Below are positions 1 through 58,254 of a stretch of DNA of 58,254 bases, one piece after another. The position numbers and the translations under genes are program-made. Below the pieces are notes generated by a model. It saw only the letters and a list, made by a program, of their open reading frames with translations. It did no database searches and was not told the DNA's origin. Origin of the DNA: an uncultured Anaeromyxobacter sp. (GTDB lineage Bacteria > Myxococcota > Myxococcia > Myxococcales > Anaeromyxobacteraceae); assembly GCA_903874275.1 (NCBI GenBank), contig CAIQRS010000036.1, positions 1 through 58,254 on the forward strand. The letters are read 5' to 3'. Numbering within the stretch: the first letter of the stretch is position 1; the number at the start of each line of letters is the position of its first letter.

Positions 1-993
1 CGGCGGGAGCTGCCCGCCGACAAGGCCTGCGGCGAGGGGCTCCTCCCCGGAGGCGTCCGGGCGCTCGAGGCGCTGGGCGCGCTGCGCCACCTCGACCCGG
101 GAGGCTGGTCCCCGCTGCGGGCCATCCGCTGGATCCAGGAGGACGGGCGACTCGCCGAGGCGCGCCTGCCCTCGCCGGGCGGGATGGGGATCCGGCGGCT
201 GGCGCTCTCCGCGGCGCTCGCCGCCCGGGCGCGCGAGGCCGGGGCCGAGGTCCGCGACGGGGCCGGGGTGGAGGCGCACCGGCGCGACGCCGACGGCGTG
301 ACGGTCCGCCTCCCGTCGGGCGAGGAGCTGCGGGCCCGCCTCCTCGTGGCCGCCGACGGGCTCTCCTCGGCGGTCCGGGAGCGGGAGGGGCTCGACCGGC
401 CGGCGGCCACGCCCCGCCGCTTCGGCCTGCGGCGGCACTTCGCGATCGATCCCTGGGCCGACGCGGTCGAGGTCCACTTCTCGCCCGGAGTCGAGGCCTA
501 CGTCACCCCGGCGGGAGCGCGGCGGGTGGGGCTGGCCTTCCTCTTCGAGGAGGGGATCGCGTCCGGCTTCGACACGCTCCTGGCCCGCTTCCCGGGGCTC
601 GCCTCCCGCCTCGCCGGCGCGCCCTTCGACTCGGCGCTGGCCGGGGCGGGCCCCCTGGGGAGGAACGCGTCGGCCCGCATCGCCGACCGGCTCGTCCTCG
701 CCGGTGACGCCGGCGGGTACGTGGACGCCATCACCGGGGAGGGGGTCTCGCTCGCGCTGCAGGAGGCCGTGCTCCTGGGGGCGCTCCTCCCGGATGCCCT
801 CTCCCGGGGAGCCACCCGGGAGGCGCTCCTGCCCTGGGATCGGGCGGTCCGGGCCCGCCACCTGCGCCATGCCGCGGTGACGCGGCTCGTCCTGGGCATG
901 GCGCGCCGTCCCACCGTTCGACGCACCGCGGTGGCGCTTCTCGGCCGGGCCCCGCGCCTCTTCGACGCCCTGGTGGCCGCGGCGGTCGGTTGA
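1..993 (+). CDS. FAD-dependent oxidoreductase, geranylgeranyl-reductase-like (5' truncated)
   Basis: The gene enters from the left edge, so the N-terminal Rossmann GxGxxG is missing; the frame is open from base 1 to a TGA at 991-993. The first visible residues read DKACGEGLLPGG, the substrate-side motif of the geranylgeranyl reductase/FAD-monooxygenase superfamily. Near residue 240 of the visible part is the second FAD motif, LVLAGDAGGYVDAITGEG, where the Asp binds the FAD ribityl chain. Such enzymes reduce or hydroxylate isoprenoids and other lipids in bacteria; the actual substrate cannot be read from the sequence. The next gene, gpsA, starts 69 bases downstream on the same strand. The family call is firm, the reaction is not. 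Confidence 0.8.
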   Translation, partial: RRELPADKACGEGLLPGGVRALEALGALRHLDPGGWSPLRAIRWIQEDGRLAEARLPSPGGMGIRRLALSAALAARAREAGAEVRDGAGVEAHRRDADGVTVRLPSGEELRARLLVAADGLSSAVREREGLDRPAATPRRFGLRRHFAIDPWADAVEVHFSPGVEAYVTPAGARRVGLAFLFEEGIASGFDTLLARFPGLASRLAGAPFDSALAGAGPLGRNASARIADRLVLAGDAGGYVDAITGEGVSLALQEAVLLGALLPDALSRGATREALLPWDRAVRARHLRHAAVTRLVLGMARRPTVRRTAVALLGRAPRLFDALVAAAVG

Positions 994-1062
994 TCGCCCC
1001 CGAGATTCGAGCGCAAGCGCGCCGGTCCGTGGTTAACTGAGCCCCTTTCAACGGAGGCAACA

Positions 1063-2061
1063 ATGCGCTCGACGGTGCTCGGAGCGGGGTCCTGGGGTAC
1101 GGCCCTCGCCTCCGTGCTGGCCAGCAAGGGGTATCCGGTCACGCTCTGGGGACGCGACGCCCCGGTGCTCGACGCGGTGGTGCGGGATCACGAGAACCCG
1201 CACTACCTGCCGGGCATCAAGCTGCCGCCCACGCTGGGGGCCTCCCCGAGCCTGGCCCGCGCGCTCGAGGGAGCCGAGCTGGTCGTGTTCGCCGTCCCCA
1301 GCTCGGGGATGCGCCAGGTCGCCATCGAGTCGAAGCGCTACCTCCACGCCGGGACCGCGGTGGTCTCGGCGGCCAAGGGCATCGAGGAGGGCAGCCTCAT
1401 GTCCATGGCCGAGGTGCTCGAGGACGTGCTGCCGGTGGCCATGCACCCGTACCTGGCCTACATCGGTGGCCCCTCCTTCGCCAAGGAGGTGGTGCAGCAG
1501 ATGCCCACCGCCATCACCGTGGCCGGGCGCTGGGACCGGGTGACCCGGTCGGTGCAGGACGCCTTCCACACCCGCTGGTTCCGCCCCTACACCTCCAACG
1601 ACGTCCCCGGAAACGAGCTGGGCGGGGTGGTGAAGAACGTCATCGCCATCGCGGCCGGCATGTCCGACGGGCTCGGGTTCGGCGCCAACGCGCGGGCCGC
1701 CCTCATCACCCGCGGGCTGGCCGAGGTGACGCGGCTGGCGGTGCGCAAGGGGGCGAACCCGCTCACCCTGGCCGGGCTCTCCGGCGTCGGCGACCTCGTC
1801 CTCACCTGCTCGTCGGACCTCTCCCGCAACCGGCGGGTCGGGTTCGGGCTCGGCAAGGGGCGCACCCTGGCCGAGATCCAGGCCGAGGTCGGCCAGGTGG
1901 CCGAGGGGGTCGTGGCCGCACGTACGGTGCGTGAACTGGCCCACCGGCTCCACGTCGAGATGCCCATCACCGAGGTGGTCTACCGGGTGCTCCACCAGGA
2001 CCTGACGCCCAAGCAGGCCGTGGTGGACCTCATGACCCGGGAGACCAAGGCGGAGATCTAG
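1063..2061 (+). CDS. gpsA: glycerol-3-phosphate dehydrogenase [NAD(P)+]
   Basis: A 332-residue cytosolic enzyme that reduces dihydroxyacetone phosphate to sn-glycerol-3-phosphate, the backbone for phospholipid synthesis. The dinucleotide-binding motif [10 protein letters not shown] lies at residues 7-16. The conserved stretch [13 protein letters not shown] contains the predicted catalytic Lys191, followed by the usual [13 protein letters not shown] signature. Length is normal for GpsA. The ATG is preceded by a good ribosome-binding site (GGAGG at about 1051) and is the only sensible start. The stop codon shares one base with the GTG start of the next gene, so the two are probably co-transcribed. 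Confidence 0.97.
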
Positions 2062-3965
2062 TGGCGGCGACCACGCAGGCGACGGCCCAGGAGGCGATCC
2101 GCGCCGCCGGGGAGATGGTCGAGAGGCTCCGCGCCTCGACGGGGCTCTCCCGCGACGAGGCGCTCGGGCTCTTCGACGACGCCTTCGCCGGGCTCGGGAA
2201 CGCCGCCGCCCAGGCCAGCCTGCTGCGCAACGTCCACCCCTCCCCGGAGGTCCGGGACGCCGCCGAGCGGGACGAGCAGGAGATCGACGCCTTCCAGACC
2301 GGGCTCTCGCTCGACCGCGGCCTCTACGAGGCCCTCTCCCGCGTGGACCTGGCCGGCGCGGACCCGGCCACGCGCTTCCTGGTCGAGAAGAGCCTGCGCG
2401 ACTTCCGGCGCGCCGGGGTGGACCGTGACGAGGCCACCCGGGAGCGGGTGCGCGCGCTTCGCGACGAGCTGGTGCGCATCGGGCAGGAGTTCGGGCGCAA
2501 CGTCCGCGACGACGTGAAGGAGCTGCGGGTGGACCCGGCCGAGCTGGCCGGCCTGCCCGAGGACTGGCTGCGTGCGCGGCCGCCCGGCCCCGACGGCAAG
2601 GTGACGGTCACCACCGACGCCACCGACTACGTGCCGGTGGTGACCTGGGCCGGGAGCGCCGCCCTGCGGGAGCAGCTCTGGCGCCTGCAGCGGCAGCGGG
2701 CCCACCCGGCGAATTTGGAGGTGCTGGCGCGGATGCTCTCCCGCCGCGCCGAGCTGGCCCGCCTGCTCGGCCACGCCACCTGGGCCGCCTACGCCACCGA
2801 GGACAAGATGATCGGCGGGGAGGCCCAGGCCGCCGCCTTCGTCGAGAAGATCGCCGACGCGGCCGGGGACCGCATGCGGCGTGACCACGCCGACCTGCTG
2901 GCCCGCAAGCGGCGCGACGAGCCCGGGGCCGGGTCCGTGGATCCGTGGGACTCGGCCTTCTACTCGGAGAAGATCAAGGCCGAGCGCTTCGGCGCCGATG
3001 CGCGCGCGGCGCGCCCGTACCTCGAGTACCGGGCCGTCCGCGACGGGATCCTCGCGCTCACCGGGCTGCTCTTCGGCGTCGCCTACCGGCGCGTCGAGGT
3101 CCCGGACGCCTGGCACCCCGAGGTCGAGGTCTTCGACGTGGTCGAGGGGGACCGGGCGCTGGGGCGCATCTGGCTCGACATGCACCCGCGCGAGGGCAAG
3201 TACAAGCACTTCGCCCAGTTCACCCGGGTGAACGGGCAGGCCGGGCGGCGGCTGCCCGAGGGGGTGCTGGTCTGCAACTTCCCCCGGCCCGGCGAGGCCC
3301 CGGCGCTCCTCGACCTCTCCGAGGTGCGTACCCTGCTCCACGAGTTCGGGCACCTGCTCCACCACGTCCTGGGAGGGCACACCCGCTGGAGCGCCCACTC
3401 CGGGGTGGCCACCGAGTGGGACTTCGTGGAGGCGCCCTCCCAGCTGCTCGAGGAGTGGGTGCGCGATCCGGTGGTGCTGCGCCGCTTCGCCCGGCACGTC
3501 GAGACCGGCCAGCCCATCCCCGAGGACCTGGTGCGCCGCCTCGACGCCTCCGAGGAGTTCGGCAAGGGGCTCACCGTACGGCAGCAGATGTTCTACGCGG
3601 CGGTGAGCCTGGAGCTGCACCGGCGCGACCCGGAGGGGCTCGACACCACGGCGCTGGTGGCCAGCCTGATGGAGCGCTACACCCCCTTCCGTCACGTGCC
3701 CGGGACATTCTTCCACGAGTCCTTCGGCCACCTCGACGGCTACTCGGCCCTCTACTACACGTACATGTGGTCGCTGGTCATCGCCAAGGACCTCTTCTCG
3801 CCCTTCCAGGAGGAGGGGCTGCTCACGCCGGCGCCGGCGCGCAGGTACCGCAGGGCGGTGCTCGAGCCGGGGGGCTCCAAGCCGGCGGCCGAGCTGGTCC
3901 ACGATTATCTCGGGCGGGACGCGAGCTTCGCCCCCTTCGCGCGCTGGCTGTCGTCTGGAGGCTGA
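2061..3965 (+). CDS. M3 family zinc oligopeptidase (thimet oligopeptidase-like)
   Basis: A 634-residue metallopeptidase of the M3 family (thimet oligopeptidase/oligopeptidase A/Dcp), which degrades short peptides in the cytoplasm. The zinc motif HEFGH is at residues 427-431. A downstream Glu in DFVEAPSQ is the likely third zinc ligand, and the C-terminal YSALYYTYMWS stretch is the family's substrate-binding tyrosine region. There is no signal peptide. Translation starts at GTG 2061, which overlaps the last base of the gpsA stop codon. The next gene starts 3 bases after the stop. Which M3 subfamily it belongs to cannot be settled by eye. Confidence 0.93.
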   Translation: MAATTQATAQEAIRAAGEMVERLRASTGLSRDEALGLFDDAFAGLGNAAAQASLLRNVHPSPEVRDAAERDEQEIDAFQTGLSLDRGLYEALSRVDLAGADPATRFLVEKSLRDFRRAGVDRDEATRERVRALRDELVRIGQEFGRNVRDDVKELRVDPAELAGLPEDWLRARPPGPDGKVTVTTDATDYVPVVTWAGSAALREQLWRLQRQRAHPANLEVLARMLSRRAELARLLGHATWAAYATEDKMIGGEAQAAAFVEKIADAAGDRMRRDHADLLARKRRDEPGAGSVDPWDSAFYSEKIKAERFGADARAARPYLEYRAVRDGILALTGLLFGVAYRRVEVPDAWHPEVEVFDVVEGDRALGRIWLDMHPREGKYKHFAQFTRVNGQAGRRLPEGVLVCNFPRPGEAPALLDLSEVRTLLHEFGHLLHHVLGGHTRWSAHSGVATEWDFVEAPSQLLEEWVRDPVVLRRFARHVETGQPIPEDLVRRLDASEEFGKGLTVRQQMFYAAVSLELHRRDPEGLDTTALVASLMERYTPFRHVPGTFFHESFGHLDGYSALYYTYMWSLVIAKDLFSPFQEEGLLTPAPARRYRRAVLEPGGSKPAAELVHDYLGRDASFAPFARWLSSGG

Positions 3966-3968
3966 CCG

Positions 3969-4859
3969 ATGTCCGAGACCCGGTTCCACGAGAGCGGCTC
4001 GCGCCGCCGCATCAAGGAGATGGAGGTGATGGTGGCGGATCTCAAGGTCGAGACCCAGGACACCGTCACCCTCATCCTCTTCACCGGCAACGATCACCTC
4101 GAGTACAAGGCCGGCCACTTCCTCACCATCGACCCGCACCAGTTCGAGGCGCTCGACCGCTTCATCACCTTCTTCGAGGACGTGAAGGGGACGACGGAGC
4201 CGACGCGGGCCTACTCGATCTCCTCGGCCCCGCACGAGCGCTACCTGGCCATCACGGTCAAGGAGGAGCGCTACGTCTCCGGCGTCACCAAGTACCCGCC
4301 GCTGCTCTCCCCGCTCCTGGTGAAGCGGACCACGCGCGGCATGCGGCTGGTCATCACCGGATTCACCGGCCCCTACGTGCTCCCCGACGACGTGGAGCAG
4401 CAGACCGACCACGTGGTGCACGTGGTGGCCGGCTCGGGCGCGGTGCCCAACTTCGCCATGGTGAAGTGGGCCCTAGTTCACTGTCCGTCAATCTGCCACA
4501 CCTGGGTCTGCTCCAACAAGGGCTGGCAGGACGTGATCTTCCGCGAGGAGCTGGCCCAGCTGGAGCGGGAGAACCCGTCCCGGCTCCGGGTCGTGAACCT
4601 CCTGACCCGGGACCCGGTCACCCCGGTCTCGCAGGGGGTCTGGAAGGGCAGGATCAGCGCCGCCAGCCTGAAGGAGCTGGTGCCGGATCCGCGGGCCGCG
4701 CTGGTCTACGCCTGCGGCCCGGCCAACGGTCCCCACGAGAGGGCGGCCGCCCAGGCCCGGGGGGAGGAGCCGCAGCCCCGCTTCCTCGAGTCGGCCCTGG
4801 CCGCCATCCGCGAGGCCGGGGTCCCCGGGGACCGCATCAAGCTGGAGTCCTGGGGGTGA
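3969..4859 (+). CDS. ferredoxin-NADP reductase-like FAD/NAD(P)-binding oxidoreductase
   Basis: A 296-residue protein with the two-domain ferredoxin reductase fold. Residues about 20-135 form the FAD barrel with the RAYSISSAP motif (RxYSxxS). The nucleotide-binding domain follows, with GSGAVPNFAM near residue 160 and a C-terminal YACGPANG (CGP motif). No C-terminal plant-type [2Fe-2S] domain is present, so it should pass electrons to a separate carrier or oxygenase that is not encoded nearby. It resembles the reductase components of benzoyl-CoA epoxidase or ketosteroid hydroxylase systems, but the partner is unknown. The stop overlaps the GTG start of the following permease by 4 nt. Confidence 0.85.
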   Translation: MSETRFHESGSRRRIKEMEVMVADLKVETQDTVTLILFTGNDHLEYKAGHFLTIDPHQFEALDRFITFFEDVKGTTEPTRAYSISSAPHERYLAITVKEERYVSGVTKYPPLLSPLLVKRTTRGMRLVITGFTGPYVLPDDVEQQTDHVVHVVAGSGAVPNFAMVKWALVHCPSICHTWVCSNKGWQDVIFREELAQLERENPSRLRVVNLLTRDPVTPVSQGVWKGRISAASLKELVPDPRAALVYACGPANGPHERAAAQARGEEPQPRFLESALAAIREAGVPGDRIKLESWG

Positions 4860-5659
4860 ACCCGGGCCGGACGCTGCGCGCCGCCCCGACGCTCCTGCGG
4901 GTGGGATTCTCCGAGGCGGTCGCCTACCGGGCCGAGTTCCTGGTCTGGCTGCTCTCCACCAACATGCCGCTCGTCATGCTGGCCCTCTGGAGCGCGGTGG
5001 CCCGGGACGGGCCGGTGGGGCGGTTCGACCAGGCCGGCTTCGCCGCCTACTACCTGGCCGCGCTGGTGGTCCGGCTCATGACCGGCGCCTGGGTGGTCTG
5101 GGAGATGAACTTCGAGATCCGGCAGGGGACGCTGGCCTTCCGGCTGCTGCGCCCGGTGCATCCACTGGTGGCCTACGCCGCCGAGAACGTGGCCGCCATG
5201 CCGGTGCGGCTGGCCGTCTCGCTGCCGGTGGCGCTGCTGGCCCTCTGGTTCCTGGGCGGGAAGCACGTCACCCACGACCCGCTCCTCCTGGCCCTCTTCC
5301 CGGTGACGGTCTTCTCGGCCTGGCTCATCACCTACCTGGCCATGGCCGCGGTGGGCTGCCTGGCCTTCTGGCTCGAGTCGGCCACCTCCCTCTTCGACGT
5401 CTGGCTGGGGCTCTTCGGGATCTTCTCCGGTTACCTGGTCCCGCTCGAGCTCTATCCACGATGGGTGAATGAGGTCTCCTACTTCCTGCCCTTCCGCTAC
5501 ATGCTGGCCTTCCCGGTGGAGCTGGTGACCGGCGGGCTCGACCGGTCCCAGGCGCTGGCCCAGCTGGCCGCGCAGCAGGCCTTCGTGCTCCTCCTGCTCG
5601 GGGCGGCGGCCGGGATGTGGCGGCTGGGCACGCGCCGCTTCGCCGCCTTCGGAGGATGA
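4856..5659 (+). CDS. ABC-2 type transporter permease subunit, first of a pair
   Basis: A 267-residue integral membrane protein with about six hydrophobic helices, resembling the bacterial ABC-2 permeases that occur in adjacent pairs (the PF06182/DUF990 type). The start is the GTG at 4856, overlapping the preceding TGA in a GTGA arrangement. Conserved features include an amphipathic N-terminus (VAYRAEFLVWLLST) and the central EIRQGTLAFRLLRPVHP segment, which couples to the ATPase in this group. No ATP-binding subunit is adjacent; the best candidate lies at 14056-15033 on the other strand. The exported substrate is unknown. Confidence 0.85.
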   Translation: MNPGRTLRAAPTLLRVGFSEAVAYRAEFLVWLLSTNMPLVMLALWSAVARDGPVGRFDQAGFAAYYLAALVVRLMTGAWVVWEMNFEIRQGTLAFRLLRPVHPLVAYAAENVAAMPVRLAVSLPVALLALWFLGGKHVTHDPLLLALFPVTVFSAWLITYLAMAAVGCLAFWLESATSLFDVWLGLFGIFSGYLVPLELYPRWVNEVSYFLPFRYMLAFPVELVTGGLDRSQALAQLAAQQAFVLLLLGAAAGMWRLGTRRFAAFGG

Positions 5660-6457
5660 GTGCGCTGGGCGCTCCGACACCTCCGGCTGCTCTCGGTCCA
5701 GTTCCGGGCCTCCCTGCAGACCTCCATGCAGTACCGCGCGGACTTCCTGGTCCAGGGGGCCATGTCCTTCTTCTGGATGGCCTGGGCGATGGTGCCGCTG
5801 CTGGTGGTCTACGGCAAGCGCGACCGGGTGGCCGGCTGGGACCTCGATCACGCACTCGTGGTGATGGGCTGGTTCCTGGCCATGAAGGGGGTGCTGGAGG
5901 GGGCGGTGAACCCGTCGCTGGCCAGCGTGGTCGAGCACATCCGAAAGGGGACGCTCGACCTGGTGCTCCTCAAGCCCGTGGACGCGCAGTTCCTGGTCTC
6001 CACGGCCAAGTTCGCGCCCTGGCACGCGGTGGACGTGGCGGCCGGGGCGGGGGTGATCGTCTGGGCCTTCTCCCGGCTCTCGCGCTGGCCGGGGGCGGCC
6101 GACGTGGCCTCGGCGCTGCTCCTCACCCTCTGCGCCGTGGCCGTCCTCTACTCGCTGTGGATCCTGGTGGTCTCGGCCGCCTTCTTCGTGGTGAAGGTGG
6201 ACAACCTGTCCTTCCTGTTCCTCTCCATCTTCGACGCGGCCCGCTGGCCGGTCTCGGTCTTCACCGGCTTCTGGCGGTTCCTCTTCACCGTGGTCATCCC
6301 GCTGGCCCTCATGACCACCTTCCCGGCCGAGGCGCTGCTCGGGCGCATCCGGCCGCCGGCGGTGCTGCTGGCGGTGGCCGGGTCGCTCGCCTTCGTGGCC
6401 TCCGCACGGGTGGTTTGGCTGCGGGCCATCGCGCGGTATACCTCGGCCTCGTCCTGA
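5660..6457 (+). CDS. ABC-2 type transporter permease subunit, second of a pair
   Basis: A 265-residue multi-pass membrane protein, clearly related to the preceding permease. It shares the MQYRADFLVQGAM N-terminal element and the coupling segment IRKGTLDLVLLKPVD. It begins at GTG 5660, directly after the TGA of its partner with no spacer. Pairs of such permeases normally form a heterodimeric exporter with one cytosolic ATPase. An ATG at 5656 in another frame is not used, because that frame lacks membrane character. The gene for RNase Z begins 9 bases downstream. Confidence 0.85.
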   Translation: MRWALRHLRLLSVQFRASLQTSMQYRADFLVQGAMSFFWMAWAMVPLLVVYGKRDRVAGWDLDHALVVMGWFLAMKGVLEGAVNPSLASVVEHIRKGTLDLVLLKPVDAQFLVSTAKFAPWHAVDVAAGAGVIVWAFSRLSRWPGAADVASALLLTLCAVAVLYSLWILVVSAAFFVVKVDNLSFLFLSIFDAARWPVSVFTGFWRFLFTVVIPLALMTTFPAEALLGRIRPPAVLLAVAGSLAFVASARVVWLRAIARYTSASS

Positions 6458-6466
6458 CCGGCCGCC

Positions 6467-7384
6467 ATGCTCCGCCTCACCTTCCTCGGCACCTCGGGCG
6501 CCATGCCCACCGCCGCCCGCAACCTGTCGGGGCTCTCGGTGCGCCAGGGGCGCGAGCACTACCTCTTCGACTGCGGCGAGGGCACGCAGCGCCAGATGAT
6601 CCGCTACGGCACCGGGTTCGACGTCACCGCCATCTGCTTCACCCACTTCCACGCCGACCACTACATCGGCGCCATCGGCTTCGTGCGAACCCTCTCCATG
6701 CTGGGGCGGGCGCGGCCCCTCGACGTGTACGGCCCGGCGCCGGCACGGCGGTTCCTCGAGGAGCTGCTTCTCGGGGGGACCGACCCCATGGCCTTCGAGA
6801 TCCGCATCCACGAGGTGAACCCGGGCGACGCCGTGCGGCGCGACGGCGCCACGCTGCTTCCCTGGGCCACCACCCACCGGGTCACCTCTGTGGGCTGGGT
6901 CCTGCAGGAGGACGCGCGCCCGGGGCGCTTCCACCCGGACCGGGCCCGCCAGGCCGGCGTTCCCGAGGGGGAGCTGTGGGGGGAGCTGCAGCGCGGACGG
7001 CCGGTGACGCTGGCCGACGGGCGGGTGGTTCACCCCGGGTCCATCGTCGATCCGCCCCGGCGGGGGCGGCGGGTGGCGGTGACCGGCGACACCCGGCCCT
7101 GCCCGGAGACGGCGGCGGCGGCGCGCGGGGCCGACCTGCTCGTGCACGAGTGCACCTTCGGCGACGCCGAGGCCGACCGGGCGGTGGAGACCACCCACTC
7201 CACGGCGCGCGAGGCGGGCCGGATGGCCCGGGAGGCGGGGGTGGCGCGGCTCGTGCTCACCCATCTCTCCACCCGCTACGACACCGTTCCCGGGCCGCTG
7301 CTCGAGCAGGCCGCCGAGGAGTACGCCGGTCCGGTCGAGGTGGCCCGCGACGGGCTCACCATCGAGATGGCGCGCGCGGAGTGA
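6467..7384 (+). CDS. rnz: ribonuclease Z (MBL-fold tRNA 3'-processing endonuclease)
   Basis: A 305-residue metallo-beta-lactamase-fold nuclease that removes 3' trailers from tRNA precursors. The metal-binding motif HFHADH is at residues 60-65. The preceding FDCGEGTQRQM is the RNase Z hallmark that distinguishes it from other MBL hydrolases. Downstream are the ligand-bearing TGDTRP and a late LTHLSTRY. Length is typical for the short bacterial form. The stop overlaps the next gene's GTG start by 4 nt, placing a tRNA-processing enzyme in the same transcript as a ribosome-linked methyltransferase-like protein. Confidence 0.95.
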   Translation: MLRLTFLGTSGAMPTAARNLSGLSVRQGREHYLFDCGEGTQRQMIRYGTGFDVTAICFTHFHADHYIGAIGFVRTLSMLGRARPLDVYGPAPARRFLEELLLGGTDPMAFEIRIHEVNPGDAVRRDGATLLPWATTHRVTSVGWVLQEDARPGRFHPDRARQAGVPEGELWGELQRGRPVTLADGRVVHPGSIVDPPRRGRRVAVTGDTRPCPETAAAARGADLLVHECTFGDAEADRAVETTHSTAREAGRMAREAGVARLVLTHLSTRYDTVPGPLLEQAAEEYAGPVEVARDGLTIEMARAE

Positions 7385-8571
7385 ACGTGGGAACTCCCTC
7401 CGACGACCTGCGGCGCTGGATCCCCGGGCTGCTCGCGGCCTGGCGGGGGTTGCGCCGCGAGGTGCGCCGCGGCCCGCGCCCCCCGCCGGACCAGCTCCTC
7501 CCCGACGAGCTGCGCGAGGTGGCCGCGGCCGTGCAGCGCCTCTCGCTTGGGCTCACCCGGGACCGGAAGCTCATCGGGGCTCGCTACCTCGACGACGATC
7601 GGCTGCTCGGGGCCTACCTGCTCTTCTACTGGCCGGTCTCCTACCTCCAGGCCCGCGGGGTCCTCTCCGAGCTCCCGCGGCGGCCGCGGTCGGCGCTCGA
7701 CCTGGGAAGCGGGCCCGGGCCGGTGGCCTTCGCGGCGCTCGACGCCGGGGCCGCCGAGGTGGTGGCGGCCGACCGGTCGGCCCGGGCTCTGGCGGCGGCG
7801 CGACGGCTGGCCACCGAGGCCGGCGAGCCCATCTCCACCCGGGAGTGGGACCCGCAGCGGCGCGGCGGCCTCTCCGGCCTGGCCGGTGGCCGGAGGTTCG
7901 ACCTCGTCACCATGGGTCACGTGGTGAACGAGCTCTTCCAGGGGGACGGGGCGGCGACGCGGCGGACGGCGCTCCTCGAGGAGGCGCTCGGCCTGCTGGC
8001 GCCGGGCGGTTCGCTGGTGGTCATCGAGCCGGCGCTGCGCGACACCTCCCGGGCGCTGCTCGAGGTGCGCGATCTCCTGGTGGCGGGCGGCGTGGCCGTC
8101 CGCGCCCCCTGCCTGTTCCGGGGCGCCTGCCCGGCGCTCACCCGCCCCACCGACTGGTGCCACGCCGAGCGGCCCGTCGATCCCCCCCCGCTCGTGGAGG
8201 AGATCGGCCGCCGCGCCGGGCTCCGCAAGGAGGCGGTGAAGATGAGCTACCTCGTGCTGGCACCGAGGGGGGAGGGATGGAGCGAGCCCCCGCCGGGGCT
8301 CGTCTTCCGCATCGTCTCGGAACCGCTACCGTCCAAGGGGCGGCTGCGCTACATGGGGTGCGGGCCGGAGGGGCGCAAGGGGCTCGCGCTGCAGGAGAAG
8401 GACGTGACGACGCGCAACCGGGCCTTCGAGGGGCTCCTGCGCGGGGACGTCGTCGGGATCACCTCGGTCGAGCCGCGGGGGGACGGGCTGCGGCTCTCGC
8501 CGGAGTCGGACGTGCGGATGATCGCCGCGGCCGGGAGGCCGGTGGCGCAGCAACTCCAGGAGAAGGGGTGA
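7381..8571 (+). CDS. Rsm22/METTL17-family small-ribosomal-subunit methyltransferase-like protein
   Basis: A 396-residue Rossmann-fold protein with the S-adenosylmethionine motif LDLGSGPGPV near residue 106. Four cysteines at 244, 250, 260 and 327 sit in CLFRGACPALTRPTDWCH and YMGCGPEGRKG. Their pattern is that of the Rsm22/METTL17 family, whose mitochondrial members bind a [4Fe-4S] cluster and help assemble the small ribosomal subunit. Whether bacterial members methylate rRNA is unsettled. The start is GTG 7381, overlapping rnz by 4 nt; a second GTG at 7387 is possible. A C-terminal domain after residue 290 follows the family layout. Confidence 0.82.
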   Translation: MNVGTPSDDLRRWIPGLLAAWRGLRREVRRGPRPPPDQLLPDELREVAAAVQRLSLGLTRDRKLIGARYLDDDRLLGAYLLFYWPVSYLQARGVLSELPRRPRSALDLGSGPGPVAFAALDAGAAEVVAADRSARALAAARRLATEAGEPISTREWDPQRRGGLSGLAGGRRFDLVTMGHVVNELFQGDGAATRRTALLEEALGLLAPGGSLVVIEPALRDTSRALLEVRDLLVAGGVAVRAPCLFRGACPALTRPTDWCHAERPVDPPPLVEEIGRRAGLRKEAVKMSYLVLAPRGEGWSEPPPGLVFRIVSEPLPSKGRLRYMGCGPEGRKGLALQEKDVTTRNRAFEGLLRGDVVGITSVEPRGDGLRLSPESDVRMIAAAGRPVAQQLQEKG

Positions 8572-8575
8572 GTCG

Positions 8576-9808
8576 ATGAGCAAGCGACGCGTGGTGGTGA
8601 CGGGGATGGGGGTGGCGAGCCCGCTGGGGTGCGACGTCGCGTCGTTCTGGCGGCGGCTCCTGGCGGGAGAGTCGGGCGTGGTGGCGCTCGAGGATCCCGA
8701 GTTCGCCTCCTTCCCGACGCGCATCGGGGCGCGGGTCCAGGGCTACGTCCCCGCCGACCACTTCGAGGTCAAGGAGGCGCGCCGCACCAGCCTCACCTCC
8801 CAGTTCGCGGTCGTGGCGGCCACCCAGGCCGTGGCGCAGGCGCACCTCCTCGACGGCGGGGTCGATCGGCAGGAGACCGCGGTGCTCATCGGGAGCGCCA
8901 TCGGAGGCTTCAGCGCCTCCGATCACTTCTACCGGGACTTCTACCTCAAGGGGCGCGCCGGACCGCTCATCATTCCGGTCTCCATGAACTCCGGCCCCGC
9001 GGCCAACGTGTCGATCCGCTTCGGCCTGGGCGGCCCGCTCTTCAACGTGGACGGGGCCTGCGCCTCGGGGACCCACAGCATCGGGCAGGCCTTCCAGATG
9101 ATCCGGTCGGGCCTGCTCGACGTGGCCCTGGCCGGGGGCGCCGACTCGTCATTCACCCTGGGTGTCATGACGGCCTGGAGCGCGCTCCGCGTGCTGTCGA
9201 AGCTGACCGACGAGCCGGCCCGGGCCTGCCGCCCCTTCAGCGCCGATCGCGACGGCATCGTGCTGGGGGAGGGCGCGGGGGTCCTCGTCCTCGAGTCCGA
9301 GGAGTCGGCCCGGAGGCGCGGCGCGGAGGTCCTGGCCGAGGTCCTCGGATACGGGGCCTCGGCGGACTGCCACAGCCTGACGCAGCCCTCGCCCGAGGGG
9401 CCCACCCGGGCGCTCCGGAAGGCCATCGCCGACGCCTCGCTGCGCCCGGAGCAGGTCGGCTACGTGAATGCCCACGGGACCGGGACCGACTGGAACGACC
9501 GGACCGAGACCACCGTGATCAAGAACGCCCTTGGGGAACAGGCCCGGAGGACGATGGTGGTCGCGAACAAGGGAGCGCTGGGGCACGGCATCTCGGCGGG
9601 CGGCGCCCTCGAGCTCATCGGCTGCGTCCTGACCCTCCGCGATCGGGTGGTCCCCCCGACCATCAACCACACCGTCCCGGATCCGGAGTGCGACCTCGAC
9701 TACGTGACCGGCGGGGCCCGCGCCTACGAGGGGGACTTCGCGGTGAGCAACTCCTTCGCCTTCGGCGGGAGCAACGCCGTCGTGGTGGTGGGGAGGTACC
9801 GGCCGTAG
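8576..9808 (+). CDS. fabF: beta-ketoacyl-ACP synthase II-like
   Basis: A 410-residue condensing enzyme that extends acyl-ACP with malonyl-ACP. The catalytic triad is visible: Cys162 in DGACASG, His300 in NAHGTGT and His337 in ALGHGISAGG, almost the same spacing as in E. coli FabF. The N-terminus RRVVVTGMGVASPLG is typical. It stands alone, without acyl carrier protein or other fab genes nearby, so it could act in a specialised lipid or secondary pathway instead of primary elongation. ATG 8576 lies 4 bases after the previous stop and follows an AAGGGG ribosome-binding sequence. Confidence 0.88.
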   Translation: MSKRRVVVTGMGVASPLGCDVASFWRRLLAGESGVVALEDPEFASFPTRIGARVQGYVPADHFEVKEARRTSLTSQFAVVAATQAVAQAHLLDGGVDRQETAVLIGSAIGGFSASDHFYRDFYLKGRAGPLIIPVSMNSGPAANVSIRFGLGGPLFNVDGACASGTHSIGQAFQMIRSGLLDVALAGGADSSFTLGVMTAWSALRVLSKLTDEPARACRPFSADRDGIVLGEGAGVLVLESEESARRRGAEVLAEVLGYGASADCHSLTQPSPEGPTRALRKAIADASLRPEQVGYVNAHGTGTDWNDRTETTVIKNALGEQARRTMVVANKGALGHGISAGGALELIGCVLTLRDRVVPPTINHTVPDPECDLDYVTGGARAYEGDFAVSNSFAFGGSNAVVVVGRYRP

Positions 9809-9970
9809 GGCGGAGGCGGCAGACCCCGGCGGGGGCACTGCCCCGAAAGGTTGACCCTGAGTCAAGGCTCATGGGTTCGGAGGTCCCCGGATCAGGGACT
9901 CCCCAGGAGCCGGCGCCGGCGCCATGGTGGATGCGGCGGCGGGAGCCCTTCCCGCCGGAGGGGGAAGGCC

Positions 9971-10939
9971 ATGAGATCATCTTCGACGGTCGTCGTGTCG
10001 CTCGTGCTCGCCACCGGGCTGGGTTGCGGCTCCTCGGGGGATCCGGACCCGGCACCCCCGGCGGCGACGACCTACCAGTTCTCCCGGGCCTGGGGGTCGA
10101 CGGGCAACGGGGACGGGCAGTTCAACTTCCACAACGGCCCCGTCGCCGCCGGGGTCGCCGTGGATGCGAGCGGGTTCGTCTACGTGGCGGACTGGATGAA
10201 CCACCGCATCCAGAAGTTCGACGGGAGCGGCGTCTTCGTCGCCAGGTGGGGGTCCCCGGGGTCCGGGGACGGCCAGCTCTACGCGCCCATCGGGATCGCC
10301 ATCGCCCCCAACGGCGACGTGCTGGTGGCCGAGTCCGGCAACCACCGGGTCCAGCGCTTCACCTCGACGGGCACGTTCGTGGCGCGATGGGGTGGCCAGG
10401 GCGCCGGCAACGGGCAGTTCCGGAACCCGAACGGCATCGCCGTGTCGCCCGGAGGCGCCATCTACGTCGCCGACACGTTCAACAACCGGATCCAGCAGTT
10501 CGACGCGACCGGCGCGTTCGTCCGCGCATGGGGGTCGGGTGGAACGGGAGACGGCCAGTTCAGCCTCGTGTACGCCGTCGCGATCTCCCCATCGGGAAAG
10601 GTCTACGCCTCCGACGACGGCAACGGCCGGATCCAGGTCTTCGACGCCGCCGGGGCATTCCAGTCGAAGTTCGGGTCGCCCGGCACCGGCGACGCCAGCC
10701 TCACGCATCCGATGGGCATCGCCTTCGACACGGCCGGGAACCTCTTCGTCGCCGACTTCGGAAACAACCGTGTCGTCGAGTACGACGTCGCCAACGCGTT
10801 CGTCCGGAAGTGGGGGTCGCCAGGAACCGGGGACGGCCAGTTCAACGGGCCGTACGCCGTCGCCGTGGATGCCGCCGCCGCCGTGTACGTGGCCGACACC
10901 AACAACAACCGGATCGAGAAGTTCGTCAGGGTTCCCTAG
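9971..10939 (+). CDS. NHL-repeat beta-propeller lipoprotein
   Basis: A 322-residue predicted exported protein. The ATG at 9971 is chosen because a hydrophobic signal segment follows directly (STVVVSLVLATGLGC), ending in a weak lipobox; an upstream ATG at 9851 would bury the signal. The mature part is six NHL blades, each with WGS.G.GDGQF, P.GIAV, VYVAD, N.RIQ.FD and a final aromatic. Blades 2 to 6 repeat every 47 residues. NHL propellers generally bind proteins, peptides or sugars; no catalytic residue is apparent. It lies 8 bases upstream of a secreted protein and may act with it. Confidence 0.85.
   Translation: MRSSSTVVVSLVLATGLGCGSSGDPDPAPPAATTYQFSRAWGSTGNGDGQFNFHNGPVAAGVAVDASGFVYVADWMNHRIQKFDGSGVFVARWGSPGSGDGQLYAPIGIAIAPNGDVLVAESGNHRVQRFTSTGTFVARWGGQGAGNGQFRNPNGIAVSPGGAIYVADTFNNRIQQFDATGAFVRAWGSGGTGDGQFSLVYAVAISPSGKVYASDDGNGRIQVFDAAGAFQSKFGSPGTGDASLTHPMGIAFDTAGNLFVADFGNNRVVEYDVANAFVRKWGSPGTGDGQFNGPYAVAVDAAAAVYVADTNNNRIEKFVRVP
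10091..10939 (+). repeat. six NHL blade repeats with exact 141-bp period
   Basis: Blade starts (the Trp/Phe of the WGS element) fall at 10091, 10247, 10388, 10529, 10670 and 10811. The last five are exactly 141 bp apart; the first interval is 156 bp because blade 1 carries an extra five residues. The perfect spacing suggests tandem duplication of one 47-codon unit followed by substitution without indels. Confidence 0.85.
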
Positions 10940-10947
10940 GGGCGGCG

Positions 10948-12063
10948 ATGACACCTTTCCGGAAGTGGTCCGGGATCCCCTCCGTCGTGCTCCTGCTCGG
11001 CGCCGTCGCGGCCGGGCCGGCGCTGGCGGCCCCGCCGGCCAGCGAGACCTTCGTCCCCTACTCCTACGTGGACCCGGTCTCCAGGCTCGAGGTGTTCCGC
11101 TGCCTCGTGCCCAGGGGCTGGAAGGTCGAGGGGCAGGTGAAGTGGTCGGCCAACCCGGCGCTCCCGGCGCAGTTGCGCTTCCGGTTCCACGACCCGGCCG
11201 GTGCGGCCGAGGTGAACCTCTTCCCGACCCAGGCCTTCTTCTGGACCGACAACGCCACCTTCCTCGGGACCAATCCGCCCGGCACCCTGAGGTTCAACAC
11301 GCTGGTGGCCCGGCCGGTCGACCTCGACGCAGCCTTCGACCGGCTGCTGGTGCCCTCGATCCGCAAGGGCGTGGCCGGCCTCTCCGTCGGGGAACGGAAG
11401 CGGCTCCCCGACCTGGCCAGGCTGGCGGCCGGGGATCCCACGCCTGGCGTTCGCTCGTCGGCCCAGGCCGGGAAGGTCCGCCTGGCCTATCAGGAGCGCG
11501 GCAAGGCCATCGAGGAGGACCTGTTCGCCTCGGTGGCGAGCTTCCGGATCGACCTGCCGGGGTCGGCGATGTCGCGCCCCTACTACATCGACTACTGGTA
11601 CGTGGACAACGTCTTCTCCTTCCGCGCGGAGAAGGGGCAACTCGCCGCCCACTCGAAGACCTTCCAGACGGTGGTCCTCTCGATGAAGGTCAACCCGAAG
11701 TGGTTCGCCAAGGTCGTGCACACCAAGGAGGCGCTGGCCAAGGAGTTCATGCGCTCCACGCGCGCCGTCACGGCCATCGGGGCCACCGTGGCCAGCGCGG
11801 GGACCAACCTGCGGGAGGAGCAGATGCGCGACTGGGGGCGCCGGCAGTCCATCCAGGACAAGGTGGTCCAGGCCCAGAGCGACGGCATCCGGGGCGTGGA
11901 CCGGTTCGTCGATCCCCACTCGGGCAACGAGGTCGAGCTCCCCAGCGGCTACGGCAGGGCGTGGGCCAACAACCTCGGGGAGTACATCGTCACCGAAAGT
12001 CCGAGCTACAACCCGAACGTCGGGTCCAACCTTCACTGGGAGGAGATGAGCGCCGGGCGCTGA
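10948..12063 (+). CDS. secreted protein of unknown function
   Basis: A 371-residue protein not recognised by family. A clear Sec signal peptide is present (basic MTPFRKW, a hydrophobic core, then AGPALA-AP as a likely cleavage site near residue 27). The mature part is mixed alpha/beta. Its C-terminus reads VDRFVDPHSGNEVELPSGY and then GEYIVTESP, a pattern reminiscent of uncharacterised exported proteins that display a conserved VELPSGY loop. It has no cysteine-rich, heme or protease motif. Only 8 bases separate it from the NHL lipoprotein, so the two are probably one transcript. Function is unassigned. Confidence 0.75.
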   Translation: MTPFRKWSGIPSVVLLLGAVAAGPALAAPPASETFVPYSYVDPVSRLEVFRCLVPRGWKVEGQVKWSANPALPAQLRFRFHDPAGAAEVNLFPTQAFFWTDNATFLGTNPPGTLRFNTLVARPVDLDAAFDRLLVPSIRKGVAGLSVGERKRLPDLARLAAGDPTPGVRSSAQAGKVRLAYQERGKAIEEDLFASVASFRIDLPGSAMSRPYYIDYWYVDNVFSFRAEKGQLAAHSKTFQTVVLSMKVNPKWFAKVVHTKEALAKEFMRSTRAVTAIGATVASAGTNLREEQMRDWGRRQSIQDKVVQAQSDGIRGVDRFVDPHSGNEVELPSGYGRAWANNLGEYIVTESPSYNPNVGSNLHWEEMSAGR

Positions 12064-12550
12064 TGCGCGAGGCGCCTTCGTTCCGACGCGGTCGCGTGGA
12101 TCGCCTTCGTTCCGTCAGGACGTCTGCCGCCGGGCGCTGGGACATCCCTCTCCGCGGCGCTGGTCCTCAGGGTGAGGGTGTACTGCGGGTGAATGGCGCC
12201 GGGTCACGCTGGGCCAGAGCGTCGCCTGTTCCCGTCGCCCCTTGCGGAGGCGCCGCTATGAGGGACGCCCGCGCCGGCTGGGGAAGCCCGGGCCGAAGGC
12301 GACGCGATCAGCGCGCCTCGTGGGGAGATCCGGGCGGCCACTCGCGGGCGGCCGTTGGTCGAGCACCGGCAACTGGGCCGCGGTCTCGCGGGGCGCCTCC
12401 GCAGCGGCGACCCGATCTTTCCCCTCCCTCGCTGTACGCGGCGCGAGGACCAGCGCCTCCAGCGACGAGGCGCACCCACGGGGCGCCGGCACCACGGACG
12501 GGCGTCACCCGCGACCGCCCCGGCCGGCCTACGGCGTGGCCGCGCGCCGC
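12064..12550. other. gene-free interval of 487 bp
   Basis: No convincing gene was found. A + strand frame opening at 12063 runs 167 codons, but it is dominated by Arg/Pro/Gly with no domain and no ribosome-binding site. A 13-bp direct repeat, CGCCTTCGTTCCG, occurs at 12073-12085 and 12102-12114. The region lies between two convergent gene sets and probably holds transcript ends; no clear hairpin with a T-run was seen. Confidence 0.6.
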
Positions 12551-14059
12551 TCAATCGATACGGTAGATCACCGCCGTGCCGTCCCGGTAGACCTCCCGGA
12601 ATGGCGCCCTCCGGAGCTCGGGGAAGGCGCCTGCGCGGGAGGCCCGGAGCACGAGGTGACTGGACTGGAAGGCCTCGCGCAGGATCGGTCCGCTGATGGG
12701 AGCCCGGCGCTGCCGGAAGCGCTCGAGCAGCCGGGATCTCTCGAGGTCGAAACGTATCGAGAAGGTTGGGTCGATCCCCCAGAGGTAATGCTGGCGAGGG
12801 GCCGAGTAGAAGAGGTCTGGGAAGTCGTCCCAGAAGAGGTTGACGACGGTCTCGCCCGGCGCCAGGTGGCTCTCCATCCAGGCGCTCGCGCCGTCGAAGA
12901 AGCGGGCCGGGGCGAACTGGAACTGGTACACGCGGTAGAACGACAGGGATCGGGCGTGGAAGCCGGCCAGCAGGGTCAGCGCCGCCACCGCCCCAGCCAG
13001 CGCCCAGCGGCGCCCTCGCGGTGCCCAGCGCGGCAGGGGGTCCGCGCTTCGCACGAGATCCCGGACGACCATGCCCGCCGCGACGGCGAGCAGGAGGGCC
13101 AGGTACTCGACGAAGCGGGCCGCGACCGACGTCATGGCGGCCCAGAAGATCATGGCCAGCACCACCCCCCTGGTGTCTGCCGTCACGCGGCGCCAGCGGG
13201 CCGCCACCGCAAGGACCACGACCGGCACCAGGAGGACGATGAGCGGGTAGATGTCGAAGAACACCGCCGGGGGGTACGGGTAGATCTCGTTGCCCAGCTC
13301 GAACCCCGACCGACCTGCCCCCTCCACTCCCATCCGGAAGATCTGGACGATGGTGAAGAAGGTCTCCAGGGTCAGCGGCGAGTAGGGGTGGAGCACCAGG
13401 CCGGCGAACGAGCCCATTCCGGCCGCCCCGACCGACCGCCAGTCGAGTCCGCCGCGCCCCAGCCATCGGCCCACCGCGAATGGAACCGCGGTGAAGAGGA
13501 GCACGAACGGCATCGTGTAGCACCAGGCGTAAAGGAAGCCGAGGACCGCCACCGCCCGCCATCGCCGCTGGAGAAGGAGGCGCATCCCCAGCAGGAGGAG
13601 CACCATGCTCAGGACGTGGGAGCGGATCATGCCGAGGCGGGCCAGGAACAGGCCGCCGGTTGCCAGTGGGAGCGCGGCGAACCAGGTGGGCCAGGGAACG
13701 CCCTGGACCCGCAGGAGCCAGTGGAGGGTCGCCACCACCGCCAGGGCCAGGAGCACGCTGAAGATCCGAGCGCCCAGGATGGGCTCGTCGCCGATCCAGG
13801 CGAAAGGCGCCATGGCCAGGTGGTAGAGGATCTCCTTGTCGCAGTAGCCGTCCTTCCAGGTGGAGAGCTGCGTCCACGGGAAGCTCCGCGAGAACCCCCG
13901 CTCCGGCAGGAGCCGGGCCAGCTGGGCGTGGTAGTAGCCATCCCGCTCGAAGAGGCCGGGCTGGAGGATCGCGGTGCCCCCGAAGAGGGCCGCCACGTAG
14001 AGGAAGAGGGCCAGGGGGGCGCCCCAGGCGGAGCGGCCGGGTAGGGGAAGGCCGTTCAC
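12551..14059 (-). CDS. GT-C-fold-like multi-pass membrane protein, putative glycosyltransferase
   Basis: A 502-residue protein with about ten hydrophobic helices and a soluble C-terminal part. Near residue 38 the first periplasmic loop reads FERDGYYHAQLA, an acidic-aromatic motif placed as in GT-C glycosyltransferases (polyprenyl-phosphate sugar or oligosaccharyl transferases). The C-terminal 150 residues include PGETVVNLFWDDFPDLFY and resemble the periplasmic domains of such enzymes. It starts at GTG 14059, overlapping the stop of the upstream ABC ATPase by 4 nt, so translation is probably coupled. Donor and acceptor are unknown, and the glycosyltransferase call rests on topology and the loop motif. 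Confidence 0.6.
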   Translation of the reverse strand: MNGLPLPGRSAWGAPLALFLYVAALFGGTAILQPGLFERDGYYHAQLARLLPERGFSRSFPWTQLSTWKDGYCDKEILYHLAMAPFAWIGDEPILGARIFSVLLALAVVATLHWLLRVQGVPWPTWFAALPLATGGLFLARLGMIRSHVLSMVLLLLGMRLLLQRRWRAVAVLGFLYAWCYTMPFVLLFTAVPFAVGRWLGRGGLDWRSVGAAGMGSFAGLVLHPYSPLTLETFFTIVQIFRMGVEGAGRSGFELGNEIYPYPPAVFFDIYPLIVLLVPVVVLAVAARWRRVTADTRGVVLAMIFWAAMTSVAARFVEYLALLLAVAAGMVVRDLVRSADPLPRWAPRGRRWALAGAVAALTLLAGFHARSLSFYRVYQFQFAPARFFDGASAWMESHLAPGETVVNLFWDDFPDLFYSAPRQHYLWGIDPTFSIRFDLERSRLLERFRQRRAPISGPILREAFQSSHLVLRASRAGAFPELRRAPFREVYRDGTAVIYRID

Positions 14060-15033
14060 GACGCGCGCCGCCCCTGGAACAGCTCGCTCATGATCTCCTC
14101 GAGCGGGGGTTCCTCCACCGTGAGGTCCGTGACCGGGAGCGAGGAGAGCAGCCGGCCGACGACGGTCGCCACCTGGTCCCCGGGGACGCGGTAGACGGCC
14201 TGCCCGTCGGCGTGGGAGACGACCACGCCGAGGAGGGAGAGTTCCGCCTCCGGCACCGGCTGGCCGAGCCGGACCACCACCCGCTTGTCGGGGCGGACCT
14301 CGCGGGAGAGCGTCCGCAGATCGCCGTCGTAGATGAGCCGCCCCTTGTCGATGACGACCACCCGGGGGCAGAGTGCGATCACGTCGTCCATGTAGTGGCT
14401 GGTGAGGACCACGGTCGCGCCGTGCCGCTCGTTGTAGGAGCGGATGAACTCGCGGACCGTGGCCTGCATGGTCACGTCGAGTCCGATGGTGGGCTCGTCG
14501 AGGAAGAGGACCCGCGGGCGGTGGACCAGGGAGGCGGCCAGCTCGCACTTCATCCGCTCCCCCAGCGAGAGCTGCCGGGTGGGCTTGTCCACCACCCCGC
14601 CCAGGTCGAGCAGGTCGGAGAGTTCGCGGATGCGCGACTCGAACTCGGGGCGCGGGATCTCGTAGATGGCCCGGTTGAGGGCGAAGGTCTCGGAGGGGGG
14701 GAGATCCCAGAGCAGCTGCTGCTTCTGCCCCATCACCAGGGTGATCGACTTGAGGAACGCGGTCTCGCGTCGGGAGGGGACGAAGCCGGCCACCCGCACG
14801 TCGCCGGCGCTGGGGTGGAGGAGCCCGGAGAGGACCTTCAGCGTGGTGGTCTTCCCGGCCCCGTTCGGGCCGAGGAAGCCGACCCGCTCGCCGGCAGCGA
14901 CCGAGAAGGAGATGCCGTCCACCGCCTTCACGGCCTCGTACCGGCGGCGGAAGAGGGAGCGGATCGAGGCGCCCAGGCCGGGCTGGCGCCGGTGGACCTT
15001 GTACTCCTTGCGCAGCTCGCGGACCTCGATCAC
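14056..15033 (-). CDS. ABC transporter ATP-binding protein (ABC-2 exporter type)
   Basis: A 325-residue ATPase with all canonical elements: Walker A GPNGAGKTT near residue 58, the Q-loop in VMGQKQQLLWDLPPSETF, the signature LSLGERMKCELAASL, Walker B VLFLDEPTIGLD and the H-loop in TSHYMDD. The N-terminal stretch before the Walker A (YKVHRRQPGLGASIRSLF) is characteristic of ATPases that pair with the PF06182-type ABC-2 permeases, like the pair at 4856-6457. The start is GTG 15033. Downstream it overlaps a GT-C-like membrane protein by 4 nt. A role in exporting a lipid or glycan made with that protein is possible but inferred. Confidence 0.9.
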   Translation of the reverse strand: MIEVRELRKEYKVHRRQPGLGASIRSLFRRRYEAVKAVDGISFSVAAGERVGFLGPNGAGKTTTLKVLSGLLHPSAGDVRVAGFVPSRRETAFLKSITLVMGQKQQLLWDLPPSETFALNRAIYEIPRPEFESRIRELSDLLDLGGVVDKPTRQLSLGERMKCELAASLVHRPRVLFLDEPTIGLDVTMQATVREFIRSYNERHGATVVLTSHYMDDVIALCPRVVVIDKGRLIYDGDLRTLSREVRPDKRVVVRLGQPVPEAELSLLGVVVSHADGQAVYRVPGDQVATVVGRLLSSLPVTDLTVEEPPLEEIMSELFQGRRAS

Positions 15034-15086
15034 GGCTGGCCACGATAAGGGCGTGCGCGCGGCGCGGCAATGGTTAGGGGATCCGG

Positions 15087-15611
15087 ATGCGACGACTCGC
15101 CCTGCTCGCCACGCTCCTCTCCGGTTGCGCGCACGCCCCTGCCGGTCCGCCGCTCCGGACGGTCGAGCGGGTCGATCTGCAGCGCTACCTGGGCAAGTGG
15201 TACGAGATCGCCACCATCCCCATGTCCTTCCAGAAGGGCTGCGTGGGGGTCACCGCCACCTACTCGATGCGGGAGGACGGCGACGTCGCCGTCGTGAACA
15301 CCTGCCGCAAGGAGACGCTCGACGGGCCGGAGCGCTCGGTCGAGGGGAAGGCCTGGTCGGTCGATCCCTCCAACGCGAAGCTGGAGGTCCAGTTCTTCTG
15401 GCCCTTCCACGGCGCCTACTGGGTCATCGACCTCGACCCGGACTACCGGTGGGCGGTGGTGGGCCACCCCAGCCGCACCTATCTCTGGATTTTGTCCCGG
15501 ACCCCTCAGATGGACGAGGCCACCTACCAGGGCATCCTCTCCCGGCTGCGCGCCCAGGCCTACGAGCTGTCACTGCTGGTGAAGACCCCGCAGCTGCCCG
15601 AGAAGGGATGA
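15087..15611 (+). CDS. blc: outer-membrane lipocalin (Blc-like)
   Basis: A 174-residue lipoprotein with signal and lipobox MRRLALLATLLSGC, so lipidation at Cys14 is expected. The lipocalin signature YLGKWYEIATIP (GxW) is near residue 32 and the second conserved region TYLWILSRTP (the TDY-like Arg motif) is near residue 133. Bacterial Blc proteins bind lysophospholipids or fatty acids at the outer membrane, often under envelope stress. It is divergent from the ABC ATPase. ATG 15087 follows an AGGGG sequence at a good distance. Confidence 0.9.
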   Translation: MRRLALLATLLSGCAHAPAGPPLRTVERVDLQRYLGKWYEIATIPMSFQKGCVGVTATYSMREDGDVAVVNTCRKETLDGPERSVEGKAWSVDPSNAKLEVQFFWPFHGAYWVIDLDPDYRWAVVGHPSRTYLWILSRTPQMDEATYQGILSRLRAQAYELSLLVKTPQLPEKG

Positions 15612-15660
15612 GCCTCCCGCGCGCCGGTGCCCGGAGCGGACCGGGGACAACCGGCCGGGA

Positions 15661-16185
15661 ATGTGGCATGGAGGAGGCGTGAACGCGAAACTGGTCATCG
15701 TGGTGGTGGCGGCGCTGGCGCTGGCGCTCGCGGGGTACGTCCTGCTCTCCGACCGGGGATCCTCCGGTTCCGGGAAATCGGCGGCCCCACCCGCCGTCGC
15801 CGGCAAGAGCGCGGGCGAGGCTGCGAGGTTCCTGCCGGATCCGTCCGGGAAGGCGGTCGAGCTGGCGCCCGAGGAGGTGCGCAAGATCCGGGAAGCCCTG
15901 GAGACGGCCGCCGGGGCAGGGGGAGCGGCCAAGAAGATCGATGCCCCGGCTGCGTGGGCGAAGCCGGTCGTCGAGGCCGAGACCCGCTCCTGCCAGGAGC
16001 GCGCCCAGAGCTTCGTCCCGCCCAGCACGCCGGGCGGCGTGGAGCGGGTCTGCGCCTGCGCGGTTCCGGCGGTGCAGAAGGCCTATCCGCAGGGCCCTCC
16101 GGATCCGGCAAGGCGGAAGGACATCCTCGCCTACGGGCGCGCGATGGCCAATGCGATCGAGGACTGCGCCTCGATGCCGCGCTGA
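15661..16185 (+). CDS. small membrane-anchored protein of unknown function
   Basis: Up to 174 residues with one N-terminal hydrophobic helix (LVIVVVAALALALAGYVLL), followed by a Ser/Gly/Ala-rich linker and a soluble part. Three cysteines near the C-terminus (RSCQERA, RVCACAV) plus a final EDCASMPR suggest an exported, disulfide-containing domain. No family is recognised. The start is uncertain: ATG 15661 gives the full length, while GTG 15679 places the basic VNAK right before the helix and follows a GGAGG that is only 1 to 3 bases away. The gene lies between blc and a convergent multiheme cytochrome gene. Confidence 0.6.
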   Translation: MWHGGGVNAKLVIVVVAALALALAGYVLLSDRGSSGSGKSAAPPAVAGKSAGEAARFLPDPSGKAVELAPEEVRKIREALETAAGAGGAAKKIDAPAAWAKPVVEAETRSCQERAQSFVPPSTPGGVERVCACAVPAVQKAYPQGPPDPARRKDILAYGRAMANAIEDCASMPR

Positions 16186-16204
16186 GCCGCGGTCCCTTCC
16201 GAGC

Positions 16205-18028
16205 CTAGTAGCAGCCGCCGATGGGCGGGACGGCGTCGATCCAGTAGCGGGTCCCGCCGTGGCAGCCCACGACCGAGGTTCCCGTCCAGCCGTTCGGGCC
16301 GGCGGCGGTCGAGCTCCAGTCGGGCAGGAACGTGGCGCTCGTGTTGATCACGCCGTTCACGTGGATCGGAATCACGGCCGGCCCCACCGAACTGGCGGTA
16401 TAGCCGGCCGGGTGGCAGTGGCTGCAGGCCAGTCCCACGAGATCAGGCGAGGCGTGGAGCAGGTGCGGCGGATCCCTGGGCGGGGAAGCGTGGCAGGTCC
16501 CGCAGGACGCCTGGGTGCCGTCCACCTTGTTCCAGATCGGCGCGACGTTCGAACCCCCCGCCCCGAGCGTCTGGCCGTGGCAGTAGTTGGCGCAGGTGGA
16601 CGATGACGGGTTGAACGAGGGCGTGGCTCCGTCCGCCCTGGCCAGCGGACCCCATTCCAGGGTGGCCGGGGTCGTCGGGCCGGGCCCGACGTGCAGGAGG
16701 TTGGTCGGGACGACGTGGCACTCGGTGCAGGCCACGGGTTCGGAGATGGCGCTCGCCCCCGGCAGCAGGTGGGCCTGGTGGGCGCCGACGCCCACCTGCC
16801 TGGTGTCGGAGGAGCCGGTGCGGTCCACCGGGGGAGCGGCCATCACCTCGGGCGGCGTGCCCGGAGGCAGCACGCGGCTCGGGTCGCCGTGGCAGGCCGA
16901 GCAGCTCGTCAACAGGTTTGGAGGGTTCACGTCGGCGAGGCCGTTCACGTGGACGAGCGGGTTCACCGAGACGCGCGTGTAGCCGGTGTGGCAGAGCCCG
17001 CAGTCGGAACCCACCCCGATGGCCGGGTGCCAGGCGCTCGTGTCGGTGGTGCCGCCGGGCAGTGCGTGGCAGGTGCCGCAGGTCACGGCAGACGGCGGAT
17101 TCCAGGTCGGCGAGGTGAGGGTGCCTCCTCCGAGCGGTAGCCCGGGGCCGCCGCCGTGGCAGTAGACGTTGCTGCAGGTGACGGAGCTGCTCCCGGGAGG
17201 GGGAGGGACGAGCTGGGGAGTGGCGCCGTTCGCCGAGGCGAGGGCCCCCCAGGTCACGGTCGCCGGGGTGGAGGCGGACGGCCCGACGTGCAGGAGGTTG
17301 GTCGGGACGACGTGGCATTCCCCGCAGGCGATCGGCCCGGCGATGGCGCTCGCTCCCGGCAGCAGGTGACCCTGGTGGGCGCCGACGCCACGAAGTGCGG
17401 TGGACGAGGAGCCGGCCCGGTCGACCGGGGGCGCCGCCGTCACGACCTCCGGCGTACCCGGAGGCATCACCCGGTTCACGTCCCCGTGGCAGGCGGCACA
17501 GCTGGTCTGAATGGTCGGATGGGTGAGGTTCACCTGGCCGTTGACGTGCACGCTCCGGTTCACGGTTGCATTGGTGTATCCGGGGTGGCAGAGCGCGCAC
17601 TGGACGCCCGCCGCCACGACCGGGTGCCAGGCGCTGGTGTCGATGGGGCCGCCGGGAATGGCATGGCAGGCGCCACAGGACACGGTCGATGGCGGGTTCC
17701 AGACGGGAGCGAGGAGGGTACCCCCGCCCAGCAGGAGCTGGGGGCCACCGGAATGGCAGTAGACGTTCGAGCAGGTGAGCGACGCGCCGTTGAAGCCAGG
17801 CTGCGCGCCGTTTGCCGAGGCCAGGGAGCCTTGCAGCGTGACCTGGAATGCCGCGTCGTGGCACTGGCCGCAAGCGATGGGCTCGGCGATCGTCCCCGTC
17901 AGGTGGATCGTGTGGGCTCCCGTCGTGGGCCCGCCGCCGCCGCCGCCGCCCGAAGCGGGGCGGGATTCGCAGGAAGCGAGGCCGAGAACGGCGAGCGTGG
18001 CGAGAGCAGGGACGACGCGGGAACGCAT
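16205..18028 (-). CDS. multiheme c-type cytochrome lipoprotein, CxxxxCH/CxxCH (GSu_C4xC__C2xCH-type) repeats
   Basis: A 607-residue predicted lipoprotein (lipobox VLGLASC near residue 20, then a Ser-Gly linker). It has 14 candidate heme-attachment motifs: eleven CxxCH, two CxxxxCH (both CSNVYCH) and one CxxxCH (CANYCH). They fall into three modules of 5, 5 and 4 motifs. This mix matches the family first described in Geobacter with alternating CxxxxCH and CxxCH. Such proteins carry electrons across or outside the periplasm during metal or anaerobic respiration. The C-terminus ends in a non-heme stretch with GCHGGTRYW and a final GGCY. It is divergent from fadI. Whether all 14 sites take heme is not known. 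Confidence 0.88.
   Translation of the reverse strand: MRSRVVPALATLAVLGLASCESRPASGGGGGGGPTTGAHTIHLTGTIAEPIACGQCHDAAFQVTLQGSLASANGAQPGFNGASLTCSNVYCHSGGPQLLLGGGTLLAPVWNPPSTVSCGACHAIPGGPIDTSAWHPVVAAGVQCALCHPGYTNATVNRSVHVNGQVNLTHPTIQTSCAACHGDVNRVMPPGTPEVVTAAPPVDRAGSSSTALRGVGAHQGHLLPGASAIAGPIACGECHVVPTNLLHVGPSASTPATVTWGALASANGATPQLVPPPPGSSSVTCSNVYCHGGGPGLPLGGGTLTSPTWNPPSAVTCGTCHALPGGTTDTSAWHPAIGVGSDCGLCHTGYTRVSVNPLVHVNGLADVNPPNLLTSCSACHGDPSRVLPPGTPPEVMAAPPVDRTGSSDTRQVGVGAHQAHLLPGASAISEPVACTECHVVPTNLLHVGPGPTTPATLEWGPLARADGATPSFNPSSSTCANYCHGQTLGAGGSNVAPIWNKVDGTQASCGTCHASPPRDPPHLLHASPDLVGLACSHCHPAGYTASSVGPAVIPIHVNGVINTSATFLPDWSSTAAGPNGWTGTSVVGCHGGTRYWIDAVPPIGGCY
16684..17877 (-). repeat. two tandem 597-bp (199-codon) modules inside the multiheme gene
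   Basis: Matching blocks recur exactly 597 bp apart. A 37-nt identical stretch starts at 16684 and again at 17281. The sequence around the CSNVYCH motif (TGGCAGTAGACG on the + strand) occurs at 17157 and 17754. Each copy codes five heme motifs in the same order, and a third, shorter and more diverged copy precedes 16684. This indicates duplication of a five-heme module. Confidence 0.8.
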
Positions 18029-18181
18029 GGAGCCTCCGGATCAGGAAGTCGGACACGCTACCATGGCGCCGTCGATCTCCAAGGAGGAGGGCCGTGGGGT
18101 CTTCCTTGCTCCGCCGAGGTGCTCCCCCGGCCCGCGACGACGAGCCGCAACCCTGGCGCGGGAGGCGGTCACCGACCGTAC

Positions 18182-18238
18182 TTGACGCTTTGCGTCGAGA
18201 CGGCTAATCATCCGGTTACATCGCTGATTCAAGAATCA
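18182..18238 (+). promoter_or_regulatory. candidate promoter and palindromic operator of the fadI-fadJ operon
   Basis: TTGACG at 18182-18187 is a good -35 element. The -10 is less clear: TAATCA (17-bp spacer) or AATCAT (18-bp spacer), ending about 18211. Just downstream, at 18225-18238, is the perfect dyad TGATTC-AA-GAATCA, positioned near the expected transcription start and 14 bases before the fadI ATG. A dyad here fits an operator for a GntR/TetR-type fatty-acid regulator; which one is not known. Confidence 0.45.
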
Positions 18239-18252
18239 ACACGGGGGTCCGC

Positions 18253-19599
18253 ATGTCCCACCACCGGAAGCACAAGCACCACCATTCGCGAAGCCAGTCC
18301 GAGGGCTCGCCGCCCCCGCGCGTCGCGGTCGTCGCCGGCCTCCGCACCCCCTTCGTCAGGTCGGGCGGGGACTTCAAGGACCTGTCGGCCATCGACCTCG
18401 GCGCCATCGTGGTGAACGAGCTGGTGGCCCGCAGTGGCCTGCCCCTCGCCGAGTTTGACGCCCTCATCTTCGGCCAGGTGATCCCCTCCCAGCTCTCCTC
18501 GCTCATCGGGCGGGAGGTGGTGCTGCGCACCGAGCTGCCGCGGACCGTCCCGGCCCACACCACCTCGCGGGCCTGCGCCACCTCGCTCCAGGCGGCCACA
18601 GAGGCCGCCGACCAGATCCTCCTCGGCCACGCCGACACCGTCATCGCCGGAGGCGCCGAATCGCTCTCCGACGCCCCCATCTTCGCCTCCCACAAGCTGG
18701 CCCAGGCGCTGGTGAACGCGTCGCGGGGGCGCAGCGTCCCGGAGAAGGTGAAGGCCTTCGCAGGGCTCTCCCTCGCCGACGTGGCCCCGGTTCCCCCGGC
18801 GCTGAAGGAGCCCACCACCGGCCTCACCATGGGGGACAGCGCCCAGAAGATGGCCTGGGAGAACGGCATCACCCGCGAGGCCCAGGACCGCTTCGCGCTC
18901 GAGAGCCACCGCAAGGCCGCCGACGCCTGGGCCAGCGGCAAGTTCGCCGAGGAGGTCATGGCGGTGGACGTGCCGCCCCGCTTCCAGAAGATCGCCGCCG
19001 CCGACAACAACGTGCGGGCCGACACGACCTACGACGCGCTCTCCTCGCTGAAGCCGGTCTTCGACAGGCGCTACGGCACCATCACCGCCGGCAACTCCTC
19101 CCCGCTCACCGACGGCGCCGCCGCGGTGATCCTGATGTCGGAGGGGCGGGCCCGCGAGCTCGGGGTGAAGCCGCTGGGCTTCCTGCGCGCCTACGCCTAC
19201 GCCGCCACCGACCCGGGCGACCAGCTGCTGCAGGGGCCGGCCTACGCCGCGCCCGTGGCGCTCGACCGAGCCGGCCTCGCGCTCGCCGACATGGACATCG
19301 TGGAGATGCACGAGGCCTTCGCGGCCCAGGTGCTCTCCAATCTCCAGGCCTTCGCCTCCCGGAAGTTCGCCGAGGAGAAGCTGGGGCGCGCCGATCCGCT
19401 GGGGGAGATCGACCCGGCCCGGCTCAACCCCAACGGCGGGTCGATCCCGCTCGGCCACCCCTTCGGCGCCACCGGCGCCCGCATGATCACCCAGGCGCTG
19501 CGCGAGCTGGCGCGCCGCAAGGGGCGCCACGCGCTGCTCACCGTCTGCGCCGCCGGCGGTCTCGGCGCCGCGGTCGTCCTCGACGGTCCGGAGGCCTGA
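18253..19599 (+). CDS. fadI: acetyl-CoA C-acyltransferase (3-ketoacyl-CoA thiolase)
   Basis: A 448-residue thiolase that cleaves 3-ketoacyl-CoA in the last step of beta-oxidation. Catalytic residues are Cys108 in SRACATSL, His402 in GHPFGATG and Cys432 in VCAAGGLGAA, with the HEAFAAQ element in between. It is longer than degradative FadA thiolases and matches the FadI type. The first 25 residues are unusual: a His/Lys/Arg-rich tail (HHRKHKHHH) precedes the conserved RVAVVAGLRTPF. ATG 18253 is the only upstream start with spacing compatible with the promoter. fadJ follows after one base, so the two form the fatty-acid oxidation complex. Confidence 0.95.
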   Translation: MSHHRKHKHHHSRSQSEGSPPPRVAVVAGLRTPFVRSGGDFKDLSAIDLGAIVVNELVARSGLPLAEFDALIFGQVIPSQLSSLIGREVVLRTELPRTVPAHTTSRACATSLQAATEAADQILLGHADTVIAGGAESLSDAPIFASHKLAQALVNASRGRSVPEKVKAFAGLSLADVAPVPPALKEPTTGLTMGDSAQKMAWENGITREAQDRFALESHRKAADAWASGKFAEEVMAVDVPPRFQKIAAADNNVRADTTYDALSSLKPVFDRRYGTITAGNSSPLTDGAAAVILMSEGRARELGVKPLGFLRAYAYAATDPGDQLLQGPAYAAPVALDRAGLALADMDIVEMHEAFAAQVLSNLQAFASRKFAEEKLGRADPLGEIDPARLNPNGGSIPLGHPFGATGARMITQALRELARRKGRHALLTVCAAGGLGAAVVLDGPEA

Positions 19600-19600
19600 C

Positions 19601-21775
19601 ATGACCACCAGTGAATGGAAGAACTACCGGGTCGATATCCAGGACGGCGTGGCCACCGTCCTCGTGGACGTGCCCGGCGAGCCGGTGAACACCCTCTCCC
19701 GGGAGACCGGCGCCGAGTTCGGCGCGGTGCTCGACGCGCTGGAGAAGGACCCGGCCGTGAAGGCCCTGGTGGTCGCCAGCGGAAAGAAGGACGGCTTCGT
19801 GGCCGGGGCCAAGATCGAGATGCTGCGCGACGTGAAGGACGCCGCCGAGGCAGCCGAGCTCTCCAGGGACGCCCAGGCCGGCTTCGACCGGCTGGAGAAG
19901 TTCGGCAAGCCCGTGGTGGCCGCGGTGCACGGGGCCTGCCTGGGCGGCGGGCTCGAGTGGGCCATGGCCTGCCACTACCGCGTGGTCTCGAACGACAAGA
20001 AGACCCAGCTCGGCCTCCCCGAGGTGCAGCTCGGCGTGATCCCCGGCGCGGGTGGGACGCAGCGCCTGCCCCGGCTGGTGGGCATCGCCACCGCGCTCGA
20101 CCTCGTCCTGGCCGGCAAGACGGTGAAGCCGAAGAAGGCGCTGGCCATCGGGCTCGTGGACGAGTCGGTGCCGCCGGCGCTCCTGCTCGAGGTCGCCCGG
20201 GCCCGGGCCCGCGCGCTGGCCGACGGCGAGAAGCTGCGCCCCGCCGCGCCAGGCGTGGTGGACCGGCTGAAGAAGGATCCCCAGGCCACGCTCCAGAAGA
20301 TGGCCCTCGAGGAGAACTTCCTGGGGCGCGAGGTGCTCTTCCGCCAGGCCAGGAAGACGCTCCTCGAGAAGACGAAGGGGCACTACCCGGCGCCGCTGGC
20401 CGCCCTCGAGGCCATCCAGGCCGGCATCGAGAAGGGGATGGAGGCCGGCCTCGCCACCGAGGCCCGCCTCTTCGGCGACCTGGCCGTCTCGCCGGTGGCC
20501 CGCGAGCTGATGGGCATCTTCTTCGCCACCACCGCCCTGAAGAAGGACAACGGGACCGCCGACCCGTCGGTGAAGGGGCGCAAGGTCGAGTCGCTGGGCA
20601 TCCTGGGCGGCGGCCTGATGGGCTCGGGCATCGCCTACGTCACCACCAACGCCGGCATCCCGGTGCGCATCCGCGAGAAGGACGACGCCGCGGTGGCCCG
20701 CGCCTTCGCGGCGGTGGCCGGGATCTACGACGGCCGGGTGAAGAAGCGCTCCTTGGACCGGCTGGAGAAGCTGGCCCGCATGCGGCTCCTCACCGCCGGC
20801 ACCGGCTGGGAGGGCATGGAGCGGGTGGACGTGCTCATCGAGGCGGTCTTCGAGGATCTCAAGCTGAAGCAGGAGATGCTGCGCACCTTCGAGACCCTGA
20901 ACCCGAAGGGCATCTTCGCCACCAACACCTCGTCCATTCCCGTCGGCGAGATCGCGGCCGCCTCCGCCCACCCCGAGACCGTGCTGGGGATGCACTACTT
21001 CTCGCCGGTGAACAAGATGCCGCTGCTCGAGGTGATCGTCACCCCGCGCACCGCCGACGAGGCCACCGCCACCGCGGTGGCGCTCGGCAAGAAGCAGGGG
21101 AAGACCGTCATCGTGGTCGGCGACGGACCGGGCTTCTTCACCAGCCGCGTGCTGGCGCCGTACATGAACGAGGCGGTGATGCTCCTCCTCGAGGGGGCCT
21201 CGGTGGAGGACCTCGACGCCGCCCTGGTGGGCTTCGGCTTCCCGGTCGGCCCGATGACCCTGCTCGACGAGGTGGGCATCGACGTGGGGGCCAAGGTGGC
21301 CAAGGTGCTCCACGGCGCCTTCGGCGAGCGCATGTCGGTGCCGGAGGCCATGGGCAAGGTGCTCGAGTCCGGGCGGCTCGGCCGCAAGAACGGCAAGGGC
21401 TTCTACACCTACGGTGATCCGAAGAAGAAGAAGGCCGTGGACGAGACCGTCTACGACGTGCTCCCGGGCGGCCGGAAGCGCAAGAGGATCGACCGGGAGG
21501 AGATCGCCCAGCGCTGCGTCCTGCAGATGGTCAACGAGTCCCTTCTCACGCTCGGTGAAGGGATCCTGCGCAGCGCGCGCGACGGGGACATCGGCGCGGT
21601 CTTCGGCCTGGGCTTCCCCCCCTTCCGCGGCGGCCCGTTCAGGTGGATCGACGCCGAGGGCAGCGCCCGGGTGCTGGAGCGCATGCGCCGCCTGGAGGGG
21701 CGCTTCGGCACCCGGTTCAGGCCGGCGCCGCTGCTGGTCGAGCACGCGGCGACCGGCAAGCCGTTCCACGGTTGA
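19601..21775 (+). CDS. fadJ: fatty acid oxidation complex alpha subunit (enoyl-CoA hydratase/3-hydroxyacyl-CoA dehydrogenase)
   Basis: A 724-residue bifunctional enzyme. Residues about 1-190 form the crotonase domain with the oxyanion-hole stretch ACLGGGLEWAMACHYR and the catalytic-Glu region LGLPEVQLGVIPGAGGTQR. From about residue 330 the NAD-binding motif LGGGLMGSGIAYVT begins the dehydrogenase domain, with the MHYFSPVNKMPLLEV catalytic-His segment. The C-terminal domain ends in GFPPFRGGPFRWID, as in FadB/FadJ. It hydrates and oxidises enoyl-CoA intermediates, working with the thiolase encoded one base upstream. Confidence 0.96.
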   Translation: MTTSEWKNYRVDIQDGVATVLVDVPGEPVNTLSRETGAEFGAVLDALEKDPAVKALVVASGKKDGFVAGAKIEMLRDVKDAAEAAELSRDAQAGFDRLEKFGKPVVAAVHGACLGGGLEWAMACHYRVVSNDKKTQLGLPEVQLGVIPGAGGTQRLPRLVGIATALDLVLAGKTVKPKKALAIGLVDESVPPALLLEVARARARALADGEKLRPAAPGVVDRLKKDPQATLQKMALEENFLGREVLFRQARKTLLEKTKGHYPAPLAALEAIQAGIEKGMEAGLATEARLFGDLAVSPVARELMGIFFATTALKKDNGTADPSVKGRKVESLGILGGGLMGSGIAYVTTNAGIPVRIREKDDAAVARAFAAVAGIYDGRVKKRSLDRLEKLARMRLLTAGTGWEGMERVDVLIEAVFEDLKLKQEMLRTFETLNPKGIFATNTSSIPVGEIAAASAHPETVLGMHYFSPVNKMPLLEVIVTPRTADEATATAVALGKKQGKTVIVVGDGPGFFTSRVLAPYMNEAVMLLLEGASVEDLDAALVGFGFPVGPMTLLDEVGIDVGAKVAKVLHGAFGERMSVPEAMGKVLESGRLGRKNGKGFYTYGDPKKKKAVDETVYDVLPGGRKRKRIDREEIAQRCVLQMVNESLLTLGEGILRSARDGDIGAVFGLGFPPFRGGPFRWIDAEGSARVLERMRRLEGRFGTRFRPAPLLVEHAATGKPFHG

Positions 21776-21806
21776 CCAGACCCTTCAGGGTACAGCGCGA
21801 CGAGAC

Positions 21807-21838
21807 CCTTCGGGGTGGCCTCGGGGCAACCCCGAAGG
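21807..21838 (+). terminator. strong hairpin after fadJ, possible terminator
   Basis: CCTTCGGGGT at 21807-21816 pairs perfectly with ACCCCGAAGG at 21829-21838 around a 12-nt loop, 32 bases after the fadJ stop. No T-run follows, so it may act as an RNA-stabilising end or a Rho-assisted stop instead of a classical intrinsic terminator. Confidence 0.4.
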
Positions 21839-22175
21839 AAGGGTGCGCCGCCACCCCATCCGGGACGTGAGCCGGCTGTCTTCATCGCCGGGTCGCGCCC
21901 TGGGTCGGGCTCCAGGACGAGGCTGGAGCGCAAACTCTTCACCGACCCCGGGTCCACTCGCCCAGGTCACCGCCACGCGCGAGCCGGGGTGCGACGAACG
22001 GGGCGGCGACCGCGCCCCGGAACCGGATCGTGGAGGTGCCCGCGCGCAAATGAGCGCATCCTCATGACATGACGCGCGAACTTGCCGCGTGTGAGCTTAA
22101 CCTTTAGTGAACATGACCGATCCGGTCCAGATCCGGGTGGGCCCGGGACGTGCTCACCCGAGCGCGCGGGGCACA

Positions 22176-22193
22176 TGCAAGCGACGGCTTGCA
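22176..22193. promoter_or_regulatory. inverted repeat TGCAAGC-GACG-GCTTGCA
   Basis: A perfect 7-bp inverted repeat around a 4-nt centre, 320 bp before the cytochrome start. It could be a protein-binding dyad or a short RNA hairpin. It shares the GCAAG core with the palindrome 37 bp downstream, which suggests a repeated recognition site. Confidence 0.35.
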
Positions 22194-22229
22194 CCGGGTC
22201 GCGGCACGCCGAGGATCGTCGAGCGAAAT

Positions 22230-22243
22230 CCTTGCGCGCAAGG
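22230..22243. promoter_or_regulatory. 14-bp perfect palindrome CCTTGCGCGCAAGG
   Basis: A perfect palindrome without spacer, 270 bp upstream of the decaheme cytochrome start. Perfect dyads of this size commonly bind dimeric regulators; no specific family is recognised. Confidence 0.35.
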
Positions 22244-22514
22244 GCTCGCGCACATTGTGACGAAAGGTGAATGACCGCTTCGTGATCCTGTCTCAGGAGA
22301 AGCCGTATTCAAGCGGCTTCCGTGACCCCCATCGGAGTGTCCCCGACTCCAGAGGAGCGCAACCCGACAGGCTCCATCAGGGACCGACAGTCTTCTCCCC
22401 GTCCCGGATCGATCGGTGTAGTCTGCCCTTCCACGAGTTCACCTCTCAGTGAAGCACGCGACGGATTTCAGTCTCATCCGCAGTCAAGTCAGCCCCATCG
22501 AGGAGGCAGTGAAA

Positions 22515-25016
22515 ATGCGAACGTCGAAGCTCTTGACACTCTCCGTGCTGGTCGCGGCAGGCATCGGCCTGACGGCCTGTTCGGGCAGCACCGGTCCGCA
22601 GGGCACCAACGGGACCAACGGGACCAACGGGACCAACGGGACCAACGGGACCAACGGGACCAACGGGACCAACGGGACCAACGGGACCAACGGGACCAAC
22701 GGGACCCCGGGCGACACCGGCCCGCAGGGCCCCTCCGGCCCGCAGGGCCCCGCCGGCCCGCAGCTTCCGGGCGCAGGGCTCCAGATCGAGATCCTCTCCG
22801 CGACGGCCGTCTCCGGCTCCGCACCCACCGTCACCTTCATCGCCAAGGACACCGCCGGAACCGTGCTCGACTTCATCGCCGAGCTCAAGGCCGGAGCGTA
22901 CGGCACCACCCGCGGCCCACGCTTCTCGATCGTCCAGGCCCTCCCGCTGGCCGGCGCGCCTCCCTACGAGGCTGGCGTCTACAACATGAGCCTGTACCAG
23001 TCCGCCTCGGCGGGCGCCCCGTCCGGCACGCAGACCCGCCCGACGTCGGTGCCCGGCACGATCGACCTCCCCACGGCGGCCAGCTTCTACGTGGCCAACG
23101 CCGACGGCAGCGTGACCTACACCTGGCCCACCGCCGCCCCGGCGTTGCCTGCGCTCGCCGCCGGCTTCCCGTTGGGCGCGACTGCGGGCGCCCAGACCAT
23201 GATCGGCATCCAGGCCTCGCGCACCTTCGGCGGCGTGGCCTACCCGGTCGGCGCCTCCATCGAGTTCATCGCCGGCGGCGGAACGGCCGTTCCGCGCACG
23301 GTGGTGACCGACGCCGCCTGCAACGCCTGCCACGGCAACATGCAGGCCCACGGCTCGCGCCGCACGGTGGACCTCTGCCTCACCTGCCACACCCCGGGCT
23401 GGTCCACCGCCGCCTCCGCCAACACGGGCGGCAAGACGAACGCGATCGACTTCCGCGTCATGATCCACCAGATCCACGTCGGCCAGACCATGGGCTTCAA
23501 CCCCCCCTGGGTCTACAAGTGGAGCGCCACCGTGGACTTCAGCAACGTGATGTTCGCGCCGCCCAACTCGGTCAAGAACTGCACGCAGTGCCACGCCGGT
23601 GGCGCGCAGGCCGACTTCTACAAGTCCAACCCCACGGCGGCCGTCTGCGCCTCCTGCCACGTCTCCCACCCGGGGACGTCCGGCGCCTTCCCGCCGGACG
23701 CGGAATGCATCCTCTGCCACAAGCCTGACACCAACAGCCTCGCCCCGGCCACCGGGCTGGTCCACTCGCCGCTCTACAACGCCGCGACGAACACCACCTT
23801 CGTGGGCAAGACCCTCGCCATCACCATCGACTCGGTGAACGTCACCACCCAGACGGCCGCCACGGTCACCTTCACCGTGAAGGTGGATGGCGCCGCCTAC
23901 GACATCAAGGCCACCCCGCTCGCCTCGCTCGCCTTCACCATCGCCGGCCCGACGACCGACTACGGCGCGGACGTGGTCGGCGGCGTTCCGTTCAACTGGT
24001 ACGCCAACTCCGGCGGCTACATCCAGGCTCCTGCCACCGGCGGCGGCGCCGCGGCGGGGGTCGTGGCCACGGGAACGGCTGGCCAGTTCCGGGCCCCGCT
24101 CGGTGACCTGTCCAAGCTGAACGGCTTCTCGATGGGCGTGGGCGCAGAGGCCTACATCAACGAGACCGGAACCTGCCAACCGGCCGGCGGGTGCACCGCG
24201 TCCACGAAGGCGTGGACGTCGAATCCGATCACGATGAAGTACGTCAAGGTCGGCACCGGCACCGCCGTCAACCGCCGAACCATGACCAGCAACGTAAAGT
24301 GCAACGCCTGCCACGAGGACCTCGGCTTCCACAGCAACTCGGCGCGCAAGACCCCGGAGTACTGCGCGACCTGCCACAACCCCCAGAACGTGAACGACGA
24401 GCGCACCTCGCAGTTCCGGGTGATCCCCGGCACGACGACGCCGTTCAACAAGCTGCCGCACACGGTCGAGCTCTCCGTGATGGTCCACAAGATCCACATG
24501 GGAAGCGCGCTCGCGAACGAGTACTGCATCGGCGCGACCCGTGACTTCCGGCCCGAAACGGGCGTGAAGATCGCCGGCGAGGCGCCGCCGGTCTGCTTCA
24601 CGGGTGCCTACCCTGGCGACATCAAGAACTGCCAGGCCTGCCACGTGGCGGGTGGCTACAACCTGCCTCCGGCGACGGCGATCCCGACCCGGTTCGTGGA
24701 CTTCACCTGCACGCAGGCGGTTGATCCGACCATCCCGGCCCCCGTCTACGCGAACGTCTGCGGTGCCTCCGGCACGGCGACCGTTCCCTGGGGCGGTGGC
24801 GTAACCGTCCCCGACTCCGCGAATGGCGACGCCTTCTGGGCCAAGACCGAGTCGTTCGTCCAGTCCGGAGCCGCGAGCTGCGGCAGCTGCCACGACACCA
24901 CCGCCGCTCGAGTCCACTTCGCCACCATGACGATCGGGACCGACGAGGCCTGCGCCAGCTGCCACGGCGCCGGCAAGGTGTTCAACGCGATCGACGTCCA
25001 CGTCCCGTCGCCGTAA
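22515..25016 (+). CDS. decaheme c-type cytochrome lipoprotein, OmcA/MtrC family, with collagen-like N-terminal tract
   Basis: An 833-residue surface-electron-transfer cytochrome. ATG 22515 is chosen because AGGAGG lies 8 bases upstream and a lipoprotein signal follows (lipobox GLTAC, Cys22); a GTG at 22449 would bury the signal. Residues 30-62 are eleven Gly-Thr-Asn triplets, continued by [21 protein letters not shown], a collagen-like Gly-X-Y tract to about residue 85. Ten CxxCH motifs lie between residues 269 and 817 (CNACH, CLTCH, CTQCH, CASCH, CILCH, CNACH, CATCH, CQACH, CGSCH, CASCH), the count of the OmcA/MtrC family. These reduce extracellular metals or partners. No porin (MtrB) or periplasmic MtrA homologue is adjacent. 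A two-component system follows. Confidence 0.92.
22602..22700 (+). repeat. perfect 9-bp tandem repeat encoding Gly-Thr-Asn
   Basis: Eleven consecutive Gly-Thr-Asn codon triplets. The first is GGCACCAAC; the next ten (22611-22700) are identical GGGACCAAC units with no synonymous change. Perfect identity at DNA level points to recent slippage expansion. Each unit is in frame, so copy-number change would lengthen or shorten the collagen-like stalk without breaking the protein. Confidence 0.97.
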
Positions 25017-25032
25017 GCGGGATCGACGCGCA

Positions 25033-25117
25033 GGGCCCCGCGTAGCTCGCGGGTCCCGATGAATCGCCGGGCTCCCGGCGCCTTCCGAGGCGCCGCGGGG
25101 CCCGGTTCCTTTTCCGG
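25033..25117 (+). terminator. nested stem-loop with T-rich tail after the decaheme cytochrome gene
   Basis: The outer stem GGGCCCCGCG (25033-25042) pairs perfectly with CGCGGGGCCC (25094-25103). Inside it GGCGCCT (25077-25083) pairs with AGGCGCC (25088-25094) around a TCCG tetraloop; the two stems share base 25094, so they are alternatives or stack. A T-rich stretch TTCCTTTTCC follows at about 25106. It starts 17 bases after the stop codon and separates the cytochrome from the kinase gene. Confidence 0.55.
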
Positions 25118-25158
25118 CCTCCCGCGCCGCGCCCTCCCGGCCGCGTTACACTGGCCCC

Positions 25159-26061
25159 GTGAAGCTCCGGCGCGTCTACCCGCTCATCATCGGCCTCGTG
25201 GTCGTCCCGGCGGCCATGATGCTCACGGTGGGCATCCTCATGCTGGTCTTCGGGCGCCAGAAGCAGGACTACGTCTTCGGCACCCTCATCCTGGCGCTGG
25301 TCGCCACCACCATCCTCGGCACCATCGGCACGCTGGTGGTGCTCTACCGCGAGGCCTACGTCTCGCGGCTCCAGACCGACTTCGTGAACAAGGTCTCCCA
25401 CGACCTGCGCACGCCCCTCACCAGCATCCGCATGTTCGTCGAGACCCTCCAGCTCGGGCGCATCGCCGACCCGGCCCAGGAGAAGGAGGCGCTCGAGATC
25501 ATCTCGGCCGAGACCCAGCGCCTCTCGGTGCTCATCGCGCGCCTCCTCGACTGGGCGCGCATGGAGTCGGGGAAGCGCAGCTACGACTTCCGCCGCCAGC
25601 CGCTCGGCCCCATCGTGGACGACGCGCTCCGCGCCGTGGAGCCGCAGCGCATCCAGACCGGCGCCGTGGTGCGCCGCGACCTCCCCGAGGGGCTGCCCCA
25701 GGTCTACGCCGATCGCGACGCCCTGGCCGACTCCCTGGTGGACCTGCTCCAGAACGCCTTCAAGTACACCGGCGACGACAAGCGCATCTCCATCTCCGCC
25801 GAGGGCTCGGGGAACGCGGTGGCGATCGTGGTGGCGGACAACGGCCCGGGCATCCCCGGTTCCGACCAGAAGCGCATCTTCGACAAGTTCTACCGGGGCA
25901 AGGACCCCCTCGAGCGCACCATCGAGGGGAGCGGTCTCGGGCTCTCCATGGTGAAGCACGTGGTGCAGGCCCACGGCGGGAGGGTCGGCGTGAAGAGCGA
26001 GCTGGGCAAGGGAGCGGCCTTCACGGTGCTGCTCCCCGCGTCGGAGGCGCGCAAGCCATGA
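25159..26061 (+). CDS. membrane sensor histidine kinase with minimal sensor region
   Basis: A 300-residue kinase. Two membrane helices occupy about residues 8-30 and 41-62, with a loop of only about ten residues between them, so there is no extracellular ligand domain and sensing is likely within the membrane or through a partner. The HisKA box VSHDLRTPLTS carries the phospho-acceptor His81. The ATPase domain shows N-box LLQNAFKYTGD, G1 DNGPGIP, F-box DKFYRG and G2 GSGLGLSM. Translation starts at GTG 25159. The stop overlaps the response regulator start in an ATGA, so this is a cognate pair, encoded just after a cytochrome gene. Confidence 0.92.
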   Translation: MKLRRVYPLIIGLVVVPAAMMLTVGILMLVFGRQKQDYVFGTLILALVATTILGTIGTLVVLYREAYVSRLQTDFVNKVSHDLRTPLTSIRMFVETLQLGRIADPAQEKEALEIISAETQRLSVLIARLLDWARMESGKRSYDFRRQPLGPIVDDALRAVEPQRIQTGAVVRRDLPEGLPQVYADRDALADSLVDLLQNAFKYTGDDKRISISAEGSGNAVAIVVADNGPGIPGSDQKRIFDKFYRGKDPLERTIEGSGLGLSMVKHVVQAHGGRVGVKSELGKGAAFTVLLPASEARKP

Positions 26062-26753
26062 GCGGCGAGCGGATCCTGGTCGTCGAGGACGACCCCAACA
26101 TCCTGCGCGGGCTCGACCTCAACCTGGCCATGGAGGGGTACAAGGTCCGCACCGCCGCGGACGGCGAGGAGGGGCTGCGAATCGCCCGCACCGAGCGCCC
26201 CGACCTGCTCATCGTGGACGTCATGCTGCCGCGGCTGGGCGGCCTCGAGCTCGTCCGGGAGCTGCGCAAGGAGGACCCGGGGATGCCCATCCTCATCCTC
26301 TCGGCCAAGGGGCAGGAGGCCGACAAGGTGGCGGGGCTGGCGCTCGGCGCCGACGACTACGTGGTGAAGCCCTTCGGGCTGAAGGAGCTCCTGGCCCGCA
26401 TCGGCGCGGCCCTGCGCCGCCCCCGGGCCAGCGGCCAGGCCGGGCCGGCGCGGCAGCTGAAGCGCTTCGGCCAGGTGGAGATCGACCTGGGCGAGCGGCG
26501 CGTCACCGTGGGCGGAGAGGTCGCCAATCTCACCGCCCGTGAATTCGACCTGCTGGCCTTCTTCGTGGCCCACCCGGGGCGCGTCTACTCCCGCGAGCAG
26601 CTCACCCGGGCGGTCTGGGGATCGCTCTACATCGGCACCGAGCGCACCGTGGACAACTTCGTGGCCCGGCTCCGCGCCCACATCCGCGACGACGCCGACC
26701 GTCCGCGCTTCCTCGAGACCGTGCGGGGCGTGGGCTACCGCTTCAACGGGTAG
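26058..26753 (+). CDS. OmpR/PhoB-family response regulator
   Basis: A 231-residue transcription factor. The receiver domain has the acidic pocket EDD at 10-12, the phosphorylation site Asp54 in LLIVDVMLP, and the conserved Lys in DDYVVKPF. The C-terminal winged helix (about residues 135-230) has the LTAREFDLL and TVDNFVARLRAHI recognition elements and ends in VRGVGYRF. ATG 26058 overlaps the kinase stop by 4 nt. Its last 11 bases overlap the 3' end of selA on the other strand. Targets are unknown; the adjacent decaheme cytochrome gene is a reasonable candidate. Confidence 0.94.
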   Translation: MSGERILVVEDDPNILRGLDLNLAMEGYKVRTAADGEEGLRIARTERPDLLIVDVMLPRLGGLELVRELRKEDPGMPILILSAKGQEADKVAGLALGADDYVVKPFGLKELLARIGAALRRPRASGQAGPARQLKRFGQVEIDLGERRVTVGGEVANLTAREFDLLAFFVAHPGRVYSREQLTRAVWGSLYIGTERTVDNFVARLRAHIRDDADRPRFLETVRGVGYRFNG

Positions 26754-28176
26754 CCGCCCGCACCGCCGCGAGCACCGCCTCGTCCTCCCCGGGCAGCACC
26801 GTGCGCGGGTCGAGGAGCACGCGCCCCCCCTCGATGCGCGCCACCACCGGGGGATCCGAGGCGCGCAGCCGCGCCGCCGTGCCGTCCGGGTCGCCGGGCG
26901 GCAGCGCCAGCGCGAAGGTGGGCAGCGTGACGCCGGGGAGGGTGCCCCCTCCCACCGCCGACCGGGCCTCCACCACCTCGGCGCCGGGCAGGCCGAGCGC
27001 GTCGCGCCAGGACGAGGCGCGGGCCAGCAACTCCTCCTGGGTCCAGGCGATGGCCCGCCACACAGGGATCTCGCGCAGCGCCTCCCCCCGCTCGTAGTGG
27101 GAGAGCGTGGCGGCGAGGCCGGCCAGGGTCACCTTGTCCACCCGGAGCGCCCGGAGCAGCGGGTGGCGGCGGCAGGCCTCGACGGCCTCGCGCCGCCCCA
27201 CCAGCACCCCGCACTGCGGGCCGCCGAGCAGCTTGTCGCCGGAGAAGCAGACCACGTCCGGCCCGGCGGCGACCCGCTCGCCGACCGTCGGCTCGTCCCC
27301 CAGGCCGAACGGCCCGGTCTGGAAGAGGGTGCCGGAGCCGAGGTCGTCCACCACCCAGACGCCGGCCCGCCTTCCCAGGTCGGCGAGCTCGGGCAGCGTG
27401 GCGTCGTGGACGAACCCCTCGATCCGGAAGTTGGAGCGGTGGACCGACAGGAGGATGCGGCTCCGGGGGGAGAGCGCCTCCTCGAAGTCGGCGAGGTAGG
27501 TCCGGTTGGTGGTGCCCACCTCCACCAGGTCGGCGCCGGAGCGGCGCAGCACGTCCGGGACCCGGAACCCCCCGCCGATCTCGACGAGCTGCCCCCGGGA
27601 GACCAGGACCTGCGGGCGGCCCGCGGCACCCTCGTCGGCAACCGGGAGGGGCGCCCCCGCCCGCCGGGCCGGCAACCGCTCCGACAGGGCGGAGAGGGCG
27701 AGCAACACCGCCGCGGCGCAGTTGTTCACGACCACCGCCGCCTCCGCCCCGGTCAGCCGGCACAGGGCGGCCGTGGCGTGGCCGTACCGGTCGCTCCGCT
27801 CGCCGGAGGCCAGGTCGAACTCGAGGTTGAGGTAGCCCGAGGCCTCCTGCATGGCGACCACGGTCCCCCGGGAGAGGGGGGCGCGGCCGAGGTTGGTGTG
27901 GATGACCACCCCGGTGGCGTTCACGACCGGCCGGAGCGTACCCCTGGCCCCTGCGGCGAGCCTCCCCAGGAGCCGGGCCTCCACCTCCTCGGCGGGAGGG
28001 CAGGGGGAGCCGGCCAGCACCGCAGACCTGAGCTCTTCCAGGGTGGCCCGGACCGCCTCCATGATCGGGGCGTGGCCGAGCCGGGCGGTCCAGCCGGCGC
28101 GATCGGCGGCGGCGAGGAGCCTGTCGGCACGGGGAATCTTCCGGGCCTCCGCGGCGGCGTCCTTGAGGGCGGTCAC
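26743..28176 (-). CDS. selA: L-seryl-tRNA(Sec) selenium transferase
   Basis: A 477-residue PLP enzyme that converts seryl-tRNA(Sec) to selenocysteinyl-tRNA(Sec) with selenophosphate. The N-terminal region KIPRADRLL and NATGVVIHTNLGRAPLS are SelA signatures. The PLP Lys is Lys315 in CFSGDKLLGGPQCG. GTG 28176 gives a length close to known SelA. An in-frame GTG at 28197 has a better ribosome-binding site (GGGAGG, 10 bases) and would add seven residues, so the start is uncertain. It is divergent from nuoL and separated from selB by 9 kb. It implies the organism uses selenocysteine, although no selenoprotein was seen in this window. Confidence 0.95.
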   Translation of the reverse strand: MTALKDAAAEARKIPRADRLLAAADRAGWTARLGHAPIMEAVRATLEELRSAVLAGSPCPPAEEVEARLLGRLAAGARGTLRPVVNATGVVIHTNLGRAPLSRGTVVAMQEASGYLNLEFDLASGERSDRYGHATAALCRLTGAEAAVVVNNCAAAVLLALSALSERLPARRAGAPLPVADEGAAGRPQVLVSRGQLVEIGGGFRVPDVLRRSGADLVEVGTTNRTYLADFEEALSPRSRILLSVHRSNFRIEGFVHDATLPELADLGRRAGVWVVDDLGSGTLFQTGPFGLGDEPTVGERVAAGPDVVCFSGDKLLGGPQCGVLVGRREAVEACRRHPLLRALRVDKVTLAGLAATLSHYERGEALREIPVWRAIAWTQEELLARASSWRDALGLPGAEVVEARSAVGGGTLPGVTLPTFALALPPGDPDGTAARLRASDPPVVARIEGGRVLLDPRTVLPGEDEAVLAAVRAATR

Positions 28177-28195
28177 GCGGCGATGATAGCCATTC

Positions 28196-28217
28196 ACAAG
28201 GTGATTGCCTCCCTTGT
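28196..28217. promoter_or_regulatory. inverted repeat ACAAGG-N10-CCTTGT between selA and nuoL
   Basis: A perfect 6-bp inverted repeat with a 10-bp spacer in the only 69 bp separating the divergent selA and nuoL starts. Its position over the alternative selA start fits an operator acting on one or both genes. No regulator is identified and chance is possible for arms this short. Confidence 0.3.
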
Positions 28218-28245
28218 TCGAAGAAGGTAATCCTTTCGCCTCCCT

Positions 28246-30270
28246 ATGCCCCAGCTCCTGGACAATCCGGCTGCGGCCCAGAGCTACCTGTGGGCCATCA
28301 TTCTCCTCCCCCTCGCCGGAGCGCTCGTCAACGGGCTCTTCGGGCGCCGGCTCGGCCGCGGAAACGTGGCCCTGATCGGTCTCGCGATGGTGGGAGGGGC
28401 GTTCCTGCTCTCCTGCATCGCCTTCGCGTGGGTGGCGGGAGGCACGAGGCTCCACTTCGTCGGTGACTGGTGGTTCCGCATCGTCGATCCCAGCGGCCGG
28501 GCGCCCATCGCGGTGCCCTGGGGGCTGCTCGTCGATCGGCTCTCCGGGACGCTGCTCCTCATCGTCACCGGGGTGGGCTTCCTCATCCACCTCTACTCCG
28601 TGGGCTACATGTCCCACGAGGACGACGCCGGCTACGCGCGGTTCTTCACCTACCTGAACCTCTTCATCGCCGCGATGCTCACGCTGGTCATGGGCGACAA
28701 CCTCGTCCTCACCTTCGTGGGCTGGGAAGGGGTGGGGCTCGCGTCCTACCTGCTCATCGGCTTCTGGTACACCGACGAGGAGAAGGCCTACGCCGGCCGG
28801 AAGGCCTTCGTCACCAACCGCGTGGGCGACTTCGGCTTCCTGCTCGGCCTCTTCGCCATCTACTCCATCTTCGGCACCGCCGACTTCGGGCAACTGTCCG
28901 CGAAGGCGCTGGCGATCCGCCCGGACTGGGTGCTCACCTCGGGCATCTTCAGCGGCTGGACGCTGCAGGGCGCCATCACCTTCGCCACCCTGGGGCTCTT
29001 CGTGGGCGCCGCCGGCAAGAGCGCGCAGATCCCGCTCTACGTCTGGCTGCCCGACGCCATGGCCGGTCCGACGCCGGTCTCGGCCCTCATCCACGCAGCC
29101 ACCATGGTGACCGCCGGCGTCTACCTCGTCGCGCGCACCAACTTCCTCTTCGCGCTGGCGCCGGCCTCGATGGCGGTGGTGACCCTGGTCGGCGCGGCCA
29201 CGGCGCTCTTCGCCGCCGTCATCGCCTTCGCCCAGTACGACCTGAAGCGGGTGCTGGCCTACTCCACGGTGAGCCAGCTCGGCTTCATGTTCATCGGGGT
29301 GGGGTCGGGGGCCTACTTCGCCGGCGTGTATCACCTCATGACGCACGCCTTCTTCAAGGCCTGCCTCTTCCTCGGCGCCGGCAGCGTCATGCACGCGATG
29401 CACGACGACCTCGACATCCGGAACATGGGCGGCCTCTGGAAGAAGATGCCCTCCACGGCGAAGACCTTCCTGGTCGGGACGCTGGCCATCACCGGCATCG
29501 TCCCGCTCTCGGGCTTCTTCTCGAAGGACGCCATCCTGGCCGCCGCGTTCTTCAGCCACAACGCCGCCTGGCCGGCGGTGGGCAAGATCGCCTACGTCCT
29601 CGGGACCCTTGCCGCGGCTGGCACCTCCTTCTACATGGTCCGGGCCTTCGCGCTGGCCTTCGTCGGCAAGCCCAGGACCGAGGCCGCCGAGCACGCTCAC
29701 GAGTCCGACTGGACCATGACGCTCCCGCTCTGGATCCTGGCCTTCCTCTCGGTGGCGGCGCTCGCGCTCGGGCTTCCCGCCTGGCTCGTCGGCGCCCGCT
29801 ACGCCGAGATCTTCCATCACTTCGAGCTTCCGGTCTTCGCCCAGGCCGAGAGGATCCTCGGCATCACCGAGCATTCGGTCATCTGGCCCTACGCGGTGGC
29901 CTGGGTGGTGGCGTTCGTCCCGGGCTGGCTCTCCTGGCAGATGTACGCCGGCTCCATGCAGGGCTTCCCCGACCGGTTCGTGGCCGCCTTCCCGGCCTTC
30001 TTCCGGCTGGTGGCCGACAAGTTCCGCGTGGACGAGCTCTACCAGTTCCTCTTCCTCGGCCCCATCGTCCGGGTGGCCCGGGGGCTCTGGCGCACCATCG
30101 ACGTGTTCGTCATCGAGGGGATCTTCGTGAACGGCGTGCCGAAGGCGGTCTTCGCCATCGGCGACGTGCTGCGCGGCTGGCAGAACGGCAACCTCCAGCG
30201 GTACGCCACTGTCATCGCCATCGGCGCCGCCGCGGTCCTCTGGGCAGTCCTCGCCGCGGGGGGGTACTAG
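28246..30270 (+). CDS. nuoL: NADH-quinone oxidoreductase subunit L
   Basis: A 674-residue membrane subunit of respiratory complex I that takes part in proton pumping. The antiporter-like core is visible: VGWEGVGLASYLLIGFWY, then KSAQIPLYVWLPDAMAGPTP with its essential Lys and Pro residues, and LIHAATMVTAGVYL. The C-terminal part contains the long lateral helix and a last membrane helix, as expected for NuoL but not NuoM/N. It is the first gene of a nuoL-nuoM-nuoN cluster; none of nuoA to nuoK is beside it. The ATG has no strong ribosome-binding sequence. Confidence 0.97.
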   Translation: MPQLLDNPAAAQSYLWAIILLPLAGALVNGLFGRRLGRGNVALIGLAMVGGAFLLSCIAFAWVAGGTRLHFVGDWWFRIVDPSGRAPIAVPWGLLVDRLSGTLLLIVTGVGFLIHLYSVGYMSHEDDAGYARFFTYLNLFIAAMLTLVMGDNLVLTFVGWEGVGLASYLLIGFWYTDEEKAYAGRKAFVTNRVGDFGFLLGLFAIYSIFGTADFGQLSAKALAIRPDWVLTSGIFSGWTLQGAITFATLGLFVGAAGKSAQIPLYVWLPDAMAGPTPVSALIHAATMVTAGVYLVARTNFLFALAPASMAVVTLVGAATALFAAVIAFAQYDLKRVLAYSTVSQLGFMFIGVGSGAYFAGVYHLMTHAFFKACLFLGAGSVMHAMHDDLDIRNMGGLWKKMPSTAKTFLVGTLAITGIVPLSGFFSKDAILAAAFFSHNAAWPAVGKIAYVLGTLAAAGTSFYMVRAFALAFVGKPRTEAAEHAHESDWTMTLPLWILAFLSVAALALGLPAWLVGARYAEIFHHFELPVFAQAERILGITEHSVIWPYAVAWVVAFVPGWLSWQMYAGSMQGFPDRFVAAFPAFFRLVADKFRVDELYQFLFLGPIVRVARGLWRTIDVFVIEGIFVNGVPKAVFAIGDVLRGWQNGNLQRYATVIAIGAAAVLWAVLAAGGY

Positions 30271-30272
30271 CC

Positions 30273-31913
30273 ATGGCCGGCGGCACGTTGCTCAACGTCG
30301 TCCTCTTCCTCCCGCTGCTGGGCGCGCTGGTCGCCGCCATCCTGCCGCGGGGCGAGGGTTCGCAGCACAAGGCCTGGGCGCTCTTCGTGAGCCTGGTGGT
30401 CTTCCTGGCCTCGCTCGGACTCTGGTTCGGCTTCGACCCGTCGCGGGGCGCGCCCGAGTTCCAGTTCGAGACCAGCGTTCCCTGGATCTCGGCGCTGGGC
30501 ATCGGCTACCACGTGGGGCTCGACGGGGTGGCGCTGCTCCTGGTCATGCTGACGACGGCGCTCATGCCCATCGTGATCCTGGCGGCCTGGAACTCGGCGC
30601 AGGAGCGGGTGAAGGAGTTCTTCATCGCCCTGCTCTTCCTCGAGACCGCGATGATCGGCACCTTCGCCGCGCTCGACCTGATCCTCTTCTACGTCTTCTA
30701 CGAGGCCATCCTCATCCCGATGTACCTGCTCATCGGCGTCTGGGGCTCGTCGAACCGGGTCTACGCGACGGTGAAGTTCTTCGTCTACACCTTCGCCGCC
30801 AGCGTGCTCATGCTGGTCGCCATCCTCTACGTGTGGATGAACGACGGGAAGTCCTTCGACTACGTGGTGGCCCGCAACGCCCTGCAAGTCACCCCCGCGG
30901 TGGGCGCGCTGCTCTTCGGCGCCTTCGCGCTGGCCTTCGCGGTGAAGGTCCCCATGTTCCCGCTCCACACCTGGCTGCCCGACGCCCACACCGAGGCCCC
31001 CACGGCCGGCTCGGTCATCCTGGCCGGCGTGCTCCTCAAGATGGGGACCTTCGGCTTCTTCCGCTACGCCATGCCCCTCTTCCCCGAGGCGGCGCTGCAG
31101 TACCGCGGGACCATCGCCGCGGTGGCCACCTTCGGCATCGCCTACGGCGCACTGATGTGCTTCGTGCAGACCGACATGAAGCGGCTGGTGGCCTACTCGT
31201 CGGTCTCCCACCTGGGCTTCGTCATGCTGGGGATGATGGCCATCACCGCCGAGGGGCTCACCGGCTCGGTCTACCAGATGCTGAACCACGGCGTGTCCAC
31301 CGGCGGGCTCTTCCTCCTCGTGGGCATGCTCTACGAGCGGCGCCACACCCGGCTCATCTCCGAGTACGGCGGGCTGGCCAAGCAGGTGCCCTGGATCGCC
31401 ACCGCCTTCCTGGTGGTCACCTTCTCCTCCATCGGCCTCCCCGGCACCAACGGCTTCGTCGGCGAGTTCCTCATCCTCTCGGGAACCTGGCTCAGCCGGC
31501 TCCGGTCGCCGGGCTGGTACGCCGCCTTCGGCGCCACCGGCGTGGTCCTGGGCGCGGTCTACATGCTGGTGCTCGTGCAGAAGGTCTTCTTCGGGAAGAT
31601 CACCAACCCCGAGAACCGGCACCTCCCCGATTTCTCGGTGCGCGAGGCCTTCGTCATCACCCCGGTGATCCTCCTCATCGTGGTCATGGGGCTCGCGCCG
31701 CAGCCCTTCCTCGACCCGGCCAAGTCCTCGGTGGACCGGCTGCTGGCCCGCATGCAGGCCGCCGAGCAGAAGCTGCGGAAGGCCGACCCCGACCTGCGCC
31801 CGCTCACCGGCACCGACCCGGTCGCCCTCGCCTTCGCGCGCCCGCCGGCGGTCCCGGCCGCCGCGCCCGAGCCGCCCCCGCCCGGCGCTGCCCCCGCCCA
31901 CGGGAGCCACTGA
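30273..31913 (+). CDS. nuoM: NADH-quinone oxidoreductase subunit M
   Basis: A 546-residue antiporter-like membrane subunit of complex I. Diagnostic segments are [20 protein letters not shown] with the conserved Glu, [20 protein letters not shown] with the channel Lys, and [15 protein letters not shown]. After the last helix it carries an unusual 60-residue tail rich in Ala and Pro ([16 protein letters not shown] at the end) that is absent from most NuoM proteins. ATG 30273 lies two bases after the nuoL stop; nuoN follows one base after this stop. Confidence 0.96.
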
Positions 31914-31914
31914 C

Positions 31915-33375
31915 ATGCCGTCGAGCCTCGACATCGCGGCCCTCCTCCCCTTCCTGCTCCTGGTCCTCGGAGCGCTCGTCCTCATGATGTCCGAGGTCTT
32001 CCTCACCTCGGGCGGGCGCGGCTACCAGTCCGGCCTGACCATCGCCTTCGGCGTGGCGGCCGCGGCGGCCGTGCCGTTCGCCCCGCAGCGCGTCCTCTTC
32101 GGCGGGCAGGCGGTGAGCGACGGCTTCTCCGGCTTCGTCGCCGTGGTGGTCTGCGCCGGGCTCGTGCTCTCGGCGCTCCTCGGCCGCGGCTGGCTCACCG
32201 TCCGCAACATGGAGCGGGGCGAGTACTACGCGCTCGCGCTCTTCGGCGCCTCGGGCATGGTCCTGCTGGGCATGGCCACCGATCTCCTGCTGGCCTTCAT
32301 CGCCATCGAGGTGATGAGCCTCGCCGTCTACTCCATGGCCGCCTACCCGCGGCGCGGGCAGCGGGCGCCCGAGGCGGCCTTCAAGTACTTCATCCTGGGC
32401 TCCTTCGCCTCGGCCATCCTCCTCTACGGGTCGGCGCTCTTCTACGGCGCCACCGGCTCGACGCTGCTCTCGTCGATGCGCGGCGGCGGCGGGGCGCTGC
32501 TCGCCGCCGGGCTCTCCCTGGTGCTGGTCGGGCTGGCCTTCAAGGTGGCGGCGGTTCCCTTCCACGCCTGGACGCCCGACGTCTACGAGGGCGCCCCCAC
32601 GCCGGCCACGGCCTTCATGGCGGCGGGCGTGAAGGCGGCGGCCTTCGCCTTCCTCACCCGCGGCGTGCTCGCCATGGTGGCCGGCACCCCTTACGCGGTG
32701 GGGAGCGAGCTGGGCGGGGTCCTCGGCTTCCTCGCCGTCCTCACCATGGTGGTGGGCAACCTCTTCGCGCTCCCGCAGCGGAACGTGAAGCGGATGCTGG
32801 CCTACTCGTCCATCGCCCACGCCGGGTACCTGCTCGTCGGCGTCGTCGCCACCACCAGCCCTGCGGCGCGCTCCCAGGGGCTCTCGGCGGTGCTGGTCTA
32901 CCTGGCCGCGTACGCCTTCACGGTCATCGGCGCCTTCTCGGTGCTGGCGGTGCTGGAGCGGCGGGATCCGAACCCCGACGTCTCCGCGGGCGGCGCCTGG
33001 GACATCTCCCGCTTCGCGGGGCTGGCCAGCCGGCGTCCCTGGCTCGCATTCGCCATGGCCATCTTCATGCTCTCGCTGGCCGGGGTGCCCCCCACGGCCG
33101 GGTTCGTGGCCAAGCTCTCCATCTTCCAGTCGGCCGCCGCGGCCAACGCCTGGGGGCTCGCCGTGGTCGGCGTGCTCACCAGCATCCTGGGCGTCTACTA
33201 CTACCTGCGGGTGGTGGTGGCGATGTACATGCGCCCGGCCGAGGTCGAGGAGCCGTCCCCGGCCCACGCCACGGTGGTGGTCGCCATCGCGGTCACGGCG
33301 CTGGTGGTGGTGGTGGTGGGCTTCTCGCCCGAGCCGCTCGCCGCGTGGGCTCGTGCCGCGGTTTTGGGCATGTAA
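31915..33375 (+). CDS. nuoN: NADH-quinone oxidoreductase subunit N
   Basis: A 486-residue membrane subunit of complex I, third of the antiporter-like set. It shows [40 protein letters not shown] with the conserved Lys, and [15 protein letters not shown]. The protein ends two bases before the stop of a convergent NtrC-type regulator gene, with no room for a terminator between them. It completes the nuoLMN module. Confidence 0.96.
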
Positions 33376-33377
33376 GC

Positions 33378-34771
<1,394 letters not shown>

Positions 34772-34775
<4 letters not shown>

Positions 34776-37344
34776 GGGTCGGAGGGCTCGGGAGCCCCCT
34801 CCATCCTATCGCGCCCCCCGGCGACGAGCGGGAGCCTGAGCAGGAATGCCGCCCCCCCGGCCCCGGGCGGCGCCAGGTCCACCGTGCCGCCGTGCCCCTC
34901 GGCGATGCGGCGGACCACGGCCAGCCCCAGGCCGGTGCCGGTGGCCTTGGTGGTGAAGAAGGGCTCGAAGATCCGCGGGCGCAGCTCGGCGGGGATGCCC
35001 GGCCCGGAGTCGCGCACCTCGACGAGCGCCGTGCTTCCCTCGCGCCGGGTGCGCACGGTGAGGACGCCGCCGCGCGGCATCGACTGAAGGGCGTTCACCG
35101 CCAGGTTGAGCACGGCCTGCCGGATCTGGTGCGCGTCCACCGGGACGGGCGGGAGATCGCGATCGTACTCGCGGCGAACCTCGACCGGCCCCTCGACCTG
35201 GGCCAGCGCCGCCACCAGGGCGTCCTCCAGGATCCGGTCGAGCGGCTCGGCCCGGATGGCCGGCTCGGCGGGCCGGGCGAAGTCGAGCAGGTCGCCGACG
35301 ATCCGGTTGAGCCGGTCGGCCTCCTCCTGGATCACCTCCAGGAGCAGCCGGGCGTCCCCCTCCGGGCGCAGCAGGTGGTGGAGCGATCCCAGCGAGTTGA
35401 AGATCACGCCCAGTGGATTGCGCACCTCGTGGGCCACCACCGCCGACAGCTCGCCCAGCGCGGCCAGGCGCTCCCGGTGCACGAGCTGCTTCTGGGCGCG
35501 CCCCAGGTCGGCGTAGCTGCGCGTCAGGTCCTCGAAGAGGCGCGAGTTTTCCACGGCCACGCCGAGCTGGGAGGCCACCGCCGAGAGCAGCTGCAGCTCC
35601 ACGGGGCGGAAGGGGAGGGGCCGCCTCCGCCCCAGCGCGAAGAGGCCGAGCGTCCGTTGCTTCACCACCAGCGGGACGATGGCGACGGCCTCGACCCCCT
35701 CCTGCTCCCGGAAGGCCCGGCCCAGCTCGGAGGTCCCGCCGACGTCGGAGAGGCTGACCGGACGCTGGGAGCGGATGGCCTCGCCGGTCGCCCCCCGGTC
35801 GGCAGGCAGGCGGGACATCATCTCGCGGGCAGCGGTCCCGGCCACGCCCGCCATGGCGCGGCTCACCAGCGCGTCGCCCTCCAGCGTGTAGGCGGCCCCC
35901 AGGTCGGCGTCGAAGGTCCGGAGCATGCGCTCGAGCGCGTCGCCCAGCAGCGCCCGGACGTTCATGGTCGCCGACGCCACCGCGGTGACGTTCATGAGCT
36001 CGAGCTCGGAGACGCGGCGGCGCAGGTCGTCCACGAGCCGCTGGGTCTCCACCGCGGCGGCGAACGGGCCGGCCAGGCCGCGCATCGTCGAGACGACCGG
36101 CTCGTCGCGGGTCCTGCGCCGCCGGAAGCCGACCGTCATCACCCCCACCACGCGGGAGCGGATGCGCAGCGGCAGGGTGGCGAAGCTCTGGAAGCCGGCC
36201 CGTGCGAAGCCGCTCCGCTCCGGCTCCTCGAGCTCCTCGATCTGCAGGATCTCCGTGCGGGCCCCGCGCAGGAGGCCACCGAAGTAGCGGGAGGAGGCGA
36301 TGGGGATGCGCGCGAACGGGGCCAGGAGATCGGGGGCGTCGCCGAGGAAGTGGCCGAGGAGGAGCTCGTCCCGCTCGGCGTCGTGCAGCCAGATGGCGAC
36401 GCCGTCGCAGGAGAGGGCCTCCTGGACCACCGCGCTGCCGGCCGCGAAGAACTCGGCGAGCCCCGGGGCGGTGGCGGAGACCTCCACGAGCTGGTTGCGG
36501 GCCCACACCGCCGCGAGCGCCTCGGCCGAGGAGATCGCGGCCGTCACCTGGGCGCCGAAGAGCCGGAAGGCTGGGACGTCGGCCGGTGTGAACCAGGAGC
36601 CGGCCACCCCGATGGCCTCGTCCGCGGGATCGCCCACCCGCAGGACGATGGCGCGCAGGAGCCCGGCCTCCCGGACCGCCACGGCAACGGTCGCCGGGAG
36701 CCCGACGATGTGCGCGGACGCGGCGGGGGCGTCGTCGATGAACATCGCCCCCTCCCGCCAGGTCCAGGGGACGTCGCTGAAGTGGCGCCCCGCCGGCTCG
36801 CCGTCGTAGCCGGCGGCCCGCAGGGAGGTCATGGCGCCCTCGGGCCCGTGGAAGCGCTCGACCTTCATCTGGTCGCCCTCCAGCCGGAGCAGGACGGAGG
36901 CGAGCCCCAGCTCGGCGAGCCCGCGCGACACGGCGTCGAGGACGCCGTCGCGGGTGGTCTGCCGCTGGACCCTGGCGCCCAGCCGGGCCAGCCCCTCCAG
37001 CCGCTCCAGGTGGCCGACGCGAGCCGACATGTCCACGAACTGGAGCAGGAGCTCGTCCGGGCCGAGCGGGGCGACGTGCAGCTCGAACGGGATGGTGCGG
37101 CCGCTGGGCGCCGTCACCGAGACCTCGTAGAGGGTGGGCTCGTCCTTCCCCCGCAACCGCTGATCGCGCCGGACGCGCAGCCGGCTTCCCTCGCCCTGGG
37201 ACAGGAACGCGTCGTAGGGCTTCCCGAGGAGCGCCTGGGCGGGGAGGCGCACCAGCGCACAGACGGCCCGGTTCACGTAGACGATCCGCTCGTCCCGGAC
37301 GAGCATCGCCGGGACCGGGAGCGAGTCGAGCAGGTCGGCCGGGT

Positions 37345-37348
<4 letters not shown>
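34772..37348 (-). CDS. PAS/GAF-domain soluble histidine kinase
   Basis: An 858-residue kinase without membrane helices. A PAS domain (about residues 1-120, beginning [12 protein letters not shown]) is followed by three GAF-like regions (about 140-280, 290-440 and 455-620), a HisKA box [11 protein letters not shown] with His640, and an ATPase domain ([34 protein letters not shown]). The multi-GAF layout suggests sensing of a small cytosolic ligand or redox state. It starts at GTG 37348, overlapping the selB stop by 4 nt. It overlaps the NtrC-type regulator in the same way, giving a translationally coupled trio. Confidence 0.92.
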
Positions 37349-39300
<1,952 letters not shown>

Positions 39301-39319
39301 TCGGCGCTCCTGCCCAGGG

Positions 39320-40006
39320 TCAGACCCCGACGGTGCCGGGATCGACGATCGGGCCGCCGGCGTCGAGCTGGTAGTCCCAGGGGAAGACGATGAGCTGCGC
39401 GGTCTCCAGCGCGAACCACTCCGGTCTCGAGCCGCCCGGCCGCACCACCAGCGCAGCCGACTGGACCTCGCGGGCCCCGGAGCGCTTGGCCAGCGCCTTG
39501 GCCTTGGCCAGGGTCTCGCCCGAGTTGGTCACGTCGTCCACCACGAGGACGTTCTTGCCGCGGGCCTCGGGGACGCGGAAGGTGGGGACCGCCCGCCGGT
39601 CGCGGGAGCGCTTCTCCACCCGCACCGGGAGGAACTCGGCCCGCACCGGGGCGGCCAGCGCGCCGCCCACGAAGATGCCGCCCCTCGCAACGCCCAGGAC
39701 CACGTCGGGCTGGAAGCCCGCGGCGATGCGTGCGCCGAGGTCGCGCACGATGGAGCCGAACTCGAGCCAGGTCAGCTCGCGGACGGCGCCCGCGCCGCCG
39801 GCGGGCGCGGGCACGCCGCCCATGCGCTCCACGGCCCAGGCATCTCCCACGCCGACGCCGAGCGGCTGCTCGGCGCGAGGCCGCCTGGGGCGCGAGCCCT
39901 TCCGCTTCGCGGCCGGCGGAGCGGCCGCACGCGCGGGGCGGCGGGCGGGCCTCGGCGGGCTCTTCTTCTTGGTCTTCCTCTTCGTGGACTTCTTCGGGGG
40001 GGCGAT
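39320..40006 (-). CDS. phosphoribosyltransferase, with Lys/Arg-rich N-terminal tail and possible AUC start
   Basis: A type I phosphoribosyltransferase. The PRPP-binding motif [15 protein letters not shown] is preceded by a [15 protein letters not shown] element, as in xanthine/hypoxanthine or regulatory PRTases; the base is unknown. The catalytic core lies downstream of GTG 39850, a conservative start giving 176 residues. However, the frame is open further upstream and codes a strongly basic tail ([13 protein letters not shown] and so on). Its only well-placed ribosome-binding site is GGAGG at 40013-40017, six bases before an ATC codon at 40006. The coordinates given use that ATC, 228 residues. 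No ATG or GTG exists between 39850 and the in-frame stop at 40051. The core is certain, the start is not. Confidence 0.7.
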
Positions 40007-40083
40007 GGCGAGCCTCCGCGGTGTGGCCCTCGGGCCGGGAAGGGGAATCTAGCACGCGTCCGGGCCCGGCGCGGGGCTCCGGC

Positions 40084-40977
40084 TCAGGCCTTGGCTCCGC
40101 CGGGTACCCCGCCCTCCAGGCGGCGGGCGATGTCGGCCAGCTCGGCCTCGTCGATCACGTACCGCTTCTTGCAGAACTCGCAGTCGATCACCACCTGCCG
40201 CTCCTCGGCCAGGACGGAGCGGATCCCGTCGGGCCCGAGCGCCGACACGGCGTTCACGGCCCGGGCCCGGTCGCAGTTGCAGAGGTAGGAGACCTCTCCC
40301 GTGGAGAGCACCTCGAGGTCGTCGCCGACCACCGCCCGGGCCAGCGCCTCCCCGCCCAGGCCGCCTGCGAGCGCGTCACGGAAGGCGCCCGCCTCCAGCC
40401 GCCTGCCGATCTGCTCGAGCGCTTCCAGGCTTCCCTCCGGCATCTTCTGGACCACGATCCCCGCCACCGCCCCGAGCGGCTCCCGGCCGGCGGGGAGCAC
40501 CCGGACGTCGAGCACCGTTGCCACCTGCTCGCTGGCCGCGAAGTAGCGGCGCAGGTTCTCGGTGAGCGTCCCCGGCACGAACTCCACCGAGCCCCGGTAG
40601 AACTTCCCCTCGCCCCCGTCACGGAGCACCGACAGGGTCCCCGAGCCGCCCAGGGCGGCCCGCGGACCGACCGAGGGGTCGCCCGGGAAGTGGACGTCGG
40701 GGCGCCGGATCCTGCCCCGGATGTTGCCGTCGGTGTCGGCGTCCACGAGCACGCCGGAGAGCGGACCGTCCACCTCGAGGGAGAGGTTCACCCGGGTGCG
40801 TTCCTTCTGAAGCGCGCCGAGCAGGAGCCCGGCGGCGATGGCCTCGGCGAATACCGCGGCGCTGGTGGGGGCGAGCCCGTGGAGCATGCGGGCCATGCGG
40901 GACAGGTCGGTGGCCTCCACCAGGATCAGGCGCAGGCCCGGGGCGCGGACCAGGCCGCGGAGCAGGAGGTCCTTCAC
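40084..40977 (-). CDS. hslO: Hsp33 redox-regulated chaperone
   Basis: A 297-residue cytosolic holdase activated by oxidative unfolding. The C-terminal zinc switch has the four cysteines in CNCD and CEFCKKRY, the typical Hsp33 CXC and CXXC pair. The N-terminal domain includes the [19 protein letters not shown] stretch expected of the family. It starts at GTG 40977, overlapping the upstream epimerase stop by 4 nt, so it is translated from the envelope-biosynthesis operon. That pairing probably reflects operon compactness and not a joint function. Confidence 0.94.
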
Positions 40978-41900
40978 CGCCCCACCAGCACGCTTCGCAA
41001 GGTGTCCCGGATGGAATGGAGGGGAGTCCAGCCGGTGTCGCGGACGAAGCGGGAGCCGTCCACCGCGCAGAGGTACTGGATGTAGTCCACCTCCCCGGGC
41101 GGGTAGCTGGAGAGGCGCGCGTCGAAGAGACGCTTCACCACGGAGCGGATCAGGAAGTGGGGCAGAGGGACCGGCTCGCGCCCCAGCTCGCGCAGCGCCG
41201 CGGAGAGCGGGACCTCTCCGGGCCCGGTCACGTTGTAGACGCCGCGGACCCCGGGACGGAGCGCCAGCGCGATGGCCCGGCAGACGTCCTCCTCGTGGAT
41301 CACCTGGATCATCGGGTCGAAGCCCAGCACGGTGATGGGGCGCTCGAGCCGCAGGTAGTTGGAGGGGGCGTTGCGCACGGTGGGGCCGACGATGTTCACC
41401 GGCCGCAGGATGACCGTCTCGATCTCCGGGTGCCGCCACATGAACGACTGGGCGTACATGTCGACCTCGATGAGGTCGCGGAAGCCGGGCAGGCGGGCCG
41501 CGCCGAGCAGCGGCGTCTCCTCGGGGAGGAAGTTGGGGTTCCCCGGCGCCGGCCCGTAGACGTTGGCGCTGGAGAGCAGCACCACCTTCTTCACGCCGTG
41601 CCGCGCGGCGATGTCGAAGAGCTTCTGGGTCCCGGCCACGTTGAAGTCGTGGGCCTCGGCGGCCTCGTCGCGCGGGTCGTGCTTCAGGCCCAGGTGGGCG
41701 ATGGCCTGGATCCCGCCGCGCCGGAAGACGTCCTCGACCCGGGCCTTGCGGATGTCGAGCTGGTGGTGCTCGACGTCCTTGGGGCGGTCCCGCAGCGGGC
41801 GCCGGTCGAACCCGATCACCCGGGTGTCGCCGTGGAGGATCCGGGCGAGCTTCCGCCCCAGGTTCCCGGCGATGCCGGTGATGGCCACGCTGGCGGGCAT
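40974..41900 (-). CDS. NAD-dependent epimerase/dehydratase (extended SDR)
   Basis: A 308-residue Rossmann enzyme. The NAD motif AITGIAGNLGRKLA is at about residues 6-19. The SDR catalytic region shows LLSSANVYGP, but the usual YxxxK is altered: the equivalent segment reads DMYAQSFMWR, so the Tyr is kept and the Lys is not where expected. This may indicate a non-catalytic or divergent member. Substrates of the family are nucleotide-sugars. It lies between an acyltransferase and hslO in the same direction, which suggests a role in envelope glycan or lipid synthesis. ATG 41900 is chosen as the first Met before the Rossmann fold. Confidence 0.8.
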   Translation of the reverse strand: MPASVAITGIAGNLGRKLARILHGDTRVIGFDRRPLRDRPKDVEHHQLDIRKARVEDVFRRGGIQAIAHLGLKHDPRDEAAEAHDFNVAGTQKLFDIAARHGVKKVVLLSSANVYGPAPGNPNFLPEETPLLGAARLPGFRDLIEVDMYAQSFMWRHPEIETVILRPVNIVGPTVRNAPSNYLRLERPITVLGFDPMIQVIHEEDVCRAIALALRPGVRGVYNVTGPGEVPLSAALRELGREPVPLPHFLIRSVVKRLFDARLSSYPPGEVDYIQYLCAVDGSRFVRDTGWTPLHSIRDTLRSVLVGR

Positions 41901-41905
41901 CGGGC

Positions 41906-42760
41906 TCACCAGAACACGTGCTCCCGCTCGGCGATCCCACGGGCCAGCAGCGCCGCCACCGCGTCGCGCACCCGGGCCACCTTGCCCTCGAGCACGGCAT
42001 CCTCGTCGTCTGCACGTCCGGTGAAACGAAGGGGCTCGCCGAACCAGATCCGGTAGCGCACCGGCATGGGCAGCGGCAGCCCGGTGAGGGTGATGGGGAA
42101 GTGCGGGAAGGAGAGGAGCTTCGCCAGCGGCTGGATGTCGAGGATGGCCGGGGCCTGCTCCTCCGCGCCCACCACGCCCACCGGGACGATGGGGACGCCG
42201 TTCTCGAGGGCGAGGCGCATGAACCCGAGCCCGAATCCCTGCAGCTGGTAGCGCTGGGAGAAGGGCTTGTTGAGTCCCCGCGTCCCCTCCGGGAAGACGA
42301 GCAGCGCCTCCCCGGCGGAGAGCAGCCGCCGGCAGTTCTCCGGCGTGCCCACGATCTGGCCGCAGCGGGCGAAGAGGGTGGAGACGAAGGGGAGGGTGGG
42401 GACCCACTTGTCCACGAGGGCGCGGACCGCGCGGGGCGGGTCCTTGTCCACCAGGCAGGCGGCCTCGACCATGGCGGCGTCGAAGGGGAGCTGGCCGGAG
42501 TGGTTGCCGACGAGGAGCACCGGCCCCTCGCCGGGGACGTTCTCGAGCCCGATGGCCTTCACCCGGAAGTACTTCCGGTAGAGCCAGAGCACCGGCGCGG
42601 CCGCGGCCTGCATGAAGTCCACGTCGAAGCCGTAGGGATCGACGCCGTACTCGTTGCGGGGCGGGGTGAGCTTCTCCAGCCGCTCCCGGGTCCCGGGACC
42701 GCCCAGCTCCAGCGTCCAGCGCCGCAGCCGTTCCTGGATCTCGTCGCCGATGCCCGCCAT
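41906..42760 (-). CDS. lysophospholipid acyltransferase family protein (PlsC-like)
   Basis: A 284-residue acyltransferase. Motif I NHSGQLPFD (NHxxxxD) is near residue 86 and motif III FPEGTRG is near residue 155; a basic segment surrounds them. The N-terminal region (about residues 1-60) is longer than in PlsC. The family transfers acyl chains from acyl-ACP or acyl-CoA to lysophosphatidate or related lipids at the inner membrane. It precedes an SDR and follows a GT2 gene with only 12 bases between. The exact acceptor is unknown. Confidence 0.88.
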   Translation of the reverse strand: MAGIGDEIQERLRRWTLELGGPGTRERLEKLTPPRNEYGVDPYGFDVDFMQAAAAPVLWLYRKYFRVKAIGLENVPGEGPVLLVGNHSGQLPFDAAMVEAACLVDKDPPRAVRALVDKWVPTLPFVSTLFARCGQIVGTPENCRRLLSAGEALLVFPEGTRGLNKPFSQRYQLQGFGLGFMRLALENGVPIVPVGVVGAEEQAPAILDIQPLAKLLSFPHFPITLTGLPLPMPVRYRIWFGEPLRFTGRADDEDAVLEGKVARVRDAVAALLARGIAEREHVFW

Positions 42761-42772
42761 CGGCTCGATCTA

Positions 42773-43537
42773 TCACGCCGGGGGGCGCTTCGCCGATCGG
42801 GGCCCCGACCCGGCGCGGACCGGCGCGCTGACGCGGAGGACCCAGAACAGCCGGACGACCTGCCGCAGGACGTTGGGGACCCGCCGCAGCAGGCCGATGG
42901 ACGGGGCGCGCTTCTCGTGGAGCTCGATGGGGATCTCCACCACCCGCTTCCCCTCCATGCCGGCGCGCAGGACGAGCTCGCTCGCGAAGACGTCCCGGTC
43001 CACCACGCAGCGGGAGGCCACCGGCGCGATGGCCTCGCGGGAGAAGGCCTTCACCCCGTGGGTGTCGGTGCCGCGGAAGCCCAGCACCAGGCGGAGGACG
43101 GTGTTGTGGACCCAGGTGGCGAGGCGCCGGAAGGCCGGCCGGCCGTCCACCGATCCGGCTGCCCGCTTCGAGCCCACCACCATGTCGGCCTCGCCGCGCG
43201 CGAGGATGGGCAGGGCGCGGTCGTAGAAGCCGGGGTCGCAGAGGTCGATCTCGTCGGCGACCACCCAGCGGCCGCGGGCCTCGAGGATGCCGCGGCGGAG
43301 CGCCTGGCCGTAGTTGGGCTCGGGGGAGTGGAGGTGACGGAACCGTGGATGTGCCCGGGCCAGCTCCTCGAGGATGGCCACGGTCCGGTCGCGGGAGCCG
43401 TTCTCGGTGAGGACGAGCTCGTAGTCCCATCCCCGGGCGTCGAGCGCCGCCATGAGCTCGAGGCAGGCCGAGGCGACGATCCCCTCCTCGTTGTAGACGG
43501 GGACGACGACGCTCAGGTCTGGGGTGCCTTCGGGCAT
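42773..43537 (-). CDS. glycosyltransferase family 2
   Basis: A 254-residue GT-A enzyme. The nucleotide-sugar-binding start SVVVPVYNEEGIV is followed by LTENGSRDRTV, and a DxD-like acidic segment DEIDLCDP sits near residue 95. The C-terminus is amphipathic with HEKRAPSIGLLRRV, resembling dolichyl/polyprenyl-phosphate sugar transferases. It may charge a lipid carrier with a sugar. It sits 15 bases after the flavoprotein stop and is co-directional with the acyltransferase and epimerase. Confidence 0.88.
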   Translation of the reverse strand: MPEGTPDLSVVVPVYNEEGIVASACLELMAALDARGWDYELVLTENGSRDRTVAILEELARAHPRFRHLHSPEPNYGQALRRGILEARGRWVVADEIDLCDPGFYDRALPILARGEADMVVGSKRAAGSVDGRPAFRRLATWVHNTVLRLVLGFRGTDTHGVKAFSREAIAPVASRCVVDRDVFASELVLRAGMEGKRVVEIPIELHEKRAPSIGLLRRVPNVLRQVVRLFWVLRVSAPVRAGSGPRSAKRPPA

Positions 43538-43552
43538 GCGGTCCGGTCCCGC

Positions 43553-44866
43553 TCAGCGCTTCAGCTGCCGGGCCACCTGCCGTCCGGCCAGCAGGGCGTC
43601 CTCCATGGAGGAGTACTCCCAGTTGCCCGATCGACCGGCCACGAGCACGTCGCGCTCGGCCAGCCAGGCGCGGACAGCGCTCCGGGCCGCTCCGTAGGCG
43701 CGGTCGTGGATCACGTAGGCCTGGGGGATGCTGCGCACGTGGGCAAACCGCACGTCTGCCGGTGACCCGATCAGGCCGACCGCGAGCAGCGCCTCGATGG
43801 CGGCCCGCTCGGCCTCGGCGGGCGGCACCGGCTCCCGCCCCGACATCTCGACGTAGAAGCTGCGAAACCCCGGCGGCGCGACGGACGGAACCGCGGCCGA
43901 CGCCGAACCGACGCGGTAGGGGCGCAGCTTGGTCTCCGGGAGGTAGACCCAGTGCCAGGGGGGCGCACCGACGTCGCGGGCGGCGACGTTCACGTAGGTG
44001 ACCGTGGCGGCCCGGAGCAGGCCGGCGGCCTCGAGCACCGAGGGGGGCGCTCCGCCGACGAGCCGCACCATCTCGGGGAGCGGGATGCTCGAGACCACGG
44101 CCCGGTACCGGACCTCCTCTCCGGTGGAGAGGATCGCCACCTTGCGGATCGGGTCGATGGAGAGGGGTCGCACCCCGCACTCGGGGGCCCGGGGCAGCCG
44201 GGCCACGAGCGCGCGGACGAAGGTCTCGATGCCCCCCTCGCGCGGGTAGAGGAAGGTCGCGCTGTACCCCTCGGCGTCCCCCTCGAGCCCGAGCGCGCCG
44301 CGGACCACCTGCTCGAGGGTGGGACGGGGCACGAAGCGCCCCATCCACTCGATGGTCAGCTCCGAGGCCGGGACCGTCCAGAGCTTCTCGTTGTAGGGGA
44401 ACATGAAGTTCCGGGCGATGCCGGCGCCGAGGTGGCGCAGGACGAACTCGGCGAAGTTGTGTGGCACCCGCTCCCGGAGCTCGCGCCCCTTCTCGCCCAG
44501 GTGGGCGTCGATGAACCCGAGGACGTTCTCGGCCACCACCGCCGGGGGAAGCCCCTGGGTGTTCACCTGGTAGGGGTAGCGGGTGAAGACCCCGTGGGAC
44601 CAGATGGAGGCGCGCCGCTGGACGGTGAGCCACCCTCCCGGCAGGACGTCGTTGACCAGGGCCCGGACGTCGGGGTCGCGGAGGTGGAGCCAGTGGCCGG
44701 TGATGTCGTGGGCGAAGCCGTCCCGGACTTCGGTCCGGCACAGGCCACCCGGGCGGGACGCGCGCTCGATCAGGCGGTAGCCCCCGCCGAGCGCCAGGGC
44801 AGCGGAGACCCCGGCCAGGCCCGCTCCGAGGACGAGCACGTCGCTGTTTGTTGGCGCTTGGTTCAC
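43553..44866 (-). CDS. FAD-dependent oxidoreductase, UDP-galactopyranose mutase/amine-oxidase-like
   Basis: A 437-residue flavoprotein. The FAD motif VLGAGLAGVSAALAL is at about residues 11-25, followed by ERASRPGGLCRTE. The middle has FMFPYNEKLWTVPASELT, the element shared by UDP-galactopyranose mutases and protoporphyrinogen-oxidase-like enzymes, which are frequent in polysaccharide clusters. The protein ends with a second FAD-contact stretch VAGRSGNWEYSSMEDALLAGRQ. It is the first gene of the minus-strand envelope operon and is divergent from the zinc-ribbon protein. A mutase acting on a nucleotide sugar is likely but not proven. Confidence 0.82.
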   Translation of the reverse strand: MNQAPTNSDVLVLGAGLAGVSAALALGGGYRLIERASRPGGLCRTEVRDGFAHDITGHWLHLRDPDVRALVNDVLPGGWLTVQRRASIWSHGVFTRYPYQVNTQGLPPAVVAENVLGFIDAHLGEKGRELRERVPHNFAEFVLRHLGAGIARNFMFPYNEKLWTVPASELTIEWMGRFVPRPTLEQVVRGALGLEGDAEGYSATFLYPREGGIETFVRALVARLPRAPECGVRPLSIDPIRKVAILSTGEEVRYRAVVSSIPLPEMVRLVGGAPPSVLEAAGLLRAATVTYVNVAARDVGAPPWHWVYLPETKLRPYRVGSASAAVPSVAPPGFRSFYVEMSGREPVPPAEAERAAIEALLAVGLIGSPADVRFAHVRSIPQAYVIHDRAYGAARSAVRAWLAERDVLVAGRSGNWEYSSMEDALLAGRQVARQLKR

Positions 44867-44945
44867 GGGCGGCGGTACGATTCCCGTTTCTAGCTAGCAC
44901 GCAGCCTGCCCCGGCGCCAGAGCGCGGGGCACGAGGGTCCTCACG

Positions 44946-47900
44946 ATGCGCATCACCTGTCCGCAGTGCCAGGCCGGCTACGACGTCGACCCGGAGAAGA
45001 TCCCCCAGAGCGGCCTGCGCGTTCGTTGCCCGCAGTGCGACAGGGTCTTCTCGGTCCGGGTCGCCCAGTCCACCTCGACCACCATGTCCGGCCAGCCGCC
45101 CGTCACCGGCCCGGTGCCGACCATGGCGGGTGCGCCGCGCCCCCCGCCCCCAGCCGGGATGACCATGGTGGGCATGGCGCCGCCCCCGGCCCCGGCGCCC
45201 TCCATCCAGTCGGACGACCCCGTTCGCCTCCCCGGCAAGGTTCCCCCGCCCGAGCCGGAGCCGGCGGTGGATGAGCTCTTCCAGCCGCCGGAGGGCGCAC
45301 AGCCGGAAGCCGAGCCGGCCGAGTCCCCTCCCGCCGAGGAGCCGCCCGACGTCTTCTCGAGCCCCACCGGAGCCATCCCGCTCCCTCCGCCCCCGGGTGG
45401 GGAGAGGAGCCAGAAATGGCCGCCGCCGGAGGAGCCGTTCGAGCCCATCGAGACGCTCGTGCCGTCCGAGCCCGACGTGATGGACGCCATCGCCGACCAG
45501 CCGCCCGTTGTCGCGGAGCCGGAGCCGGAACCCGCCGCCGACGTCGAGCCGGAGCCGGCACCGGAGCCGGACGTCGGTGCCCTGCCACCGGAACGGTTCT
45601 CCTTCGGCGAGGTTCCGCTCGACCAGGGGGCGCCCGACCCCTTCGCGTCGCTCGGGGCCAGGACCGCCGCTCCCCCGCCACCCGACGAGGAGCTGGAGAT
45701 GCTGTTCACTGCTGGTGGAGAGGGCGCGCCGCCCCCCGCGGCGCCCCCGCCGCCGCGCAGGACGGCCGAGGCCGGCTACCGCGTCCGCCGCCCGTCCGGG
45801 CGCGTCTTCGGCCCCTTCTCCGAGCGCGAGATCGTGGAGATGCTCGGCAAGGGGGAGCTGAACGGCAACGAGGACGTCTGCCTCGGGGACGGCGACGAGT
45901 GGATCGCCATCGGCGCGCCGGGCCCGTTCGCTGCCTCGGTGAAGCGCATGAACGAGGCACCGCTGGTGTCGGAGCCCGCGACCCGTTCCGCACCGGGGTC
46001 GGTGCCGGCGCCCTTCCAGCCGCGCATGCAGGGAGGATTCCGCGAGAAGGTGGCCGGCCTCCCCCTGTCGCGCAAGCAGCTCCTGGGGATCGCGGTGGCC
46101 GCCGGTGTCCTGCTCCTCGTCGCCGGCGTCGGGATGGCCGGCGCCTTCACCCGCCACGGTCCCTTCTTCTGGAAGGCCTTCCGGTCGGGGAGCGACCCGG
46201 CCGTCGCGAAGCTCGCGGCGGAGGGGCGACAGCTGCTCGCCCTGGACGCCTTCGTCTCCGACCAGAAGGCGCTGCAGCTCGCCCAGCAGGGGCTCGCGAT
46301 CCGCGGGGACGACCCGCAGGGCGTCCGGCTGCTCGCCTCCGCCTCCGCCGCGCTCGTGTCCCGCGGTGCGGATGGGCAGGGGGCCCGGGCGCGGCAGCTC
46401 GCCTCGGCGCTCGTCGCCGACGACCCGGCCTCCTGGCAGGCGCAGGAGGCGCGGCTCGCAGCGGACCTCGCCACCGGCGCCGATCCAGGGCCGGCGGCCG
46501 CCGCGCTGGAGAAGGTCCTCCCCGCGGCCCCCGAGCCGGAGACCCTCTTCCTCCTGGCCCGCGCGGCGCTGGTGCGCGGCGACCCGGCCCGGGTCGCGGC
46601 CCTGCTCGACCGGCTCGACGCGGGCGCTCCTGGCTCGACCCGGTCGGCCCGGCTGCGCGCCGCGGCGGTCAAGAAGGGGGACGACAAGGCGGCCCGCGCC
46701 ATCCTCGAGCCGGCGGTCGCGAAGGACCCGGCCAACGCGGCGGCGGCCCTCGACCTGGCTGCGCTGCTCGAGAGGGCGGGCGACCCGGCCGCGGAGGCGG
46801 CGCTCCTGGCGCTGCTGGACAAGGAGCGCGTGGACCGGCTCGGACCCGCGGAGCGGGCCCGGGCGCGCCTGCTCCTCTCCTCGGCGCTGGCCCGCCGCGG
46901 CGACGCCGACGGCGCCGAGGCCGAGCTCGCGAAGGCGGTGCAGGACTGGGCGGGCGCCACCGATGCGCGCGTCGCGCTGGGACGCCTGGCGCTGCGCCGA
47001 GGCGATCCGGCCAAGGCCATCTCCGCGCTGGAGGCCATCCCGGCCGCGACCCGGACGGCGGCGGCCTCCGCGATGCTCTGCCGGGCGCAGCTCGCCGCGG
47101 GGAAGCCCGCCGATGCGGTGGCCACCCTGGACGGCGCGATGTCCCGCTCCCCGGACGATCCCGACCTGCTCCTCGTGAAGGGCGGGATGGAGCAGCGGGC
47201 CGGGAAGGTCGGCGAGGCCAGGAAGGCCTTCGCGGCCGCGGCAGCCAGGTCCCCCACCGGCTGGCAGGCGCCGCTGGCGCTGGCCCGTCTGGCCGCGTCC
47301 GAGGGGGACCTCGAGAGTGCCGAGGCGCAGCTCAAGATCGCCGTCGAGAGGGGCCCGGCCGAGGCCGAGGTGCTGGCCGCCCAGGGCTGGATGGCCTTCG
47401 CCCGCGGCGACACCGCCGGGGCGGATGCCGCCTACGCGAAGGCCCTCGCCGCCGATCCCCGGAGCGCGCCGGCGCTGGCCGGGTCGGCCCGCCTCCTGCT
47501 CGCCCGCGGCGACGTGCCCGGCGCGCGCACCCTCGCCGAGAAGGCGGTGGCCGCCGACCCCGGGTCCACCGAGGCTCAGCTCGTCCTGGGCTGGGTCCTC
47601 TGGCGTGCCGGCGAGCCGGAGGCGGCGCGGAAGGCGCTCGAGACCGCGCTGGCGCTCGATCCCCGGGGTGCCCTGGCCCGCGTGCGGCTCGGCGCCGTGC
47701 TCCTCGAGCAGAAGCAGGCCGACGAGGCGATGAAGCACCTCGACCAGGCCACCAACCTCGACGCCAGGATGGCCGAGGCCCATTTCTGGATGGGCAAGGC
47801 ACTGCTCGCCAAGGGGGAGCCCGTGGCCGCGGTGGATCGGCTCCGCAAGGCGACCCAGCTCGCGCCCGGCGAGGCGGCCTACCAGATCCAGCTCGGCGAG

Positions 47901-48437
47901 GCCCTGGAGCGGGCCGCCCAGGCCCCGGCCGCCATCGCGGCCTACCGGGCCGCCATCGCGGCCGCACCCCGCTCGCCGGAGGGCTACCACCAGCTGGGCC
48001 GGCTCTACGCGCAGCAGGGCGACTGCAAGCAGGCCATCCCCCAGTTCCAGAAGGCGCTCGAGCTCGCGCCCGGCCTGGAGCCGGTGCGCATCGACCTGGC
48101 CGGGTGCCAGGCCCGGACCGGGAAGAGCGCCGAGGCGGTGGCCAGCTACCAGAGGGCCCTCAAGGGCGACCCCTCGCGCGTCGAGGTCTACTTCCTCATT
48201 GCACGGACGGTGAACGAGTCGCAGGGGCTCAAGCAGGCCGTCCCCTGGTACGAGAAGGCCGCGTCGGCCGAGCCGAAGAACGCCATGCCCCACCTGTACC
48301 TGGCCTACTGGAACAAGGAGCGCGGGAGCCGGGCCCTGGCCGTCCAGGAGTTCCGGAAGTACCTGGCCCTGCGCCCCGACGCCGACGACAGGAAGGACGT
48401 CGAGCGGGAGATCGAGGACCTCTCGGCGAAGCAATAG
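44946..48437 (+). CDS. zinc-ribbon/GYF/transmembrane/TPR protein
   Basis: An 1163-residue protein with an unusual layout. Residues 1-35 form an MJ0042-type zinc ribbon (Cys5, Cys8, Cys28, Cys31). A Pro/Glu-rich linker of about 240 residues follows, then a GYF_2 domain (residues about 278-335, GPFSEREIVEMLGKGEL). One membrane helix lies at about 378-400, and about twenty TPR repeats fill residues 420-1155. The N-terminal part should be cytoplasmic and the TPR part periplasmic. In Myxococcus the gliding protein GltJ/AgmX also carries a zinc ribbon and a GYF domain before a membrane helix, so a scaffold that passes cytoplasmic signals to the envelope is a fair inference. It is divergent from the envelope operon and is followed by a TolC-like gene. 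Confidence 0.88.
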   Translation: MRITCPQCQAGYDVDPEKIPQSGLRVRCPQCDRVFSVRVAQSTSTTMSGQPPVTGPVPTMAGAPRPPPPAGMTMVGMAPPPAPAPSIQSDDPVRLPGKVPPPEPEPAVDELFQPPEGAQPEAEPAESPPAEEPPDVFSSPTGAIPLPPPPGGERSQKWPPPEEPFEPIETLVPSEPDVMDAIADQPPVVAEPEPEPAADVEPEPAPEPDVGALPPERFSFGEVPLDQGAPDPFASLGARTAAPPPPDEELEMLFTAGGEGAPPPAAPPPPRRTAEAGYRVRRPSGRVFGPFSEREIVEMLGKGELNGNEDVCLGDGDEWIAIGAPGPFAASVKRMNEAPLVSEPATRSAPGSVPAPFQPRMQGGFREKVAGLPLSRKQLLGIAVAAGVLLLVAGVGMAGAFTRHGPFFWKAFRSGSDPAVAKLAAEGRQLLALDAFVSDQKALQLAQQGLAIRGDDPQGVRLLASASAALVSRGADGQGARARQLASALVADDPASWQAQEARLAADLATGADPGPAAAALEKVLPAAPEPETLFLLARAALVRGDPARVAALLDRLDAGAPGSTRSARLRAAAVKKGDDKAARAILEPAVAKDPANAAAALDLAALLERAGDPAAEAALLALLDKERVDRLGPAERARARLLLSSALARRGDADGAEAELAKAVQDWAGATDARVALGRLALRRGDPAKAISALEAIPAATRTAAASAMLCRAQLAAGKPADAVATLDGAMSRSPDDPDLLLVKGGMEQRAGKVGEARKAFAAAAARSPTGWQAPLALARLAASEGDLESAEAQLKIAVERGPAEAEVLAAQGWMAFARGDTAGADAAYAKALAADPRSAPALAGSARLLLARGDVPGARTLAEKAVAADPGSTEAQLVLGWVLWRAGEPEAARKALETALALDPRGALARVRLGAVLLEQKQADEAMKHLDQATNLDARMAEAHFWMGKALLAKGEPVAAVDRLRKATQLAPGEAAYQIQLGEALERAAQAPAAIAAYRAAIAAAPRSPEGYHQLGRLYAQQGDCKQAIPQFQKALELAPGLEPVRIDLAGCQARTGKSAEAVASYQRALKGDPSRVEVYFLIARTVNESQGLKQAVPWYEKAASAEPKNAMPHLYLAYWNKERGSRALAVQEFRKYLALRPDADDRKDVEREIEDLSAKQ

Positions 48438-48515
48438 CCGGGCGGGCGGCCGGTCGATTCTCCCGAGCGCAGCGGGGCGCTCTGGTGTAGACCTCGCATG
48501 CCAAATGGAGGTTTC

Positions 48516-49922
48516 ATGAGTCCAGTCGCGTTCTTCGCAGCCCTCGTCCTCGCCCAGGCCACCCCGGCGCCGGTGGAGCCCCCGGCCCCGTCGCCCGCCC
48601 CGAGGAAGAAGGTCCTGACGCTCCGGGAGGCCATCGACTCGGCCCGGACGCAGAACCTCGACATCCTGCAACTCGACGCCAAGGTCCAGGCGGCGCGGCA
48701 GCTCACCTGGAAGGCCTGGTCGTCCTACCTCCCGCAGATCAACGCCGCCGGGCAGGTGGCCCGCAACCAGTACGAGGTCTCCTTCGCCCTCCCGTCCGGC
48801 TACTGGGTCCGCGACATGGGCACGCAACAGGGCCCGGCAGGTGGCGGGTCGGTCCCCGGCGAACCGACCGACTTCATCGTCTCCCCGAGCTCCGTGAGCC
48901 AGTCGACCGTCGTGCCCCTGGTCCAGACCACCGGCCAGGTGAAGCTCACCCAGGCGCTCCTGGCCCCGCAGGCCATCGTGCTCATCCAGAACGCCTACAA
49001 GGCCGAGCGGACCATCGACTACAACGTCCAGCAGGCGCGCCGGGACATCCTCTTCGGCGTGGCCCAGCTCTACTACGGGGTGGCCAGCCTCCAGGAGCTC
49101 TCCGCGGTCCAGGAGCGGCAGGTCGTGCTCACCAAGGAGCGGGAGCGCGACGCCCGCGTCCGCTTCGAGGCCGGCACCGGGACCAAGGTCGGGCTGCTCC
49201 GCGCCGAGATCGACCGGGCCCAGGCCGAGGAGGATCTCAAGCGGTCCCAGATCGACTTCCAGCGGGCCCGGCTGGCGCTGGCCACCGCCCTCGACCGCGC
49301 CGACGACTTCGACATCGTCATCCCCACCGCGCCGCAGCAGCCCACCGGGTCGGATCTGGAGAAGCAGGCCCTCGACCTGCGACCCGACGTGAAGGCCGCC
49401 GCCGAGGCACTCGACCTGGCCCAGGGCGAGCGCACCCGCATCTACATGCAGTACCTGCCCAGCATCGGCGCCTTCGGGGCCTACAGCTACGCGAGCACGA
49501 GCACCTTCAACCCCAACGCCTTCACCTGGCAGGTCGGGCTCGGCCTCACCTGGACCATCCTCGACGGCGGCCTGCGCGAGGCCTCCATCCGGGAGCAGAC
49601 GGCCAAGATCGCCGAGGCCGACGCCTACAAGCGGCTGGTGGACCTGAAGGCCGTCAACCGGGTGAAGGAGGCGCAGCTCGACCTCCAGGGCGCCGTGGCC
49701 AACCGCGCCAAGGCGAGGGAGCGCACCGGTCTGGCCCAGGAGAACGCCCGGCTGGTGGACGTGGCCTACAAGGCCGGCGCCGCCACCTACCTCGAGTCCA
49801 CCGACTCGGTGCAGACGCTGCGGCAGGCGGAGGTGGGGCTGGTGGCCGAGTCGCTCAACGTGGACCTGGCCACGCTCAAGCTCCTGAACGCCGTCGGGGC
49901 CTTCGGGGAAGTGAACAACTGA
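48516..49922 (+). CDS. TolC-family outer membrane efflux protein
   Basis: A 468-residue outer-membrane channel. ATG 48516 is chosen because GGAGG ends 4 bases before it and a signal sequence follows (MSPVAFFAALVLAQA). The repeated helical-hairpin pattern LTLREAIDSARTQNLDILQLDAKVQAA and, in the second half, LDLRPDVKAAAEALDLAQGERT is diagnostic of the TolC/OEP family. TolC proteins form the exit duct of RND or ABC efflux and type I secretion. No pump gene is adjacent; the neighbour upstream is the TPR protein. Confidence 0.9.
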   Translation: MSPVAFFAALVLAQATPAPVEPPAPSPAPRKKVLTLREAIDSARTQNLDILQLDAKVQAARQLTWKAWSSYLPQINAAGQVARNQYEVSFALPSGYWVRDMGTQQGPAGGGSVPGEPTDFIVSPSSVSQSTVVPLVQTTGQVKLTQALLAPQAIVLIQNAYKAERTIDYNVQQARRDILFGVAQLYYGVASLQELSAVQERQVVLTKERERDARVRFEAGTGTKVGLLRAEIDRAQAEEDLKRSQIDFQRARLALATALDRADDFDIVIPTAPQQPTGSDLEKQALDLRPDVKAAAEALDLAQGERTRIYMQYLPSIGAFGAYSYASTSTFNPNAFTWQVGLGLTWTILDGGLREASIREQTAKIAEADAYKRLVDLKAVNRVKEAQLDLQGAVANRAKARERTGLAQENARLVDVAYKAGAATYLESTDSVQTLRQAEVGLVAESLNVDLATLKLLNAVGAFGEVNN

Positions 49923-49935
49923 CCGGGCGGCGCTG

Positions 49936-50868
49936 TCAGGGCAGGCTGAGCGGCCCCTCGGTCTCGACCCGGTTCCCGCCGCCATCGAGGGCACGGCGCA
50001 GCGCCGCCTCGGCGAGCCCCATCACCTCCGCCTCGGTGCGCGCCGAGGAGTAGGTGCCGATGGTGTCGATGCCGACCACGCCCACGCTCACCGTGAGCGC
50101 GAGGTCCTGGCCGCGCACGCTGATGCGCCCGCGCTCCACCGCCTTGCGGATGCGCTCGCCGAGCGCCCGGCCGGCCGAGAGCGGCGTCTCCCGGGCCACC
50201 ACGCCGAACTCCTCGCCCGAGACCCGGGCCAGGACGTCCTCGCGCCGCACCGCCGATTTCACTAGTCGTGAAACGAAGCCCAGCGCCTCGTCGCCGACGG
50301 CCCGGCCGTGGATCTCGTTGACCCGGTGGAAGCCGTCCACGTCCACGAGGAGCAGCGACATGGGGCGGGTGTAGCGCGACGAGGTGACGAGCTCGGAGGA
50401 GAGCCGGTCGTCGAAGTGGCGCCGGTTGAAGAGGCCGGTCTCCGGGTCGAGCAGGGCCCCCTCGGCGAGCCGGCGCTGGTAGCCGATCTCCAGGTCGTCG
50501 GCCAGGCAGTACTTGAGAGCGGTGTGCATGCCCATGTGGACGCGCTGCCCGTCCTGGAGCTCGCAGTCGGCCACCCGGTTCCCGTCCACGAAGATGCCGT
50601 TCGTGCTCCCCAGGTCGCGCAGCCGCGCCCCCGCCGGTCCGGCCACGATGCCGGCGTGGCGCCGGGAGACGCCGGTGTCGCGCAGCCGGACCTCGCAGGC
50701 CGGCTCGCGGCCGAGCACGAACTCCCGCCCCGGCTCGAGGGCGAAGATCTCGCCCAGCTGGGGGCCCGACAGCACCAGGAGGTAGGGGCGGCGCTCGGAG
50801 GACGGGCGTGCCGGGGCGAGGCTCCAGGACTCGGTTCCCTCCGGGGGACGTGGTTCGACCGGGGCCAT
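49936..50868 (-). CDS. FHA-GGDEF protein, predicted diguanylate cyclase
   Basis: A 310-residue signalling protein. An FHA domain (about residues 28-125: GREPACEVRLRD, SRRHAGIV, LRDLGSTNGIFVDG) binds phosphothreonine. A GGDEF domain follows. The signature is SGEEF, with Ser in place of the first Gly, but the catalytic Glu and metal Asp are kept. The inhibitory I-site RRED is five residues upstream. The guanine-contacting Asn and Asp (VNE, AVGDEAL) are canonical, so c-di-GMP is the expected product and not cGAMP. Activity despite SGEEF is uncertain. FHA suggests control by a Ser/Thr kinase. Confidence 0.9.
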   Translation of the reverse strand: MAPVEPRPPEGTESWSLAPARPSSERRPYLLVLSGPQLGEIFALEPGREFVLGREPACEVRLRDTGVSRRHAGIVAGPAGARLRDLGSTNGIFVDGNRVADCELQDGQRVHMGMHTALKYCLADDLEIGYQRRLAEGALLDPETGLFNRRHFDDRLSSELVTSSRYTRPMSLLLVDVDGFHRVNEIHGRAVGDEALGFVSRLVKSAVRREDVLARVSGEEFGVVARETPLSAGRALGERIRKAVERGRISVRGQDLALTVSVGVVGIDTIGTYSSARTEAEVMGLAEAALRRALDGGGNRVETEGPLSLP

Positions 50869-50991
50869 CCGGCAATCCTACCAGTGCGCGAGCCGTCAAG
50901 GTGCGATCCCACCCGGGGCATGGCCCGGACGTCCCTTCCGGAACTCCCCGTTGCGGCGCCCCTCCGCCGGCCGCATGATCCCCGGAACCCC

Positions 50992-51951
50992 ATGCCCCGG
51001 TCCCAGGCGCTCCGCATCGTGAGCTACAACGTCCGCTACTTCGGCCACGCGCTGAAGGGGCTCGCCAGCACGCGCGGCCCGGAGCACCGCATCGCCCGGG
51101 CGCTGGGGAGCCTCGACCCGTTCCCCGACGTGGTCTGCCTGCAGGAGATCGAGACCATCTCGCTGCGCTCCCGGCTGGCCCGCGGCCGCCGCGAGGAAGG
51201 GGAGACCCAGCTCGCCTCGTTCATGGCCGCGCTGGAGCGGGCCTTCGCCGAGCTCGGGAAGCCCTTCCCGTACGACGGGTTCTACTTCCGCGCCCACGCC
51301 AACCGCATCCGCAAGGTCAACGTCACCACCCACGGCCTGGCCATCCTGGTGAACACCCGGCGCCTGAGGGTCGAATCCCACAACGTGGACTCGCCCCACC
51401 ACATCACCCACCACCACGTGGAGCGCTTCCGCGACCGCAAGCAGGCGCGCATCTGCGCCCACATCCACGTGGCCGACCCGTCCGGGCGGAGGCTCCACGT
51501 CTTCAACACCCACATCTCGCTGCCCACCCCCTTCGCGCGCGGGTTCTGGACCCAGCCGGCCAGGATGGGCTGGGGCCCGAACCAGCTCCACGAGGCCCGG
51601 ACGCTGGCCACCTTCGTGGAGCGGCACGCCGAGGGCGAGCCCTACGTGGTCTGCGGGGATTTCAACTCGGCGCCGGGGTCGCCGGTGTTCCGGTTCCTCA
51701 CCGAGGAGGCCGGATTTCGCTCCGCCCAGCAGGACCTGGGGCTCCTCGCCCCCGACGACGCCAGGGGCTGGCCGACGGCCGGGTTCCTGCGCATGCGCAT
51801 GCACCTCGACCACCTCTTCTTCGGCAACGGGGTCCGCTTCCTCGATCTCGACGGCTCGCTCCGCTTCGGCGACCGCAAGAGCCCGTTCGCCGGGCTCTCC
51901 GACCACGTCCCGCTCATCGGCCGGCTCCGCTGCGACGCGCACCGGGCCTGA
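50992..51951 (+). CDS. endonuclease/exonuclease/phosphatase (EEP)-fold hydrolase
   Basis: A 319-residue protein of the DNase I-like superfamily. The motifs SYNVRYFG, PDVVCLQEIET, CGDFNSAPGSPVF, HLDHLFF and LSDHVPLI appear in the correct order and carry the metal and catalytic residues. Members cleave DNA, RNA or phosphoesters of lipids and inositols; the substrate is not evident. There is no clear signal peptide with ATG 50992; an in-frame ATG at 50920 would add 24 residues without any motif, so the shorter start is preferred. Confidence 0.88.
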   Translation: MPRSQALRIVSYNVRYFGHALKGLASTRGPEHRIARALGSLDPFPDVVCLQEIETISLRSRLARGRREEGETQLASFMAALERAFAELGKPFPYDGFYFRAHANRIRKVNVTTHGLAILVNTRRLRVESHNVDSPHHITHHHVERFRDRKQARICAHIHVADPSGRRLHVFNTHISLPTPFARGFWTQPARMGWGPNQLHEARTLATFVERHAEGEPYVVCGDFNSAPGSPVFRFLTEEAGFRSAQQDLGLLAPDDARGWPTAGFLRMRMHLDHLFFGNGVRFLDLDGSLRFGDRKSPFAGLSDHVPLIGRLRCDAHRA

Positions 51952-51972
51952 CCTGTGGTCTACTGCCGGGCC

Positions 51973-52197
51973 ATGCAGCTCCCCGAACAGGCCGTCCGGG
52001 CGCTCGAGATGGTCCGCCGCGAGGGGCGCGGCGTGCGCTTCGAGATCAGGAAGGCCTGCGAGCAGGAGCGCTGGCGGCTCAAGGTCTGCTACACGGCCCC
52101 GGGCGCGGTGGGTGAGGTGCAGGTCGGCCTGCTCTGGTCGGACGACCAGGCCGGGCTCGAGGAGCTCAAGAGGAAGCTGGAGGAGGGACGCGGATGA
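51973..52197 (+). CDS. small hypothetical protein
   Basis: A 74-residue acidic/basic mixed protein of unknown family (QAVRALEMVRREGRG, then a central FEIRKACEQERWRLKVCY and a helical EELKRKLEEG end). It is predicted to be cytosolic. ATG 51973 is preferred; an in-frame GTG at 51955 is possible. Its stop overlaps the next gene start as ATGA, so it is probably translationally coupled to the lipoprotein downstream. Confidence 0.65.
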   Translation: MQLPEQAVRALEMVRREGRGVRFEIRKACEQERWRLKVCYTAPGAVGEVQVGLLWSDDQAGLEELKRKLEEGRG

Positions 52198-52709
52198 CGA
52201 ACCGGAATCTCTGGACGGTGGCGGTCGTGGCCCTGGTCGCCGCGGCGGGATGCAAGAACTTCACCGCGGGTGGATCGGGACCGGCCTACGTCCGCGACGC
52301 CATGCGGGAGTACCGCTTCCCGAAGGCCTGCGAGGTGCTCTGGGTGGACGGGCTGAAGGTCATCGCCGCGGACGGCTTCGGGCTGGTGGGATCCGACCGC
52401 GAGCTGGCGGGGCAGGAGAAGCAGGGGTTCGTCACGAGCTTCCTCAACCGGGGGCACGCCACCACCCGGGACGACGACGGCGTCTTCGAGGCCGAGAGCG
52501 ACGCCAACGGCCAGGGGCTGCGCTTCCTCGTGAAGGGCAAGCCGGCCGGGGCGGACGGGTGCTTCGTCCAGTACTTCGCCATCCAGGACGACCGGACCAA
52601 CTCCACCGAGGCCCGCCACCGGGACTACGACAAGGAACTGCAGCTGCTCTCGAAGATCGACCCGATGGCCGCGGCGAGGATCCTCGACGCGGCCGACCGG
52701 GCCAAGTGA
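52194..52709 (+). CDS. lipoprotein of unknown function
   Basis: A 171-residue protein with a lipoprotein signal (VVALVAAAGC, Cys20 as lipid site). The mature domain has alternating strands (EVLWVDGLKVIAADGFGLVGS) and a Cys near GADGCFVQYF that has no obvious partner. No family was recognised. It begins inside the stop of the 74-residue gene (ATGA overlap). The gene is convergent with an outer-membrane-like gene that ends 14 bases away. Confidence 0.68.
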   Translation: MTNRNLWTVAVVALVAAAGCKNFTAGGSGPAYVRDAMREYRFPKACEVLWVDGLKVIAADGFGLVGSDRELAGQEKQGFVTSFLNRGHATTRDDDGVFEAESDANGQGLRFLVKGKPAGADGCFVQYFAIQDDRTNSTEARHRDYDKELQLLSKIDPMAAARILDAADRAK

Positions 52710-52723
52710 GAACCCGGTAGGGT

Positions 52724-53320
52724 CTAGAAGACGTAGCCCACGTTGGCGGTGATGTTCACGCCGGAGAGCTTCATCGCCCCCCAGTCGAAGGTCTGCTCGG
52801 TCACGTACATGTAGCGGGCCTCGGCTCCGAGCAGGATGGGCCCGAGGATGAAGTCCACGCCCGCGCCGCCGACGACCAGGAAGGAGAACTTGGTCCCGGA
52901 GAGGCTGACGCCGCTGACCGAGGCGTTCGCGAAGTTCGCCAGGCCGCCGATCCCGAGCTCCAGATAGGGCTGGATGAAGAAGATGGGCAGGCGGAGCTGG
53001 CCGAGCACGTAGAGCGGGACCGCGTTCGCGTTGACGGTGCCCCCGGTCGAGTTGGTGGTGGACGACCACATGTAGCCGCCGGCGATCTGCGCCCCGATGA
53101 TTCCCATGGTCGCGCCGTAGGCGAGCTCCACGTCGCCGGAGGCCGGCAGCTTGCCGGACGTGAACGCGCCACTGATGCTGGAGATGCCGTCCGCGGCCGT
53201 CGGGGCCCAGACGCCGCCCTTCAGCGCGAGGTAGGTCTCGGCGGCATGGGTGGATGCCGGAGCGGCGAGAACGGCGAGGGCTGCGAAGGTGGCGAGGATC
53301 GAGCGGCGGACGGTGGCCAT
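52724..53320 (-). CDS. outer-membrane beta-barrel-like protein
   Basis: A 198-residue exported protein. ATG 53320 follows AAGGAAAG and begins a signal peptide with THAA-E as probable cleavage. The mature part has alternating amphipathic strands ending in an aromatic residue (NITANVGYVF), with LPIFFIQPYLELGIGGL and LGAEARYMY as barrel-like segments. This pattern fits OmpA/OprF-type or OM beta-barrel family porin-like proteins. No specific family or function is assigned. Confidence 0.75.
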   Translation of the reverse strand: MATVRRSILATFAALAVLAAPASTHAAETYLALKGGVWAPTAADGISSISGAFTSGKLPASGDVELAYGATMGIIGAQIAGGYMWSSTTNSTGGTVNANAVPLYVLGQLRLPIFFIQPYLELGIGGLANFANASVSGVSLSGTKFSFLVVGGAGVDFILGPILLGAEARYMYVTEQTFDWGAMKLSGVNITANVGYVF

Positions 53321-53520
53321 GGGCTTTCCTTTCCCTGCGGGACGGGAAGAGCCTAGACACGATCCCTCCCCGGCGCCAGTTCGCGAGTCACCGCCCCCGA
53401 AAGGGTTTCCTCCCGGACCACCAGCGCGGTCGCCGCGCCTGCGGGGACGCCCCCGGCCCCTCACCGTCGGCGGCGAGCGATCGGAGGCGTCGGGCCAGGG
53501 GACGCTTTGGCGAGGCGCCG

Positions 53521-54021
53521 CTACTTCGCGGCGGCGAGCGCGGCGTCGTAGTTCGGCTCCTGGCCGATCTCGGGGACGAGCTCGGTGTGGACCACCTTGT
53601 CGTTCTCGTCGATCACGACCACCGCACGGGCGGTGACGCCGGCCAGCGGGCCGTCCTCGAGGAGGACGCCGTAGGTCTTGGCGAAGGACTTGCCTCGCAT
53701 CATGGAGAGGCTCACCACGTTCTGCAGCCCCTCGGTGACGCAGAAGCGCTTCATGGCGAAGGGCAGGTCGGCCGAGATGACGAGCACGATCGTGTTGGGC
53801 AGCCGACCTCCTGTCTCGTTGAACTTGCGCGTGGAGGTGGCGCAGGTCGGCGTGTCGAGGCTGGGGACGATGTTCAGGATCTTCTTCTTGCCCTTGTAGT
53901 CGGCCAGGCCGACGTCCTTCAGGTCGATGCCGGTGAGCTTGAAGTCGGGGGCCTGTGCGCCCGTCTTCGGGAGGTCGCCGTTGGTGTGGATGGGGTTGCC
54001 CTTCAGCGTGACGGTGGCCAT
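53521..54021 (-). CDS. tpx: thiol peroxidase
   Basis: A 166-residue atypical 2-Cys peroxiredoxin that reduces peroxides using thioredoxin. The peroxidatic Cys60 is in TPTCATS and the resolving Cys94 is in RFCVTEG, spacing as in E. coli Tpx. The N-terminus [18 protein letters not shown] matches the family. An AAAGGA ribosome-binding site is near ATG 54021. It lies between outer-membrane and DUF1622 genes and pairs sensibly with the Nfn/rubrerythrin fusion nearby as oxidative-stress defence in an anaerobe. Confidence 0.96.
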
Positions 54022-54059
54022 CGGAGGAGGTCCTTTCGGTGTGGGGAAGAGCCCCTAGT

Positions 54060-54458
54060 CTAAGGCCCCGCGGGCGCCGGTGCCTGCTCCCGCGAGGGGC
54101 CCGCGGCGTGCGCCGTGGCTGCCACCGATTCCCCCTTGATCTCCATGGCGAGGAAGTAGTTGAGCCCGGTCCGGATCACGGCGATGGCTGCGAGCTTGCC
54201 GATCTCCTCCCAGGACGGCGAGATGGCCGTCGAGAGGATGTCCGCGGCCAGCTGGAACTCCAGCGCCAGCGACAGGTACCGGGCGAGCGTCAGGCGGATG
54301 GGGACGAATCGCCACTCCATGGGGCTCGCGCGCGCCGCCGCAAGGGCGACGAGTCCCCGGATGGCGCCGGCCGCGATGACCAGCGCGCCGACGGCCTCGA
54401 GCGCCAGGCGGAGCCACTGGACCGCCAGGTGCAGGAAGTGCTGCGATGTCTCGAACAA
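54060..54458 (-). CDS. DUF1622 family membrane protein
   Basis: A 132-residue protein with three predicted membrane helices. The conserved LALEFQLAADIL and IAVIRTGLNYFLAMEI elements match the DUF1622 family, whose function is unknown. The start is taken as TTG 54458, because GGGAGG lies 5 bases upstream and no ATG or GTG suits the first helix. It lies 17 bases after the yqgE stop on the same strand and has a short Ala/Pro tail. Confidence 0.75.
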   Translation of the reverse strand: MFETSQHFLHLAVQWLRLALEAVGALVIAAGAIRGLVALAAARASPMEWRFVPIRLTLARYLSLALEFQLAADILSTAISPSWEEIGKLAAIAVIRTGLNYFLAMEIKGESVAATAHAAGPSREQAPAPAGP

Positions 54459-54475
54459 GGGTTCCTCCCAGGCGG

Positions 54476-55072
54476 TCAGGCCATCGCTCCGCCGCCGCCG
54501 ACGATGAATCCATTCGGGTCGAGGCCGAGCCGCCGGACCGCCTCCGCCCACCGATCGGGCACGGGGACGGTGGTCACGAGCTCCTCGTCGAACCCCAGCG
54601 GGACCCAGGACCCCTGGGAGATCTCCCCCTCCAGCTGCATGGGCGCCCACCCGGCGTAGCCCACGAAGAGCTGGACCGGGCCGGGCGCGTCGCTGCTCAG
54701 GATCGCCTCCAGCGTGGGCCTGGAACTGCCCACGACCAGGTTCCGGCCGACGCGGATGGCGTCGTCCTCCTCGCCCCCGTTCCGGCGCCGGTAGAGCACC
54801 CAGACCTGCTCCGGGGAGACCGGCCCGCCCACCAGCACCGGCCGATTCCCGTGCTCCGAGGCCCGGGCCAGCCCGCCCAGCCGCGCGTCCACCGAGGCGA
54901 GCATGTCGGCTGCCGAGATCTGGGCGGGGCGGTTCACCACGAACCCCATCGCGCCCGCCTTGCGGTGGCCGGTCATGAGGACGAGCGATCCCGCGAAGTT
55001 CGGGTCGCGCAGCCCGGGGGCCGCGACCAGGAACCCGGGCGCAAGGTGGGAGGCCGATCGTTCGCTCGCCAT
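54476..55072 (-). CDS. yqgE: YqgE/AlgH family protein
   Basis: A 198-residue protein of the UPF0301 family. Hallmarks are FLVAAPGLRDPNFAGSLVL near the N-terminus, GFVVNRP, and FVGYAGWAPMQLEGEI followed by GSW. The cellular role is poorly known; AlgH was linked to alginate regulation in Pseudomonas. ATG 55072 is chosen because the conserved core begins within 15 residues. DUF1622 follows on the same strand. Confidence 0.92.
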   Translation of the reverse strand: MASERSASHLAPGFLVAAPGLRDPNFAGSLVLMTGHRKAGAMGFVVNRPAQISAADMLASVDARLGGLARASEHGNRPVLVGGPVSPEQVWVLYRRRNGGEEDDAIRVGRNLVVGSSRPTLEAILSSDAPGPVQLFVGYAGWAPMQLEGEISQGSWVPLGFDEELVTTVPVPDRWAEAVRRLGLDPNGFIVGGGGAMA

Positions 55073-55192
55073 CCTCAAGTACCTGCGCCCCCCGCGCGCC
55101 CGACGCAAGGGGCCTTCCCCGGAAGAGACCCGTACCCTGCAACCCCCCGCCGTTCACGCGCTTTTTGGCGACGACGGCCCGGCGGGTAGTCC

Positions 55193-55221
55193 TTGACGGG
55201 TACAGACGGCGCTGGTACCAA
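55193..55221 (+). promoter_or_regulatory. candidate sigma-70-like promoter of the Nfn-rubrerythrin fusion gene
   Basis: TTGACG at 55193-55198 matches the -35 consensus in five of six positions. After a 17-bp spacer comes a weak -10, TACCAA at 55216-55221. The 8-bp palindrome TGGTACCA (55213-55220) overlaps the -10. The gene's ATG is 61 bases downstream. Confidence 0.4.
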
Positions 55222-55282
55222 CGTCGTCCCGCCGGAAAGCCCCCCCGGCGCCCCTCCACCGTCGCACGAGGATCGGAAGCCC

Positions 55283-58254
55283 ATGTACAAGATCGTCCGC
55301 CACGAGGCCTTCTCGCCCACCACCTTCCTCTGGGAGGTCGAGGCCCCCGACGTCGCAAAGTCGGCCCAGGCCGGCCATTTCGTGATGATCCGCCTCCGCG
55401 AGGGGGGCGAGCGCATCCCGCTGACCGTCGCCGACTACGACCGCGAGTCGGGCACGATCACCATGGTGATCCAGGCGCTCGGCAAGACCACCAAGGAGAT
55501 GATGGAGGACTTCAAGGAGGGGGACTCCTTCCTCGACTTCGTCGGCCCGCTGGGGATGCCCCAGCACGTCGAGGCCGGCAAGCACGTGGTCTTCGTCGGC
55601 GGCGGACTGGGCGTGGCCCCGGTCTACCCCCAGCTGCGCGCCTTCAAGGAGGCCGGCTGCCGCACCACCAGCATCATCGGCTTCCGCAACAAGGACCTGG
55701 TCTTCTGGGAGGACAAGTTCAAGAAGTACTCGGACGACCTCATCGTCTGCACCGACGACGGCAGCTACGGCAAGCCCGGCTTCGTCACGGTGGCCCTGAA
55801 GGAGATCCTCGAGAAGGAGAAGCCGGACATGGTGGTGGCCATCGGGCCGCTCCCCATGATGTACGGCTGCGTCGAGACCTCCCGCCCGTTCGCCGTGAAG
55901 ACCATGGTCTCGCTGAACGCCATCATGGTGGACGGCACCGGCATGTGCGGCTCCTGCCGCGTCACCGTGGATGGCCAGGTGAAGTTCGCCTGCGTCGAGG
56001 GTCCGGACTTCGACGGCCACAAGGTGGACTTCAAGGAGCTGCTCTCCCGGCAGAAGCGCTTCAAGGGGCAGGAGGAGCAGGCCAACGTCGATTACGCCCA
56101 CGTCTGCAACCTCGAGAAGCAGCTCTTCGACGAGCAGAAGCGCAACTACAAGAAGATCAAGGAGCTCGAGCCGCACCAGGTCCACATGCCCGAGCGCGAC
56201 GCGCAGGAGCGCGCCCGCAACTTCAAGGAGGTGAACCTCGGGTTCTCCCTCCAGGACGCGCTCCGCGAGGCCGAGCGCTGCATCCAGTGCGCGAAGCCCA
56301 CCTGCATCGCCGGCTGCCCGGTGCAGATCGACATCCCGCGCTTCATCCGCCACCTCATCGTGCGCGACCTCGACGGCGCGCTCGAGGCCATGTACGAGGC
56401 CAACATGTTCCCGTCGATCTGCGGCCGCGTCTGCCCGCAGGAGACGCAGTGCGAGGCGCTCTGCATCATCAACAAGAAGGTGGAGTCGGTGGCCATCGGC
56501 CGGCTCGAGCGCTTCGTCGGCGACAACGCCAAGGCTCCCCAGGCCGTGCCGCCGGTCTTCGCGAAGAAGCTCGGCAAGGTGGCCGTGGTGGGCTCCGGTC
56601 CCGCCGGCCTGGCCGCCGCCGCCGACCTGGTCCGCTACGGCGCCGAGGTGACGATCTACGAGGCGCTCCACGTGGTGGGCGGCGTGCTCCGCTACGGCAT
56701 CCCCTCCTTCCGCCTGCCCCGCGACATCATCGAGCGCGAGGTCAACCGCCTGAAGGACATGGGCGTGAAGATCGAGACCAACAAGGTCGTCGGCAAGACC
56801 TTCACGGTCGCCCAGCTCATGCAGGAGAAGGGCTTCGACTCGGTGTTCCTCGGCGTCGGCGCGGGCGCGCCCACCTTCCTGGGCATCCCGGGCGAGTTCG
56901 CCGGCCAGGTCTACTCGGCCAACGAGTTCCTCACCCGCGTGAACCTCATGGGCGGCGACCGGTTCCCCTACCTCGACACGCCGGTGAACGTCGGCCAGAG
57001 CGTGGTGGTCATCGGCGCGGGCAACACCGCCATGGACTGCCTGCGCGTCTCCAAGCGCATCGGCGCCGCCACGGTCCGCTGCGTCTACCGGCGCACCGAG
57101 GCCGAGGCCCCGGCCCGCATCGAGGAGATCCGCCACGCCAAGGAGGAGGGGATCGAGTTCTTCTTCCTCCACGCCCCGGTGGAGATCTACGTGGACGCCG
57201 ACGGCAACGTGAAGGGCATGAAGGTCGAGGAGATGGAGCTCGGCGACCCCGACGAGAAGGGGCGCCGCAAGCCCGTCCCCACCGGCCGCTACAAGGACCT
57301 GGCCTGCGACACGGTCATCTACGCGCTCGGCACCAAGGCGAACCCCATCATCACCCAGGCCACCCCCGGGCTCGGCCTCAACAAGTGGGGCAACGTGGTG
57401 GCCGACGACAAGGCCCAGGCCACCACGCTCCCCGGCGTGTTCGCCGGCGGTGACATCGTCACCGGTGGAGCCACCGTCATCCTGGCCATGGGCGCCGGCC
57501 GCCGCGCCGCCAAGGGCATCGCCACGTGGCTGGCCGGAGGCAAGGCCAAGTGGCCGGTCGCCGAGGCCGACCTCGACGCCTTCGTCCCCATGAAGCCCAT
57601 CGCCGCCGGAACGGCGGCCGAGACCTCCGCACCCAAGGGAGCCGCCGACGTGACCTCCGCCGGGAAGACCTGCCCGAAGTGCCGCCAGCCGCTCGAGGGG
57701 GACGAGGAGTACATCTGCTGCGCCAACTCCACGCTGCAGTGGCGCTGCGAGGCCTGCGCCAAGGTGAGCGAGGGCTTCGCCTTCCCGTACGGCCAGTGCC
57801 CGGCCTGCGGCGGCAAGCTCGCCCCCCTGGGTGAGCGCTCCATCGGCGACGCCAAGGCGCTCGAGGCGGTCCGCATCGCCTTCGAGATCGAGCTGGGCGG
57901 CATGGCCTTCTACAAGCGGGCCGCCGCCGAGGCCAAGGACCCGGACCTCCGCATCCTCTTCGGCAAGTTCGCCGAGATGGAGAAGGAGCACATGGCCACC
58001 CTCTCCGGCCGCTACCACGTGGACGTGAGCGAGGCCTCGGAGGGGTTCAAGACCGAGCGGGCCGCCGTGTACGCCGGCATCCCCAACGACCCGCAGGATC
58101 CGGCCAACCTCTTCCGCATCGCCATCGCGTTCGAGCAGCGGGCGGTGAAGTACTTCTCGGAGAAGGGCGCCAGCTGCGCGGCGGGTTCCATGGAGGAGCA
58201 GCTCTACAAGGAGCTGGCCGCCGAGGAGCGGGAGCACGTGGACATCCTCACCAC
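55283..58254 (+). CDS. NfnAB-type transhydrogenase fused to zinc-ribbon and rubrerythrin-like diiron domains (3' truncated)
   Basis: An open frame of 990 codons runs off the right edge. Residues 1-275 resemble NfnA/ferredoxin-NADP reductase: flavin barrel, NAD domain with VVFVGGGLGVAPV, and a [2Fe-2S] site with Cys222, Cys225 and Cys237. Residues about 280-770 resemble NfnB/GltD: two [4Fe-4S] clusters (CIQCAKPTCIAGCP from Cys333, then CGRVCPQETQCEALC), FAD motif GSGPAGLAAA near 437, and NAD(P) motif VVIGAGNTAMDC. Residues 797-842 carry four cysteine pairs (zinc ribbon/rubredoxin-like). From about 855 a ferritin-like domain shows EIE at 868-870, E900xxH903 and a second E982xxH985, as in rubrerythrin. 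Nfn bifurcates electrons between NADPH, NADH and ferredoxin. The diiron addition suggests peroxide or oxygen reduction. Confidence 0.9.
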   Translation, partial: MYKIVRHEAFSPTTFLWEVEAPDVAKSAQAGHFVMIRLREGGERIPLTVADYDRESGTITMVIQALGKTTKEMMEDFKEGDSFLDFVGPLGMPQHVEAGKHVVFVGGGLGVAPVYPQLRAFKEAGCRTTSIIGFRNKDLVFWEDKFKKYSDDLIVCTDDGSYGKPGFVTVALKEILEKEKPDMVVAIGPLPMMYGCVETSRPFAVKTMVSLNAIMVDGTGMCGSCRVTVDGQVKFACVEGPDFDGHKVDFKELLSRQKRFKGQEEQANVDYAHVCNLEKQLFDEQKRNYKKIKELEPHQVHMPERDAQERARNFKEVNLGFSLQDALREAERCIQCAKPTCIAGCPVQIDIPRFIRHLIVRDLDGALEAMYEANMFPSICGRVCPQETQCEALCIINKKVESVAIGRLERFVGDNAKAPQAVPPVFAKKLGKVAVVGSGPAGLAAAADLVRYGAEVTIYEALHVVGGVLRYGIPSFRLPRDIIEREVNRLKDMGVKIETNKVVGKTFTVAQLMQEKGFDSVFLGVGAGAPTFLGIPGEFAGQVYSANEFLTRVNLMGGDRFPYLDTPVNVGQSVVVIGAGNTAMDCLRVSKRIGAATVRCVYRRTEAEAPARIEEIRHAKEEGIEFFFLHAPVEIYVDADGNVKGMKVEEMELGDPDEKGRRKPVPTGRYKDLACDTVIYALGTKANPIITQATPGLGLNKWGNVVADDKAQATTLPGVFAGGDIVTGGATVILAMGAGRRAAKGIATWLAGGKAKWPVAEADLDAFVPMKPIAAGTAAETSAPKGAADVTSAGKTCPKCRQPLEGDEEYICCANSTLQWRCEACAKVSEGFAFPYGQCPACGGKLAPLGERSIGDAKALEAVRIAFEIELGGMAFYKRAAAEAKDPDLRILFGKFAEMEKEHMATLSGRYHVDVSEASEGFKTERAAVYAGIPNDPQDPANLFRIAIAFEQRAVKYFSEKGASCAAGSMEEQLYKELAAEEREHVDILT

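Follow-up and report, generated by a model that had tools for sequence, protein, structure and literature searches.

A collagen-like Gly-X-Y stalk behind the lipid anchor of an Anaeromyxobacter decaheme cytochrome: a candidate spacer for interchangeable heme bodies

Research on extracellular electron transfer has yet to settle how cytochromes outside the cell are anchored and grouped at its surface. The window analysed here, the whole stretch of 58,254 nucleotides from an uncultured Anaeromyxobacter sp. (contig CAIQRS010000036.1), raises this question in a specific form: what does a collagen-like run of Gly-X-Y triplets do between the lipid anchor and the heme body of a decaheme cytochrome? 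Our best reading is that it forms a spacer at the membrane whose heme cargo can be exchanged; a triple helix is possible. The gene and its parts are arranged as follows:

22515–25016, + strand: gene for an OmcA/MtrC-family decaheme lipoprotein cytochrome, 833 aa (TIGR03507, ten CxxCH, Foldseek)
22515–22580, + strand: signal peptide and lipobox (LTAC, residues 19–22), with the codon of the lipidated Cys22 at 22578–22580 (sequence inspection; leader common to three congeners)
22584–22763, + strand: Gly-X-Y stalk, residues 24–83, 20 in-phase triplets (Pfam Collagen; shuffles)
23319–24965, + strand: heme-binding region with the ten CxxCH motifs (motif count; family-alignment columns)

The open reading frame begins with an ATG, with a GAGGAGG ribosome-binding sequence close on its 5′ side; a scan for promoters and terminators found nothing. 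Its product is a member of the OmcA/MtrC family. It scores 286.7 bits against the NCBIfam model TIGR03507 (cut-off 209.3) and has a Pfam match to MtrC/MtrF domain II/IV, and all ten CxxCH motifs fall in invariant or nearly invariant columns of family alignments. An AlphaFold2 model, built as a single chain from an alignment of 40 family members, is of moderate confidence (pTM 0.63, mean pLDDT 65, with residues 22–86 below 50); it shows a four-domain fold, and its significant Foldseek matches are to OmcA, MtrC, UndA and MtrF only. Because one chain was modelled, the model gives no verdict on trimerisation, and the low pLDDT of residues 22–86 is expected either way. The family identity, the lipidated Cys22 (read from the lipobox by inspection) and the ten CxxCH motifs following the tract, all put forward in a preliminary description of this DNA, are thereby upheld. 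We infer an outer-membrane surface location, a spacer role and electron transfer for this decaheme cytochrome.

The stalk begins at Cys+2 and reads GST, GPQ, (GTN)11 and then further triplets, uninterrupted over 60 residues. Pfam Collagen matches it with 35.7 bits (cut-off 27.2), confirming the collagen-like tract that had been proposed directly behind Cys22; the eleven GTN triplets had also been counted correctly, whereas the in-phase total is 20 rather than about 18. Pro occupies the X position in 6 of the 20 triplets and is absent from X throughout the GTN core. Chance is excluded as the origin of this run, since the longest in-phase Gly-X-Y run in 5000 shuffles of the protein was 7, against the 20 observed. 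N-glycosylation of the NGT sequons within (GTN)11 was likewise considered and dropped, as a search of the genome found no STT3/PglB-type oligosaccharyltransferase.

At the DNA level, the core of the stalk is a tandem repeat:

22605–22706, + strand: perfect 9-bp tandem repeat ACCAACGGG, 11.3 copies, encoding (GTN)11 (Tandem Repeats Finder, 100% matches)
22484–22909 (− strand), 22446–25001 (− strand) and 22609–22710 (+ strand): long ORFs in other frames over the repeat, which look like GC-rich repeat artefacts

Ten successive identical 9-mers occur in the GTN core, and the longest such run in the other compared tracts is three. Since (GTN)11 is a perfect 9-bp array, the core has expanded recently by slippage; as judged from the compared sequences, the tract is old and its present length in this protein is young. 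In other frames the same repeat reads as collagen-like GPV on the − strand and GPT on the + strand. A collagen reading in the wrong frame or on the wrong strand was rejected, these other-frame matches being by-products of the 9-bp repeat.

We sampled 147 family members belonging to several phyla; roughly two thirds have an uninterrupted tract, mostly of 5–17 triplets, in the corresponding position. Most OmcA/MtrC proteins of the Anaeromyxobacteraceae have a Gly-X-Y run behind the lipobox; loci from named Anaeromyxobacter genomes are near-copies of proteins of the relatives compared, which makes this the probable taxonomic family of the window. Because sequences were collected by similarity, these proportions should not be read as real frequencies. 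A scan of 84,980 species genomes added 80 further loci, many of them gammaproteobacterial, deltaproteobacterial or myxobacterial. Among the 117 members bearing a lipobox, at least 5 triplets are found in 76, at least 8 in 60 and at least 10 in 46, and the tract starts exactly at Cys+2 in 62; 0.4% of shuffled N-termini reach at least 5 triplets. Of 30 proteins sampled from the order that includes Thalassotalea, 22 likewise reach at least 5 triplets; one OmcA-like and one MtrF-like protein are among these. Deposited chains carry a short version: GGSDGKDGEDGKPG in OmcA, GGSDGKDGEDGKPG in UndA, CGGSDGDDGSPGEPG in MtrF, and CGGSDGNDGNPGEPG or GGSDGNNGNDGSDG in MtrC. About one third of the sampled members have no tract, and these often show poly-Gly or Pro-rich stretches at the same place. 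At several gammaproteobacterial loci, including L086 and L147, stalked cytochromes with 10–11 triplets lie near MtrB/PioB porin genes, so that longer stalks occur in apparent Mtr conduits too.

The stalk is, as far as these collections indicate, widespread rather than unique. The family search that the preliminary description had suggested thus found Gly-X-Y tracts family-wide, and not the absence from all close relatives that it had named as speaking against its view. Its statement that no OmcA/MtrC protein with such a stalk was known does not stand at the level of sequence, given the short tracts of Shewanella OmcA, MtrC, UndA and MtrF, but does stand for the open-access literature, searched for work linking collagen with OmcA, with the cytochromes of Anaeromyxobacter or with extracellular electron transfer, in which the tract is undescribed.

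The glycine register of these tracts is strictly kept. In 74 distinct tracts comprising 756 triplets we counted two interior Gly breaks, whereas X changes between neighbouring triplets in 55% of pairs and Y in 69%, and the encoding DNA differs in 85 of 121 neighbouring triplets that are identical in protein. Since the 74 tracts had been picked as long runs, which favours few breaks, they were recounted under a looser entry rule that asks for three in-phase Gly only; the resulting 92 tracts contain a single clean case of a break with resumption and three that are less clear. Slippage alone would not hold glycine in phase as X, Y and codons change, and the register looks constrained by selection across the family. 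Pro stands at X in 39% and at Y in 18% of the triplets of the 74 tracts, and Thr is often at Y. Bacterial collagens show the same preferences, with Pro favoured at X and Thr often at Y (PMC8968730).

The gene itself occupies a slot between two conserved neighbours, and a comparison with relatives bears on the relation of stalk to cargo:

19601–21775, + strand: fadB, the upstream neighbour, kept at the slot in relatives (ORF; conserved in relatives)
25159–26061, + strand: PnpS/PhoR-like histidine kinase, the downstream neighbour, kept at the slot (NCBIfam PnpS, 202.6 bits, below the cut-off of 400)
up to 26753: response regulator, after the kinase
22694–25152, no strand: stretch that differs between congeners, comprising the rest of the stalk, the heme body and the downstream gap (blastn, four congeneric loci)

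In three congeneric genomes the flanks of the slot share 88–91% nucleotide identity, and the upstream region, signal peptide and stalk start share 76–77% with the window. DNA homology, as followed by blastn, then ends inside the stalk (about 22693–22724; the repeats of the stalk blur this 5′ edge) and is picked up again 7 nt ahead of the kinase start. The proteins encoded in the slot of the congeners have 29–34% amino-acid identity to the 833-aa protein, and two of them share 64% with each other. Extending the survey to 16 other genomes of the Anaeromyxobacteraceae with both neighbours in view, we found that 14 encode a Gly-X-Y-stalked multiheme lipoprotein cytochrome between fadB and the kinase; no stalked cytochrome lies between these neighbours in the remaining two, G013 and G016. 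A stalked multiheme cytochrome also adjoins the kinase in G009, where fadB lies beyond the stretch read. Most slot bodies carry ten hemes, those of G008, G009 and G014 and of an additional gene in G003 carry nine, and the slot gene is inverted in G006, G015 and G017.

In a tree of the decaheme bodies alone (a quick method, with some long branches), the slot members are polyphyletic with at least eight label changes, and hence do not form one orthologous line. Rapid divergence of a single slot orthologue is disfavoured, as the bodies fall in different supported clades and some are nonaheme. The simplest reading is that the heme body has been replaced behind a constant leader, and the point at which homology ends suggests recombination at the Gly-X-Y repeat as the route of exchange.

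The assembly, 98.9% complete, contains no TIGR03509 match that would mark an MtrB/PioB porin, and several related myxobacterial genomes likewise have none; the same model scores over its cut-off in five gammaproteobacterial genomes, and most genomes of that class tested have such a porin. An MtrA-like model finds a diverged multiheme match below its cut-off. About 4.5 kb upstream of the gene, a second multiheme protein with CxxxxCH/CxxCH domains is encoded at 16205–18028 (− strand), with TIGR01904 over cut-off. Elsewhere in the genome, one non-heme lipoprotein (L059, G000:C118) has 17 triplets directly behind its lipobox, and another (L056) also has a Gly-X-Y tract. Next to the decaheme gene of G003 lies another (L184, 1112–4204), which encodes a nonaheme lipoprotein of distinct type that also bears a Gly-X-Y stalk.

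We lean towards the reading that, in this lipid-anchored OmcA/MtrC-type decaheme cytochrome, the Gly-X-Y tract is an extended spacer from Cys to heme body. Such a spacer would keep the heme body off the membrane, from where electrons could pass to external acceptors or partner cytochromes. It would represent a family module with a strictly kept Gly register, the core of which has here been lengthened recently by 9-bp slippage, and leader and stalk together would make a constant anchor at this locus, one that has received different heme bodies in relatives. This is favoured by family and fold, by a location immediately after the lipobox in most of the members sampled, by the perfect 9-bp array of the core, by the slot with its conserved flanks and leader but differing, polyphyletic bodies, by the poly-Gly and Pro-rich linkers that replace the tract where Gly-X-Y is missing, and by the recurrence of the same design on the non-heme L059 and nonaheme L184 lipoproteins. 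The third of sampled members that have no tract counts against it, as does the lack of a TIGR03509 match in the genome for an MtrB-type porin that would bring electrons to the protein. Moreover, a merely flexible linker would not require a glycine in each triplet with so few interruptions, and this speaks for a stricter structural role. A true collagen triple helix, in which three identical or paralogous cytochrome chains would form a trimer on a stiff rod of at most about 17 nm (60 residues at 2.9 Å), is a possible though doubtful alternative; the extracellular conductive bundles that the preliminary description derived from such a trimer are hypothetical. The scarcity of Gly breaks under both entry rules while X and Y vary, the excess of Pro at X over Y as in bacterial collagens, and the Pfam Collagen match over cut-off all speak for it. 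However, the tract has 60 residues with an 11-triplet GTN core devoid of Pro and charge, whereas hydroxyproline-free bacterial collagen segments of 75–237 residues melt at 23.5–35.6 °C and draw their stability from Pro at X and charge (PMC7824840). In addition, MtrC was autobuilt only from residue 45, its short tract lying outside the model, with one molecule per asymmetric unit (PMC4486940), and in the MtrCAB crystal MtrC is one chain on one MtrAB (PMC7198977). The poly-Gly found in place of the tract in some members also argues against a helix. In host-guest peptides Thr is a weak residue at X, as is Asn at Y, and the GTN core seems poorly suited to helix formation.

Two further explanations set both spacing and trimerisation aside. 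In the first, the stalk would be a by-product of slippage under little or no selection, an unstable GC-rich repeat that is simply tolerated where it lies, with anchor on one side and body on the other. This would agree with the perfect 9-bp array of the core and its ten identical 9-mers, against at most three in other tracts; we nevertheless hold it to be very improbable, as the Gly phase is kept family-wide despite the drift of X, Y and codons, and many distant members also have the tract at Cys+2. Least credible to us is a sorting or export tether, a tract whose main task would be to bring the lipoprotein to the cell surface: a start at Cys+2 in most members having a tract, and its recurrence behind the lipobox of non-heme and nonaheme lipoproteins, would suit such a tether, but about a third of the sampled members do without it. 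Returning to the helix, we consider unlikely the bolder proposal that a collagen triple helix at the lipid anchor trimerises surface decaheme cytochromes in several phyla, with the Anaeromyxobacter-type leader and stalk serving as a fixed socket at the fadB/two-component locus into which bodies are swapped by Gly-X-Y recombination.

With the spacer as the preferred reading, what goes beyond the earlier observation is the constrained register across the family and a heme body that seems exchangeable at a conserved locus. A widespread tract with a constrained Gly register, found in short form even in OmcA, MtrC, UndA and MtrF, opens reach and oligomerisation to direct tests. The slot between fadB and the kinase, where the leader is constant and the heme bodies differ, offers natural swap experiments on body function.

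Set against known systems, the protein differs from an MtrCAB-type conduit in that the MtrB/PioB porin gene was not found in its genome with TIGR03509. With Scl1/Scl2, Lcl and other Pfam Collagen proteins it shares an uninterrupted Gly-X-Y tract in which Pro is favoured at X; compared with Scl1/Scl2 and Lcl, however, the tract is much shorter and scores very low against the Scl/Lcl equivalog models, the cargo is heme, a lipid anchor stands instead of LPXTG, and the helix is putative. The Gly-X-Y lipoproteins of the same lineage, L059 and L184, have the same order of lipobox and then directly 10–17 triplets, with a different cargo. The closest likeness is to OmcA, MtrC, MtrF and UndA, which share the lipobox, the fold and a short Gly-X-Y tract behind the lipobox; the ten CxxCH motifs match those of OmcA, MtrC and MtrF, whereas UndA has eleven. 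The heme body is 17–18% identical to these four in fold alignment, and its stalk runs to 20 triplets where theirs have about 4–6.
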